The position numbers and the translations under genes were made by a program. Shown here in pieces: positions 1 through 47,207 of a stretch of 47,207 nt of DNA. Every line of letters begins with the position of its first letter. Position 1 is the stretch's first letter. This stretch comes from Capsulimonadaceae bacterium. GTDB lineage: Bacteria > Armatimonadota > Armatimonadia > Armatimonadales > Capsulimonadaceae. Under the pieces are notes generated by a model that saw only the letters and a list, made by a program, of their open reading frames with translations, had not been told where the DNA came from and did no database searches. Location: positions 1-47,207 of the forward strand of contig JARLGU010000038.1 of the NCBI GenBank assembly GCA_031292625.1, in the 5' to 3' direction.

Positions 1-153
1 AATACCGCAAAACTTGTCTTTGGCGCCGACTTACAGTAATCGCATCGCCGACGAAGCACGCTAAACAAACACTTTAGGCCGCGCGTTGAGCGAGGCCAAC
101 AACACGTCAAGACATCTCGCCCACTGCTGGAGGATTACGGTGAAAATTCCCTA

Positions 154-183
154 TTGACAGGGGGGGCGCTGCCGTGTTATGAT
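154..183 (+). promoter_or_regulatory. Sigma70-type promoter of cassette A regulator
   Basis: TTGACA at 154-159 and TATGAT at 178-183 are separated by 18 bp, a near-consensus housekeeping promoter. Transcription would begin near 190, about 40 bases before the proposed ATG at 229. This rules out the in-frame TTG at 154 as a start codon because it is part of the -35 box. I see no convincing operator dyad here, unlike at the other regulator promoters in the window. Confidence 0.7.
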
Positions 184-228
184 TGCTGCATCAACGAAGA
201 AGCAGATCGGTTTTCAGTGCGTAAGCTT

Positions 229-1287
229 ATGCCTATATCGCCGCCGCCGACAATTATAGATATTGCCAAGAGAGCAGGCGTTTCGACACGCGCGGTCTCC
301 TCGGCGCTCAATGGCACCGGACGGGTTAGCGAGCAGACGCGCAGCGTCATCCGGCAAATCGCCGAGGAAATGCGGTACCAGCCCCGTTTGGCCGCTCAGC
401 TCATGCGGGCCCGGACGACGGGCGGAGTTGCGCTGATTATTCCGACCGATCAGGCAGAGGCGTCGGAATCCGGGGCGCACGGGCCGTTGATGACTAATTT
501 TGTCGATTTGGGAGAGACCGAAGGGATTCGCTTCCATTTTGATTTCGTGTCGAAGGCGCGCGCCGCACATGATCCTGCGCCGCAATCGTTCAAGGGCGCG
601 TATGTCGACGGCGCGATCGTGACGGACAGCATGCCGCAGGTGCCCGCGCTGCGGGATTATTTGATGAGCCAGCAGCGCTATCCCTGGGTATGCATCAACG
701 AAGAAGCACCCTATTGCGTGCTTTCTGATTTTGACGACGCTGCTCGGGAGGCGATCCGGCTGTTGATCGGAGTGGGACACCGGAACATTGCGTTTGCGTT
801 CGGTCCGCTCGATTTTATCAGTCATGCGAGCGCCCGGTCGAGTTTCGAGAAGGCCGCGCGCGAATACGATCTGCGAGTCGAGAACGAATCGCGCGCCTAT
901 TTCCCTTACAAGCCGCGCCGTGAAGGAATTGCCGAGTACGTTGCGTGGGCGACCGAAGTCCTGCGGCGGCCCGATCATCCAACCGCCTTTCTGTGCAGCG
1001 ACATGCGCATATCGCGGGCGGTGATCTATGCTGCTCTGCGGCAAGGACTGCTCGTCCCCGAGGATATCAGCGTGACCGGCATGGGAACCACCGGCGATGC
1101 CGAGAAGGGCTATCCGTGTTTGACATCGATTGAGCCGGACTTTCGCGCACTGGCCGAGCTCAGCTATCAGATGCTAAAAGAACTCATCGAGGGAGAACAA
1201 TGTGTTCAGTCCACGCGGCGAGTGCCCGGCAAGCTGGTGAGCCGGGATTCCGTTGCGAATGTTCCCCGTGGCATGTTATGCGGTTGA
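229..1287 (+). CDS. LacI-family transcriptional regulator (cassette A)
   Basis: A one-component, sugar-type repressor of 352 residues. An N-terminal LacI helix-turn-helix spans about residues 8-55 ([20 protein letters not shown], then a hinge region rich in Arg). A periplasmic-binding-protein-like effector domain covers about 63-340, including the usual late segment ([10 protein letters not shown]) before the C-terminal lobe. The ATG at 229 is chosen because an upstream in-frame TTG forms the -35 box of a strong promoter and 229 starts just before the DNA-binding helix; a GTG at 217 is an alternative. No strong Shine-Dalgarno is visible. The gene lies 46 bp upstream of a pseudopilin and a secreted beta-helix protein in the same direction, so it probably controls that operon. 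The ligand is unknown; an oligosaccharide is inferred from family and context. Confidence 0.9.
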
Positions 1288-1333
1288 TGCCGCAAGAGGC
1301 GTCGGTGCGGGATGGCGTAAGGAGGTTAGTATA

Positions 1334-2161
1334 ATGACAAAGGCTTTCACTCTTATTGAACTATTAGTAGTTATTGCTATAATTGCGATTTTAGCCGCAA
1401 TCCTCTTTCCCGTGTTTGCCACGGCCCGCGAAAAGGCGAGGCAAACACAATGCGCCAGCAATATGAAGGAGATCTCACTGGCGATCCTGCAATACGTGCA
1501 GGACAACGACGAAATGTTTCCGGCCCAGGCGGCATACTCTCTTAGCGGGGGGCAATGGCTTGCTGACGGCGCGCATCCGTCGTGGCTAGACCTTCAAGCG
1601 CCGTACCTCAAGAGTGCGGCGATCAGCAATTGCCCGTCAGACCCATACCCGCCAACGACTAGCAGCAATACGGCCTATCCCGTTGCGGGCGCGTCCGGAC
1701 CGAACGCGAGTTATGCGATCAACGAGTACCTGGTGTCGCGCTACTTTCCAGGCAACCCGGGCAATGGCGGCACGTTTGTCGGCCTTCCGACATTTACGGG
1801 TACTTCTTTTAGCTACTCCGGCGTCAATGGCCTGGCAATGTCGAGGATCGCGCGCCCGGGGAATGTTGTCCTGCTTTCGGAAACGACGCTCGATCAGGCG
1901 ATTACGCCGAATATGGGCACGGACATCTGCTGGGAAACGATCAACTGGCTGAGTACGGTAAAGGCGGGCGGCTCGCAGCCTCCCGCGCTCCGGCACAGCG
2001 CCGGAGCGAACTATTCGTATACGGATGGTCATGTCCACTGGAACGCAATGCTGTTTATACCGGGCGGATCCAACGGCACAGGATGCGGCGGGCAGGTTTA
2101 CTTTAACAATACTCTGCCCGTGCCGTCCGGCGCAACCACGTGGTATCCGCCTTCCGGGTAG
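1334..2161 (+). CDS. H-X9-DG pseudopilin (DUF1559 type), cassette A
   Basis: A 275-residue type IV pilin-like protein. The class III leader is only MTKA, followed by the processed helix FTLIELL with the conserved Glu at +5 (residue 9). The -1 residue is Ala rather than the usual Gly. The segment after the hydrophobic helix ([13 protein letters not shown]) and Cys-containing SNMKEISLA are typical of the DUF1559 family. The C-terminal H-X9-DG motif has His221 and Asp-Gly at 231-232, within [16 protein letters not shown]. The start is fixed by AAGGAGG at 1319-1325, 8 bases before the ATG. Prepilin peptidase should cleave and methylate it, leaving a pseudopilin anchored in the inner membrane or assembled into a fibre. 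It sits between a LacI regulator and a secreted beta-helix protein, 44 bp from each reading frame. Its function is not established. Confidence 0.9.
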
Positions 2162-2205
2162 TTAGGACGACCGCATATATACGTCTCATTTAAGGAGCTC
2201 ATACA

Positions 2206-4437
2206 ATGTCGTTTAGACCAATGCTTCGCGCGATGCTCGCCGCATGCGCATCGCTCTTTGTTGCCGCGCCGGTAAGCGCCGCCCCCAGCGTCTTCTGGGT
2301 CTCCGACCCCGTTGCGCCCGGGCAGAGCGTGATCGTGTTCGGCGACGGGTTCACGGGATGCTCAAAGATTAACTGGGAGCGCTTGCCGGACAAAGCCGGA
2401 AGCAGATCCTTAACCGGGAGCGCGGCTCCATTACAAGCTGGCCAGCATTCAGTGAAGTTCACGTTGCCGGACAATATGAAGCCGGGCATCTTCCGCGTGA
2501 AGATCGACACTCCATCCGGACCCGCAAGCATCGAACTGAACCGGCCACAAGTGACCTGGGCCCAGGGCGACGCCGGCACGCCGGGTACGCCTGGCGGCTG
2601 GATTCGCGTTTGCGGCAAGTGCTTGTCCGCGGAGGGATACCGGCCGGCGATCAAGCTCGCCGGGACAAACGGCGGGTACTTGTTGACGCCTGATCGCGCG
2701 GAGCCGTTTACCCTTCAAGCGCGCATACCGGCGAACGTACCGGCGGGAGAATATCGCCTTACGGTTTCGTCTGGCCAGGCAATGGCCGAGGGGTGGAGTG
2801 AACCGGTTCTATTTAGGGTCGTCGTTTCGCAGATTGCCTCCCATGCTTTATTTAATGTTCCGCCGCCAAGCAGCAAGGTCGCGGACAACGCTCCCGCTTT
2901 GCAAAAGGTCCTCGATCAAGCGGGAGAACATGGCGGGATTGTCCGTCTTCCGGCGGGCCGCTGGCTCCTCGATGCCGGCCTGACGATACCCCCGCACGTT
3001 ACTCTGCGCGGCGCGGGCATGAATCGATCGGCGCTTTGCTGGGTCGATACGGCGGCGCCGCCCGCCGCGCTCATTCAAGGGGACGGCTATTTTCAAATCG
3101 CGGATGTAAGCCTGTATGCCCGGCAGTACAAACGTGGGATCGTCTCCTCGCTGGGGAGCAACGCCGCAGGGCATGTGAGTATCGACAGGGTTCGTATGCG
3201 CCTTAACCGATTCCGCAACCACATAAATCCGGAAGAAGTCCAGGCGAGGTACCTTTCCGCCGGTGACGGAGACGCCCTGCGGGTTGGCGGCGAGGATGTC
3301 GAGATTGTTGGGTGCGACATATTTAGCGCTGGACGGCCGATCTGCCTCAGCGGGGCGTCTGGCGGCAGAGTTTTCGATAATCAGTTTCACATCGGCCGCG
3401 ACGGCTGGTATTGCCTGAGCGGAAGCAACGGCCTTCTATTCGAGCGCAATTTGATCGAAGGCGACGACCTGCAGGCGAGCGGAGGCGGGATCAACACTCT
3501 CGACGGTTCCCTTGCTTCGCAAAACGTCTACTTCGCGGGAAACACGGTTAAGAGTATCTGGGGCGGCGACCATGAAGGCATGACGAGCGACGGCGCCGGA
3601 GGGATTTACTACGGCAAGGTTGAGGCGGTCAAGGGCACCGTTTTGACGCTCGCGGGCGACGTTACGATGAGCCGCTGGCGAAAGGATTGGAACGGCGGCG
3701 CCGTGTTCATCATGGACGGGAAGGGACAGGGCCAGTACCGTCAGGTTACCGGCATCGAGGGCCGCAACGTCACCCTCGATCGCCCTTGGACAGTTGAGCC
3801 CGACGACGCGTCGCTCGTCAGCATCACGATCTTGTCCCGCAACTTCTTGCTAATCGGCAACACGTTCACCGATACCGGCGTCGCACTCCAGATGTACGGT
3901 TCCTCGGTCGGACACATTGCCTACGGCAATACCAGCGAGCGCTCGGGCGGCTACTATTGTTTCGGACGCAACTATCATGGCGTGCAGCCCTGCTGGTATA
4001 TCGAGTGGCTGGGAAACAAAATCACCGACGGGACCGTCTACATGGGCGGCCCCGACTCGATTGAGACAATGGGCGAGGCGCAGATCGCCGTCCAGGGGGG
4101 AGCGCCAAACGTGACGCCGGTGACGCCGATGACGCTCGGTATCGTGGTCCGCGGCAACGACTTGCAGGCGGATGCGCATATCGAGGTGACAGCTACCGGT
4201 ACGAGCGCTCCTTTTCCGCTTGTTCACGATGTGGTCGTCGAGGATAACCATGTCAGCAATGCTCAGATAGGCCTTATAATCGGCGTCCAAACGGAAGGCG
4301 TTCTTGCGCGAGAGAACGTCTTCAACAATTGCGCGATCGGCATCCAATCAAAGGGCGACCTTGTCCATCAAGCCGATAGGTTCGTGGGTTGCGGCAAGAG
4401 CATCGTGGACGATCGCACGGCGCAAGCTAGCAAGTGA
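2206..4437 (+). CDS. Secreted right-handed beta-helix protein, pectate-lyase-3-like
   Basis: A 743-residue exported protein. A Sec signal peptide covers about residues 1-25 (ending PVSA before APS). Residues 28-105 look like an IPT/TIG-type immunoglobulin fold (VAPGQSVIVFGDGFTGCSKI). From about residue 222 a pectate_lyase_3-like opening appears (KVADNAPALQKVLDQAGEHG, then GIVRLPAGRW), followed by many beta-helix coils with N-rich turns up to the C-terminus. This fold is shared by pectate lyases, polygalacturonases and other polysaccharide lyases or hydrolases, and I cannot assign catalytic residues. AAGGAG at 2192-2197 supports the ATG. It is the third gene of cassette A, 44 bp after the pseudopilin, and is followed by a strong GC hairpin. 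A role in binding or cleaving plant or microbial polysaccharide is inference. Confidence 0.85.
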   Translation: MSFRPMLRAMLAACASLFVAAPVSAAPSVFWVSDPVAPGQSVIVFGDGFTGCSKINWERLPDKAGSRSLTGSAAPLQAGQHSVKFTLPDNMKPGIFRVKIDTPSGPASIELNRPQVTWAQGDAGTPGTPGGWIRVCGKCLSAEGYRPAIKLAGTNGGYLLTPDRAEPFTLQARIPANVPAGEYRLTVSSGQAMAEGWSEPVLFRVVVSQIASHALFNVPPPSSKVADNAPALQKVLDQAGEHGGIVRLPAGRWLLDAGLTIPPHVTLRGAGMNRSALCWVDTAAPPAALIQGDGYFQIADVSLYARQYKRGIVSSLGSNAAGHVSIDRVRMRLNRFRNHINPEEVQARYLSAGDGDALRVGGEDVEIVGCDIFSAGRPICLSGASGGRVFDNQFHIGRDGWYCLSGSNGLLFERNLIEGDDLQASGGGINTLDGSLASQNVYFAGNTVKSIWGGDHEGMTSDGAGGIYYGKVEAVKGTVLTLAGDVTMSRWRKDWNGGAVFIMDGKGQGQYRQVTGIEGRNVTLDRPWTVEPDDASLVSITILSRNFLLIGNTFTDTGVALQMYGSSVGHIAYGNTSERSGGYYCFGRNYHGVQPCWYIEWLGNKITDGTVYMGGPDSIETMGEAQIAVQGGAPNVTPVTPMTLGIVVRGNDLQADAHIEVTATGTSAPFPLVHDVVVEDNHVSNAQIGLIIGVQTEGVLARENVFNNCAIGIQSKGDLVHQADRFVGCGKSIVDDRTAQASK

Positions 4438-4448
4438 TGGTTCTCCGG

Positions 4449-4476
4449 CCGCCCGCGCGTACCGACGCGCGGGCGG
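4449..4476 (+). terminator. Strong GC hairpin after the cassette A beta-helix gene
   Basis: A perfect 12-bp stem, CCGCCCGCGCGT at 4449-4460 and its complement at 4465-4476, closes a 4-base ACCG loop 11 bases after the stop codon. No U-tract follows, so it may be a weak or factor-assisted terminator or an mRNA-stabilising end. A separate promoter starts 22 bases later, which supports a transcript boundary here. Confidence 0.65.
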
Positions 4477-4497
4477 CGCTCCTTACAAAATTTCAAC

Positions 4498-4549
4498 TTG
4501 ACAATTTCGACCCAATCATTTACAATATTCACGTGTAACCAATGTGAAT
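4498..4549 (+). promoter_or_regulatory. Promoter with start-site dyad upstream of DUF6785-like gene
   Basis: TTGACA at 4498-4503, a 17-bp spacer and TACAAT at 4521-4526 make a near-perfect promoter. The dyad ATTCAC (4527-4532) and GTGAAT (4544-4549), 11 bp apart, starts directly after the -10 and would cover the transcription start, the classic place for a repressor operator. This gives genes 4657 and 6685 their own regulated transcript. Which regulator binds is unknown; the adjacent LacI protein is the first candidate. Confidence 0.65.
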
Positions 4550-4656
4550 GTTCTACTCATTGTAGCTGCAAAGGGCTCAATCTTCGTGAACCCATTTTTT
4601 GCTAGCTCAGATGTCTAAGTGGTTAGCGCACATAGTCAAACCCAATAAGGAGTTCC

Positions 4657-6618
4657 ATGAGTACTCTTCCAGCAGCCGATCCTTCCCTGGCCTCTGCGCC
4701 GGCTCCGAGCCCGGTATCGCGTACCCCCGCGTTCCGGAGTTGGCTTGTCGCGGCATTCGGTCTGCCGCTGACGTTTGCGAGTTTCCTGATGGTGATGAAC
4801 CTTGAGGAAATCCAGCAGATCGGCATGCCGACCGGGATCGCGATCTACTACCATGTTGTGATGCTGTTCGCTGTGCTCGTCCTGCTGAACGGCCTCGTCT
4901 CCCGCCGGTCAGGCGGGCGGCTGTTCTTATCGCGCCCGGAAATGCTGTGCGTGTATTCGATGATGAATATCGGCACGTGCTTTGCGTGTTGGGAGGCTCT
5001 GGGCACCTTGATCCCGGCGATTGCCTATCCATCGTACATCTTCGCGTCGCGTCCAAGCGAGTCCTGGCTGGGGCCAGTTATCGCTGCTTTGCCGTCCTGG
5101 GCGGTCGTAAAAGATCCCGATGCCGCGCGCGCGGTGTTTCAGGGCGGGGAGTGGAGCGCGATTTGGCGAGGGTGGCTTGTTCCGCTGCTTGCCTGGGCAT
5201 CGCTGCTTAGCGCCTTGTTCGTCATGTTCCTGGCGCTTACCCGCATGCTCTGGGAATCGTGGGCGCATCATGAGCACCTTTCGTTTCCGCTGACGGCGTT
5301 GCCGCTCGAAATGACCCGGACGGACGCGTCCCTCTGGCGATCGAGGCTGTTCTGGTCGACATCGTTGACGATGTTTGGGTTTGACATCGTCAACGGCCTT
5401 CACCAGATAGCGCCGTCGTTCCCCACGCTCAACATCAAGGTGATCTGGGCGAATACCAGTCCGGTGACGCCTGGCTGGGCGGCTGTCGGAAGCCTTCCGT
5501 TGACATTCCATCCGCTTATGATCGGCATAGGGCTTTTGCTCCGGACGGATCTGCTCTTTTCGACGTGGTTTTTCTATTTGCTTGGCAAGGCGCAAATCTA
5601 CTTTGCGGGAATGATGGCCGCCTCGCACGGTTCGCCGTACGTCTTTCTCGACAATACGCCCGGATTGCTGGCTCAAAATTTCGGCGCGATCATCGTCCTG
5701 GGCGTCAGCCTTCTCTGGAATGCGCGACGCATGCTAAGCTCTCGCCTCGACGCGGCTCGCGACGGGAACCGTGAAGCCCGTGCCGACTTTGCGATTCTCG
5801 CGGGCGGCGTCATCGTCCTGACCGCCGCACTGACGGCGCTTGGTCTATCCGCATGGCTCGCCGTGCTTTCGGTGGCGATTGTTCTACTGCTCGCCGTGTT
5901 CGTCTCCCGCCTGAGGGCCGAGCTTGGCCTTCCCGTGCACAATCTGCAGTTCATGGGACCGGACGGGCCGCTGACCGCGCTATTTAACGGGCACGGTTTG
6001 ACGCAACAGACGCAGAACGCGTTCGGAGCGTTCTACGCGGTGACGCGTTCGCAGCAAGGGCACGCGATGCCGCATTTGATGGAATCGGCCTACATGACCG
6101 ACCGGGCACAGGGGCCCGTTTCGAGCACATGGAAGATCCTGGCGATCACCGGGATACTGGCGGCGTTTGCGGGGCCTTGGATCGTGTTGCGCCTCTTGTC
6201 GCAACACGGCCTCGAAGCCGTTGGATACAATGCGTCGGTTAGCGCGGGCGGCTGGGTGACGGTGAAGTCGTACCTGATGGGGCATCACCTGCCGGACACG
6301 GACGCCATACGTTCCATGGCGGGCGGCGCGGGTGTGACGTTGGCGCTGTTGGCGCTCTCTCGCGCCTGGGTATCCAGTCCGTTCCACCCCGTCGGCTACG
6401 CGATTTGCGGAAGCTGGGGGACGGGCATGGTTTGGATGCCGTTCCTGATCGCGTGGGCGGCAAAATCGCTGGTCTTGCGATATGGCGGGGGAAAGGCCTA
6501 CGGCGGGCTGTCGATGTTCGCGATCGGCCTCATTTTCGGCGAGTTCGCGGCTGGGCTGTTTTGGACGCTCGTGTCGTCGCTAACCGGCGTGCAGTGTTAC
6601 CAAATATGGCTGTTCTAG
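4657..6618 (+). CDS. Polytopic membrane protein, DUF6785/DUF6784-like
   Basis: A 653-residue integral membrane protein with roughly twelve or more hydrophobic segments, for example around residues 27-48, 64-82, 163-195, 288-320 and 386-412. Length and sequence style (MLCVYSMMNIGTCFACWEAL near residue 90; LPVHNLQFMGPDGPLTALFN near 428) recall a large family of uncharacterised membrane proteins annotated DUF6785/DUF6784, frequent in Planctomycetes and Armatimonadota. AAGGAG at 4647-4652 supports the ATG. It is first in a two-gene unit with the SGNH lipoprotein and has its own operator-bearing promoter. Transport of oligosaccharides or involvement in envelope polysaccharide is inference; no transporter signature was recognised. 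The family assignment is from memory of its general pattern, not from a search. Confidence 0.7.
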   Translation: MSTLPAADPSLASAPAPSPVSRTPAFRSWLVAAFGLPLTFASFLMVMNLEEIQQIGMPTGIAIYYHVVMLFAVLVLLNGLVSRRSGGRLFLSRPEMLCVYSMMNIGTCFACWEALGTLIPAIAYPSYIFASRPSESWLGPVIAALPSWAVVKDPDAARAVFQGGEWSAIWRGWLVPLLAWASLLSALFVMFLALTRMLWESWAHHEHLSFPLTALPLEMTRTDASLWRSRLFWSTSLTMFGFDIVNGLHQIAPSFPTLNIKVIWANTSPVTPGWAAVGSLPLTFHPLMIGIGLLLRTDLLFSTWFFYLLGKAQIYFAGMMAASHGSPYVFLDNTPGLLAQNFGAIIVLGVSLLWNARRMLSSRLDAARDGNREARADFAILAGGVIVLTAALTALGLSAWLAVLSVAIVLLLAVFVSRLRAELGLPVHNLQFMGPDGPLTALFNGHGLTQQTQNAFGAFYAVTRSQQGHAMPHLMESAYMTDRAQGPVSSTWKILAITGILAAFAGPWIVLRLLSQHGLEAVGYNASVSAGGWVTVKSYLMGHHLPDTDAIRSMAGGAGVTLALLALSRAWVSSPFHPVGYAICGSWGTGMVWMPFLIAWAAKSLVLRYGGGKAYGGLSMFAIGLIFGEFAAGLFWTLVSSLTGVQCYQIWLF

Positions 6619-6684
6619 TTTATCTGCATTTTCAAGTATGATTACGATATCGTTCATCCGTCATAAGGACGGACGGGAGGAACC

Positions 6685-8373
6685 ATGAAGTTCTCGATAC
6701 ACTTGATTGGATTGCTTCTGCCGGCAATTCTTGTGGGCTGTCTTGCTGGAGCGCGCTGCGTCGCCGCTCCGGAGGCCGTAAACCTGCTGCAATCCGCCGA
6801 CGATTTCACGTCGGCGTCCTGGAGTTCGTTCAGCTTAAAAACCACTGTTACGAAGGACGCGGCGCTATCTCCGGACAACACCCAGGACGCGACTCATCTT
6901 GTCGTGGGCGGCTTTATTGGACAGGTCATTTCCGCCGCGATACCGGGGCATACATATGTCTTCTCATCGTGGATGAAATCGGCAACGGGAACCGATCAAA
7001 GCATTCAGCTTTGCGGGGAGAACAATCCGCCGGCCGCCGGCGCAAAGTCCATTGCGTACACGGTGACGCCGAAGTGGCAGCGCTTCTTCATCGTCTATAA
7101 GTGTCCCGATGGCGGGAACAGCAATTTCCGGTTTTCCTACCGCGCAGGCGACATGTATGTCTGGCATCCGGTGGTCGAAGATGTGACCGGCAACGCTTCG
7201 CAAGTTCCGAGCGATGTGCCGGGCGTTTCCGCCTCGCCGACTGGAGAGACGGCGCAGCCCGCGCCAGCCTCGCCAACGCAAGCTGCGGGAAGCAAGAACC
7301 TGCTAAAGTCCAGCGACGATTTTAGTTCCAGTGCATGGTCGTCGTTTAGCTCCAAGACGACGATCACGACGGCGGCCGGTCAAGCGCCAGACAAAACGAA
7401 TACCGCCGCTCACCTGGTTGTTGGGGCCTTCGTCGGCCAGGTGATCGACAACGCGGTTCCCGGCCACACGTACGTCTTCTCGACATGGATGAAGTCGGCG
7501 ACGGGGGCGGAGCAGAACGTCCAATTGGCCGGGGAGAATAATCCTCCCGCGCCGGATTCCAAGTTTGCGGCCTTTACGGTTACGTCCGACTGGCAGCGCT
7601 TCTTCATCGTATTCAAATGTCCGGACGGCGGGAAGAGTAACTTCCGGTTTTCCTATCGAACCGGCGACATCTACGCCTGGCACCCCCAGGTGGAGGATGT
7701 TACCGGCAACGCGGCGCAGACGCCCACCGATTATGCGGAGCGCCTGCGGCCCGCGCCGCTCAAGCCTCTCGTCGTAAAAGGACCTCCGGCGAGCGGCGTG
7801 ATCCAGAATATCTCTTGCTGGGGTGATAGCTTGACGGCTGGGGCCGGCGGGACGCCCTATCCGGCAGACCTTCAGAGCGACCCCTCGGTTGGGCAGCGTA
7901 AGGTTGCGAATGGCGGGGTCGGAGGACAGACGAGCACGCAGATCAAGGAACGGTTCCTTGCAGCGCCTGAGAAGTTTGGCGATCTCGTCGTCCTCTGGGC
8001 CGGAAGAAACAACTATGGCGATCGAGAAACCGTCGAGGCGGATATTGCGGAGATGGTCGACAAGCTTTCCACGGATCGCTTCGTCGTACTTTCCGTGCTC
8101 AATATGACGACGGAGCCAAAGGGCGGCCCCGCTCTCGCAGCCATCGATACGCTGAATCATGACCTTGCGAATCGGTACAAGGGCCACTTTCTAGATGTCC
8201 GGTCCGCTCTGGTCGAGGCTTATGACAAGTCGAATCCACAGGATGTCGCCGACCACGATGCCGACGTTACTCCGACATCGCTGCGCTCCGACAAGATCCA
8301 CCTGAACACGGCAGGCTATCGTTTTGTGGCGGAACGCGTGCTGAGCTATTTGAAGACCAATCAGTGGCTCTGA
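6685..8373 (+). CDS. SGNH/GDSL hydrolase lipoprotein with duplicated beta-sandwich module
   Basis: A 562-residue exported protein. The N-terminus carries a lipobox LVGC with Cys19, so a lipoprotein is likely, though a second cleavage site after ARCVAA is possible. Two near-identical carbohydrate-binding-like modules occupy about residues 34-172 and 206-345 (NLLQSADDF and NLLKSSDDF openings; both share GENNPPA and SNFRFSYR). A Pro/Ala/Thr linker of about 30 residues separates them. The C-terminal SGNH esterase domain starts near 373 with WGDSLTAG (nucleophile Ser382), a Gly-rich second block (NGGVGGQTS), a third block (WAGRNNYGD) and the DxxH pair Asp536/His539. It probably removes acyl groups from cell-surface or external polysaccharide. 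It follows the DUF6785-like gene by 66 bp, has GGGAGG-like bases just before its ATG, and ends at a bidirectional terminator. Confidence 0.88.
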   Translation: MKFSIHLIGLLLPAILVGCLAGARCVAAPEAVNLLQSADDFTSASWSSFSLKTTVTKDAALSPDNTQDATHLVVGGFIGQVISAAIPGHTYVFSSWMKSATGTDQSIQLCGENNPPAAGAKSIAYTVTPKWQRFFIVYKCPDGGNSNFRFSYRAGDMYVWHPVVEDVTGNASQVPSDVPGVSASPTGETAQPAPASPTQAAGSKNLLKSSDDFSSSAWSSFSSKTTITTAAGQAPDKTNTAAHLVVGAFVGQVIDNAVPGHTYVFSTWMKSATGAEQNVQLAGENNPPAPDSKFAAFTVTSDWQRFFIVFKCPDGGKSNFRFSYRTGDIYAWHPQVEDVTGNAAQTPTDYAERLRPAPLKPLVVKGPPASGVIQNISCWGDSLTAGAGGTPYPADLQSDPSVGQRKVANGGVGGQTSTQIKERFLAAPEKFGDLVVLWAGRNNYGDRETVEADIAEMVDKLSTDRFVVLSVLNMTTEPKGGPALAAIDTLNHDLANRYKGHFLDVRSALVEAYDKSNPQDVADHDADVTPTSLRSDKIHLNTAGYRFVAERVLSYLKTNQWL

Positions 8374-8401
8374 AGCGTATTGCGGGCGTACGCGCCAACA
8401 A

Positions 8402-8438
8402 GCAAGAGGGCACGGACAATGAGTCCGTGCCCTCTTGC
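8402..8438. terminator. Bidirectional terminator between convergent genes
   Basis: A perfect 16-bp stem (GCAAGAGGGCACGGAC at 8402-8417 and its complement at 8423-8438) with a 5-base AATGA loop lies between the convergent stops at 8373 and 8449. It can serve both strands. No long T-tract follows on either side. Confidence 0.8.
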
Positions 8439-8448
8439 GCATATTTGC

Positions 8449-9195
8449 CTAGAACCGGATGCCAGCCATCAGGCTGGTGTGCCGGATTGGCGTATCCTTG
8501 ACCGATCCCGCATCCGTGTAGATGCCTTCGATCGTGAAGCGGTCGCCAAGCAAAACGCCCACGCCGGCTCTAAATCCGAGGGCCGTGTTCGAGGAGCTCA
8601 CCTGAACATCCTTCGAGTTATCGTACTTGACGTTGTTGCTGTAGACGCCGACTCCGGCGGTCAGGTATGGGAGAGCCGAGTTCGGAGTTGGCGTAGTCAA
8701 GTAGACCCTGGTTCCAATACCGCCGCCAACCGTCCAAACGTCATCCGATCCGGACCCTGTTACCTCGGCTCCGTCCAGATAGAGCAGGGGGGTAAAGTTG
8801 GGACTGTTGTCGGACTGAAAGTTATACTCCAATCCGCCGGAGAGCCAATTCTTATCGAACTCGGAGCCGAAGTTGTCTGCGTTTGTCGGCCAGGCAATTC
8901 CGAGCTTTAGAATGAAGCCCGAGTGTACCGAGTAGTTGGGGGCGGGTTGACGCACTGGAGCGTAGACGGGCGACGCGACCGGCGAGGCCGCGGGTGACGC
9001 GACCGGCGGCGCAATTGGCCGAACGGATTGCGTCCCGTTGGGAAAGATCAGGCTGGCTGGCGGCGCCATGTAGACCGGGACGTTGTTAGGGTCGCTTGTG
9101 TTTGTTTGTGTGGACGGATCAGCAAACAGAGCACTGCTCCCCGAACCGACGAGGGTACACGCCACGATTGTCGTTAGAATTCTTCTTGCGTTCAT
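8449..9195 (-). CDS. Outer-membrane beta-barrel protein
   Basis: A 248-residue protein with a Sec signal peptide (MNARRILTT...ALFADPS), a Pro/Ala/Val-rich linker at about 45-80 (repeats of PVASP), and a C-terminal domain of alternating strands from about 85 to 248. The sequence ends GIRF; a terminal Phe with alternating hydrophobics is the BAM-recognition signature of outer-membrane proteins. Gly-rich strand pairs (VGGGIGTRVYL, GFRAGVGVLLGD) resemble OmpA/OmpW-like 8-stranded barrels. The start at 9195 is set by AAAGGAG on the minus strand (9204-9210), 8 bases away; an upstream in-frame extension lacks features of a protein. It is monocistronic and ends at a shared terminator. This gene is the best evidence in the window for a diderm envelope. 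The substrate or role is unknown. Confidence 0.85.
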   Translation of the reverse strand: MNARRILTTIVACTLVGSGSSALFADPSTQTNTSDPNNVPVYMAPPASLIFPNGTQSVRPIAPPVASPAASPVASPVYAPVRQPAPNYSVHSGFILKLGIAWPTNADNFGSEFDKNWLSGGLEYNFQSDNSPNFTPLLYLDGAEVTGSGSDDVWTVGGGIGTRVYLTTPTPNSALPYLTAGVGVYSNNVKYDNSKDVQVSSSNTALGFRAGVGVLLGDRFTIEGIYTDAGSVKDTPIRHTSLMAGIRF

Positions 9196-9503
9196 TACGA
9201 TTTCTCCTTTGAGCTTGGTTGAAGTCAGCAGGCTCTCCATCAATTGGCATTCAATGAGTGCGAAACGCGCTGTCCGAGTAAGGTTGAGGAACTTAAGGGG
9301 CTCGCCTCTTGGGGGCTGAACCGATTGTGCCAGGCCGTGCATTTCAAGCGTGACGTATCCGCTTGCGACGCAAAGCAAAGATCCCTCACACAGCCCATTT
9401 GACAATCGCGAGACGCGAGTGTTACATCTTATGTGTCGCCCTGGACGCGCAACGGAAGGAACTTATGAGATCGACCGTCTTGGTTCGCAGCGGGGTTCGC
9501 GAG
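9196..9503. other. Gene-free interval upstream of the outer-membrane protein
   Basis: About 308 bp between the divergent-side start of the barrel gene (9195, minus) and the stop of the GH16 gene (9504, minus). It must hold the barrel gene promoter and the end of the GH16 transcript. I see no consensus promoter and no strong hairpin, and the reading frames crossing it look non-coding. Confidence 0.5.
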
Positions 9504-11072
9504 CTACCGGCCGGGATTGACATATACGAGCAGATCGCGCGCGGCGGATGTTGCGCCCTTGGCGACGGCCAGTTGAAAACGATACATGCCAGGTTTGCTA
9601 AACGTAACCTGCGTTTTGAGTGCGTGCGGGTCGTGAATCGTTGCGGCCCCAGGGCCTTCGATCAGGGTCCATCGAACGTTCATGTTGGAGACTGGGCTGC
9701 AACTGATCGCGTTCAGTATCGTCGATTTCGTCGGAAGCGTAATTTCCTGGCTTGGCTCAAGGTAGAGCGGCAACGGAAAATCGCTGCGCTGGTAGACGTG
9801 CACATAGTCGCAGTCCATGTCCTGGGGCCAGGAGCTCTTGGCCGGGTCTCCGCCAAATGTTCCGACGGCAAGATTCAGCCGGATGTACATCGGAACATCC
9901 GGAATACCCGCCTCTGGCGCTTTCGTAGCGCCCCGATACACGCCGTCGATATACCAAGAGATGGCCGTCGGTTCCCACGTGATCGCGTAGGTGTGCCACG
10001 TTGAGCGATCCAGTCCGGCAGACGGAAAATTCGCCCAGGATCGTTGCATTCTGCCGTAGCCGTCGGAGTAGACGTCGGTCTGTATGACAGTTTGCATGAT
10101 GTTGCCGCTGCATTCCTCGACGTCGATTTCCGGCGGCCAGCCTTCATCCCATTTGAGCAGATAGGCGGCGGGCCAAGTGCCGGTGACGACAGGGATCTTG
10201 AGGCGGAACTCCCAGCAGCCGTATAGTTGCTGAAATTTGCCGATCGACCGGATTTCGCCCGATTGATAGCGGTAGTCGCCGTAAAGCGTATTGGCGTAAA
10301 TGCCGTCCAGCGGCGGGCGAGGGCCTCTGGCTGGATGCGCGACGTTGTCCGCGTGGAACCGGGCGATACCGCCTTCGACGATCACGTGATCGGGCGCGAA
10401 ATACTGTTCGCCCGGCGCGTACAGCAGGTCGCAGCCGTCGCTGACCGTCCACTTGCGCGGGTCGATCGATGAGCCGTTGAACTCGTCGTCGAAGGTCGTT
10501 ACCCAGGCGACGACGCTGAACCCTCGGAAATCAGCCGAGCCATTCGCGCCTACAACTTGCGGCGTCACGATGAGCTGGCTGGCGCCGGGGGGAACGTCCA
10601 GGAGTAGATTGATCTCGACCCACCCGTTGGTGATCTCCGCCCATCGCTGCGTTGCCGCTTCCACGACAGTGCCCGTGGACTTCATGCGCCATTGCAAGCT
10701 GGCGCTTGCGCAGTTGCTTCCGGACGCGGCAGGCGTCTCTTTCGGCGTCTGCGTGACGCGTACGTATCCGCGAACGACGATCTTCGCCCATTCGGGGCGA
10801 ACGGTGATCGTTTGCCGGAGGGCGCAAGACGCAACGTGGTCCGTGGTCTTCAGTGTCACGAGACTCTCGCCGCCTTCAACGGTCGTGCCCGGCCGCCATG
10901 TTGCCGGCACGGCGGTCCACGCGGATAAGGATCCGTCGCTCTTATGCTGCGCGAACGAGCCGTTGCATAACACGTTCGCATGCGCCGCATCCTGAGCGCG
11001 CGCAAGCCCGCTCGCCGCTATCGCGATAAGCGCTCCGAAGGCCCATAACAGGATGATAAAGTGTCTGTTCAT
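9504..11072 (-). CDS. Secreted GH16-family glycoside hydrolase with PKD-like C-terminal domain
   Basis: A 522-residue exported enzyme. The signal peptide spans about 1-26 (ending ARAQ). Residues 30-190 form a beta-sandwich module like a carbohydrate-binding domain. The GH16 jelly-roll catalytic domain covers about 192-430, opening with FDDEFNGSSIDPRKW and containing the hallmark ExDxxE as EIDVEE: nucleophile Glu315, Asp317 and acid/base Glu320. Residues 440-522 resemble a PKD/immunoglobulin-like domain. GH16 members cleave beta-1,3/1,4-glucans, agar or related galactans; the exact substrate cannot be read here. It is the last gene of cassette B, 235 bp after the pseudopilin, with an intervening hairpin, and no strong Shine-Dalgarno is visible. 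Secretion and the partner regulator suggest inducible polysaccharide use. Confidence 0.92.
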   Translation of the reverse strand: MNRHFIILLWAFGALIAIAASGLARAQDAAHANVLCNGSFAQHKSDGSLSAWTAVPATWRPGTTVEGGESLVTLKTTDHVASCALRQTITVRPEWAKIVVRGYVRVTQTPKETPAASGSNCASASLQWRMKSTGTVVEAATQRWAEITNGWVEINLLLDVPPGASQLIVTPQVVGANGSADFRGFSVVAWVTTFDDEFNGSSIDPRKWTVSDGCDLLYAPGEQYFAPDHVIVEGGIARFHADNVAHPARGPRPPLDGIYANTLYGDYRYQSGEIRSIGKFQQLYGCWEFRLKIPVVTGTWPAAYLLKWDEGWPPEIDVEECSGNIMQTVIQTDVYSDGYGRMQRSWANFPSAGLDRSTWHTYAITWEPTAISWYIDGVYRGATKAPEAGIPDVPMYIRLNLAVGTFGGDPAKSSWPQDMDCDYVHVYQRSDFPLPLYLEPSQEITLPTKSTILNAISCSPVSNMNVRWTLIEGPGAATIHDPHALKTQVTFSKPGMYRFQLAVAKGATSAARDLLVYVNPGR

Positions 11073-11205
11073 GCGGTGCTTTGGCCCGGCTTTCGTTTCT
11101 CGTAATTGCTAGTTCAACTTGGGCAGCTGAATATCCTGGAAGTCCAGTGAGGTCCACTTCCGGAAGCCGGTCATTCGCCGAAGAAAGGGTCTGGTGGGGC
11201 GGGGC

Positions 11206-11243
11206 GTGCGGGCGTGCACTGGAGCGATGTCCATCGCCCGCAC
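11206..11243 (-). other. Intergenic hairpin between pseudopilin and GH16 genes
   Basis: GTGCGGGCG (11206-11214) pairs perfectly with CGCCCGCAC (11235-11243) across a 20-base loop. It lies inside the 235-bp gap of the minus-strand operon (11073-11307), which otherwise holds nothing recognisable. It could attenuate or stabilise the transcript so that pilin and enzyme are made at different levels; no U-tract follows. Confidence 0.45.
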
Positions 11244-11307
11244 GGGAGATATTAGCCTGCGTTCATCGTCGTGCTCGAATCGTTGCGCGCGGATTGCGGC
11301 CGGCGCG

Positions 11308-12231
11308 TCAATAGATGCTCCAGGTGATCGCGTTGCCCGGCTGGCTACACGCTGTGCTGGCCGCGACGGCCCATTGGCCCGAATCGACGCCGCCGCAGAT
11401 TCCGGGATAGACGGGCGGGTTGCCGTTGTTCTGGCCGTCAGAAACCTGCGATCCCATGAACCACTTCACGTGACCGTCCGCCAACATGTAATTGGCGCCG
11501 CCGGAATGGATTCCCGACGGGTTAGAATAGATGACGCTGGCCTCTGGGTCGACGTTCGATGGGTAACCCGTTACGTACTTGAGCGTAAAACCCGCCGCGC
11601 AGTTCGGCGCGACTCCGCATGCAACGTTTTTTCCGGCGATCGAATTCGGGGAAAAGGGATCGTACGTGTTGTTCGCGGCATTGCTGCCTCCGCGTCCGCT
11701 CGGCGAATAGCCGCACTGGCCGCTGGGACAATAGCGATCGCTGATCGAGTCCGATGCATTTTGATCGGAGACATCGTATCCGCCGCTTCCCGTAATTTCG
11801 GCCAGCAACACCGTCTTCGCGGGACTCGTGTACTGCGAAAGTGGAAATGCGGGAAGCGGGACCTTCGCGGTCGCCCCCTCGTTTTGGGTGTTCGAATTGT
11901 AGAGATACGAACAGCTTGCGCCGGGTGTTTGGTCATCCGGGCAGACATAGGCTCCCTTCGCCTTGACGTAGGGAAAGATCTGTCCTGCCCATCCGTTTAC
12001 CGAATAGGTGTTGGATAGGCCGTTGGGCGGCGTTTCATCGAAGTCCTGCGCATATTGAACCATTGCCAGCCCGATTTGCTTGAGGTTGCTCGCGCAGCTC
12101 GTCTGCCGCGCCTTCTCCCTCGCCGTGGCAAACACGGGGAATAGAATTGCTGCCAAAATTGCAATTATAGCTATAACTACTAACAATTCTATGAGTGTAA
12201 AACCAATTCGTAATGATTTTGATCTGTTCAT
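11308..12231 (-). CDS. H-X9-DG pseudopilin (DUF1559 type), cassette B
   Basis: A 307-residue type IV pilin-like protein. The leader [10 protein letters not shown] ends in the canonical Gly10 before FTLIELL, with Glu15 at mature +5. [13 protein letters not shown] and a Cys-containing [10 protein letters not shown] follow. The middle region is Ser/Asn/Tyr/Gly-rich with scattered Cys residues ([17 protein letters not shown]). The C-terminal H-X9-DG motif has His242 and DG at 252-253 ([16 protein letters not shown]). The start at 12231 is fixed by AGGAGG at 12240-12245, which overlaps the stop region of the upstream regulator, so the two genes are translationally linked. The downstream gene is a secreted GH16 enzyme. 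Membrane anchoring and prepilin-peptidase processing are expected from the family; the biological role is unknown. Confidence 0.9.
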
Positions 12232-12244
12232 CGTTCCTGACCTC

Positions 12245-13414
12245 CTAAGATTGTTGAAAAGTCGAAACAAGCCCTATCGAACGTCCCCTGCTTTCGTCGC
12301 GGAGCGTCGTGTTCTCGATGGGAACCGGCAATACAAAGATGCGGCTTAAAACGGCGTGCTCGGCTTGCTGTTGCAGTGCGAGGCGAGCAGCAAGCTTGCC
12401 GGCTTGGCGAAAGTCCGCGCCGGTCGTTGGAAACGAGCAGCCTTTCGGATCATCGAACCCAACGACGAAGATGTCCTCTTGGGGGCGCATGCCGAGTTCC
12501 CGCAAAAGCGCTATTGTCGTGTTCGCCCATGCGGCGTGCAAAGCAATGACGGCAGTCGGGCCGTTGCCGCTCGCCGCCTCGTCGCGCAGGTGCGCCTTAA
12601 TGTCGCGCATCACGATATCGTCCGGCGCTTGATTGTCGAAGGTCCAGCAAATGGGCGGCACTCCAGCGTGCTTCATCGCGGCGAGATAGCCGCGATGCCG
12701 TTCGCCGTTCGAAAAATGCATCAGCGTCCCGCGTGTCGACGCGTACAGCATGAACGCAATCCGGCGATGACCACGCTCGAGCAGCAGGGTTGTCATATCG
12801 TAGCCGGCCTGATAATTGTCGAATACGACCTGGGTGCGACCTTGCTCAGGATACGCCATGTCAACCAGGACGACAGGGATATCGAGATACTTTCTTTTAA
12901 GGTAGTCCGTGTCCATCTCTTCGCGGGTTCTAATGACCGGATTCATGACGATCGTGCGGCAACCGGACGCGACCAATCGATCTAACTCGCGCTCCTCTTC
13001 GGCGACGGTCGTGGCGCTCGCAACGACCACATGCCTGTCCTGCGTGCGGCATTCTTCCTCCACGCCCGAGTAGATGAACATCGACACGGAGGGAAACGGC
13101 ATCACGTCCGAGACGATGAGGCCGACCACTCCGGAGCCTAGGAAGGCCGTGTGCGCCTGACGCTCGGCCATGAATATCCCGACGCCATGGCGCCGTTCGA
13201 TGCGTCCTTCCTGCTCAAGGAGGCTAAGGGCGCTGGCCAGCGACATCCGGGAGTAGCCGTATCGTTCTTCGAGTTCCCGGACGGCGGGAAGGCGATCGCC
13301 TGGAACGAGATCGCCGGCATCCAGGAGGTCCGCGCGCAGCTTCTCCGCAATTCGCGCCGGCGCCGACGTTTTTGCTCCCTTTATGTTATTAACACTTGCC
13401 ACATTTTCGGCCAT
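12245..13414 (-). CDS. GntR-type DNA-binding regulator with LacI-type effector domain (cassette B)
   Basis: A 389-residue hybrid regulator like AraR. A GntR winged helix covers about residues 17-80 ([20 protein letters not shown], then [17 protein letters not shown]). The LacI/periplasmic-binding effector domain runs from about 94 to 370 ([39 protein letters not shown]). An in-frame ATG at 13429 overlaps the -10 box and is unlikely. The ATG at 13414 lies only 5 bases after the -10, so the mRNA would be leaderless, or translation may use GTG codons a few residues in. Operator-like repeats flank the promoter, suggesting autoregulation. Its stop codon is embedded next to the pilin Shine-Dalgarno 13 bp upstream of that gene, so regulator, pilin and GH16 form one operon. 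The ligand is unknown, presumably a sugar. Confidence 0.9.
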
Positions 13415-13476
13415 GTAAAATGGTAGCACAGAGTTAAGCGAGTGTCAAGGCCTTTTTATGCGAGTGTTAATAACAC
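13384..13476. promoter_or_regulatory. Paired operator-like sites flanking the cassette B promoter
   Basis: The 13-mer AGTGTTAATAACA occurs twice: on the plus strand at 13463-13475 (extended to the palindrome GTGTTAATAACAC, 13464-13476) and on the minus strand at 13396-13384, just inside the coding start. The centres are about 80 bp apart, at roughly -57 and +24 of the predicted start, with the promoter between them. GntR/AraR-type repressors bind such dyads and can loop DNA. The upstream site also lies in the interval shared with the divergent methyltransferase gene. Confidence 0.7.
13420..13448 (-). promoter_or_regulatory. Promoter of cassette B regulator operon
   Basis: On the minus strand, TTGACA (plus 13448-13443), a 17-bp spacer and TACCAT (plus 13425-13420) form a promoter aimed at the hybrid regulator. 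The predicted transcription start falls on or beside the ATG at 13414, so the leading transcript may be leaderless. Confidence 0.7.
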
Positions 13477-13535
13477 GTGCCCGCGCCTTTTCGCCTCGAT
13501 CTCATGGAGCTCCGCCGAGCTTCTGAAAACATTAG

Positions 13536-14765
<1,230 letters not shown>

Positions 14766-14822
14766 GGCAGGGCGGGGGAGTTGAAGGATACGCGCGATTG
14801 GGCTACGACGTCCGTGCCTTTT

Positions 14823-14857
14823 GCACAGTTCATGGCATAATATGCCATGAACTGTGC
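14823..14857. promoter_or_regulatory. Perfect 35-bp palindrome, ParD operator candidate
   Basis: Two exact 17-bp arms (GCACAGTTCATGGCATA at 14823-14839 and its complement at 14841-14857) surround a single A. The centre contains CATAAT, a usable -10. It lies 25 bp before the antitoxin start, where ParD-type ribbon-helix-helix dimers bind cooperatively to autoregulate. Confidence 0.75.
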
Positions 14858-14881
14858 GGCATGGCGGAATGAGGTGAGCCT

Positions 14882-15139
14882 ATGATGACAAACATGAACG
14901 TGTCCCTGCCTGATACGCTCAAGGAATACGTGGAGGAGCAGGTCATTTCCGGAGGGTATGGCACCAGCAGCGAGTATTTGCGCGAGTTAATTCGTGAAGA
15001 CAAGAAGCGCAAGGCGCAGGAGCGGCTTGAAGCTCTTCTGCTAGAAGGATTCGAGAGCGGCGACCCTCTGCCCGTTACGCCAGAGCTTTGGAAGGAGATT
15101 TGGGGACGGGTAGACGCCCGCAAGAAGGCAAGCATGTGA
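14882..15139 (+). CDS. parD: ParD-family ribbon-helix-helix antitoxin
   Basis: An 85-residue antitoxin. An N-terminal ribbon-helix-helix DNA-binding domain (MNVSLPDTLKEYVEEQV, then GGYGTSSEYLRELIREDKK) covers about residues 5-45. A charged helical C-terminus would wrap and neutralise a ParE toxin. GAGGTGAG at 14871-14878 precedes three possible ATGs at 14882, 14885 and 14894; 14885 has the most usual spacing. The stop overlaps the GTG start of the adjacent ParE reading frame, the standard coupled arrangement. A perfect palindrome directly upstream is the likely autoregulatory site. Because the toxin frame is broken, this antitoxin may be a leftover or may act on a ParE elsewhere. Confidence 0.88.
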   Translation: MMTNMNVSLPDTLKEYVEEQVISGGYGTSSEYLRELIREDKKRKAQERLEALLLEGFESGDPLPVTPELWKEIWGRVDARKKASM

Positions 15140-15477
15140 GCGATGGCGGACTGAATGCCCGGCGTATATTGATCCGGCCTCGCGCACTGGATGATATCGT
15201 TCGCCATGCCGCTTATTTGTAAGACAACGCCGCTCCTGAAGTCGCGTCCCGTTTTCGCATTGCGATCATGGATGCAATAGAGCAGATCGCATTGAATCCG
15301 CAGGCTGGCGCACCACGGGAGGTTCGACATCCCCGTCTTGCTGGATTGCGCATGCGCGTAGTTCCCGAGTTTCGCAGTTACCTCATCTTCTATGTCGCCC
15401 CCGACGATAGCGTACAGATCGTGCGGGTCTTTCATGGGGCTCAGGACATCAAGGGGATTGTTGAGGACGACGAATAG
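15136..15477 (+). pseudogene. parE: ParE-family toxin interrupted by an in-frame TAA
   Basis: Reading from a GTG at 15136 that overlaps the antitoxin stop gives a ParE-like frame: ILIRPRALDDIVRHAAYL, then a TAA at 15220-15222 (codon 29), then DNAAPEVASRFRIAIMDAIE and the typical C-terminus with GLRMRVVPEFRSYLIFYV and VRVFHGAQDI. The frame is otherwise intact to 15477 (113 codons), so one base change (for example CAA, GAA or AAA to TAA) explains the lesion. Reinitiation at the ATG at 15268 would give 69 residues lacking the N-terminal helices that bind gyrase. ParE toxins inhibit DNA gyrase, and this copy is probably inactive. A sequencing error remains possible. Confidence 0.85.
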
Positions 15478-15505
15478 GGGGCTAAACAGTCCGCTTTACG
15501 CATAT

Positions 15506-15658
15506 TCAGAGGAGCGGACAATTGAGCCCGCTGTTCTTGATCGCCTCACGCACGCGCTCCTTCGCCCCATTGACCGCTTTTCTGTCTACTCCAACGATTG
15601 CGAAAGAGGCGAAGTGCGCCAAGACATCGGCCGCCGCCTTGATATCGTATGTATCGAT
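15506..15658 (-). pseudogene. Fragment resembling the N-terminus of ComM/YifB
   Basis: About 50 codons on the minus strand encode a segment ending SFAIVGVDRKAVNGAKERVR, EAIKNSGLNCPLL. This matches the conserved early block of ComM/YifB Mg-chelatase-like proteins, which I recall as FxIVGLPDxAVxESxERVRAAIKNSGF. The protein stops straight after this block, where ComM normally continues for about 450 residues, and the upstream sequence is not recognisably ComM. It is a remnant abutting the ParDE module. The rest of 15478-15820 holds no supported gene. The recognition is by memory of the motif, so confidence is moderate. Confidence 0.5.
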
Positions 15659-15820
15659 CTCCCCATAATCGCGCGGGATTCGATCGTTTCCAGCACGGCG
15701 CTTAGCTCCTTCGTGACGCTGCTTTGGGCAGGGCGGGGAAAGCCGGAGGCAACGAGAGGCATAGGAACTTCGTTCGCGGCCATTCATGCCGGAATTCGTC
15801 TATAGAGACGCGACGCATAA

Positions 15821-15920
15821 GTGTACATTTGTTCACTATTTGGGGTGTTTCGAGAATGAATTATTCTTCTGTTGACAGGATGCCGCGTATGTGATAGACT
15901 CTGTTAGTGTATTTGTTCAC
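15821..15920 (+). promoter_or_regulatory. Promoter flanked by two operator-like repeats, cassette C
   Basis: TTGACA at 15872-15877, a 17-bp spacer and TAGACT at 15895-15900 form the promoter. GTGTACATTTGTTCAC at 15821-15836 lies about 36 bp upstream of the -35. GTGTATTTGTTCAC at 15907-15920 covers the predicted start. They are the same sequence apart from a 2-base CA insertion and have GTG...CAC ends. The layout mirrors the cassette B promoter and suggests autoregulation by the downstream hybrid regulator. Confidence 0.7.
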
Positions 15921-15952
15921 GATAAGCACGGAAAGTGATACGATAAGCGAAC

Positions 15953-17185
15953 ATGAACTCACGGTCACTGACGCAGAAGTCGTCTAAGAGCTATCCCGCA
16001 CACTACCGCATCGCCGACGAGATGCGCCGTCGAATGCGCGACGGCGATTTGGCGTCTGGCAGTCTGCTGGCAAGCCGGCGTGAATTGGCCGATGAGTTCG
16101 GCGTTGCCGTCGCAACGATGCAAAAGGCAATTACTCTGCTGGTCGAGGACGGTCATCTGGAAGTGCGCGGCCGCTGGCGAACCTTTGTCAGAAAGAGCGA
16201 AACCGCAATGCCGAGCGTCGATATCGACCGTGAGGAGCGTCCTGCGCGCCTTAGGGCCCGAGTTCCCCTCGTGGCCGGCATCATATGGAAGGCCGACGAA
16301 GATGCGCAAAACTTCTGGGTTCCCGTCGTAAACACGATTGAGATGGAGGTTTCGCGCCGGCATGGCATGTCGCGTCATGTTGATCTGGGCGCCGCAGCAA
16401 GCTCCGCGCTGTCGCTCTCTCAGGCTGCCGACAAGCTGATCGCGGAGGGCGCAACCGGGCTCATCAGCTTGCTGTTCCGGCCGTCGGATGAACTTGGCGC
16501 ATTCTTCGCGCATGTTGCCAAGACCGGCGTCCCGCTTGTGCATGCAGGATCGAGCCCGCAACGAAATTGCGCTCTCAGCGCATCGTTCAGCAGCGTAGAC
16601 GCGGGATATCAGGCGGCAAGCCATCTCCTTTCGCGCGGCTGTGAACGGCTCTTGTTCTTTTCAGGCTTCACGACGGACTGGGTCGAACAGCGCGCGCGCG
16701 GTGCAAGAGAGGCCCTCGAATCGGCTCGAATGCCAGGCGCCGCGCTTGGCGTGTCGATTGGCCCTATCGATCTCAATGACTATGTTGCCGATACCCGCAT
16801 ATCGCAGCTGCAGATCCAGTTTGCCTACGAGGCTGCCGTGAGGGTACTTTCCGGCGGTCTTCCCGCGGATGGAATTCTGGCGGCCAACGACAATTGCGCA
16901 ACCGGATTTATTCAGGCGGCCCGGGAAGCAGGATTGCGCCCAGGCGTCGACTTCGCGATCATCGGTTTTGACAACTGGCCCCAAGCGCGCGATCTTGGAC
17001 TGACGACTTTCCAGGCGCCTTTCGAGGCAATCGGTAAAGAACTCGTCAATATTCTCGCCCGCGCAATTGACGAGCCCGCGTTGACGCTCCGGCTGAACGT
17101 CCCGTTCGAGCTAATCGCGCGTGAGTCGACGATGATGTATGAACGTAGATTGAATGGGTCTATGCCGGCGAGAGCCGTCGGCTAA
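15953..17185 (+). CDS. GntR-type DNA-binding regulator with LacI-type effector domain (cassette C)
   Basis: A 410-residue hybrid regulator. The GntR winged helix is at about residues 13-80 ([40 protein letters not shown], then [11 protein letters not shown]). A LacI/periplasmic-binding effector domain follows from about 105 to 395 ([50 protein letters not shown]). It differs from the cassette B hybrid in nearly all of the effector domain, so the two are likely tuned to different ligands. The ATG at 15953 follows a regulated promoter; the Shine-Dalgarno is weak. A pseudopilin starts 34 bp downstream and two secreted proteins follow, all in one direction without an evident internal promoter. 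Ligand and operator binding are inferred. Confidence 0.88.
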
Positions 17186-17219
17186 TTCGTTTAGCACACT
17201 GTTTAAGGAGACACGGATT

Positions 17220-18125
17220 GTGAAAAGAACAAATCTCAATGGCTTTACTCTTATTGAATTACTCGTTGTAATCGCAATAATTGCTATATTGGCGGCGATT
17301 CTATTTCCGGTGTTCTCGCAAGCGAGAGAAAAGGCTCGAGGCGCAGCGTGCCTATCGAACCTGAAGCAGATTGGACTCGGTTATACGCAATACGAGCAGG
17401 ATTACGACGAGACAGTGCCGTGTGGTCTCAACAACTGGGGATACGGGACCGGCTGGTCCGCGCAAATCTATCCTTACATCAAAAGCTTGCGGGTCTTTAT
17501 GTGTCCAAGCGATCCAAATCCGACGGACACAATGTCCTATGCCGCCAACTCCAACATGGTCGGCTGTTCTGCCCGCGTGGCCGCCAATGGCAATTCGCCC
17601 TACCCGATCCCCGCCAGCATCGCCACGATGACGGCGGCCTCAAAGACGGTCCTGCTCTTCGAGATCATCGACGAGAACTATCCCGACCCAAGCCAATATG
17701 TGAGTACGGGAGCGTCGGCTGCCGGCAACGGCACAAATGGCATCAATCCGCAAGGCATTGCCGGCAACAACACAGCCCAGACGCCAGCGGCGACGAGCGT
17801 ACACTATGTAACCGGGATCTTCGCAAACGCGCAGGCCAACCAGTCGGACAACAACATCGCCAATATGACGCTAACCAATTCGCTCTTTTTGGGTCCAGAT
17901 GGTGTCCACCAGACCGGATCCAATTTTCTGATGGCCGATGGTCACGCTAAGTGGCTCAAACCGGCGATGGTCGGCGCAGGAATGGACGTGACGTGGGTTG
18001 GGGACACGAGCACCGAGCGTGCTCAGTGTCCGCCGAAGTTCAACACCTACGCGCCCACGACTGCCTGCACTCAGACTTCCACCGGCAGCCCGTATCAATA
18101 TGCGGCGACCTTTGCGCTGCTCTAA
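17220..18125 (+). CDS. H-X9-DG pseudopilin (DUF1559 type), cassette C
   Basis: A 301-residue type IV pilin-like protein starting at a GTG set by AAGGAG at 17205-17210 (9-base spacing). The leader ends in Gly8 before FTLIELL, with Glu13 at mature +5. [13 protein letters not shown] and the Cys-containing [12 protein letters not shown] follow. The central region is rich in Ser, Thr, Asn and Ala, with paired Cys residues likely to form disulphides. H-X9-DG is at His230 ([16 protein letters not shown]). After it there is a 60-residue tail with several Cys and Thr. It sits between a hybrid regulator and a secreted beta-helix protein, matching the order of the other cassettes. Processing by a prepilin peptidase is expected; the role is unknown. 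Confidence 0.9.
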
Positions 18126-18179
18126 GGCGTACGGAGCTTCAATTATGGTTATCGCGCGAGGAAAGTCTTTCAGAATCAG

Positions 18180-20063
18180 ATGAAAACAACTCACATTTGG
18201 GCAATCACGGGCATGATCGGGTTCCTGATAGGCGCTGCTCCGGCGTCTTGCGCCACGGAGCCGTTGAGCCCAGGCAACAATTGGGGCATTGCGCCGGCCG
18301 ACTCTTCGTCGTTCTATCGTGGAATCGTGAGCGCGTATGCGTCTGGCGCCAAAAAAGTAATCGTTCCGCCTGGTCGTTACGTGATTACCCAGTCAAGCAA
18401 CCCAGGGGCCATGGTAAAGTTCGACGGTTTGAAGCATTTCACGATTGAGGCATCGGGGGTGACACTGGTCTTTCCCGATTTGTCCAAGGAAGCCCTGGAG
18501 TTCTATGGATGCGATGACGTCGCATTTCTAGGCGCGACGATTACTCGGGGGGGACCTGTTACATCGCAAGGAACAGTAACAGCGGTCGCGGACGATGGCA
18601 AATCCGTCGATATCAAGATTCACTCTGGATACCGAGCCGACTTGGACGATCCCAATTCGTACAAAGATGCTCACGTTCTGACTTTCTACGATCCGCATAC
18701 TCTGGACATACTGCCGGGTACATTCGATGTCTGGTATTCGGGCGTGACGCGTCTCGCACCGGACACGTTCCGTCTCGCACTTAGATATGCGCTTTCTCCA
18801 GATACGCCGATCACTGCAGGCAAGTACGTTTCTTGGCGCAATACGGTCCATCGCGACATAGGCGTTATCGGCTGCGCGCACATGAGGCTCGACCGTTTAC
18901 GGTTTCTGGGCGGTACGGGCTTTTGCATCCAGGAGTTCGACGGAGACGGACCTAACCACTACACCTACGATCTTACTTATCCTCCCGCTCCGCCAGGCGC
19001 GACTGTTCGGCCGCTCATCTCATCCAACGCGGATGGGTTCCACAGCGGGGCGATGCGTCATGGCCCCGTGGTGGAAAACTGCCGCTTGGAGGGAATGAAC
19101 GACGATGGCGTGCCAATCCACGGCTTCTATGGCCAGATCATGGAGGCTACTGGCACGACTGTCATTATCAGACTCGTGTGGGACGGCCCCAAGACGTGGC
19201 GATCCGGTGATTCGCTCACGTTCCTGAGTAAGGAGAATGTCGCCGGAATCGAGGCGAAGCTCTTATCCATCGAGGCCGTTCCAAACTACAAGCCGGCACA
19301 TCCGCCGGAGGCCGAGTCCAACTTCTACAAGCATCCTCACGCGACGTTTTATCGCCTGACGATCGACCGTCCAGTTAATCCGCCGTACCAGGCGTTTGTC
19401 AGCGATGAGAACGAATGCGGCGACGGATTCGTCGTGCGCAACTGCACTGTCAAGAACCTTCGCGGCTGCGGCATGCGCATTCAGGCATCGCATGGGCTGA
19501 TTGAAGGCTGCACCATCGAGGGCACGACATACGCTGGGATCCTGTTGCAGGCCGACCCATACTGGTTCGGACAGTCCGAATACTGCCGCGATGTGACGAT
19601 CTGCAACAACACGATCCGCCGCTGCGGCGCGTACATGCGCTTTGCGGCCGCCGAGGATGCCGCGCTTTGCTTGAGCGGAGTTCATCCAAACCCCATAGGC
19701 ATTCCGCCATTACCAGGCGGCTTTCGCGACATCGTGATAAAAGGCAATACGTTCATCGATAACCCTGGAACGAACATCCAGCTGACGTCGGTAATCGGGG
19801 TCAGGGTGCTCGACAATAAGATGATCGATCCGATGGAAACATGGAACGAACCGCTGGATAAATTGATCGATCATACCGCCGATTCGTTCAAGGGGCTGGG
19901 CATCGATAAAGGTGCGCTGATTTGGGCGACGCAGTGCCAGGATCTCCAGATATCGGGAAACAAGGTTGTGCGCCCAGGCAAATACCTGTTGCACCTGGTT
20001 GCGACCGATGCCACCGTCTCCGGCAGCGGATTCTCGGATGGCGTGAAGGCGGTTAAAAAGTAG
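18180..20063 (+). CDS. Secreted right-handed beta-helix protein (cassette C)
   Basis: A 627-residue exported protein with a Sec signal peptide of about 25 residues (ending ASCA before TEP). The opening SFYRGIVSAYASGAKKVIVP, PGRYVI is the first turn typical of pectin-lyase-like parallel beta-helices. Later coils carry the usual repeating pattern (VVENCRLEGMNDDGV; FVVRNCTVKNLRGCGMRIQA; ISGNKVVRPGKYLLHLVATD). The NDDGV stretch resembles the substrate-site loop of GH28-type and related helices, but a catalytic set cannot be assigned. It lies 54 bp after the pseudopilin and only 3 bp before the next enzyme. It is a candidate polysaccharide hydrolase, lyase or epimerase. It shares the fold but little sequence with the beta-helix protein of cassette A. 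Confidence 0.85.
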   Translation: MKTTHIWAITGMIGFLIGAAPASCATEPLSPGNNWGIAPADSSSFYRGIVSAYASGAKKVIVPPGRYVITQSSNPGAMVKFDGLKHFTIEASGVTLVFPDLSKEALEFYGCDDVAFLGATITRGGPVTSQGTVTAVADDGKSVDIKIHSGYRADLDDPNSYKDAHVLTFYDPHTLDILPGTFDVWYSGVTRLAPDTFRLALRYALSPDTPITAGKYVSWRNTVHRDIGVIGCAHMRLDRLRFLGGTGFCIQEFDGDGPNHYTYDLTYPPAPPGATVRPLISSNADGFHSGAMRHGPVVENCRLEGMNDDGVPIHGFYGQIMEATGTTVIIRLVWDGPKTWRSGDSLTFLSKENVAGIEAKLLSIEAVPNYKPAHPPEAESNFYKHPHATFYRLTIDRPVNPPYQAFVSDENECGDGFVVRNCTVKNLRGCGMRIQASHGLIEGCTIEGTTYAGILLQADPYWFGQSEYCRDVTICNNTIRRCGAYMRFAAAEDAALCLSGVHPNPIGIPPLPGGFRDIVIKGNTFIDNPGTNIQLTSVIGVRVLDNKMIDPMETWNEPLDKLIDHTADSFKGLGIDKGALIWATQCQDLQISGNKVVRPGKYLLHLVATDATVSGSGFSDGVKAVKK

Positions 20064-20066
20064 GCC

Positions 20067-22472
20067 ATGAAGCACTCGCCATTTCGTATGCCTTGTACGG
20101 TAATAGATTGCGCCGCGCTCTTCACAGTGCTCATCTCCTATAGCTGCGCATCGCCAGTCCTGACGATCACAAGCAAGGAGCCGGGCAACATTTTCATAGC
20201 GGGCCAGCCTGTGGTTCTGACCTTGACGGGGGCGGCGACGGTTCACTACGATTGCGTGGACTTTTGGGGACAAACGGTACTTTCGGGCGATGGTTCGGGC
20301 GATATCCCGCTTGCGCTCGCTAAGCCTGGCTGGTATGAACTGAGATGCGTCGACGGGGCGTCCTCCGCCGTTGCGTCGCTCGGGCTCGTCGCCGATCGCC
20401 GCGGCCAGACGCTTCCTGCCAGCGGTCGCGTTTGCGCCGTTGCGTGCTCCGCATGGGGCATCAGCCGCGAGGAGGCCAGGGAGCCGTTCGCTAAGATGGT
20501 TGCTCGCGCTGGGTTGCCGTGGATTCGCGAGGGTTTCCTATGGGCGCAAACCGAACCGAAGCGCGGAGTGTTCGACTGGTCGAAGTACGACTCCGCAATC
20601 GATAGCCTGCATGCGGCAGGCGTGCATATCAATGCATACTTTCAAGCGAACTTCTCGAATCGGCCGGTCTGGTGGCATACAGCTACGACAAATGACTACG
20701 CGCCCGACGATCTTCGAGATGCTTACGAGTGGGCGAAGGCGGCATCTCGTCATTATGCGGGCAAAATTGAGGCGTGGGAGGGCTGGAACGAAGCCGACAT
20801 GAGCGGAAGTTGGCCCGACCTTGGAGATCGATATGCCGCAGCCGAGAAGGCGTTCTACCTCGGCTTTAAGGATGGCAATCCGAAATGCAGCGTGCTCTTA
20901 GGCGCGATCGCACGCAGTCCGGCGTCGTCGGCGGAAACGAGCAACTTTGTTTCCAGCATGTACCAGGCGGGAATCTCCGACTATTATGATCTCTTCAACT
21001 GGCACAACTACGATCGCCCTGAAGAGCTTGCAAGAAATCTCGGAGCGCAACAACTGGCGTTAAAGGAGAACGGCGCGGCAATTCGCGGCGCATGGATCAC
21101 CGAGGACGGTATCCATCTTCGCGGCAAGGATGGGGATGGACATCGCCTATTGTCGAAAGAGGATCAGATAAAGCAAGCCCAGTTCATCGCGCAATCGGCG
21201 GTATATTCGCTCGCGGCAGGCAATGCCAAGAACTTCTATTTCATGGTCCTCGATTTTCTTGAGCACGGCGAGATGCAATACGGAACGCTCAAACCGGATT
21301 TCACGCCTTATCCGTCGTTCCTCGCTCTGTCGGCGGCGGCGAACATACTTGGCGAGGCGTCATACGTAGGGCGATATCCCGCGGGAGACGGCGTCGAGAG
21401 CGTCCTCTTCGATACTCCGTCGGGCGAAGTTTTGTGTTTGTGGTCCAACCGTCCTGGCACGGTCGCGCTTCCGGTCGCCCATGGAAATGTTGTCGATCTC
21501 TTCGGCGCGCCCGTCGTTGCAAATGTGATCAATAGTCAGCTAAATGTCGCGATCGGTCCGAGCATAACATACGTGCGGGGCGTAAGCGGCCTGAGGCCGG
21601 CGTCGCCTCCGCCAATGAGCGTGGGCTCCACAACGCCGCCTCGCCCGTCAAGGACGATTCTTGAAGGCTATGCGGAACTGCCAATCAATCGAAATGCGAA
21701 CGCCTACGTTATCGAGGATACGCCCTTTACATACGCCGTGCAGGTCTACAACTTCGATTCTGTCCGTGATAGCCAAGGGCACGTAGCGGTGCGCGTGCCT
21801 GCGGGCTGGTCAGTTGCGCCCGCGACGGAAGGATTCGCGGTGAAGCCGATGGGGCGGCAGGTATTGACGTTCCGGGTCCTGCCAGGCCATGCGCGCCATT
21901 ATTGCGACCGCATCGTGACGACAGGCGAAGCGAATGGGCATTCCGTAGCGCCAAGCGTGAGTTTCTTTCAGGCCGGCCTGAAGGAACGCAGTTATCTGCG
22001 CGTAATGCGATTGAACGCGGTTCCGTCCTCGCGATGGATTGAGAATGCGAGCGGCAAAGTGTCGATATCCGATATTAACGGCGGAATCAGATTTTATGCG
22101 ACATTCCCTGCTGTCGCTGATCGTTGGGTCTATCCGATCTTGCGTTTCGCGCCTGCCCTGGACTTGTCACCGTATGATGGCATTGCTATGGATGTTTCCG
22201 TCAGCGCTCCGCCGCCCGATACCGTCGCAAACCTGATGCTGAACGTTCCTGGCGGCGCGACTTACGTGGCCCAAGTGCCCGCTGCGAAGACGCCTTCACG
22301 CATCGTCGTATTGTTCAAGGATTTGGACTGGGCCGGATTTTCGCACCCTGATCCCGCAGGCCGTCTCGACTTGCGGAAGGTCACCGGATTGCAATTAGGC
22401 GCAAACACGAAAGCGGATGCCGTTACGATCGATGTGAGCAATGTCGAGGCTGTTCAATTGTTTACGCGCTGA
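20067..22472 (+). CDS. Secreted clan GH-A glycoside hydrolase, GH39-like
   Basis: An 801-residue protein with an N-terminal export signal (about 1-28) and an immunoglobulin-like domain at about 30-110. A TIM barrel covers about 125-430. Its clan GH-A acid/base is in WEGWNEAD (Glu242) and the likely nucleophile is in WITEDG (Glu346). WIREGFLWAQTEPKRGVFDW is the usual first barrel segment. C-terminal beta domains follow, including an NPCBM/alpha-galactosidase-like Ig region (about 545-640) and a jelly-roll at 650-801. GH39 and relatives include xylosidases and iduronidases; the substrate is unknown. The start lies 3 bp after the upstream stop with no clear Shine-Dalgarno, implying translational coupling. 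It closes cassette C. Confidence 0.85.
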   Translation: MKHSPFRMPCTVIDCAALFTVLISYSCASPVLTITSKEPGNIFIAGQPVVLTLTGAATVHYDCVDFWGQTVLSGDGSGDIPLALAKPGWYELRCVDGASSAVASLGLVADRRGQTLPASGRVCAVACSAWGISREEAREPFAKMVARAGLPWIREGFLWAQTEPKRGVFDWSKYDSAIDSLHAAGVHINAYFQANFSNRPVWWHTATTNDYAPDDLRDAYEWAKAASRHYAGKIEAWEGWNEADMSGSWPDLGDRYAAAEKAFYLGFKDGNPKCSVLLGAIARSPASSAETSNFVSSMYQAGISDYYDLFNWHNYDRPEELARNLGAQQLALKENGAAIRGAWITEDGIHLRGKDGDGHRLLSKEDQIKQAQFIAQSAVYSLAAGNAKNFYFMVLDFLEHGEMQYGTLKPDFTPYPSFLALSAAANILGEASYVGRYPAGDGVESVLFDTPSGEVLCLWSNRPGTVALPVAHGNVVDLFGAPVVANVINSQLNVAIGPSITYVRGVSGLRPASPPPMSVGSTTPPRPSRTILEGYAELPINRNANAYVIEDTPFTYAVQVYNFDSVRDSQGHVAVRVPAGWSVAPATEGFAVKPMGRQVLTFRVLPGHARHYCDRIVTTGEANGHSVAPSVSFFQAGLKERSYLRVMRLNAVPSSRWIENASGKVSISDINGGIRFYATFPAVADRWVYPILRFAPALDLSPYDGIAMDVSVSAPPPDTVANLMLNVPGGATYVAQVPAAKTPSRIVVLFKDLDWAGFSHPDPAGRLDLRKVTGLQLGANTKADAVTIDVSNVEAVQLFTR

Positions 22473-22952
22473 TGAGGGATGTTTCGTAGTAGATGGCAAC
22501 GGAATGGCGCTGAAATGATGGATATGCGCATTTCAATTGCCGCATCTACGGATCCCGCGAACTATTGGCGGAGATCAGAGCGATGAAGGTCCGCAAGCGT
22601 GGCTCCTAAGTCGTGGTCGAAGTCCCGTTTTCGAGAAGGTCATCCGGCCAAACGATTTCTGAAATGTGAGCGTAGCCGTCCGCAAGCGGCAGTACAACGC
22701 TGTTTGAGGGCGGCGCCGGGGCGATCGCATCTATTCGTATCGTCGATTGTCACCGATATCGGCGCGGTTTCCGGCCGTGAACGACCGTCCTGAGATGTCA
22801 ATCCCCATCAATGGGGCTGCCGGTTCACGAAAACGCTGGCCGTCTACCGATGAGGCCCGTTTACGGGCTTTCTCAACTCAGGCCGGCCCTTTCAGGACCG
22901 GACTCGCGCCGATGTTAACAGTTACAGATGCGATTACGGCTTCAATCCCCTC
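22473..22952. other. Gene-free interval with small hairpins
   Basis: No convincing gene was found in this roughly 480-bp stretch between cassette C and the next LacI gene. Two short hairpins are present: CCCCAT-CA-ATGGGG (22803-22816) and GCCCG-TTTA-CGGGC (22855-22868, followed by TTTCTC), either of which could end the cassette C transcript. The open frames here lack protein-like composition. Confidence 0.5.
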
Positions 22953-22999
22953 TTGACAGTCCAGATGGTTGACGTTACAATCAGGAAAACTGGTTTCCT
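22953..22999 (+). promoter_or_regulatory. Promoter with start-site dyad, stand-alone LacI gene
   Basis: TTGACA at 22953-22958, a 17-bp spacer and TACAAT at 22976-22981 are a near-consensus promoter. AGGAAA (22983-22988) and TTTCCT (22994-22999), separated by 5 bp, form a dyad over the predicted start, suitable for autorepression by the LacI protein starting at 23011. Confidence 0.65.
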
Positions 23000-23010
23000 A
23001 AACTCAAGAC

Positions 23011-24096
23011 ATGCCGAATCTATCCGCTCATTACGAAAAGCGCTTTCAGAAGGCAACCGTACGCGATGTCGCAAGGCGCGCCGGGGTCGCCGCCTCGACC
23101 GTCTCCAAGTACATGTCCGGCAAGAGGGAAGCGTGTTCGCCCGCGACGGCTGAACGTATCGTCAGAGCCGTAGAGGAGCTTGGGTACACGCCAAGCGCAA
23201 ATGAAAGAAGCCATCGCACCAAAGAGACGCGAGTGATCGGCATGGCGGTGCTCTTTGCACGGACCAACGATCAAGGCGAACCGGAGCGCCGTCCCGAACG
23301 GCTTTGGAGCGGAACGGCTTTGGAGGCGGAAGAACACGACTTGCTCCTCTTGCACTATCCGGTCTCGATCCGGCGCGGCAGTGACCACCTTAAATTTCTT
23401 GACGGACGGGTCGACGGCTTGATCATGGTGACTGGTCTCGATGACCCGCGTCCTCCGAAGCTTATTGCGGCAGGCATGCCTCTCGTTGTGCTCGACCAGA
23501 ACCGGGGGCTTTGGAATGGGTGCGGCGGGGCCTTTGCCGATGAGCGAGAGACCTCTCGTTTGGCGCTCGATCATCTTTGGATGCTTGGCCATCGACGGAT
23601 TGCTCACGTAGCAGCCGGCTCGCCGGCAATGGGGCAGGACTGGATATTCACCGCGGGCCAGTGGCGTATGGAATGCGCGCGGGACTGGATGCTTGATCAT
23701 GGCGTTTACGATCCGCGTCTGATTGTTTCAGGAGGGGATTGGGCCGGAACGGGGATTGCGGGAGCCATCGATGCTCTCTGGAGTCTTTCAGATCCTCCGA
23801 CAGCGCTCTTTTGTTCTAATGACGATATTGCGTGGAAGTCGATCGCTCTTCTGCGCCAACGCGGCGTCGAAACGCCGCGCGACGTGTCGGTCGTCGGAGT
23901 CGATCATATGCGGCGCGATTCTGTAAATCAGATCATGCTGACCACTGTCGATATTCCGGTTGAAGAGCTTGGGCGGGCGGCACTCAGAAATCTGATCGGC
24001 ATTATGGCCGGCAAACCGTTCGAGGAGTGCCGGGAGTGCGTTCCCGTGACGAAACTGCATGTCGAGGTGTCCACGGCGCCGCTGGCCGGCAGGTAA
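23011..24096 (+). CDS. LacI-family transcriptional regulator, not in a pilin cassette
   Basis: A 361-residue LacI-family protein. The helix-turn-helix is at about 15-62 (ATVRDVARRAGVAASTVSKY, MSGKR). The effector domain runs from about 75 to 345, with the standard GHRRIAHVAAGS and VSVVGVDHMRRD segments. Insertions such as QDWIFTAGQWRMECARDWML are unlike the other regulators in the window. The promoter and dyad lie just upstream, so the leader is short. The next gene is a sensor kinase 195 bp away with its own possible promoter, so a shared operon is doubtful. Targets and ligand are unknown. Unlike the other four one-component regulators it has no adjacent pseudopilin. Confidence 0.88.
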   Translation: MPNLSAHYEKRFQKATVRDVARRAGVAASTVSKYMSGKREACSPATAERIVRAVEELGYTPSANERSHRTKETRVIGMAVLFARTNDQGEPERRPERLWSGTALEAEEHDLLLLHYPVSIRRGSDHLKFLDGRVDGLIMVTGLDDPRPPKLIAAGMPLVVLDQNRGLWNGCGGAFADERETSRLALDHLWMLGHRRIAHVAAGSPAMGQDWIFTAGQWRMECARDWMLDHGVYDPRLIVSGGDWAGTGIAGAIDALWSLSDPPTALFCSNDDIAWKSIALLRQRGVETPRDVSVVGVDHMRRDSVNQIMLTTVDIPVEELGRAALRNLIGIMAGKPFEECRECVPVTKLHVEVSTAPLAGR

Positions 24097-24155
24097 CGCG
24101 CCTGTACGGAAGCGCACGACAAGAGGCTGCGTCTCAATTGTAGGTCTTATGCTTA

Positions 24156-24184
24156 TTGACGATTTAGTCTTGTTGCAATAATCA
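24156..24184 (+). promoter_or_regulatory. Possible promoter of the two-component operon
   Basis: TTGACG at 24156-24161 and TAATCA at 24179-24184 are 17 bp apart. The -35 is good and the -10 is poor. It lies 108 bp before the kinase start in an otherwise featureless gap. Confidence 0.35.
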
Positions 24185-24291
24185 ATAGATTGTCGCCCGC
24201 GCACGATGTGCACGTTCGCGGTCCTGCTCCGCGAGAGTCGCGGAATGAACCGAGTCAGGGGTACGATATTGCTGGGACGTAAGCTCATTCA

Positions 24292-25899
24292 ATGGCTGGC
24301 AACGATCGAAAACTGTATCTTGACGAGGTGCGCGACGGCTTGCCCGGGAGCCCGCGTTCCGTCGACTCTGGAGCCGGGAAATCCCCGGACGCAGGAGTAA
24401 GAACACAGGCGGCCAGTTATCTTTTCGCGGTGGTGAGCGTCGCCGTCACGACCCTTGTTTTCGGCCTGCTGCGCCGATGGCTTATCCCGGAGCAAGCTTT
24501 TCTTCTTTACCTGCCAACGGTCGTTGTGATTGCGGTTCGCTTCGATTTTGGCGCTTCCGTGGCCGCGTCCGTGCTCAGTTTCTTTTGTTGGGACTTCTTC
24601 TTCGTACCTCCCTACTATAACCTCGCCGTTAACGACGGGCGCGACTGGCTATCGTTGCTGGTATTTCTCATCGTCTCCTTGTTTACCGCCAATGTCGCCA
24701 TGAGGGCGAGGCAGGAGACGCGCAACGCCGAGGCGCGCGCCCGCGAGTCCGACGTACTCTATCAGGCAAGTGAAGCGATTAATCGGGAAGTTGACCCGGA
24801 GCGGTTGTTGCAGACGCTCGCGGACAAGGTCGTGCAGGTCTGTGCGCCTAGCCACTGCATCGTGTTTGAATGGCGAGCGCAAAACCGGGAACTGGCCATT
24901 GAGGCGTGCGCTCCGGCCGCCGCGGATGGGGAGGTCCTCATGGACATCCAGAAGATCGCGGAGGCTGTTCTTCACGCCCGCGAGTCGATCGGTTTTCGCG
25001 TTGGCCGGCAGCACTGGGAAGAGGAGATAAACCGGCTGGGGATCTCAGCGGAATCCGTTGCAGGCGCCGCGCGCGGCATCTACATTGCGCTTCACGTGCA
25101 CGGGATGGACGTCGGCGTTTTGTATGCTGGCCTGAACAGCAATGGCGATGCCTTTACGGCTCAGGAGCAACGGTTCGTGCTGACGTTGGCGAACCACGCA
25201 GCCGTCGTCATGGCCCGTCAAACCGCGGCGGAAGAGGCGCAGTTGCAGGCTCGCAACAATGCGGTTGCCGAGGAGCGAAACCGGCTTGCGCGAGATGTGC
25301 ACGATACGCTGTCTCATGCGTTCAACGGAATCAAGTTCTTGCTTGAGGCCGCCTTGCGCGTCGGCGCGACGGAGCGCGGGCGCGAATGCATCGATGAGGC
25401 GCGTCGTCTTGCGCAGGAAGGGGCGCAAGAAGCGCGCCGCTCCGTGTGGGCATTGAGACCAGCGGCTCTTGAACGCGCGGGCGACCTGGCAAGCGCAATC
25501 TGGACGATGAGCAAGTCGATTACCGGAGAGGCGATTGCCGCCGATATCGCCATTTTGGGACGTCCTTACGAATTGTCGTCCGAGATCGAGGAGAATATCT
25601 TTCGCGTGGCGCAAGAAGCTCTCACGAATATGGTTCGGCATTCCGGGGCGACACGCGTAGATATTGAACTTTCGTTCGAGGATCACCGCGTTACGCTTCG
25701 CGTGGAGGATAATGGCAGCGGTCTTCCCGATCTTGAACGCTCTGCCGGCTTCGGCATGACAAGTATGCGTCAGCGGGCGGCGCAGATTGGCGCATGCATC
25801 GATTTGTCGAGCAAACCCGGTGAGGGGACGCGTCTGGAATTGATCGTGCCTATTTTGCAAACACCTGATGCTCAATTCCGGCGATGGGACAGCAAGTGA
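24292..25899 (+). CDS. NarL-type sensor histidine kinase with DUF4118 and GAF domains
   Basis: A 535-residue sensor kinase. About four membrane segments at residues 43-135 form a KdpD-like DUF4118 unit (LLYLPTVVVIAVRFDFGASV; FFCWDFFFVPPYYNL). A GAF domain covers about 165-315. The HisKA_3 dimerisation helix has the phospho-acceptor His337 in RLARDVHDTLSHAFNGIKFL. HATPase_c spans about 430-530 with the N box (QEALTNMVRHSGA) and G boxes (DNGSGLP, GFGMTSMRQRA). The stop lies 14 bases before the response-regulator start, so the two form one operon. The stimulus is unknown; the GAF domain suggests a small molecule, and the genes next downstream handle ammonium, which is only suggestive. The start is uncertain because no good Shine-Dalgarno is visible. 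Confidence 0.9.
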   Translation: MAGNDRKLYLDEVRDGLPGSPRSVDSGAGKSPDAGVRTQAASYLFAVVSVAVTTLVFGLLRRWLIPEQAFLLYLPTVVVIAVRFDFGASVAASVLSFFCWDFFFVPPYYNLAVNDGRDWLSLLVFLIVSLFTANVAMRARQETRNAEARARESDVLYQASEAINREVDPERLLQTLADKVVQVCAPSHCIVFEWRAQNRELAIEACAPAAADGEVLMDIQKIAEAVLHARESIGFRVGRQHWEEEINRLGISAESVAGAARGIYIALHVHGMDVGVLYAGLNSNGDAFTAQEQRFVLTLANHAAVVMARQTAAEEAQLQARNNAVAEERNRLARDVHDTLSHAFNGIKFLLEAALRVGATERGRECIDEARRLAQEGAQEARRSVWALRPAALERAGDLASAIWTMSKSITGEAIAADIAILGRPYELSSEIEENIFRVAQEALTNMVRHSGATRVDIELSFEDHRVTLRVEDNGSGLPDLERSAGFGMTSMRQRAAQIGACIDLSSKPGEGTRLELIVPILQTPDAQFRRWDSK

Positions 25900-25913
25900 A
25901 AAGCGACGACGTC

Positions 25914-26549
25914 ATGAACAAAATACGAATCCTGCTCGTTGACGACCACCCAGCGCTTCGCATGGGACTGGCCTTGTTGCTCAACGGGGAGCCGGATATG
26001 GCGGTCGTCGGCGAGGCGCGATCAGGCGAAGAAGCTGTTGAAATGTTTGCCGCTCGCCAGCCGGACATTTCGCTGATGGATCTGCGAATGGGCAGTATGA
26101 GCGGCGTCCATGCTATCCAGACGATTCGCGCAAGCTTTCCGACCGCCCGGATCATCGTGCTTACGTCTTACGATCGCGACGAGGACGTCTATCAAAGCTT
26201 GCGAGCGGGCGCGATGGCCTATTTGCTGAAAGAAACGCCCTACGAGGAGATTGCGTCCGCAATTCGCACCGTCCACAGCGGCCGCCGGCATTTCCCGTCG
26301 CGCATCAGCGAAAAGCTTGCCGAGCGAATGGCAATGCCGGATCTGAATGAGCGGGAGTTAGATATTCTGCGCCTAATGTCCTGCGGTCTTAGCAATAAGG
26401 AGATCGCCGCCGAGCTCTCGGTCGCGGTCGGCACCGTCAAGTATTACATTAACAGTATCCTCACGAAGCTGAATGCCGAAGACCGGACCCAAGCCGTCAT
26501 CAAAGGCGTAAAGCGCGGCCTGGTCGAGTTGACGGAACCTGGTCCGTAG
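25914..26549 (+). CDS. NarL/FixJ-family response regulator
   Basis: A 211-residue response regulator. The receiver domain opens with MNKIRILLVDDHPALRMGLA, has the phospho-acceptor Asp56 in SLMDLRM, Thr in VLTSYD and the conserved Lys in YLLKETP. The C-terminal LuxR-type helix-turn-helix covers about 147-205 (LNERELDILRLMSCGLSNKE, IAAELSVAVGTVKYYI). The ATG at 25914 starts directly before the first receiver strand; an in-frame ATG at 25884 overlapping the kinase stop would add 10 residues. It is the cognate partner of the adjacent kinase. Targets are unknown. Confidence 0.92.
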   Translation: MNKIRILLVDDHPALRMGLALLLNGEPDMAVVGEARSGEEAVEMFAARQPDISLMDLRMGSMSGVHAIQTIRASFPTARIIVLTSYDRDEDVYQSLRAGAMAYLLKETPYEEIASAIRTVHSGRRHFPSRISEKLAERMAMPDLNERELDILRLMSCGLSNKEIAAELSVAVGTVKYYINSILTKLNAEDRTQAVIKGVKRGLVELTEPGP

Positions 26550-26930
26550 GTTGGAAACGGCAAACGTTTACTCCGATCCTCTTTTAGCCTTTCAGCTAGT
26601 TCCCGTTTGGCCTTTTGGCCAGTCTGAAGCGCTCCCGTTTAGACTATCATTATGCTTGTAGCTGCTCTTGCTGGTCGGCTACGCTGGCGTGATATCCCGA
26701 TCGCGAGATCGCATGCGGGAAGAGATTTTATCTCACGAACTCGCATGCGCGCAGATCAATAAGGTGTCCGCTCCTCTGTCTGCTTAAATGGGAGGGCGGG
26801 GTTTGCGAGTACGTTGCCAATTCGCATCTTTGCCCCTCCAGAATCCTCGGTAACATTGCGGTTGCCACAAAGAGCCGAACGACCTCGGATGTACGGGGCC
26901 GGTGGCGCCAAAAAATACAGGAGGATACTC
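26550..26930. other. Gene-free leader upstream of amt
   Basis: About 380 bp. TGGCC-TTTT-GGCCA at 26608-26621 is a small hairpin that may end the two-component transcript. The 9-mer TCGCATGCG appears twice, near 26709 and 26742, a possible binding-site pair. I find no convincing sigma54 (-24/-12) element, so the expected nitrogen-control promoter is not apparent. Confidence 0.45.
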
Positions 26931-28439
26931 ATGGTTCGACTCTCGACTTACTATTTGAGCGCGATCCTGGCCCTTGCCATTGGTGCGTTCACGTTGTTCT
27001 CGCCTGCGCTGGCTCAGACGCCTGCCCCAAGCGCAACTTCCGCGACGGTCCCGTCCGCGGCGCCTGCCGCCGCAACGCCCGCCGCCGCCCCGGCGGCCGC
27101 GCCCGCGGATCGCCCTAACAAGCCAAGCGACGTCAACGACGGAGACAACGCGTGGATGCTGACATCCTGCGCCCTCGTTCTCTTAATGACCATTCCTGGG
27201 TTGGCCCTGTTCTACACGGGACTGGTACGCTCGAAGAACGTGCTTTCAGTAATGATGCAGTCCTTCATTGCGAGCGGTCTAATTACCGTGCAATGGTTCT
27301 TTTTCGGTTACTCGTTGGCCTTTGGCCACGATGCCGTGAGTTCCACAACGAGTCCGTTGCACGGGTTTATCGGAAACCTTGATTACGCGTTCTTACAACA
27401 TGTGAGTTCGTTTTCCCCGGAAGGAACGCAGAAGCTCAGCTACGGCAATACCGTGCCGCACATGGTCTACTGCATGTTCCAGTTGATGTTCGCGATCATC
27501 ACGCCCGCGCTCATCAGCGGCGCAATCGTGGAACGCATGAAGTTTTCCGCCTACTGCGTCTTCATGCTCCTCTGGGCCACGTTCATTTACGATCCGCTGG
27601 CGCACATGGTTTGGTCGCATGATGGGTGGCTCAATGCTCACGGCGCGCTGGACTTTGCCGGCGGCTCGGTCGTCCATATGTCGTCAGGCTTCTCGGCGCT
27701 CACGCTCGCGCTCATTCTCGGCCGCCGCAAGCGCTCCGATGGGGGCGAAGAGCTTCGTCCGCACAATCTGCCGTTCACTCTGGTGGGCGTCGCTCTTCTA
27801 TGGGTCGGCTGGTTTGGGTTTAACTCGGGCTCCGCGATCAATGCCGGGCAACTTGCGACCTCGGCCTGGGCGAATACCCATATCGCGACCGCAACCGCGG
27901 CTGTCGTTTGGCTGCTTTGGGATTGGTTCATTTACAAGAAGCCGACGGCTCTCGGCTTTGGATCAGGCGCGGTCGCCGGCCTGGTCGCGATTACGCCGGC
28001 CTGCGGGTTTGTTACTCCGGTTGGCTCGGTATTGATCGGAACCATCGTTGCAAGCGTCTGCTTCTTCGCCATCCGGTTGAAGAATCTTGTCAAGGCGGAT
28101 GACGCCCTCGACGTATTTGGCGTCCACGGCATCGGAGGCTTGACTGGCTGTCTTTGCACGGGCCTGTTCTCCGTGCTGTATATCAACTCGGCAGCCGGCC
28201 GTAACGGTCTTCTGTTCGGCGGGCCATTTGCCAAGACCATGGTTCCGCAGCTCATGGATGCTGGTATGACCATCATTATGGCCGTTGTCGGAACCGTCAT
28301 TCTTGCCGCGATCACGAAGCTCATTTGCGGCGGGTTGCGGACGGATGACGAGGAAGAGGAAATGGGGCTGGACCTCACCGATCACGGCGAATCCGGATAT
28401 CTGCTCGAGGGGGCGGGAACGGGAATGTCACCAGCTTAG
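26931..28439 (+). CDS. amt: Ammonium transporter, Amt family
   Basis: A 502-residue ammonium channel. A signal peptide (about 1-29, ending ALAQ) and a 30-residue Ala/Pro linker precede the eleven-helix Amt domain, which starts near residue 72 (NAWMLTSCALVLLMTIPGLA, LFYTGLVRSKNVLSVMMQSF). The pore twin-histidine positions are present in YDPLAHMVW and in FGVHGIGG. The C-terminal tail (acidic DDEEEEMGLDLTDHGESGYL) matches the PII-contact region of Amt proteins. AGGAGG at 26919-26924 fixes the ATG. An in-frame extension upstream to 26814 is not protein-like. The PII gene follows 12 bp later, the classic amtB-glnK pair. It imports ammonium under nitrogen limitation and is blocked by unmodified PII. 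Confidence 0.96.
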   Translation: MVRLSTYYLSAILALAIGAFTLFSPALAQTPAPSATSATVPSAAPAAATPAAAPAAAPADRPNKPSDVNDGDNAWMLTSCALVLLMTIPGLALFYTGLVRSKNVLSVMMQSFIASGLITVQWFFFGYSLAFGHDAVSSTTSPLHGFIGNLDYAFLQHVSSFSPEGTQKLSYGNTVPHMVYCMFQLMFAIITPALISGAIVERMKFSAYCVFMLLWATFIYDPLAHMVWSHDGWLNAHGALDFAGGSVVHMSSGFSALTLALILGRRKRSDGGEELRPHNLPFTLVGVALLWVGWFGFNSGSAINAGQLATSAWANTHIATATAAVVWLLWDWFIYKKPTALGFGSGAVAGLVAITPACGFVTPVGSVLIGTIVASVCFFAIRLKNLVKADDALDVFGVHGIGGLTGCLCTGLFSVLYINSAAGRNGLLFGGPFAKTMVPQLMDAGMTIIMAVVGTVILAAITKLICGGLRTDDEEEEMGLDLTDHGESGYLLEGAGTGMSPA

Positions 28440-28790
<351 letters not shown>

Positions 28791-28833
28791 CGAGTGAACG
28801 ATGTCAGGCACAAGCCTGATAATTAACCTCCAT

Positions 28834-28867
28834 CCCCCTTCCCGAGTCTTGGGAAGGGGATTTTTTT
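28834..28867 (+). terminator. Intrinsic terminator of amt-glnK
   Basis: CCCCTTCCC (28835-28843) pairs with GGGAAGGGG (28851-28859) across a 7-base loop and is followed by A and seven T residues (28861-28867). This is the clearest rho-independent terminator in the window. Confidence 0.93.
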
Positions 28868-29194
28868 GCAGCTACATACTTGGTACAGCGCGTATCAATT
28901 GAGGTGCGCGCTTATTGTTTTGTGTGACGAAAAGTGGTGCTAATTTGACACTTGTTACTTGGTCGAATTTATTCAAATGTTTCAAATGTTTAGAGAAAAC
29001 ATTTTTGAGTGTGATTATTGAAACTGTTTTTAGCAATTATTTTGCAAGAGTTGTGGCATCTTTGTGAACACAGCAGGGATGGTTTGCGCGGCGGCTATAG
29101 CGTTGGCTCCCGGTGAAGCATGGCACTGCGGGACCCCACGCAAATGGCGCGAAAAAATTCTTTCTTGTCTCGAAGAATATATATGCATTCGTCA
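28868..29194. other. AT-rich gene-free interval with direct and inverted repeats
   Basis: This roughly 330-bp interval is visibly more AT-rich than its surroundings. TTCAAATGT is repeated in tandem at 28972-28989. AAATGTTT (28984-28991) and AAACATTT (28997-29004) form an 8-bp inverted repeat. TTGACA at 28945 may begin an extra promoter. Composition and repeats suggest the edge of an acquired segment that continues to about 31370. Confidence 0.5.
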
Positions 29195-29222
29195 TTGACT
29201 CCCGGTGATATCCAGGTATAAT
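29195..29222 (+). promoter_or_regulatory. Promoter of the 126-residue unknown gene
   Basis: TTGACT at 29195-29200, a 16-bp spacer and a perfect TATAAT at 29217-29222. Predicted transcription starts near 29229, 26 bases before the GTG at 29255. Confidence 0.7.
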
Positions 29223-29254
29223 CCGAGTGTAATAGACGAGCAGGGGGACGACTT

Positions 29255-29635
29255 GTGCTAAGACTTGATAAGCTACAGAAACATACCGGCGTCGGGCGTT
29301 CCTATGTAACCAGGATTAGCCTTAGTCCGAGAGGGCTAATTAGTATCACAAACGGGGCAGTCCAACGATATGGTCTCCTAGATAAAGAATGGGCGGAACT
29401 GTATTATGACAGCGAAGATAGGATCGTCGCTCTCAAGCCGCTCGTAGCAAAGACCGACGACGCGCTGAAGTTGCGCAAGCGAGACACGGGTGCGTACGTA
29501 GCCGCGCAAAGTTTTGTTGGGTGTTTTCAGATAGTCCTGACCAAAACAACCAGCTACGATCTAAAGATCGATACTGAGAGTGGACTTCTGTACTTTGAAC
29601 TGGATAAGGGTAGAGAGCGAAAGGCGAAACTGTAG
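29255..29635 (+). CDS. Unrecognised 126-residue protein
   Basis: A small soluble protein with no signal peptide or membrane segment. The GTG start follows AGGGGG (29242-29247) by 7 bases and a near-consensus promoter. The N-terminal half (SYVTRISLSPRGLISITNGA, VQRYGLLDKEWAELYYDSED) reads as short beta strands. It loosely resembles an uncharacterised family in which a strand-rich repeat is followed by LRKRDTGAYVAAQSF. The C-terminal half has a Lys-rich tail (KGRERKAKL). I cannot assign a function; a small nucleic-acid-associated or phage-derived protein is possible. It stands alone in an AT-rich accessory segment and is followed by a dense run of stem-loops. Confidence 0.7.
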   Translation: MLRLDKLQKHTGVGRSYVTRISLSPRGLISITNGAVQRYGLLDKEWAELYYDSEDRIVALKPLVAKTDDALKLRKRDTGAYVAAQSFVGCFQIVLTKTTSYDLKIDTESGLLYFELDKGRERKAKL

Positions 29636-29645
29636 CTTATGCAGA

Positions 29646-29940
29646 TTGGGCCGAACCACGAATATCAAGTTGTGCTGTAGGACATCGTAGTTCGGCCAAC
29701 AGCTATGCCGGAGCTGTCAGACTCCGGCAGAAGGACCGGCGGAAAGATTAGACTTTAGCCAATCCTGTGCTTAGGACACACAAGGATTATACCCGGATAG
29801 GGTAGCTTGGGTCAATATTTCCCGCCGGGCCGCAGACAAACTGCGGCAGGAGGGCGCTAAACATGGTGCTTGCGAGATGCAGGTCGCCGTGAGGCGCTTA
29901 GGCGGATGGTGTGGGGCAAGCGATTGCTGGGCCCCACACC
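29646..29940 (+). ncRNA. Candidate structured RNA: consecutive stem-loops
   Basis: No gene is supported in 29636-30005, but complementary segments are unusually dense. TTGG-g-CCGAAC (29646-29656) pairs with GTTCGGCCAA (29690-29699). GCCGGAG (29707-29713) pairs with CTCCGGC (29722-29728). GGACCGGCGGAAA (29733-29745) pairs with TTTCCCGCCGGGCC (29818-29831), enclosing smaller hairpins. CCGCAG (29830-29835) pairs with CTGCGG (29841-29846), sharing two bases with the previous stem. GGTGTGGGGC (29908-29917) pairs with GCCCCACACC (29931-29940). Strand and extent are inferred from the flanking plus-strand genes. No known riboswitch or RNA family was recognised. Confidence 0.4.
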
Positions 29941-30005
29941 CCACCTGTCCTACTCCTCCTAACATCGCTGACATTACCGGAGCGATGCTCCAAGAGGAAA
30001 CGACA

Positions 30006-30188
30006 ATGCCAAAAACGGCACCTTTCTATTCCGTCAACGAGGCTTCCAAGCCTGCTGAGAAGCGTGTTCATCACGACAACAGCGCATGTGCGACTGGCCG
30101 GGAAATCCCGGTCAATGAGCGCCGATCCGGCACCAACGGTTACCGCTTGTGCCTCGATTGCAAAGAGCGTGATGACAAGGGCCAGTAG
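30006..30188 (+). CDS. Small 60-residue Cys/His protein, zinc-ribbon-like
   Basis: A short basic protein that starts MPKTAPFYSVNEASKPAEKR and contains RVHHDNSACATGREIP, then SGTNGYRLCLDCKERD. One HH...C cluster and one CxxC motif could bind a metal ion together. GAGGAAA just upstream of the ATG gives a usable Shine-Dalgarno. The pattern 'VHHDNxAC...GYRLCxDCK' resembles small uncharacterised proteins scattered among bacteria; no function is known to me. It follows a run of stem-loops and is itself followed by a hairpin and a strong terminator, so it is probably expressed. Confidence 0.65.
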   Translation: MPKTAPFYSVNEASKPAEKRVHHDNSACATGREIPVNERRSGTNGYRLCLDCKERDDKGQ

Positions 30189-30310
30189 AGCCTTACCCTT
30201 CCATGAGGGAACACCCGGATTGCAAAAGGTGAGTTCCCGATCGGGTCCGACCGGCTCCTTATTGTTAATCGAGTAGAAGCGCCGTAAGTGAGTTGGTCGG
30301 AGGTCATCTT

Positions 30311-30341
30311 GAAGGGCTACGTATAAAGCATGTAGCCCTTC
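30311..30341 (+). terminator. Hairpin downstream of the small Cys/His gene
   Basis: GAAGGGCTAC (30311-30320) pairs perfectly with GTAGCCCTTC (30332-30341) over an 11-base loop. No T-run follows, so termination is uncertain. A less regular GGGAAC...GTTCCC pairing lies at about 30205-30236 between the gene and this hairpin. Confidence 0.5.
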
Positions 30342-30376
30342 AGCTATGCCGCCCCTGAATCGCCTGTCGATTCACG

Positions 30377-30417
30377 GAAGCAGCCTACCGGCGCTCGGTA
30401 GGCTGCTTCTTTGTGTG
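30377..30417 (+). terminator. Strong hairpin terminator after the accessory RNA/gene region
   Basis: GAAGCAGCCTACCG (30377-30390) pairs perfectly with its complement at 30396-30409 over a 5-base loop, followed by TTTGTGTG. A 14-bp perfect stem with a T-rich tail fits an intrinsic terminator, and may also block read-through from the opposing transposase remnant. Confidence 0.75.
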
Positions 30418-30454
30418 TCTCTTCGCCTTGCGCCGCACTCGCATCCAGTCCTCG

Positions 30455-31369
30455 CTTCGCCCGTCAATGTCTTATTGGTGAGGCGCTTGCCAGACGTGGA
30501 CGATGCGGCATATAGGAACCCGCCCGTGTCGTCCGTCTTACGATGGCTAAAGCAAAAAGACCTGTTCGGTAAGGCAAGCATCAATATGCGGCACATCAAA
30601 TGAAATGTATGTGCTTTTAAGCGTACGCTTGAGAAGCGACCAGAGGTTCTCAAGTTCGCTAGTATGACACAATCTCGTGCACATATTCTACAGCGCGATT
30701 TACTTTCTCATGTACGTGCTCAGCCTCTTACCCTCCGTGCGCACCGTGCGTATCCGTGTGCATGGCGGAGACCGGTGCTATGTTCTTCCGAACTTACGGC
30801 TATTTTGTGACGTTGGTGTTGTTCCGTACAGTCTATTCGACAGCGCCGCCGCCTCGATCAAGAACCCCCATAACGATAGCCTTCCCGACGCACCTACCAC
30901 CAGCGTTCACCCTCATGTTCCTACGCTTATTGACCTCCTTGCCGCCGATGTAGGTCTCGTCAGCTTCGACGATACCTGTCATATTCTCCATGCTGTCATT
31001 GTCCAGTGCGTAGCGGATGCGACGGAGAACGAACCAAGGCGTTTTCTGAGTAAGCCCGATCGCTCGATGGATCCCCATGGAGCTGGCGCCGTTCTCGCAG
31101 TTAGTTAGCATCCAAATCGCCCCGAGCCACTTATCTAGGCCGATCGGTGTGTCTTCTATGATCGTTCCCGCTTCGGGGGTAAACTGCTTGCGGAACGATC
31201 GACATTGCCAAAGCGGACGCATATTGATCCTTGTAACTTCCTTGCTCTCACAATGCGGGCAGGTAACGCCATCGGCCCATCGCATGCGGAGCATACGCTG
31301 AACGCACTTTTCCAGATCGCCGTAATAGAGAGCAGCTTCTTGAAGGGTATTAGACATTCCGTTTTCCAT
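30455..31369 (-). pseudogene. Degenerate IS1595-family (ISXO2-like) transposase
   Basis: The first 178 codons (31369 to 30833) encode a zinc-ribbon-like start (CPHCESKEV; WQCRSFRKQF, where the usual second CxxC cysteine is replaced by Phe). Then comes the family helix segment GTIIEDTPIGLDKWLGAIWM and the catalytic start GIVEADETYIGGKEVNKRRN, before a premature stop. Pieces of the C-terminus persist out of frame: ELENLWSLLKRTLKSTYISF on the minus strand near 30660-30600, and GKRLTNKTLTG near 30495-30463. At least one frameshift and several stops separate them, so transposition in cis is impossible. Terminal inverted repeats were not recognised. It is a mobile-element scar at the edge of the AT-rich accessory region. 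Confidence 0.88.
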
Positions 31370-31392
31370 ATACTAGGTATATCAGAAAACGG
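31359..31392 (-). promoter_or_regulatory. Compound inverted repeat over the transposase start
   Basis: CCGTTTTC (31359-31366) pairs with GAAAACGG (31385-31392), and nested ATATAC (31368-31373) pairs with GTATAT (31377-31382). The structure covers the ATG at 31369 and could hide the start in RNA, or form part of the element end. Such initiation hairpins limit transposase expression in several IS families. Confidence 0.5.
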
Positions 31393-31473
31393 CTGCTTGT
31401 TCTTGCGCCGGGCAAGCCGCGCACTCGTGTCCGGCGGAGGATATCCGGGCGCTCGCGGTGAACGCGTGACGAT

Positions 31474-33036
31474 ATGAGCGATTCGTCACCTCCCATCCAA
31501 CCCTCGATCGGCGCCCGCTGGCCCGACGTCGCGGCGTTTGCCGTGCTCGTTTTCGCGACGGCGATTTACGTTCTCCCACAGTTCGCGAACGCCCCGCTTC
31601 CGAACTCCGATGTCGCGGTTGTTGGCCTGCAGGCAATGCACTTGCTGAGGGGCGAGTGGGCGGCGACAACCTGGGGGGTGTTCTACCAGGGGATCCTGTA
31701 CCCGCTGGTGCACGCGGCTTGTTTCCTTCTGACCGGCCCAAGCGGGCTATCGCTTGTCGCGTCGTCCTTTGCGGCGTTCGTCATCGTTCAGGCGTTTCTC
31801 TACGCAACTTTGCGGCGACGTCTTGGAATTGCGGCGACGTTCGTGCTGTGCTTGCTGACCGCCTTTATTTGCTCCGCAGCCTCTCTGTGGGTGTTCCATC
31901 CGCGCTTCTGGTGCCTGGCGATCATGTTTGGCGCGCTCTGGCTTGTCGACGGGGCCAATCGATCGAGCCGTCCCGTTCTGTGCGGCGCGGCGGCGGCCCT
32001 CCTGATAGTGTTTGCCGACTATGTGGACGCCTTCGCTGCCTTTCTGGCGCCTGGCGTCATCGTGCTGGCGATTTGCGCCGCCTTCGACCAGACCGCATCT
32101 TCCAAGGTTCGCACGAGCGTTTTGGTCTCATTCTTCGCTTGTCTGGTCGTCAGCGGCTTGGCCTTCCTGATTATCCGCTCGCACATGCACCTGACGCAGT
32201 CGTTTCTCATGCCCGACGCGGCGCGCCGCCTGCGGAACCTCAACCTGCTCTGGACGCAGTGTCTGCCGTACATGCTGGGAACGAAGTGGTTTCATTTGTA
32301 TACGGTGTCGACATTTCAGCCGGATGGTTTGACGCGCGTCTTGGTTGACGCTGCGGCGGGACTTTGCTGCCTGCTCTACGTTGCCGGCATCGGTCTCGTC
32401 GCCGACCGGTCGATCGCATGGGAGATACGCCGTTTGGCCGTATGTGCGCTCGTCATGGCGGTGGTTGGCGTGACCGGCTTTACCTGGAGCCACTTCACCA
32501 CGGACATCAATGCGGTCCGGTATCTGAGCGGCCTCATTCTAACCGCGCCGTTTGCGATGGCGCCGGCGGCGGCTCGTTGGGGCGTCAAATTGACGTCGGC
32601 GCTATTGCTGCCGTTTCTTGTTGCGTCGATAGCCGGCGGGGCGATTAGCCAGGGATACAGTTGCGCGACGTTTCACGATCTTGCGGATCCCGCGTCGCTG
32701 ACCGCGCCCGATCGAAAGTTGGGAGAGTTTCTCGAACAACGCGGCGTGACGTACGCGGCATCGGACTATTGGACCGCTTACCGGCTGACCTTCGTGCTCG
32801 CCGAGAAGGTGATCGTGGTTCCCTCGGCGATCAAGTCCAATCGTTACGACCCATACGCGCTTGGCTTCATGCGAGCGCCGCGCATCGCCTACGTGTTTCC
32901 GAGCACGCCCGCGACGGCGCCGGCTCTGGCGTCGTCAATTATATACTTGAACGGGCCGCCGCGAGAAGCCTATGAAAACGTCTACGGCTACCTGGTGTTC
33001 ATTTACGATCGAAAACCGGCTGCGCAAGCCCGGTAA
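31474..33036 (+). CDS. Polytopic GT-C-like membrane protein
   Basis: A 520-residue protein with about eleven hydrophobic segments in the first 390 residues and a soluble C-terminal region. The first periplasmic loop NAPLPNSDVAVVGLQAMHLL has Asp46 at the place where GT-C glycosyltransferases of the PMT/ArnT type (GT39/GT83) carry their catalytic Asp. The loop segment IRSHMHLTQSFLMPDAARR recalls GT-C loops as well. These enzymes transfer sugars from polyprenyl phosphate in the membrane. Only one acidic residue is present here, so activity is uncertain. No clear Shine-Dalgarno is seen. It converges on the esterase-like gene, beyond which lies a better GT-C protein. Confidence 0.6.
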   Translation: MSDSSPPIQPSIGARWPDVAAFAVLVFATAIYVLPQFANAPLPNSDVAVVGLQAMHLLRGEWAATTWGVFYQGILYPLVHAACFLLTGPSGLSLVASSFAAFVIVQAFLYATLRRRLGIAATFVLCLLTAFICSAASLWVFHPRFWCLAIMFGALWLVDGANRSSRPVLCGAAAALLIVFADYVDAFAAFLAPGVIVLAICAAFDQTASSKVRTSVLVSFFACLVVSGLAFLIIRSHMHLTQSFLMPDAARRLRNLNLLWTQCLPYMLGTKWFHLYTVSTFQPDGLTRVLVDAAAGLCCLLYVAGIGLVADRSIAWEIRRLAVCALVMAVVGVTGFTWSHFTTDINAVRYLSGLILTAPFAMAPAAARWGVKLTSALLLPFLVASIAGGAISQGYSCATFHDLADPASLTAPDRKLGEFLEQRGVTYAASDYWTAYRLTFVLAEKVIVVPSAIKSNRYDPYALGFMRAPRIAYVFPSTPATAPALASSIIYLNGPPREAYENVYGYLVFIYDRKPAAQAR

Positions 33037-33094
33037 CGCGCTGGTAGAGTCTTCTCAGATACGTGCCAATCGACGCTTGCCTGGCGCGCGTCGT

Positions 33095-34516
33095 CTACGG
33101 CTGAACTTCCACGTCATAGAACGCGAGGATGGGCATTGTGCGCTCCATGTCCATGGGCAGAAGCGGCGGATTCGCTCCGAAGGCTGCATGGACTCTGGTC
33201 TTGCCGTGCGTCGGGCGTCCGAGGGCGAGACGGATCGTGTTTGCGGCGGAGGCTAACAGCGTGCTCGTGCCGATATCGATCGGACACTTCATCGCGACGA
33301 TCGGGACATCTCCATCGTCGTCGACGACGCGAAACGGAATGATCCGGTCATCGAGCGTGCTGAGCATGCTGACAACGGGCGAGAACGTGAGCTCGACGGT
33401 TTTCCGCTCCTCGACCAGGCGCGCATCGATAAGGTCGGGGGCGTCGCCAACCACTGGCTTTGCGTAGACTCGTTGCAGCGCGGACAACGCCATTCTCGCG
33501 CCAAGCGCCATATTGCCCGCCGGAGCGTTGTGGATGTGATCGGTCAGGGGCAAGTCCAGCGCGGGGACGATGGTGACTAATCGATCGCTCTTCGCGACCT
33601 GCCGCTGCGCCTCGCGAACGATCGACCAGGCCGTATCCTCCGCGCAAGGGACGGTCATGCGATTGAGCTGAACGGTGATGACCGCGAGGGTGGGGTTGTT
33701 AAGCGCAACGCGCCACTCGCGAACGGCGGCAAGAAACCGGTAGGCGTATGTGCGGGCGCTGTCTGCGTCGCAATCGGACTCGCCCTGGTACCACAAGACG
33801 CCCTTGACGCTTCCGCCAGCCTGACGGACGCATTCGGCCATATTGTGGAACAGCGCGGCATCGCCGGGTTCGGCCGGATTCCACGCGGACAGCGGCGACC
33901 CGCCAAGGGATGTCTGGATCAAACCAATTGGGTAGCCGAGATGCTTCTTGAGTTCGCGCGCGAAGTTGAGGTAGGGCGAGTGTCCGGATGTCGAGCCTTC
34001 GCTGTTAACGGGATGTTTCGTATCCGTCGAGTCGTTCATCGGATGCGTGGCAAGCGACCACTCCAAGCTGTTGCGCAGCATGTGGATACCCATCTCAGGC
34101 GGGTCGCTGTAGGAGCCGCGACCGTATCCCGCCGAGTTGCTTTGCCCGGCGATCACCCAGATGTCGCCGACGCCAAGAAAGTGGCGTACGTCGCCTCGCT
34201 GCGACCAGTCCGCTCGCGACCGTCCGGCATTGTTCAGGCGCGTTTCGAGGCGGTAGAGGCCGCCCGCCGGGATCCCGTCAATCGTAGCCGACCAAGTTCC
34301 GTCGCTTTTCGTTTGCGCTTCGGTCCAATGCAGCGCTTGGTTCACTGAGGCCGACGTGTCCTCGAACGCGAGGCGGACCTCAACGACGCCAGCGGCGCCG
34401 TCGCTCGATCGCCACTCGCCGGCAATTTCGATTTTTCCGTGTCCGCTAGTATCTTGCTGAATGATTTGCCAGTCGGCGAGACCAGCCGTGATTACGACGC
34501 CATGATTGCTTGCCAA
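33095..34516 (-). CDS. Sialate-O-acetylesterase-like SGNH hydrolase (SASA family)
   Basis: A 473-residue esterase-like protein. An N-terminal beta domain at about 10-110 is followed by an SGNH-type domain opening GDIWVIAGQSNSAGYGRG with nucleophile Ser126. The second block is SLGGSPLSAWN, the third GVLWYQGESDC, and the DxxH pair is Asp326/His329 in DHIHN. This fits the SASA (DUF303) family that removes acetyl groups from sialic acid or acetylated xylan and pectin. The TTG at 34516 is chosen because GAGGG lies just upstream and the 40 residues encoded further upstream are Arg/Asn/Cys-rich and overlap a promoter; ATG at 34603 is the alternative. No signal peptide is seen with either start, which is unusual for the family and leaves its location open. 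Confidence 0.78.
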   Translation of the reverse strand: MASNHGVVITAGLADWQIIQQDTSGHGKIEIAGEWRSSDGAAGVVEVRLAFEDTSASVNQALHWTEAQTKSDGTWSATIDGIPAGGLYRLETRLNNAGRSRADWSQRGDVRHFLGVGDIWVIAGQSNSAGYGRGSYSDPPEMGIHMLRNSLEWSLATHPMNDSTDTKHPVNSEGSTSGHSPYLNFARELKKHLGYPIGLIQTSLGGSPLSAWNPAEPGDAALFHNMAECVRQAGGSVKGVLWYQGESDCDADSARTYAYRFLAAVREWRVALNNPTLAVITVQLNRMTVPCAEDTAWSIVREAQRQVAKSDRLVTIVPALDLPLTDHIHNAPAGNMALGARMALSALQRVYAKPVVGDAPDLIDARLVEERKTVELTFSPVVSMLSTLDDRIIPFRVVDDDGDVPIVAMKCPIDIGTSTLLASAANTIRLALGRPTHGKTRVHAAFGANPPLLPMDMERTMPILAFYDVEVQP

Positions 34517-34630
34517 TTCTTTACCCTCGCAGGGGTTGTTTCGCCGCTGCTGTTTGATCCTCCTGCACGGAAATGCACGGCATGGGCGACTGTTGTTTCT
34601 CATCGAATGATCTGAAGCCGTGCCGTTAAT

Positions 34631-34660
34631 TTGCAAAGTTTCTGTGCCACACTATACGAT
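34631..34660 (+). promoter_or_regulatory. Possible promoter of the GT39-like gene
   Basis: TTGCAA at 34631-34636 is followed by TATACG (34653-34658, 16-bp spacer) or TACGAT (34655-34660, 18-bp spacer). It lies in the gap diverging from the esterase-like gene, about 75 bp before the GT39-like start. Moderate match only. Confidence 0.4.
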
Positions 34661-34736
34661 AATCTGGTTTGGCGCGACCCAGCGGCTCCGCTCGTCAACG
34701 GACGTCGCACACTCCTTTTGAAGAGGTCGATGGTCG

Positions 34737-36431
34737 ATGCATCGTTTCAAGCAGCTACGAAGCTGCGATCTAATACTCGCGTTGCTTCTCGTCGTTTCGG
34801 CGTTCCTGATTCTAAATGGACTGGACAGGGCCGCACTTTGGGACGATGAAGCGCAGGTTGGAGTGATTGCGCGCAACCTTCTCAAGACGGGGCATCTCAC
34901 CGGATGGGATGGCCGCAATCTCTACGGCTATTTCAACGGAACGCTGCTCGATGACCGGCTAGATTACATCAACCCGCCGCTCGACGTTCTGCTTGCGGCG
35001 GCGTCGATCAAACTACTGGGGCCGACCACGCTCGCCGTCAGATTGCCGTTCGCCCTCTGCGGCATTGCAAGCCTCATCGCATTTCTGGCTCTCGTACGCC
35101 GATCGTTCGATGAAAACCCTGCCCATCGGGTTTATGCCTTCGCGCTGTTCGCGCTGAATGTGTCATTCATTTTGTCGGCGAGAACCGGCAGGTATTACGC
35201 AATCTCGATGCTTTGTCAGATCCTCGTCTTCGTCCTGTATTACCGGTACCTCGAGCGCCGACGCTTGGCGGACGCCGTTGGTCTCGTTGCAACGTTGATT
35301 GTCGCGTTCTATGCGAGTTACCTGTTGGCGATCGGGACGCTCGCGTCGGTCGCCGCCGTTCACATCCTGCGGCACCGTCGTTCCTTGAGCAAGCAAGACA
35401 TCGTTCCCGTGACGATTGCCGCGGGAATTTTCGCCGTCTCGACGGTTCCGTACGCATTGATTCACAAAATCTGGTACAGGCCGGACTTTGTGCTGAGCGT
35501 CAACCCCTGGTATGTCGATCGTCTCACTATTCTGTGGCGATCGTTTCGCGACATGAACACCACCGCGACCCTGCCCTGGATGGTTGCCGTTTTGCTGCTT
35601 GGTCTTCTCGTGGTCAACCGTCGCCGAGCCCTTCCAGCGCCGCCCGTAGTCTACGATTGGCTGATCGCGCTGGCAGCATATTTCCTCGCGGTGGGGCTCT
35701 TTTCGCCGATGCCCAGGACGTCCGATCCCGCCGTGGCGGACATCCGGTACATGACCGGCATTTTCCCCTTCGCGTGCGGACTCGCCGGAGTCGCGGCCGC
35801 GCTGCTTTCTCGTGTATCAAGGGAATTGGCGGTCGTACTGTCCGCGGTTGCGATATGCTCCAACGCGCTGACATGGACGCCGTTGCCGGAACGCCAGTTC
35901 CCGTTTACGTCCAAACTGCGTCTGACGTTGCCGAACCTGGCCCTCGAAGAGATGCGCCCATATCCGACGGAGAATGGCGCTGTTGCCGAGTTTATCAATC
36001 GAAACGCCGCGCAGGATGACCTCGTCATGACGGTTCCTTCCTTCTTCGACAACTCGCTCTTGTTTTATTGCGGAGACAGGGTCAAGATCTGCGGCCAGCT
36101 CTATCTAAATGCCAAACTGTCCTTGGCGGAAATCCGAAAGGTTGGGCCGGCCAACTTCGTCGAAATGTCGTTTCCTGACTGGATTGTATTTAGCCGGTTT
36201 ACCCCGGAGGACGTGAACTATCTGAAATACTTCGAGAGGCCGCAACAAACACCGGCCGGAGCGATGGTTTCTCGACGCTACCGGCTTGCCGCAATCCTGC
36301 CCGTTTACGGCGCTCAGACGCAGCGTCCGGAACTGATCTGGCACGTCTTCGGCCCAGTCACGAAATACAAGATCGAGTCGGAGGCCACGTACGTATTCGA
36401 GCGGGACAAATCCGTTGCGAGAGCTCGATGA
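34737..36431 (+). CDS. GT39/ArnT-like membrane glycosyltransferase
   Basis: A 564-residue GT-C glycosyltransferase. The first periplasmic loop has ALWDDEAQVGVIARNLL with the acidic trio Asp36-Asp37-Glu38 typical of PMT_2/ArnT proteins, followed by DYINPPLDVLLAAASIKLLG, TTLAVRLPFALCG. About ten membrane segments end near residue 370, and a soluble C-terminal domain follows. These enzymes move a sugar from a polyprenyl-phosphate donor onto lipid A, protein or glycan in the periplasm. A weak AGAGG lies about 12 bases before the ATG. It is divergent from the esterase-like gene and convergent with the aldo/keto reductase. The acceptor is unknown. Confidence 0.85.
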   Translation: MHRFKQLRSCDLILALLLVVSAFLILNGLDRAALWDDEAQVGVIARNLLKTGHLTGWDGRNLYGYFNGTLLDDRLDYINPPLDVLLAAASIKLLGPTTLAVRLPFALCGIASLIAFLALVRRSFDENPAHRVYAFALFALNVSFILSARTGRYYAISMLCQILVFVLYYRYLERRRLADAVGLVATLIVAFYASYLLAIGTLASVAAVHILRHRRSLSKQDIVPVTIAAGIFAVSTVPYALIHKIWYRPDFVLSVNPWYVDRLTILWRSFRDMNTTATLPWMVAVLLLGLLVVNRRRALPAPPVVYDWLIALAAYFLAVGLFSPMPRTSDPAVADIRYMTGIFPFACGLAGVAAALLSRVSRELAVVLSAVAICSNALTWTPLPERQFPFTSKLRLTLPNLALEEMRPYPTENGAVAEFINRNAAQDDLVMTVPSFFDNSLLFYCGDRVKICGQLYLNAKLSLAEIRKVGPANFVEMSFPDWIVFSRFTPEDVNYLKYFERPQQTPAGAMVSRRYRLAAILPVYGAQTQRPELIWHVFGPVTKYKIESEATYVFERDKSVARAR

Positions 36432-36465
36432 GGCGGCGCGGATGGCCGCCCCATCGAGCCGCAAT

Positions 36466-37452
36466 CTACGAGAAGCCCAAGACAGGATGTGGAACGTACG
36501 GCTCTTCAAGCGCGGCAACTTCGGCATCTGTCAGGACGAGGGAGAGAGCCGCGACGGCGTCGTCCAGGTGTTGCGGCTTCGTCGCGCCGACGATTGGCGA
36601 CGTTACGGCGGGCTGCCGCAGGAGCCACGCGAGCGCGACCTGCGCTTGCGGTATCGCGCGGGTCTGTGCGATACTGGCGACGCGGTCGATGACGCCTTTG
36701 TCGGCGAGTTCGGTTGCCTGATACATCGCGTTGCCGAACAAATCGGACTTCGCGCGCTCGGTGCTTCCTTCCGCGCCCCAGGGCCGGGTCAGGCGGCCGC
36801 GCGCCAGCGGGCTCCACGGCAGCACGCCAATTCCCTCTTCGCGGCACAATTTGAGCATTTCACGCTCCTCTTCACGATAGAGAAGATTGTAATGATCCTG
36901 CATGGATACAAACCGGGTCCAGCCATGCTGATCCGCGAGATAGAGAGCTTTGCAAAACTGCCATGAATACATGGACGATGCGCCGATATAGCGGGCCTTC
37001 CCTTGCCTGACGATGTCGTGAAGCGCTTCGAGCGTCTCCTCAATTGGCGTTTCGTAATCCCAGCGGTGGATTTGGTACAGGTCGACGTAATCGGTTCCCA
37101 ACCGGGTTAAGCTCGCATCGATTTCCGACATGATCGCCTTTCGCGACAGACCCGCGCCGTTGACATCCGGCCGCATACGGCCGTGGACCTTGGTTGCGAT
37201 CACCACCTCTTCGCGCCTCGCATAATCACGCAACGCGCGGCCGACGATTTCTTCGCTCGTGCCGTCGGAATAGACGTTCGCGGTATCGAAAAAATTGATG
37301 CCGAGTTCCAGGGCGCGCGCAAGAAACGGCCGGCTCGTCTTTTCATCGAGCGTCCATGGATGCGGCCCGCGTTCAGGCACGCCGTAACTCATGCATCCGA
37401 GGCAGATCCTCGACACCTTCAACCCGGTCTTTCCAAGCTTTGTGAATTCCAT
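36466..37452 (-). CDS. Aldo/keto reductase, YajO/Tas-like
   Basis: A 328-residue NADPH-dependent aldo/keto reductase. The catalytic tetrad is visible: Asp56 and Tyr61 in NFFDTANVYSDGTSEE, Lys88 in VIATKVHG and His129 in LYQIHRWD. The start MEFTKLGKTGLKVSRICLGC is standard for this branch, and the late PAVTSPIVGATKPQHL is the cofactor-binding region. The ATG at 37452 is preferred over an upstream in-frame start because a GGATGGA Shine-Dalgarno precedes it and the family begins here. It reduces aldehydes or ketones of sugars or small metabolites; the substrate is unknown. It runs towards the GT39-like gene and shares its upstream interval with the cassette D regulator. Confidence 0.93.
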   Translation of the reverse strand: MEFTKLGKTGLKVSRICLGCMSYGVPERGPHPWTLDEKTSRPFLARALELGINFFDTANVYSDGTSEEIVGRALRDYARREEVVIATKVHGRMRPDVNGAGLSRKAIMSEIDASLTRLGTDYVDLYQIHRWDYETPIEETLEALHDIVRQGKARYIGASSMYSWQFCKALYLADQHGWTRFVSMQDHYNLLYREEEREMLKLCREEGIGVLPWSPLARGRLTRPWGAEGSTERAKSDLFGNAMYQATELADKGVIDRVASIAQTRAIPQAQVALAWLLRQPAVTSPIVGATKPQHLDDAVAALSLVLTDAEVAALEEPYVPHPVLGFS

Positions 37453-37514
37453 GGAGTTCCATCCAATCAGGTCGGCGACCAAAATGATATTCCTGCATAA
37501 GGATTGGCAGGTTC

Positions 37515-37526
37515 ATTATAATTATA
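37515..37526 (-). promoter_or_regulatory. Possible -10 region of the aldo/keto reductase
   Basis: Two adjacent TATAAT hexamers lie on the minus strand (plus 37515-37526), about 63 bp upstream of the reductase start. The -35 is poor. The 37453-37768 interval holds only this and the cassette D promoter. Confidence 0.35.
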
Positions 37527-37637
37527 GCCAGTCCGCCAACGTCCCTAACGCTTTGACCTTCCGCAAGCTGGGCCGTTGTTGAAAGCGGCTAATGGATTTG
37601 CCCTGGCGTGATGCCGATGGTTGGCGCCGGTTGCTGA

Positions 37638-37749
37638 TTGACAGGCGTTCGGGAGTGTGATACTATTGTCAATGAAGCGATTGGTCAGAATTGGTTTCAT
37701 TTGTAATAAATGATTTTCTAGATATGTGAATTTGACCAAACATTTGGTT
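37638..37749 (+). promoter_or_regulatory. Promoter and operator-like sites of the cassette D regulator
   Basis: TTGACA at 37638-37643, a 17-bp spacer and TACTAT at 37661-37666. Just after the -10 lies AATGAAGCGATTGGTCA (37671-37687). Further down is GACCAA-N4-TTGGTT (37734-37749), immediately before the coding start. Both recur upstream of the cassette D pilin with one or two changes, which marks them as binding sites of one regulator, most simply the LacI protein encoded here. Confidence 0.75.
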
Positions 37750-37768
37750 TGTAAGGATCTAAACTTGC

Positions 37769-38839
37769 ATGATTGAGACGGGCAATAGACAGCAGACGCG
37801 GCGCTTGCGTTCGGCAAGCCTTAAGGATGTTGCGGAGCGCGCGGGAATTGGGATTGCGACGGCTTCGGCCGTCCTCAATGGATCGCGTACCAACACGCGT
37901 GTCTCGGACGTTACGCGCGAACGCGTATTGGCGGCTGCCAAGGAACTGGACTACCATGCAAACGCGCTTGCGCGAGCTCTCACCGGACAGCCGACAAAAA
38001 CTCTTGGCATCGTCTTTGGCTTCCCGTTCGCGCTGATGAGCTTGCCGGACCCGTACGCGTTCGCCGTCCTGCAAGGCGTCGTCAAGGGAGCGACCGAAAC
38101 CGGCTACAACATTACGTTGTATACGGAGCCCTGGCATAGTGAGGCCCAGTCCTCAGGCGTCTTACGGGATGGGCGTACGGACGGGGTGCTCGTCATTGCG
38201 GTCGCGACCTATTCCGACATGATCGGCAGCCTCACGAAGGCGGGAATTCCTCTCGTAGCGGTTTCATCATGTTGTAAAGGCTACGGCGTGCCAAGCGTCG
38301 ACGTTGACAACGCCGCTGGCGCGCGCCTTGCAACTCGCCATCTCCTCGATCTTGGCCACCGGCGCATCGCGCATATTCGCGGGGACGATCATCTGACCAG
38401 CGGCATTGAGCGGCGCGAGGCGTTTGCCCAGGAAATGGCCGCCGCCGGCTCGCCCGAGCGCCCCGAATATGTGCTCTACGGGTCGTATACGGGGTCGGCC
38501 GGCTACGATCGAATGAAGCAGCTGCTCGCATTGCCACAGGCGCCAACGGCCGTATTTGCCGCTAACGATGTGGTCGCCCTTGGGGCGATTGAGGCGGCAC
38601 GGGATTGCGGGCTGAATGTTCCGGGCGATCTGTCGGTGGTGGGCTTCGACGACATCCCTATTCCAGCCCTTGTGTCGTCCGGGTTGACGACCATAAGGCA
38701 GCCTCTCGACGAGATTGGCGTCATGGCCGTTCGCATGCTCGCGGCACTCGTCAGGGACGAGGATGTCTCGCCCGTTTCGCGCACGCTTGAGCCTGAACTG
38801 ATTGTCCGGCATTCGACGGCGCCTCCAAGGCTACGCTAA
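37769..38839 (+). CDS. LacI-family transcriptional regulator (cassette D)
   Basis: A 356-residue LacI-family regulator. The helix-turn-helix is at about 16-62 (ASLKDVAERAGIGIATASAV, LNGSRTNTRVSDVTRERV). The effector domain spans about 72-345, with GHRRIAHIRGDDHLTSGIER, AVFAANDVVALGAIEAARD and LSVVGFDDIPIPALVSSGLT. It carries the standard features of a sugar-responsive repressor. The GACCAA-N4-TTGGTT site ends 19 bp before the ATG. GTAAGG at 37751 is a poor Shine-Dalgarno. The pilin gene is 292 bp downstream with its own promoter bearing the same sites, so this regulator and the pilin are separate transcripts under shared control. Confidence 0.93.
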   Translation: MIETGNRQQTRRLRSASLKDVAERAGIGIATASAVLNGSRTNTRVSDVTRERVLAAAKELDYHANALARALTGQPTKTLGIVFGFPFALMSLPDPYAFAVLQGVVKGATETGYNITLYTEPWHSEAQSSGVLRDGRTDGVLVIAVATYSDMIGSLTKAGIPLVAVSSCCKGYGVPSVDVDNAAGARLATRHLLDLGHRRIAHIRGDDHLTSGIERREAFAQEMAAAGSPERPEYVLYGSYTGSAGYDRMKQLLALPQAPTAVFAANDVVALGAIEAARDCGLNVPGDLSVVGFDDIPIPALVSSGLTTIRQPLDEIGVMAVRMLAALVRDEDVSPVSRTLEPELIVRHSTAPPRLR

Positions 38840-38887
38840 CGAAAGTTGCGCGCTCTTTTTTGCAAGCATTATTGGTCTGCAAGCCCC

Positions 38888-39001
38888 TTGACAGGGAGGA
38901 AGACGTATGTTACAATGAGACTAATGAAGCGTTTGGTCAATGTGTAATAAGGTTGTATGCGCTGATTTTTGATGTTTGCTTGAAGGACCAACCAATTGGT
39001 C
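38888..39001 (+). promoter_or_regulatory. Promoter and operator-like sites of the cassette D pilin operon
   Basis: TTGACA at 38888-38893, a 17-bp spacer and TACAAT at 38911-38916. AATGAAGCGTTTGGTCA (38923-38939) sits just after the -10, one base different from the regulator's copy at 37671. GACCAA-N4-TTGGTC (38986-39001) is a 6+6 dyad like that at 37734. The leader before the pilin start is about 210 bases with no other recognised element. Confidence 0.78.
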
Positions 39002-39131
39002 AAAGATTTATCTCTCGGCGTGGGTATGTGATGTCGCGTCCGGCGAAATCGTTTGGCAGCTCCAGAGGGTTGACTGGCAAAGTCCTGACGAACGATCTGG
39101 CGGGCGATTTGGAATGTAAAGGAGTTACGCA

Positions 39132-39980
39132 ATGGAACCTATCGATGCTAAGTCTTCGAATCGCGCAGGCTTCACTTTAATCGAGCTTCTCGTTGTAATA
39201 GCAATTATTGCTATATTGGCGGCAATTTTGTTTCCCGTGTTTGCAACGGCTCGCGAAAAGGCCAGACAGTCCACCTGCACGTCGAATCTGAAGCAACTGG
39301 GCATTGCGTTTACGCAGTACGCGCAAGACTATGACGAGATGTATCCCGTCGGTCCCCTGGGGGTCTACAATTACCACTGGGGAGACGGTTGGGCGGGAGC
39401 GATCTATCCCTATGTCAAGAGCACGGCCGTCTTTACGTGTCCCGATGACACGAGCACGGTCGCGGCGGCAGGAGAGACATTGGTGTCCTACGTGATCAAT
39501 GGGCATATTGCGGTCCCCGTAGGAATTGACAGCGACGGGGCAGGCGGCGCTATCTCGCAATTTTCCGCCCCCGCGCTTACGGTCGGATTGATGGAGGTTC
39601 AGGGGCAAAGCGCCATTATCACGAACGGAACCGAGATTGGTTCAAAGTGGATGTCTGGCGCTTTCGAACAATCGAACTTCCTTTGGAGCGCTGGTGTCGC
39701 GTCGCCAAGCTGCCCGAGCGGTTCCACGGGAAGTTGCGGCATCGGCGGTTCCGCAAGCGGCGGACCCGCGACCCTTTTGGCGACTGGATACTTTTTCTTC
39801 TGGCCGACCTTGCCTGCGGCCGCTCAGGCTCAATTCGCGGCGGCCGCCGGACGTCACAGTATCGGCTCTGACTATCTGATGCTCGACGGGCATGTGAAAT
39901 GGCTGCGGCCTGAAAAGGTTACATACAACTCGACCGCGAGCACCACTGGAACCAGCACGGTGACGTTCGATGTCGATTAG
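39132..39980 (+). CDS. H-X9-DG pseudopilin (DUF1559 type), cassette D, first copy
   Basis: A 282-residue type IV pilin-like protein. The leader ends Gly13 before FTLIELL, with Glu18 at +5. [13 protein letters not shown] and the Cys-containing [20 protein letters not shown] follow. The central region has [10 protein letters not shown] and [16 protein letters not shown], shared with the next gene. H-X9-DG is at His242 ([16 protein letters not shown]). AAAGGAG at 39118-39124 fixes the ATG. It is the first gene of the cassette D enzyme operon. The next gene is a divergent tandem copy. Processing by prepilin peptidase is expected; the role is unknown. Confidence 0.92.
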
Positions 39981-40069
39981 CTCCATCAATCCGGCAAAGT
40001 AATGCCGGCTGCGGCCGCAATCGCACCTGGCTTAACGGCCTGGGCATAACATTAGCAACGAGGCAACTT

Positions 40070-40891
40070 ATGGATCGACAAGCCGAATCCGGCTCACTCA
40101 TTAACTTCTCGCTCAAGGAATGCGTAATAGTCTGCGTTATCACCGGCTTCGTCGCCGCGATGCTGTTTCCCGTGTTCGTTAGGGCTCGTGAGACGTCGTC
40201 GCAGGTTACGTGTGCATCGAATCTTGCTCAACTTGGCCGCGCTTTCAGCCAGTATGCTCAGGACAATGACCAGAAATATCCCGTCGGCCCGCTCGGCGCG
40301 TTCGGTTCACGCTGGGGCAATGGATGGGCGGGAGCGATTTCGCCGGACGTCAAAAACGTCGCCGCCTTTAAGTGTCCTGACGATGCGACTGTTCCGGCGG
40401 CGAACGAGAACGATGTTTCGTTTGTGCTCAATGCGCGGATTACGAGCGATAGCCCTGTCGAAGGGGCGGTCGCAGGATCGTTGGCCAAGGTGACGATGCC
40501 CGCGCGAACGATCTGCTTGCTGGAAGCTCAGGGGCAAAGCGCCGTCCTCACGAACGCGGGCGAGACGGGCTCGAAGTGGCTGTCAAGCACTTTCGATCAG
40601 AGCAATATGCTCTGGAAGACCGGCTCCGGAAACGAAGTGAATGCAAGCGGCGACGATCAACTGACGGCGGGCCACGCGCCGGTCGTGCTCGCCAGCGGGG
40701 AACCTGCCTATTGGAAAACTCTCCCGTCAGCTTGCCAATCTTGGTGGGGTAGTCCATCCGGCCGTCACGATGAAGCCGCGAACTATCTCATGTGCGATGG
40801 GCACGTCCAATGCGTGTTGCCGAAAGCGGTTACAACAATGTCCGCCGCGGACACAAACGGCCCTTATGTGGTCACATTTAGCGTGCAGTAA
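40070..40891 (+). CDS. Divergent tandem copy of the pseudopilin, degenerate prepilin motif
   Basis: A 273-residue paralogue of the gene just upstream, with closely matching central parts (KYPVGPLGAF; GNGWAGAIS; QGQSAVLTNAGETGSKW; FDQSNMLW). Its N-terminal helix has lost the canonical prepilin form: GSLIN precedes FSLKECVIVCVITGFVAAML. The -1 residue is Asn12, not Gly or Ala, but Phe13 and Glu17 (position +5) remain. FPVFVRARE and the Cys-containing CASNLAQLGRAFSQYAQDND follow. H-X9-DG is intact (His233, HDEAANYLMCDGHVQC). GAGG at 40060-40063 and an ATG give a usable start. It may be unprocessed and membrane-anchored, or a minor tip pseudopilin. It lies 89 bp after the first copy. Confidence 0.88.
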   Translation: MDRQAESGSLINFSLKECVIVCVITGFVAAMLFPVFVRARETSSQVTCASNLAQLGRAFSQYAQDNDQKYPVGPLGAFGSRWGNGWAGAISPDVKNVAAFKCPDDATVPAANENDVSFVLNARITSDSPVEGAVAGSLAKVTMPARTICLLEAQGQSAVLTNAGETGSKWLSSTFDQSNMLWKTGSGNEVNASGDDQLTAGHAPVVLASGEPAYWKTLPSACQSWWGSPSGRHDEAANYLMCDGHVQCVLPKAVTTMSAADTNGPYVVTFSVQ

Positions 40892-41015
40892 GAACGGGAA
40901 GGAGTTCGGTGCGCTTCAGAGCCGCGGGGCTATCATTTGCATCACCAAGCCGTTCCTGCTCTTCGCCTGTCAAAGGAAAATCGCTTGCCGGACCTATTCT
41001 TACGGATGTCACAAG

Positions 41016-44000
41016 ATGTCCAATAATGACCTTCCAATGCTCCCTTCGCTAACCGCTTCTGCGGCGCAAGCATCCACTTCCGTCACGCCTCCGGCAGCAA
41101 AGCCGCCAACGCGTGCGTCGTCACGCGGGCACGGGCCGCGCTGGATGCCCTCGCGGCGAACGGCTCTTCTCCGTGCATGCCGTGGATACGCGGCGCGTTG
41201 TCTTGCCGCGCTCGGGCTCTCTCTGCTAACCGTAACATCCTCCGCGGCCACCGTTCTGCTTCGCGTTGGGCCGAGCCGCGCCTATCATACGATCCAGTCG
41301 GCCGTCGACGCTGTCCCGGCGATCCTGAATGAGCCTTACGAGATAGCGATCGATCCGGGAACGTACCGTGAGGGCGTCACGGTCACCGGCAAGAGGACGA
41401 CGCTGGTCGACAACGTGACGCTCAAGGGAGACCTGGATCACCCGCCTGTCGTCGACGCCGGCGGTTTGCCATTTGCGGTTACCCTTGTCCAGCAGAACAA
41501 TGTCGTCATCGAGGGGCTTTCGTTCACCGGGGCGATCAGTTGGGGCGATGTGTTCCTGGATCGCTCGGACAACGATGCGATTCGCCGGTGCATCGTGCGC
41601 GACAATGCGAAGTATGACGGAATCTGCCTTTCGAGCAGCAAGACGAACGATATCGAGCATAACATCTTTTGCGGCAACAAGAGGTCAGGGATCTATCTCG
41701 TTAACAGCAGCGAAGCAAATACAATTCGCTTCAATATCTTCGAGGCCAATGGAAGCGGCGTGACGATGGATCTGAGCTACGGCCCTTTCGCCATTGCCGA
41801 AAACTGGAACTGCTTTTGCCGCAACGCCGGTGGCGCGAGCTTAGGATTTGCCAAGGGTGCGGCTGATCTTGAGAGCGATCCCGGGTTCATCAACGAGGCG
41901 GGGCTGCGCCTTTCAGCGGCTTCTCCCGTCGGGACATGGGGACCATCCGGCGCCGCAACGGACGATCATCCGGCTGCCGCCGTGAGCGCCGTAGCGTACA
42001 AACAGCCCGATGTGCAAGTCCACGCGTTCACTCAGCAAGCCGAACCTTACTCGTGCGATCAGCCGGTGCGCCTGGCAGTGGATTGCACTGGTCCGGACTC
42101 AGGTCGCGCCATCGCGGAGTTGCGGGTTTATCGTGAGGACGGGACGCTGGCAGTTGCAGCTAAGCCGCAAGCAATTGAGTTCCGGGACGGTCTAAGTTCC
42201 AAGGCTACGCTTGATTGGCAGCCGCCGCGCCAACAGGCCAGCGAAGTCTATGGCGTCGTAGGCGTTGTGCACGTCGGGAATAAAAGCTATTCGAGCGTCA
42301 GGATTTTCTTGCCCGTTTCCGGGCTGGCACGAACTGCTTCTTCGCGCGCCGGTGCTCCGCCTCCAAAGGACCTGCTCTACGGTTGTGAGATCCAGCCGCT
42401 GAAACTCACGCAACGGGGCCAAACTCCCGCGCGGATTGACCCAGTCATTTTCGATCAACTGAAGGCGAATGGCGGTACGACCGCGCACCTCATTTTTTGG
42501 TGGGCTTACATTGAGCCTGCTCCATATCAGTACGATTTTAGCAGCATCGATTGGGCGCTTGAGCAATGCAAAAGAGTGGGGCTCAAGGCGAGCATCTCCG
42601 TTTGGATGGCAGACAATGCGGTTCCCGCATACGTCTCCGGCGAAGAGATGCTCGACCAGTACGGCCATCCATTCATGGGGGGGCGCGGCATCGACAAGTG
42701 GTCGGATCTCATGCCCAGCCTATGGGGACCGATGACGCGGACCTACTACGGGAAGCTTATCGATACAATTTGCCGCAAGTATCTTGACGACCCTGTCGTG
42801 ATAGCCTGGGCCTTTATGTACCAGCATAACGAGGTCGTGCTCCATGATCGCTGTGGGGATCCTCCCATCCTGTACGACTACTCGGCGTTCTCGCAGGCAG
42901 CCTATCGTGACTATTTGAAAACTGTATGCGGCTGGAACCTGAAGCAGGTCAATAGCCGCTACGGCGCATCCTACGCGTCGTGGGAGGACGTAACGGAGCC
43001 AGTTCCGGTGTCCGGGCTGGATGCCTCCCTGCGCTGGAGCGATTTTCAAGATTTTCGCCGGTATTCGGTCCGCCAGTCGTTCGATTTTGTCTTTAGGACC
43101 GTACGTTCCGTTGATCCGTCGGGGAAAAAGATTCTGTGGGCTTTCAATCCCGAAGGGGCTGAGAATGTCTTCGACAAATACAACGCGATCCCGGATCACA
43201 CGAGCTCGGAAGCGCCGCGGGAACTCGATTATTTTCTCGCGAGCCGCCTGTTGCGGAACCGGCCCATCATGGCGGAGCCCACGACGATCCCCCCTGGTCC
43301 CTACGAAATCGGCGCTGGATATTTCGATGCCCTTGCAGCCCCCGTGCAAGGCTACTGGTGGGTCGGGACGGTTGTCGGGTTGTTCCCGGAAACCACGCCA
43401 GCGGCGCAATCGTTCCGGCGCGATCGCGCCGCGTGGGAAGAGCTGTCTCATAGCGTCCCGCCCGTCGCGAACCTTGCGATCTTGCGCAGCGACGATACGG
43501 CGCTAGCCGCCGGTAAGGTATTCTTCAACTATCCGCGCTTCTGGGCGGAGACTGGTTACGACCACCTCGTCAAACGATTGTTGTTCGGCCATTACGATTA
43601 CCAACCCGTCTACAGCGCCTTTTTCGAGATGGGCGGGCAGCGGTTTCCGAAGCAATACAAACTGATTATTGATACGAACAGTATCGTCATGCGCGATTCG
43701 CTGATGACGGCTCTCATTTTGCAAGTTCGCAACGGCGCGACCCTGGTCATTCAGCCGTCGAGTGGCCGGATCTGCCGCGAGGATCCTGAGAACCCATCGA
43801 AATCCCTCTTGGCCCGCATCGGTTGGCCGCTTTCCCGCGCGGCTGCGTTGGCCAAATGGGGCGTCGCAACCCGCGTTCAGCACCTAGGCAAAGGCCGTGT
43901 CGTGATGCTCGCAGGCGATGAAGACTGGGGCGACGCTTCGGCCGCGGCTTTTCTTGCCGCGTTGGCCGGCGCCGCGGGGATCCAGCCATCGGTTCAGACG

Positions 44001-44252
44001 ACGTCCGAGTTCAGGGCGCGCGTAATGCACAAAGGTATGTCTGAATACGTCTTGCTGTTCAACGAGAATGCGAGCAAGTTCGTGCAATCGACGGTGCGCG
44101 TTTCGTTGCCCGCAAGGCAATATGCTTTGGCGAACGTTACCGACGGCGAATCGAGTTTGCCGATGACGAATGCGAGGGCATGGGCCGCCGGATACCCCGT
44201 GACGCTCGCGCCCTTTGAGTTTCGTGTCTACCGATTGACGCCGGCGCATTAG
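41016..44252 (+). CDS. Beta-helix/GH42-like fusion protein (cassette D)
   Basis: A protein of about 1078 residues if ATG 41016 is used. A hydrophobic export segment (AARCLAALGLSLLTVTSSA) lies near residues 60-78, and ATG 41145 would give a normal 34-residue signal peptide, so the start is uncertain. Right-handed beta-helix coils follow at about 80-300 (RAYHTIQSAVDAVPAILNEP onward). A TIM barrel at about 475-760 resembles GH42 beta-galactosidases, with acid/base candidate Glu606 in YQHNEV and nucleophile candidate Glu754 in IMAEPTT. The segment AYRDYLKTVCGWNLKQVNSR is a GH42 hallmark. A trimerisation-like domain follows to the C-terminus. A strong AAGGAG at 40899-40904 leads into a different frame, which may indicate an N-terminal frameshift. 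Substrate unknown. Confidence 0.78.
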   Translation: MSNNDLPMLPSLTASAAQASTSVTPPAAKPPTRASSRGHGPRWMPSRRTALLRACRGYAARCLAALGLSLLTVTSSAATVLLRVGPSRAYHTIQSAVDAVPAILNEPYEIAIDPGTYREGVTVTGKRTTLVDNVTLKGDLDHPPVVDAGGLPFAVTLVQQNNVVIEGLSFTGAISWGDVFLDRSDNDAIRRCIVRDNAKYDGICLSSSKTNDIEHNIFCGNKRSGIYLVNSSEANTIRFNIFEANGSGVTMDLSYGPFAIAENWNCFCRNAGGASLGFAKGAADLESDPGFINEAGLRLSAASPVGTWGPSGAATDDHPAAAVSAVAYKQPDVQVHAFTQQAEPYSCDQPVRLAVDCTGPDSGRAIAELRVYREDGTLAVAAKPQAIEFRDGLSSKATLDWQPPRQQASEVYGVVGVVHVGNKSYSSVRIFLPVSGLARTASSRAGAPPPKDLLYGCEIQPLKLTQRGQTPARIDPVIFDQLKANGGTTAHLIFWWAYIEPAPYQYDFSSIDWALEQCKRVGLKASISVWMADNAVPAYVSGEEMLDQYGHPFMGGRGIDKWSDLMPSLWGPMTRTYYGKLIDTICRKYLDDPVVIAWAFMYQHNEVVLHDRCGDPPILYDYSAFSQAAYRDYLKTVCGWNLKQVNSRYGASYASWEDVTEPVPVSGLDASLRWSDFQDFRRYSVRQSFDFVFRTVRSVDPSGKKILWAFNPEGAENVFDKYNAIPDHTSSEAPRELDYFLASRLLRNRPIMAEPTTIPPGPYEIGAGYFDALAAPVQGYWWVGTVVGLFPETTPAAQSFRRDRAAWEELSHSVPPVANLAILRSDDTALAAGKVFFNYPRFWAETGYDHLVKRLLFGHYDYQPVYSAFFEMGGQRFPKQYKLIIDTNSIVMRDSLMTALILQVRNGATLVIQPSSGRICREDPENPSKSLLARIGWPLSRAAALAKWGVATRVQHLGKGRVVMLAGDEDWGDASAAAFLAALAGAAGIQPSVQTTSEFRARVMHKGMSEYVLLFNENASKFVQSTVRVSLPARQYALANVTDGESSLPMTNARAWAAGYPVTLAPFEFRVYRLTPAH

Positions 44253-44372
44253 AGGCTAAAGGCAAGAGGTTAGAATCCGTTCCGCGAGCGGCCCCAGGCC
44301 GGGTAGGCAACGGGTGCGCCGCTGGAATGACTGACCGCTTTGCGGCGCGATTTATCACTCCTGAGTAGAATT

Positions 44373-47009
44373 ATGATGCCCAATAACCTTTACGCATTTT
44401 GCAGCGCAGCCGCTATGGCATGCGTGCTTCTCATTCCGATTGAGGCAGTAGCTTCGGCTGGCGCATTGACGGCGCGTGTTCAGAACATTGGAGGCGTGCC
44501 GCGCCTTATGGTTAACGGAAAAGCGGTTCGACCCCGTATCTTCTGGGGGAGCCCTGGGTCATCGCCCATTCCGATTGCGGCAGGAGAGCAGACGCTCTCG
44601 TATACTTTCTCGCCGATTATGGATGAACCCGATTGCGCGATGCTGCACCTCCGGTTTCAGCATATTCAAAGCAATGTTCTCATTCATGGCGTCGGCTTGG
44701 TTGACTTGACCACCGGCAAGACGATTATCGATCCCGCGTCTTTCGACACCCAGGCCGTGTTCGACCGCGAATGGGCATATTGGCCGCCGAACGCGCCAGG
44801 GCTTACCGGATCCGTTAAAATTGTTCCCGCGGACGCATCGGGGCATGGCGGCGGAGTTCTGCTTGCACAGCGTCAGCCGGCGCCCGGAACGGATTGGTCG
44901 GATACGCATATTTTCCATAAACCAAATCTGGCGCTAACCGCCGCCCATCGATACCGCTTAGACGTCTCATTAACGTCGGATACCCCGACACTTGGAACGT
45001 TTAGCTTTTACCGGCGCCGCGCGGACGGGCCTTTCGAGGCGTTGGGGGGCGTCCGAGACGCGTTTGGCAGCCAGATTGCCCTCGCCGCAAAATCAGGCGT
45101 TAACATCGTTTCCTGCTACGCGGCTCTTCCGTGGGCAAAGCCTGGTCAGGCACAGGATATGAGCGGGATCGACGCGCTCATAAGGCTCATTCTGAATCGA
45201 AACCCGCAAGCGCTGATCCTCCCTCGCATCAGTGTTTGTGCTCCAACATGGTGGCTCGATGCTCACCCGGACGCTGAGATGTGCTGGTCGGGAAAGGCTG
45301 GACACGAGCGAACGGAAACGGTGGCGTCGCGCGCCTTTCGCGACGAAGCATCCGTGCAAATTGCGTCGCTCGTAAAGCACATGGAGGCGACATACGGGGA
45401 TCATATACTCGGTTACCACTTGTCCGGACAGAATACGGGCGAATGGTTTTATATGGATTCGTGGGGACGGGACGTGAATGGTTACGCTCCGGCGGATACG
45501 CTGGCCTTTCGCCAATGGCTGACGGCCACATATGGCGGCGACAGCGCTTTGAGAAGGGCGTGGGGACGGGATGATATCTCTCTGACCACCGCGCCGGTCC
45601 CGACGCCTGGCGAGCGGCAATCGGGAGCGACCGATCTGCGAGACCCTGGATCGCAGCAAAACGTGATCGACTTTACGCGGTTTCAGCAGGACAGCATGGC
45701 GGACTGTATCCTCGACTTCGCGCATGTTGTCCGCCGCGCAACCCAGGGGCGGAAGGTTGTCGTATTCTTTTACGGATACGTGCATGAGTTCGGCCCGATG
45801 CTCAACGGCTCCGGCAACTCCGGACACTACGCTTTGCGGCGTCTCCTGGACAGCCCCGATATAGACGCGATGGCCAGCCCTTGGTCGTATGTGGATCGCG
45901 GTCTTAACGGCACGGGACCGCTGATGGCGCCGGCGGAAAGCTGCGCACTTGCCGGAAAGCTCTATTTTGCCGAGGACGACACGGCGACCGCCCTGAGTTC
46001 TGGCGACTTTCCGGGCTGGAGGGAGCGCGCCCGAACGGCAAGCGAGACCAATAAAGTGCTGATGCGCAATAGCGCGCAAATGACGCTTCGAAATATCGGT
46101 ACCTGGTGGATGGATCTGGGAATGACGGGGTGGTTCGACGATCCGGCCTATTGGTCCGCGCTCGACAAGTTCTCCTCAGTTGAGCAAAGTCAGCTCGAAA
46201 ACGTACGTCCCTTCCGTCCTGAAATTGCGTCGGTGGTTGATGAAAACTCGGCGCAGCTTCTCGGCTGGCGCAATCGCATGGGGCAGTTGCTCAGCGATTC
46301 CCGTTTCGCGCTGGGACGCTGCGGAGCGCCGTATGGGCAGTATCTGCAGGATGATGTTGCAGCCGGACGGGTACACGCCAAGGTCTACGTGTTTCTCTCT
46401 GCCTACCGGTTCAATGCATCCTCGCGAGCGGCATTGCGTAAAGCCGTTAAGGGGGCGAGCAGCATTTGGTGTTGCGCTCCCGGATATATCGACGGAGATC
46501 ACGCATCTTTGGAGGCAGTCAAAGAATTGACCGGCTTTGACGTAAAGATCGTCCAGCCTGCGAGCGCCGTCGTATCTCCGGTCGACGCCGGAATTCGATT
46601 AGGGCTGACGAGTGCGTTCGGGCCGGTGAGCGCACCTCGTCCGACGCTCGCAGTGACCGACGCGCGTCCCGGTGAAGCGCTTGCCGTTTTCCCGGATGGC
46701 TCCGTGGCCATTGCGATGCGCAAGACGGCGATCGGAACGTCGATATTCGTTGGGACATCCGCGCTCAGCCCTGAGCTTATACGGCTTGCAGCGAAGGCCG
46801 CTGGCGCACATCTATTCGCGGACCATTCGGCCGCTGTTTTCGCGAACGGTCCTTACATCGCCGTTCACGCCACTCAGGATGGCTTAGTCACGCTCGATAC
46901 CGGCAAACGATCGGCGATTCTAGACGCCATGACCGGCCAGCGTCTCGGCATGGGGCCGGTGGCGAGGCTGCCAATGACCGCGGGAGACAACGTTATTATA
47001 AAGGACTAA
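44373..47009 (+). CDS. Secreted GH42-like glycoside hydrolase (cassette D)
   Basis: An 878-residue exported protein with a signal peptide of about 30 residues (ending AVASA). N-terminal beta domains cover about 35-225. The TIM barrel at about 235-560 has the acid/base candidate Glu357 in SGQNTGEWFYMD and the nucleophile candidate Glu534 in KLYFAEDD. Flanking segments (TWWLDAHPDAEMCW; FRQWLTATYGGDSALRRAWG) match GH42 beta-galactosidase-type architecture. The C-terminal region (about 570-878) matches the family trimer and beta domains (KVYVFLSAYRFNASSRAALR). An in-frame start at 44340 exists; 44373 and 44376 are double ATGs placed at the signal peptide. No strong Shine-Dalgarno is visible. It ends cassette D. 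Confidence 0.85.
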   Translation: MMPNNLYAFCSAAAMACVLLIPIEAVASAGALTARVQNIGGVPRLMVNGKAVRPRIFWGSPGSSPIPIAAGEQTLSYTFSPIMDEPDCAMLHLRFQHIQSNVLIHGVGLVDLTTGKTIIDPASFDTQAVFDREWAYWPPNAPGLTGSVKIVPADASGHGGGVLLAQRQPAPGTDWSDTHIFHKPNLALTAAHRYRLDVSLTSDTPTLGTFSFYRRRADGPFEALGGVRDAFGSQIALAAKSGVNIVSCYAALPWAKPGQAQDMSGIDALIRLILNRNPQALILPRISVCAPTWWLDAHPDAEMCWSGKAGHERTETVASRAFRDEASVQIASLVKHMEATYGDHILGYHLSGQNTGEWFYMDSWGRDVNGYAPADTLAFRQWLTATYGGDSALRRAWGRDDISLTTAPVPTPGERQSGATDLRDPGSQQNVIDFTRFQQDSMADCILDFAHVVRRATQGRKVVVFFYGYVHEFGPMLNGSGNSGHYALRRLLDSPDIDAMASPWSYVDRGLNGTGPLMAPAESCALAGKLYFAEDDTATALSSGDFPGWRERARTASETNKVLMRNSAQMTLRNIGTWWMDLGMTGWFDDPAYWSALDKFSSVEQSQLENVRPFRPEIASVVDENSAQLLGWRNRMGQLLSDSRFALGRCGAPYGQYLQDDVAAGRVHAKVYVFLSAYRFNASSRAALRKAVKGASSIWCCAPGYIDGDHASLEAVKELTGFDVKIVQPASAVVSPVDAGIRLGLTSAFGPVSAPRPTLAVTDARPGEALAVFPDGSVAIAMRKTAIGTSIFVGTSALSPELIRLAAKAAGAHLFADHSAAVFANGPYIAVHATQDGLVTLDTGKRSAILDAMTGQRLGMGPVARLPMTAGDNVIIKD

Positions 47010-47156
47010 CTCGGCTACGCCTCGGCGAGCTTCGCGCGGAACCTACCTTCCCATTTCATTTGCTCTTTCCTCTCCTTCGACAGGCTCAGGACTCCGAGCG
47101 AGGCCGAGGAGCCGAAGCGGGAGGAGCTTAGGAGCGCTTGGCAATGCGGCCAACAG

Positions 47157-47197
47157 TCTCTCCGTTTCGGAGAGAAGGGGACCCCATTCCGATGGGG
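47157..47197. terminator. Tandem hairpins at the end of cassette D
   Basis: TCTCTCCG (47157-47164) pairs with CGGAGAGA (47168-47175) over TTT, and CCCCAT (47182-47187) pairs with ATGGGG (47192-47197) over TCCG. They lie about 150 bp after the cassette D stop. No T-run follows, so they may be transcript ends or a dispersed intergenic repeat. The rest of 47010-47207 holds no gene. Confidence 0.45.
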
Positions 47198-47207
47198 TAG
47201 AGAGGTC

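Follow-up and report, generated by a model that had tools for sequence, protein, structure and literature searches.

The window, by which we mean the whole 47,207-nt stretch of Capsulimonadaceae DNA analysed here, contains two small genes set among strongly folding sequence. In order, the locus consists of gene A (29255-29635), a hairpin block, gene B (30006-30188), a second hairpin block and a terminator (30376-30410). Upstream of gene A are an ammonium transporter, a PII protein and a terminator-like hairpin (28835-28859). Downstream, a decayed IS1595-type transposase lies on the minus strand (30833-31369), with broken frames further on; taken from 30560 to 31369, it has relatives of about 70 per cent identity elsewhere in the genome. 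The features referred to below are as follows.

29195-29222, plus strand: predicted gene A promoter, TTGACT-16-TATAAT, 11 of 12 consensus matches
29209-29224, plus strand: shared element, copy 1 (TATCCAGGTATAATCC), covering the gene A -10 box
29255-29635, plus strand: gene A, encoding a 126-aa protein of an undescribed family, its predicted fold weakly like MraZ/B3 (homologues and structure model)
29649-29779, minus strand: candidate antisense RNA of about 130 nt with three stem-loops (minus-strand z -5.9; inferred ends)
29766-29732, 29729-29706 and 29697-29649, minus strand: stem-loops of the candidate antisense RNA, from single-sequence folds
29784-29799, minus strand: shared element, copy 2 (TATCCGGGTATAATCC), at the minus-strand promoter
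29786-29815, minus strand: predicted antisense promoter, TTGACC-18-TATAAT, 11 of 12 consensus matches
29829-30005, plus strand: putative structured leader or intercistronic region before gene B
29829-29847, 29851-29903, 29906-29942 and 29963-29987, plus strand: hairpins of this leader
30006-30188, plus strand: gene B, encoding a Cys/His protein of 60 aa with a weak DksA/TraR zinc-finger likeness (sub-threshold NCBIfam match, E 3.5e-4)
30190-30417, plus strand: structured tail behind gene B
30376-30410, plus strand: strong intrinsic terminator, 16-pair stem with a T-rich tail (terminator scanner)

Folding and copy number of the hairpin block

An earlier note on this DNA had described a run of stem-loops between two small genes. 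All of the stems that it named were recovered, including the nested outer one: 29649-29661/29685-29697 (13 nt, 92 per cent paired), 29706-29713/29722-29729 (8 nt, 100 per cent), the nested outer stem 29733-29745/29819-29831 (13 nt, 85 per cent), 29829-29835/29841-29847 (7 nt, 100 per cent), 29908-29917/29931-29940 (10 nt, 100 per cent), 30246-30257/30290-30301 (12 nt, 83 per cent), 30310-30320/30332-30342 (11 nt, 100 per cent), and 30377-30390/30396-30409 (14 nt, 100 per cent). The scanner also recovered the strong terminator said to close the block. The stems were thus located correctly, but the 60-residue gene B sits inside the interval.

The hairpins of 29636-30417 are real and lie above chance. 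The comparison with shuffled sequence that the note had proposed gives a folding z of -11.0 for the entire 782-nt block (n = 20 dinucleotide shuffles). Against dinucleotide shuffles, the left block (29636-29945) and the tail (30190-30417) score -7.2 and -6.9, and 200-nt pieces of the window have a mean z of -0.3 (sd 1.0). The claim that no known RNA family fits held up: nothing in the window matched Rfam 15 at gathering thresholds, and a permissive search of 29000-30800 returned weak, chance-level matches only, far below gathering scores.

The hairpin block is present as a single copy in its own 5.8-Mb genome, of which the window makes up one contig. DNA similarity searches of 101 relatives, a plasmid collection and the genome itself found the block and one 33-nt match only. 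That match (30246-30278, 88 per cent identity) is to a NuoE-like gene region in genome G011 (L014 3233-3265), antisense here, and is probably due to chance. REP/BIME-type repeats were rejected because they require many dispersed genome copies, and an origin of the block as repeat-derived DNA, one of the options first raised, is unlikely for a single-copy sequence. We also looked by eye for integron attC sites, introns and rolling-circle nick sites and found no core motif; Rfam gave no intron matches.

Strand preference and the predicted minus-strand promoter

Both strands of the block fold strongly, and the strand that folds better changes within it. Over 29640-29779 the minus-strand RNA reaches a folding energy of -61.9, against -47.5 for the plus strand (strand difference z -3.8 vs shuffles). 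To the right the preference is reversed, with -70.0 for plus and -57.0 for minus over 29829-29945 (z +2.5), and -104.1 and -92.6, respectively, over 30190-30417 (z +1.9). The switch, from minus left of about 29780 to plus right of 29829, coincides with the predicted minus-strand promoter at 29815-29786. Our first model, in which outer stems closed in a chain on the plus strand, was dropped when the minus promoter and the strand preference appeared.

It is improbable that the hairpin run is one RNA; it is probably a minus-strand RNA on the left and a plus-strand leader and tail on the right. The structured RNA first proposed is well supported, but probably as more than one molecule, since the strand of better fold flips inside the block. 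The right part looks like a plus-strand leader and tail of gene B, and the left third like a separate minus-strand RNA with a promoter of its own. A regulatory role for the structured RNA or RNAs is plausible. Inside a plus-strand hairpin before gene B (29848-29892), an SD-like AGGAGG is followed by a nine-codon frame from 29863 (MVLARCRSP), which could be a leader peptide.

Promoters were scored against a sigma70-type consensus, which may not be that of Armatimonadota. In 200 shuffles of the 450 nt 3' of gene A, no site scored as high as the minus-strand promoter. Among the 14 best promoter-like sites of the window, it alone leads into strongly folding sequence (z -6.1; others from -2.3 to +1.7), and it is itself buried in the nested hairpin. 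The candidate antisense RNA drawn from it stops 13 nt short of the gene A stop codon, its three-stem topology being a by-eye judgement on single-sequence folds. Behind its last hairpin there is no T-rich run or clear terminator, and the scanner reported no minus-strand terminator from 28780 to 30800. As far as sequence can tell, the candidate has one attribute of a cis-antisense RNA of the OOP or SR6 type, namely a predicted promoter of its own on the opposite strand, convergent with gene A.

The -10 regions of the gene A promoter and the minus-strand promoter are alike over 22 nt at 86 per cent. The core TATCCRGGTATAATCC of the shared 16-bp element was derived from these two promoter sites; the 5.8-Mb genome holds no third site at zero or one mismatch and two further sites at two mismatches. 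Because the element covers both promoters, their sequences suggest joint control; that the controller is the gene A protein is a guess. A 14-nt near-direct repeat also occurs here, at 29103-29116 (TTGGCTCCCGGTGA) and 29195-29208 (TTGACTCCCGGTGA), 92 nt apart, and the second copy contains the -35 box of the gene A promoter.

The gene A and gene B products

The gene A protein is charged, with a confident, globular and soluble predicted structure (pLDDT 87). The best structural matches of the model are MraZ/AbrB-like transcription factors, over 84-86 residues at Z 4.6-4.7 (MraZ, 4.7), followed by plant B3 domains at Z 4.0; all are weak fold matches to solved structures. Gene A differs from the MraZ/AbrB-like factors in lacking a Pfam match, and the likeness stays below Z 5 at 6-8 per cent identity. 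Foldseek found no PDB match at E 0.001. Judged from the model, DNA binding by the gene A product is plausible. Searches of Pfam (to E 0.1 with the window protein and to E 1 with four homologues), PHROG and PADLOC gave no match. Among viral proteins it comes closest to gp105 of Lactococcus phage KSY1 (E 3.4e-7), a protein without known function. An RNA antitoxin, one of the first suggestions, is not supported: a type I toxin-antitoxin system requires a small hydrophobic toxin, and the product of the 29255 gene is a charged, globular protein of 126 residues.

Gene A is found in 8 of 291 genomes of the phylum, including its own; a further copy, on a virus-classed contig that also encodes a phage integrase, makes nine in total. 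An alignment-based search of genome contigs found four Armatimonadota gene A loci; tblastn against a phage collection and a single-protein search of genome contigs gave no match. Public records of its relatives are Armatimonadetes MAGs, and relatives occur in the window's own family and phylum.

Gene B scores 20.9 bits against NF008243, where the cut-off is 96, which places it outside DksA/TraR by NCBIfam. Other members of this small Cys/His family occur in three other genomes of the phylum and on five plasmids (actinobacterial and Mesorhizobium). We rejected gene B as the owner of the hairpins: the flanks of its relatives elsewhere are unstructured or weakly structured, and the structure is therefore no property of gene B. 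On a Dietzia plasmid (L021 3001-3811), the gene B domain begins a gene annotated as a GIY-YIG nuclease.

Predicted promoters and hairpins beside gene A relatives

Four related loci (L012, L011, L030 and L031) have a significant promoter facing back at gene A (0, 2, 0 and 0 of 200 shuffles, respectively), which in L031 is a perfect TTGACA-17-TATAAT. The 130 nt behind these promoters fold with z -6.6 (L012), -7.8 (L011), -4.9 (L030) and -4.3 (L031). A comparable promoter in L013 lies beyond a second gene, with following sequence at z -4.7, and nothing significant was found within 450 nt 3' of gene A in L034, L029 or L010. On the minus strand, a T-rich run follows the last hairpin in L011, L012 and L031. 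Of these loci, L011 and L012 fold better as minus-strand RNA, a preference not seen in L030 or L031. Because strong plus-strand sites also follow gene A in L011, L030 and L031, two opposed transcripts may be made there.

The last hairpin is common to L011, L030 and L031. Across these three sequences, on which the covariation rests, its loop is conserved and both bases differ in 7 of the 10 stem pairs, a pattern reached by 0 of 500 shuffles. In L012 a similar loop sits within a longer hairpin. The covarying homologues that the note had asked for thus exist for one hairpin at three related loci, but not for the window copy itself. The window RNA has position, direction and a three-stem fold in common with its relatives and lacks the conserved loop, and the hairpin model R1 did not find it. 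Across the 291 genomes, R1 gave two strong matches, both at gene A loci, and otherwise weak, mostly coding ones; minus-strand matches in L034 and L013 were set aside as possible chance. We also discarded a conserved peptide behind the GCCAA loop after comparing frames by eye, as L011 has no start codon in that frame.

The restriction of strong R1 matches to gene A, together with a loop kept as its stem changes, as for a recognised loop, would fit a minus-strand RNA that is the partner of the gene A protein or acts in trans, with the protein binding the folded RNA and the RNA titrating or guiding the protein. We think this rather improbable: the proteins that the gene A model weakly resembles bind DNA, the window copy has no such loop, and the gene A copies in L029 and L010 come without such an RNA.

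The genes behind the RNA vary and include DUF1883 with or without a CAP12/TIR protein, HNH, DUF2188 and gene B. In L012 (5938-7535), a DUF1883 gene and then a CAP12/TIR-domain protein stand behind the gene A relative, a pair that is possible defence cargo. In L034, a strong minus-strand promoter at 6272 is convergent with a DUF3800 gene and leads into a short hairpin resembling a terminator; this may be another antisense RNA and was not counted as the same one. L011 carries a clear c-di-AMP riboswitch (4924-5055, Armatimonadetes MAG, E 1.2e-18).

With gene A patchy, placed before variable cargo and once beside a phage integrase, and with an IS1595 relic adjoining, the palindromes could also act as DNA, serving a mobile island as a site for recombination, replication or protein binding. 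We regard this as very unlikely. The strand preference of the fold implies G-U pairs and therefore RNA, the block has no other genome copies, and the related loci have no conserved DNA core in common with the window copy.

A plainer account is that the hairpins are UTR, stabilising or termination structures of two ordinary genes, and that the promoter-like sequence on the minus strand is fortuitous or gives rise to antisense transcripts of no importance. The strong plus-strand terminator that closes the block, the strong folding on both strands and the single large hairpin downstream of gene A in L029 all favour this account. It does not readily explain why the promoter is significant and recurs at other gene A loci, why the strand preference reverses at that promoter, why a covarying hairpin keeps its loop or why a 16-bp element is shared, and we consider it unlikely, if still worth taking seriously.

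Discussion

Our preferred reading, which we put forward tentatively, is that the left hairpins may belong to a cis-encoded antisense RNA of about 130 nt convergent with gene A, alongside a plus-strand gene A-gene B mRNA with structured intercistronic and tail regions. Our caution has four reasons: the transcript is a prediction, the window shows no terminator for the RNA, homologues are few and the promoter consensus may not hold in this phylum. The promoter, strand and loop patterns were also found after other ideas (closing stems, a gene B leader, R1) had been tried on the same loci, and their p-values are exploratory. The strongest safeguard here is recurrence at independent gene A loci, together with the promoter control on 14 window sites.

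What was computed is the folding, the match to a promoter consensus, the preference for one strand, the element common to both promoters, and the reappearance of a promoter with structured sequence next to relatives of gene A. From these results we infer the following mechanism. Gene A would be transcribed rightwards from 29195-29222, and its mRNA probably continues across the hairpins and gene B as far as the terminator (30376-30410), because there is no clear terminator between the two genes. The small RNA would start near 29779 on the minus strand, from the sigma70-type promoter, and head toward the 3' end of gene A, giving the two transcripts about 130 nt of full complementarity. It would most likely act in cis, by pairing with the gene A-gene B mRNA or by transcriptional collision, and so limit gene A mRNA and read-through into gene B. 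Through the 16-bp element both promoters would be controlled together, possibly by the gene A protein.

By analogy, the nearest known logics are those of lambda OOP/cII and SR6/yonT-yoyJ. OOP RNA of phage lambda overlaps cII by 52 bases and ends at a hairpin terminator (PMC5869508), whereas the window RNA as drawn ends before the gene A stop codon with no clear terminator, and CII and gene A have no detected relation. SR6, from a type I toxin-antitoxin system of the Bacillus subtilis prophage SPbeta, is an antisense RNA of about 100 nt between yonT and yoyJ, which form one operon; it overlaps the 3' end of the first transcript, yonT, a gene without a typical terminator (PMC5848175). The candidate RNA likewise lies between two genes of a predicted operon, the first without a clear terminator. 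However, YonT is a 58-aa toxin and gene A encodes 126 aa with a confident soluble fold, and the window RNA as predicted does not overlap gene B itself.

A bolder extension, which we think doubtful, would make gene A and the convergent RNA the two parts, protein and RNA, of a new regulatory module in Armatimonadota that sits on mobile islands, in front of the variable cargo described above. The gene A protein would then bind the RNA, both promoters or all of these, and so set cargo expression.

More generally, what looks like a single structured RNA can be resolved into opposed transcripts by asking which strand folds better and where the promoter lies. If our preferred reading is true, an antisense RNA absent from Rfam would be tied to an undescribed protein family, in a phylum whose RNA biology is little studied, and would be accompanied by a private promoter element and, in relatives, by a covarying hairpin.
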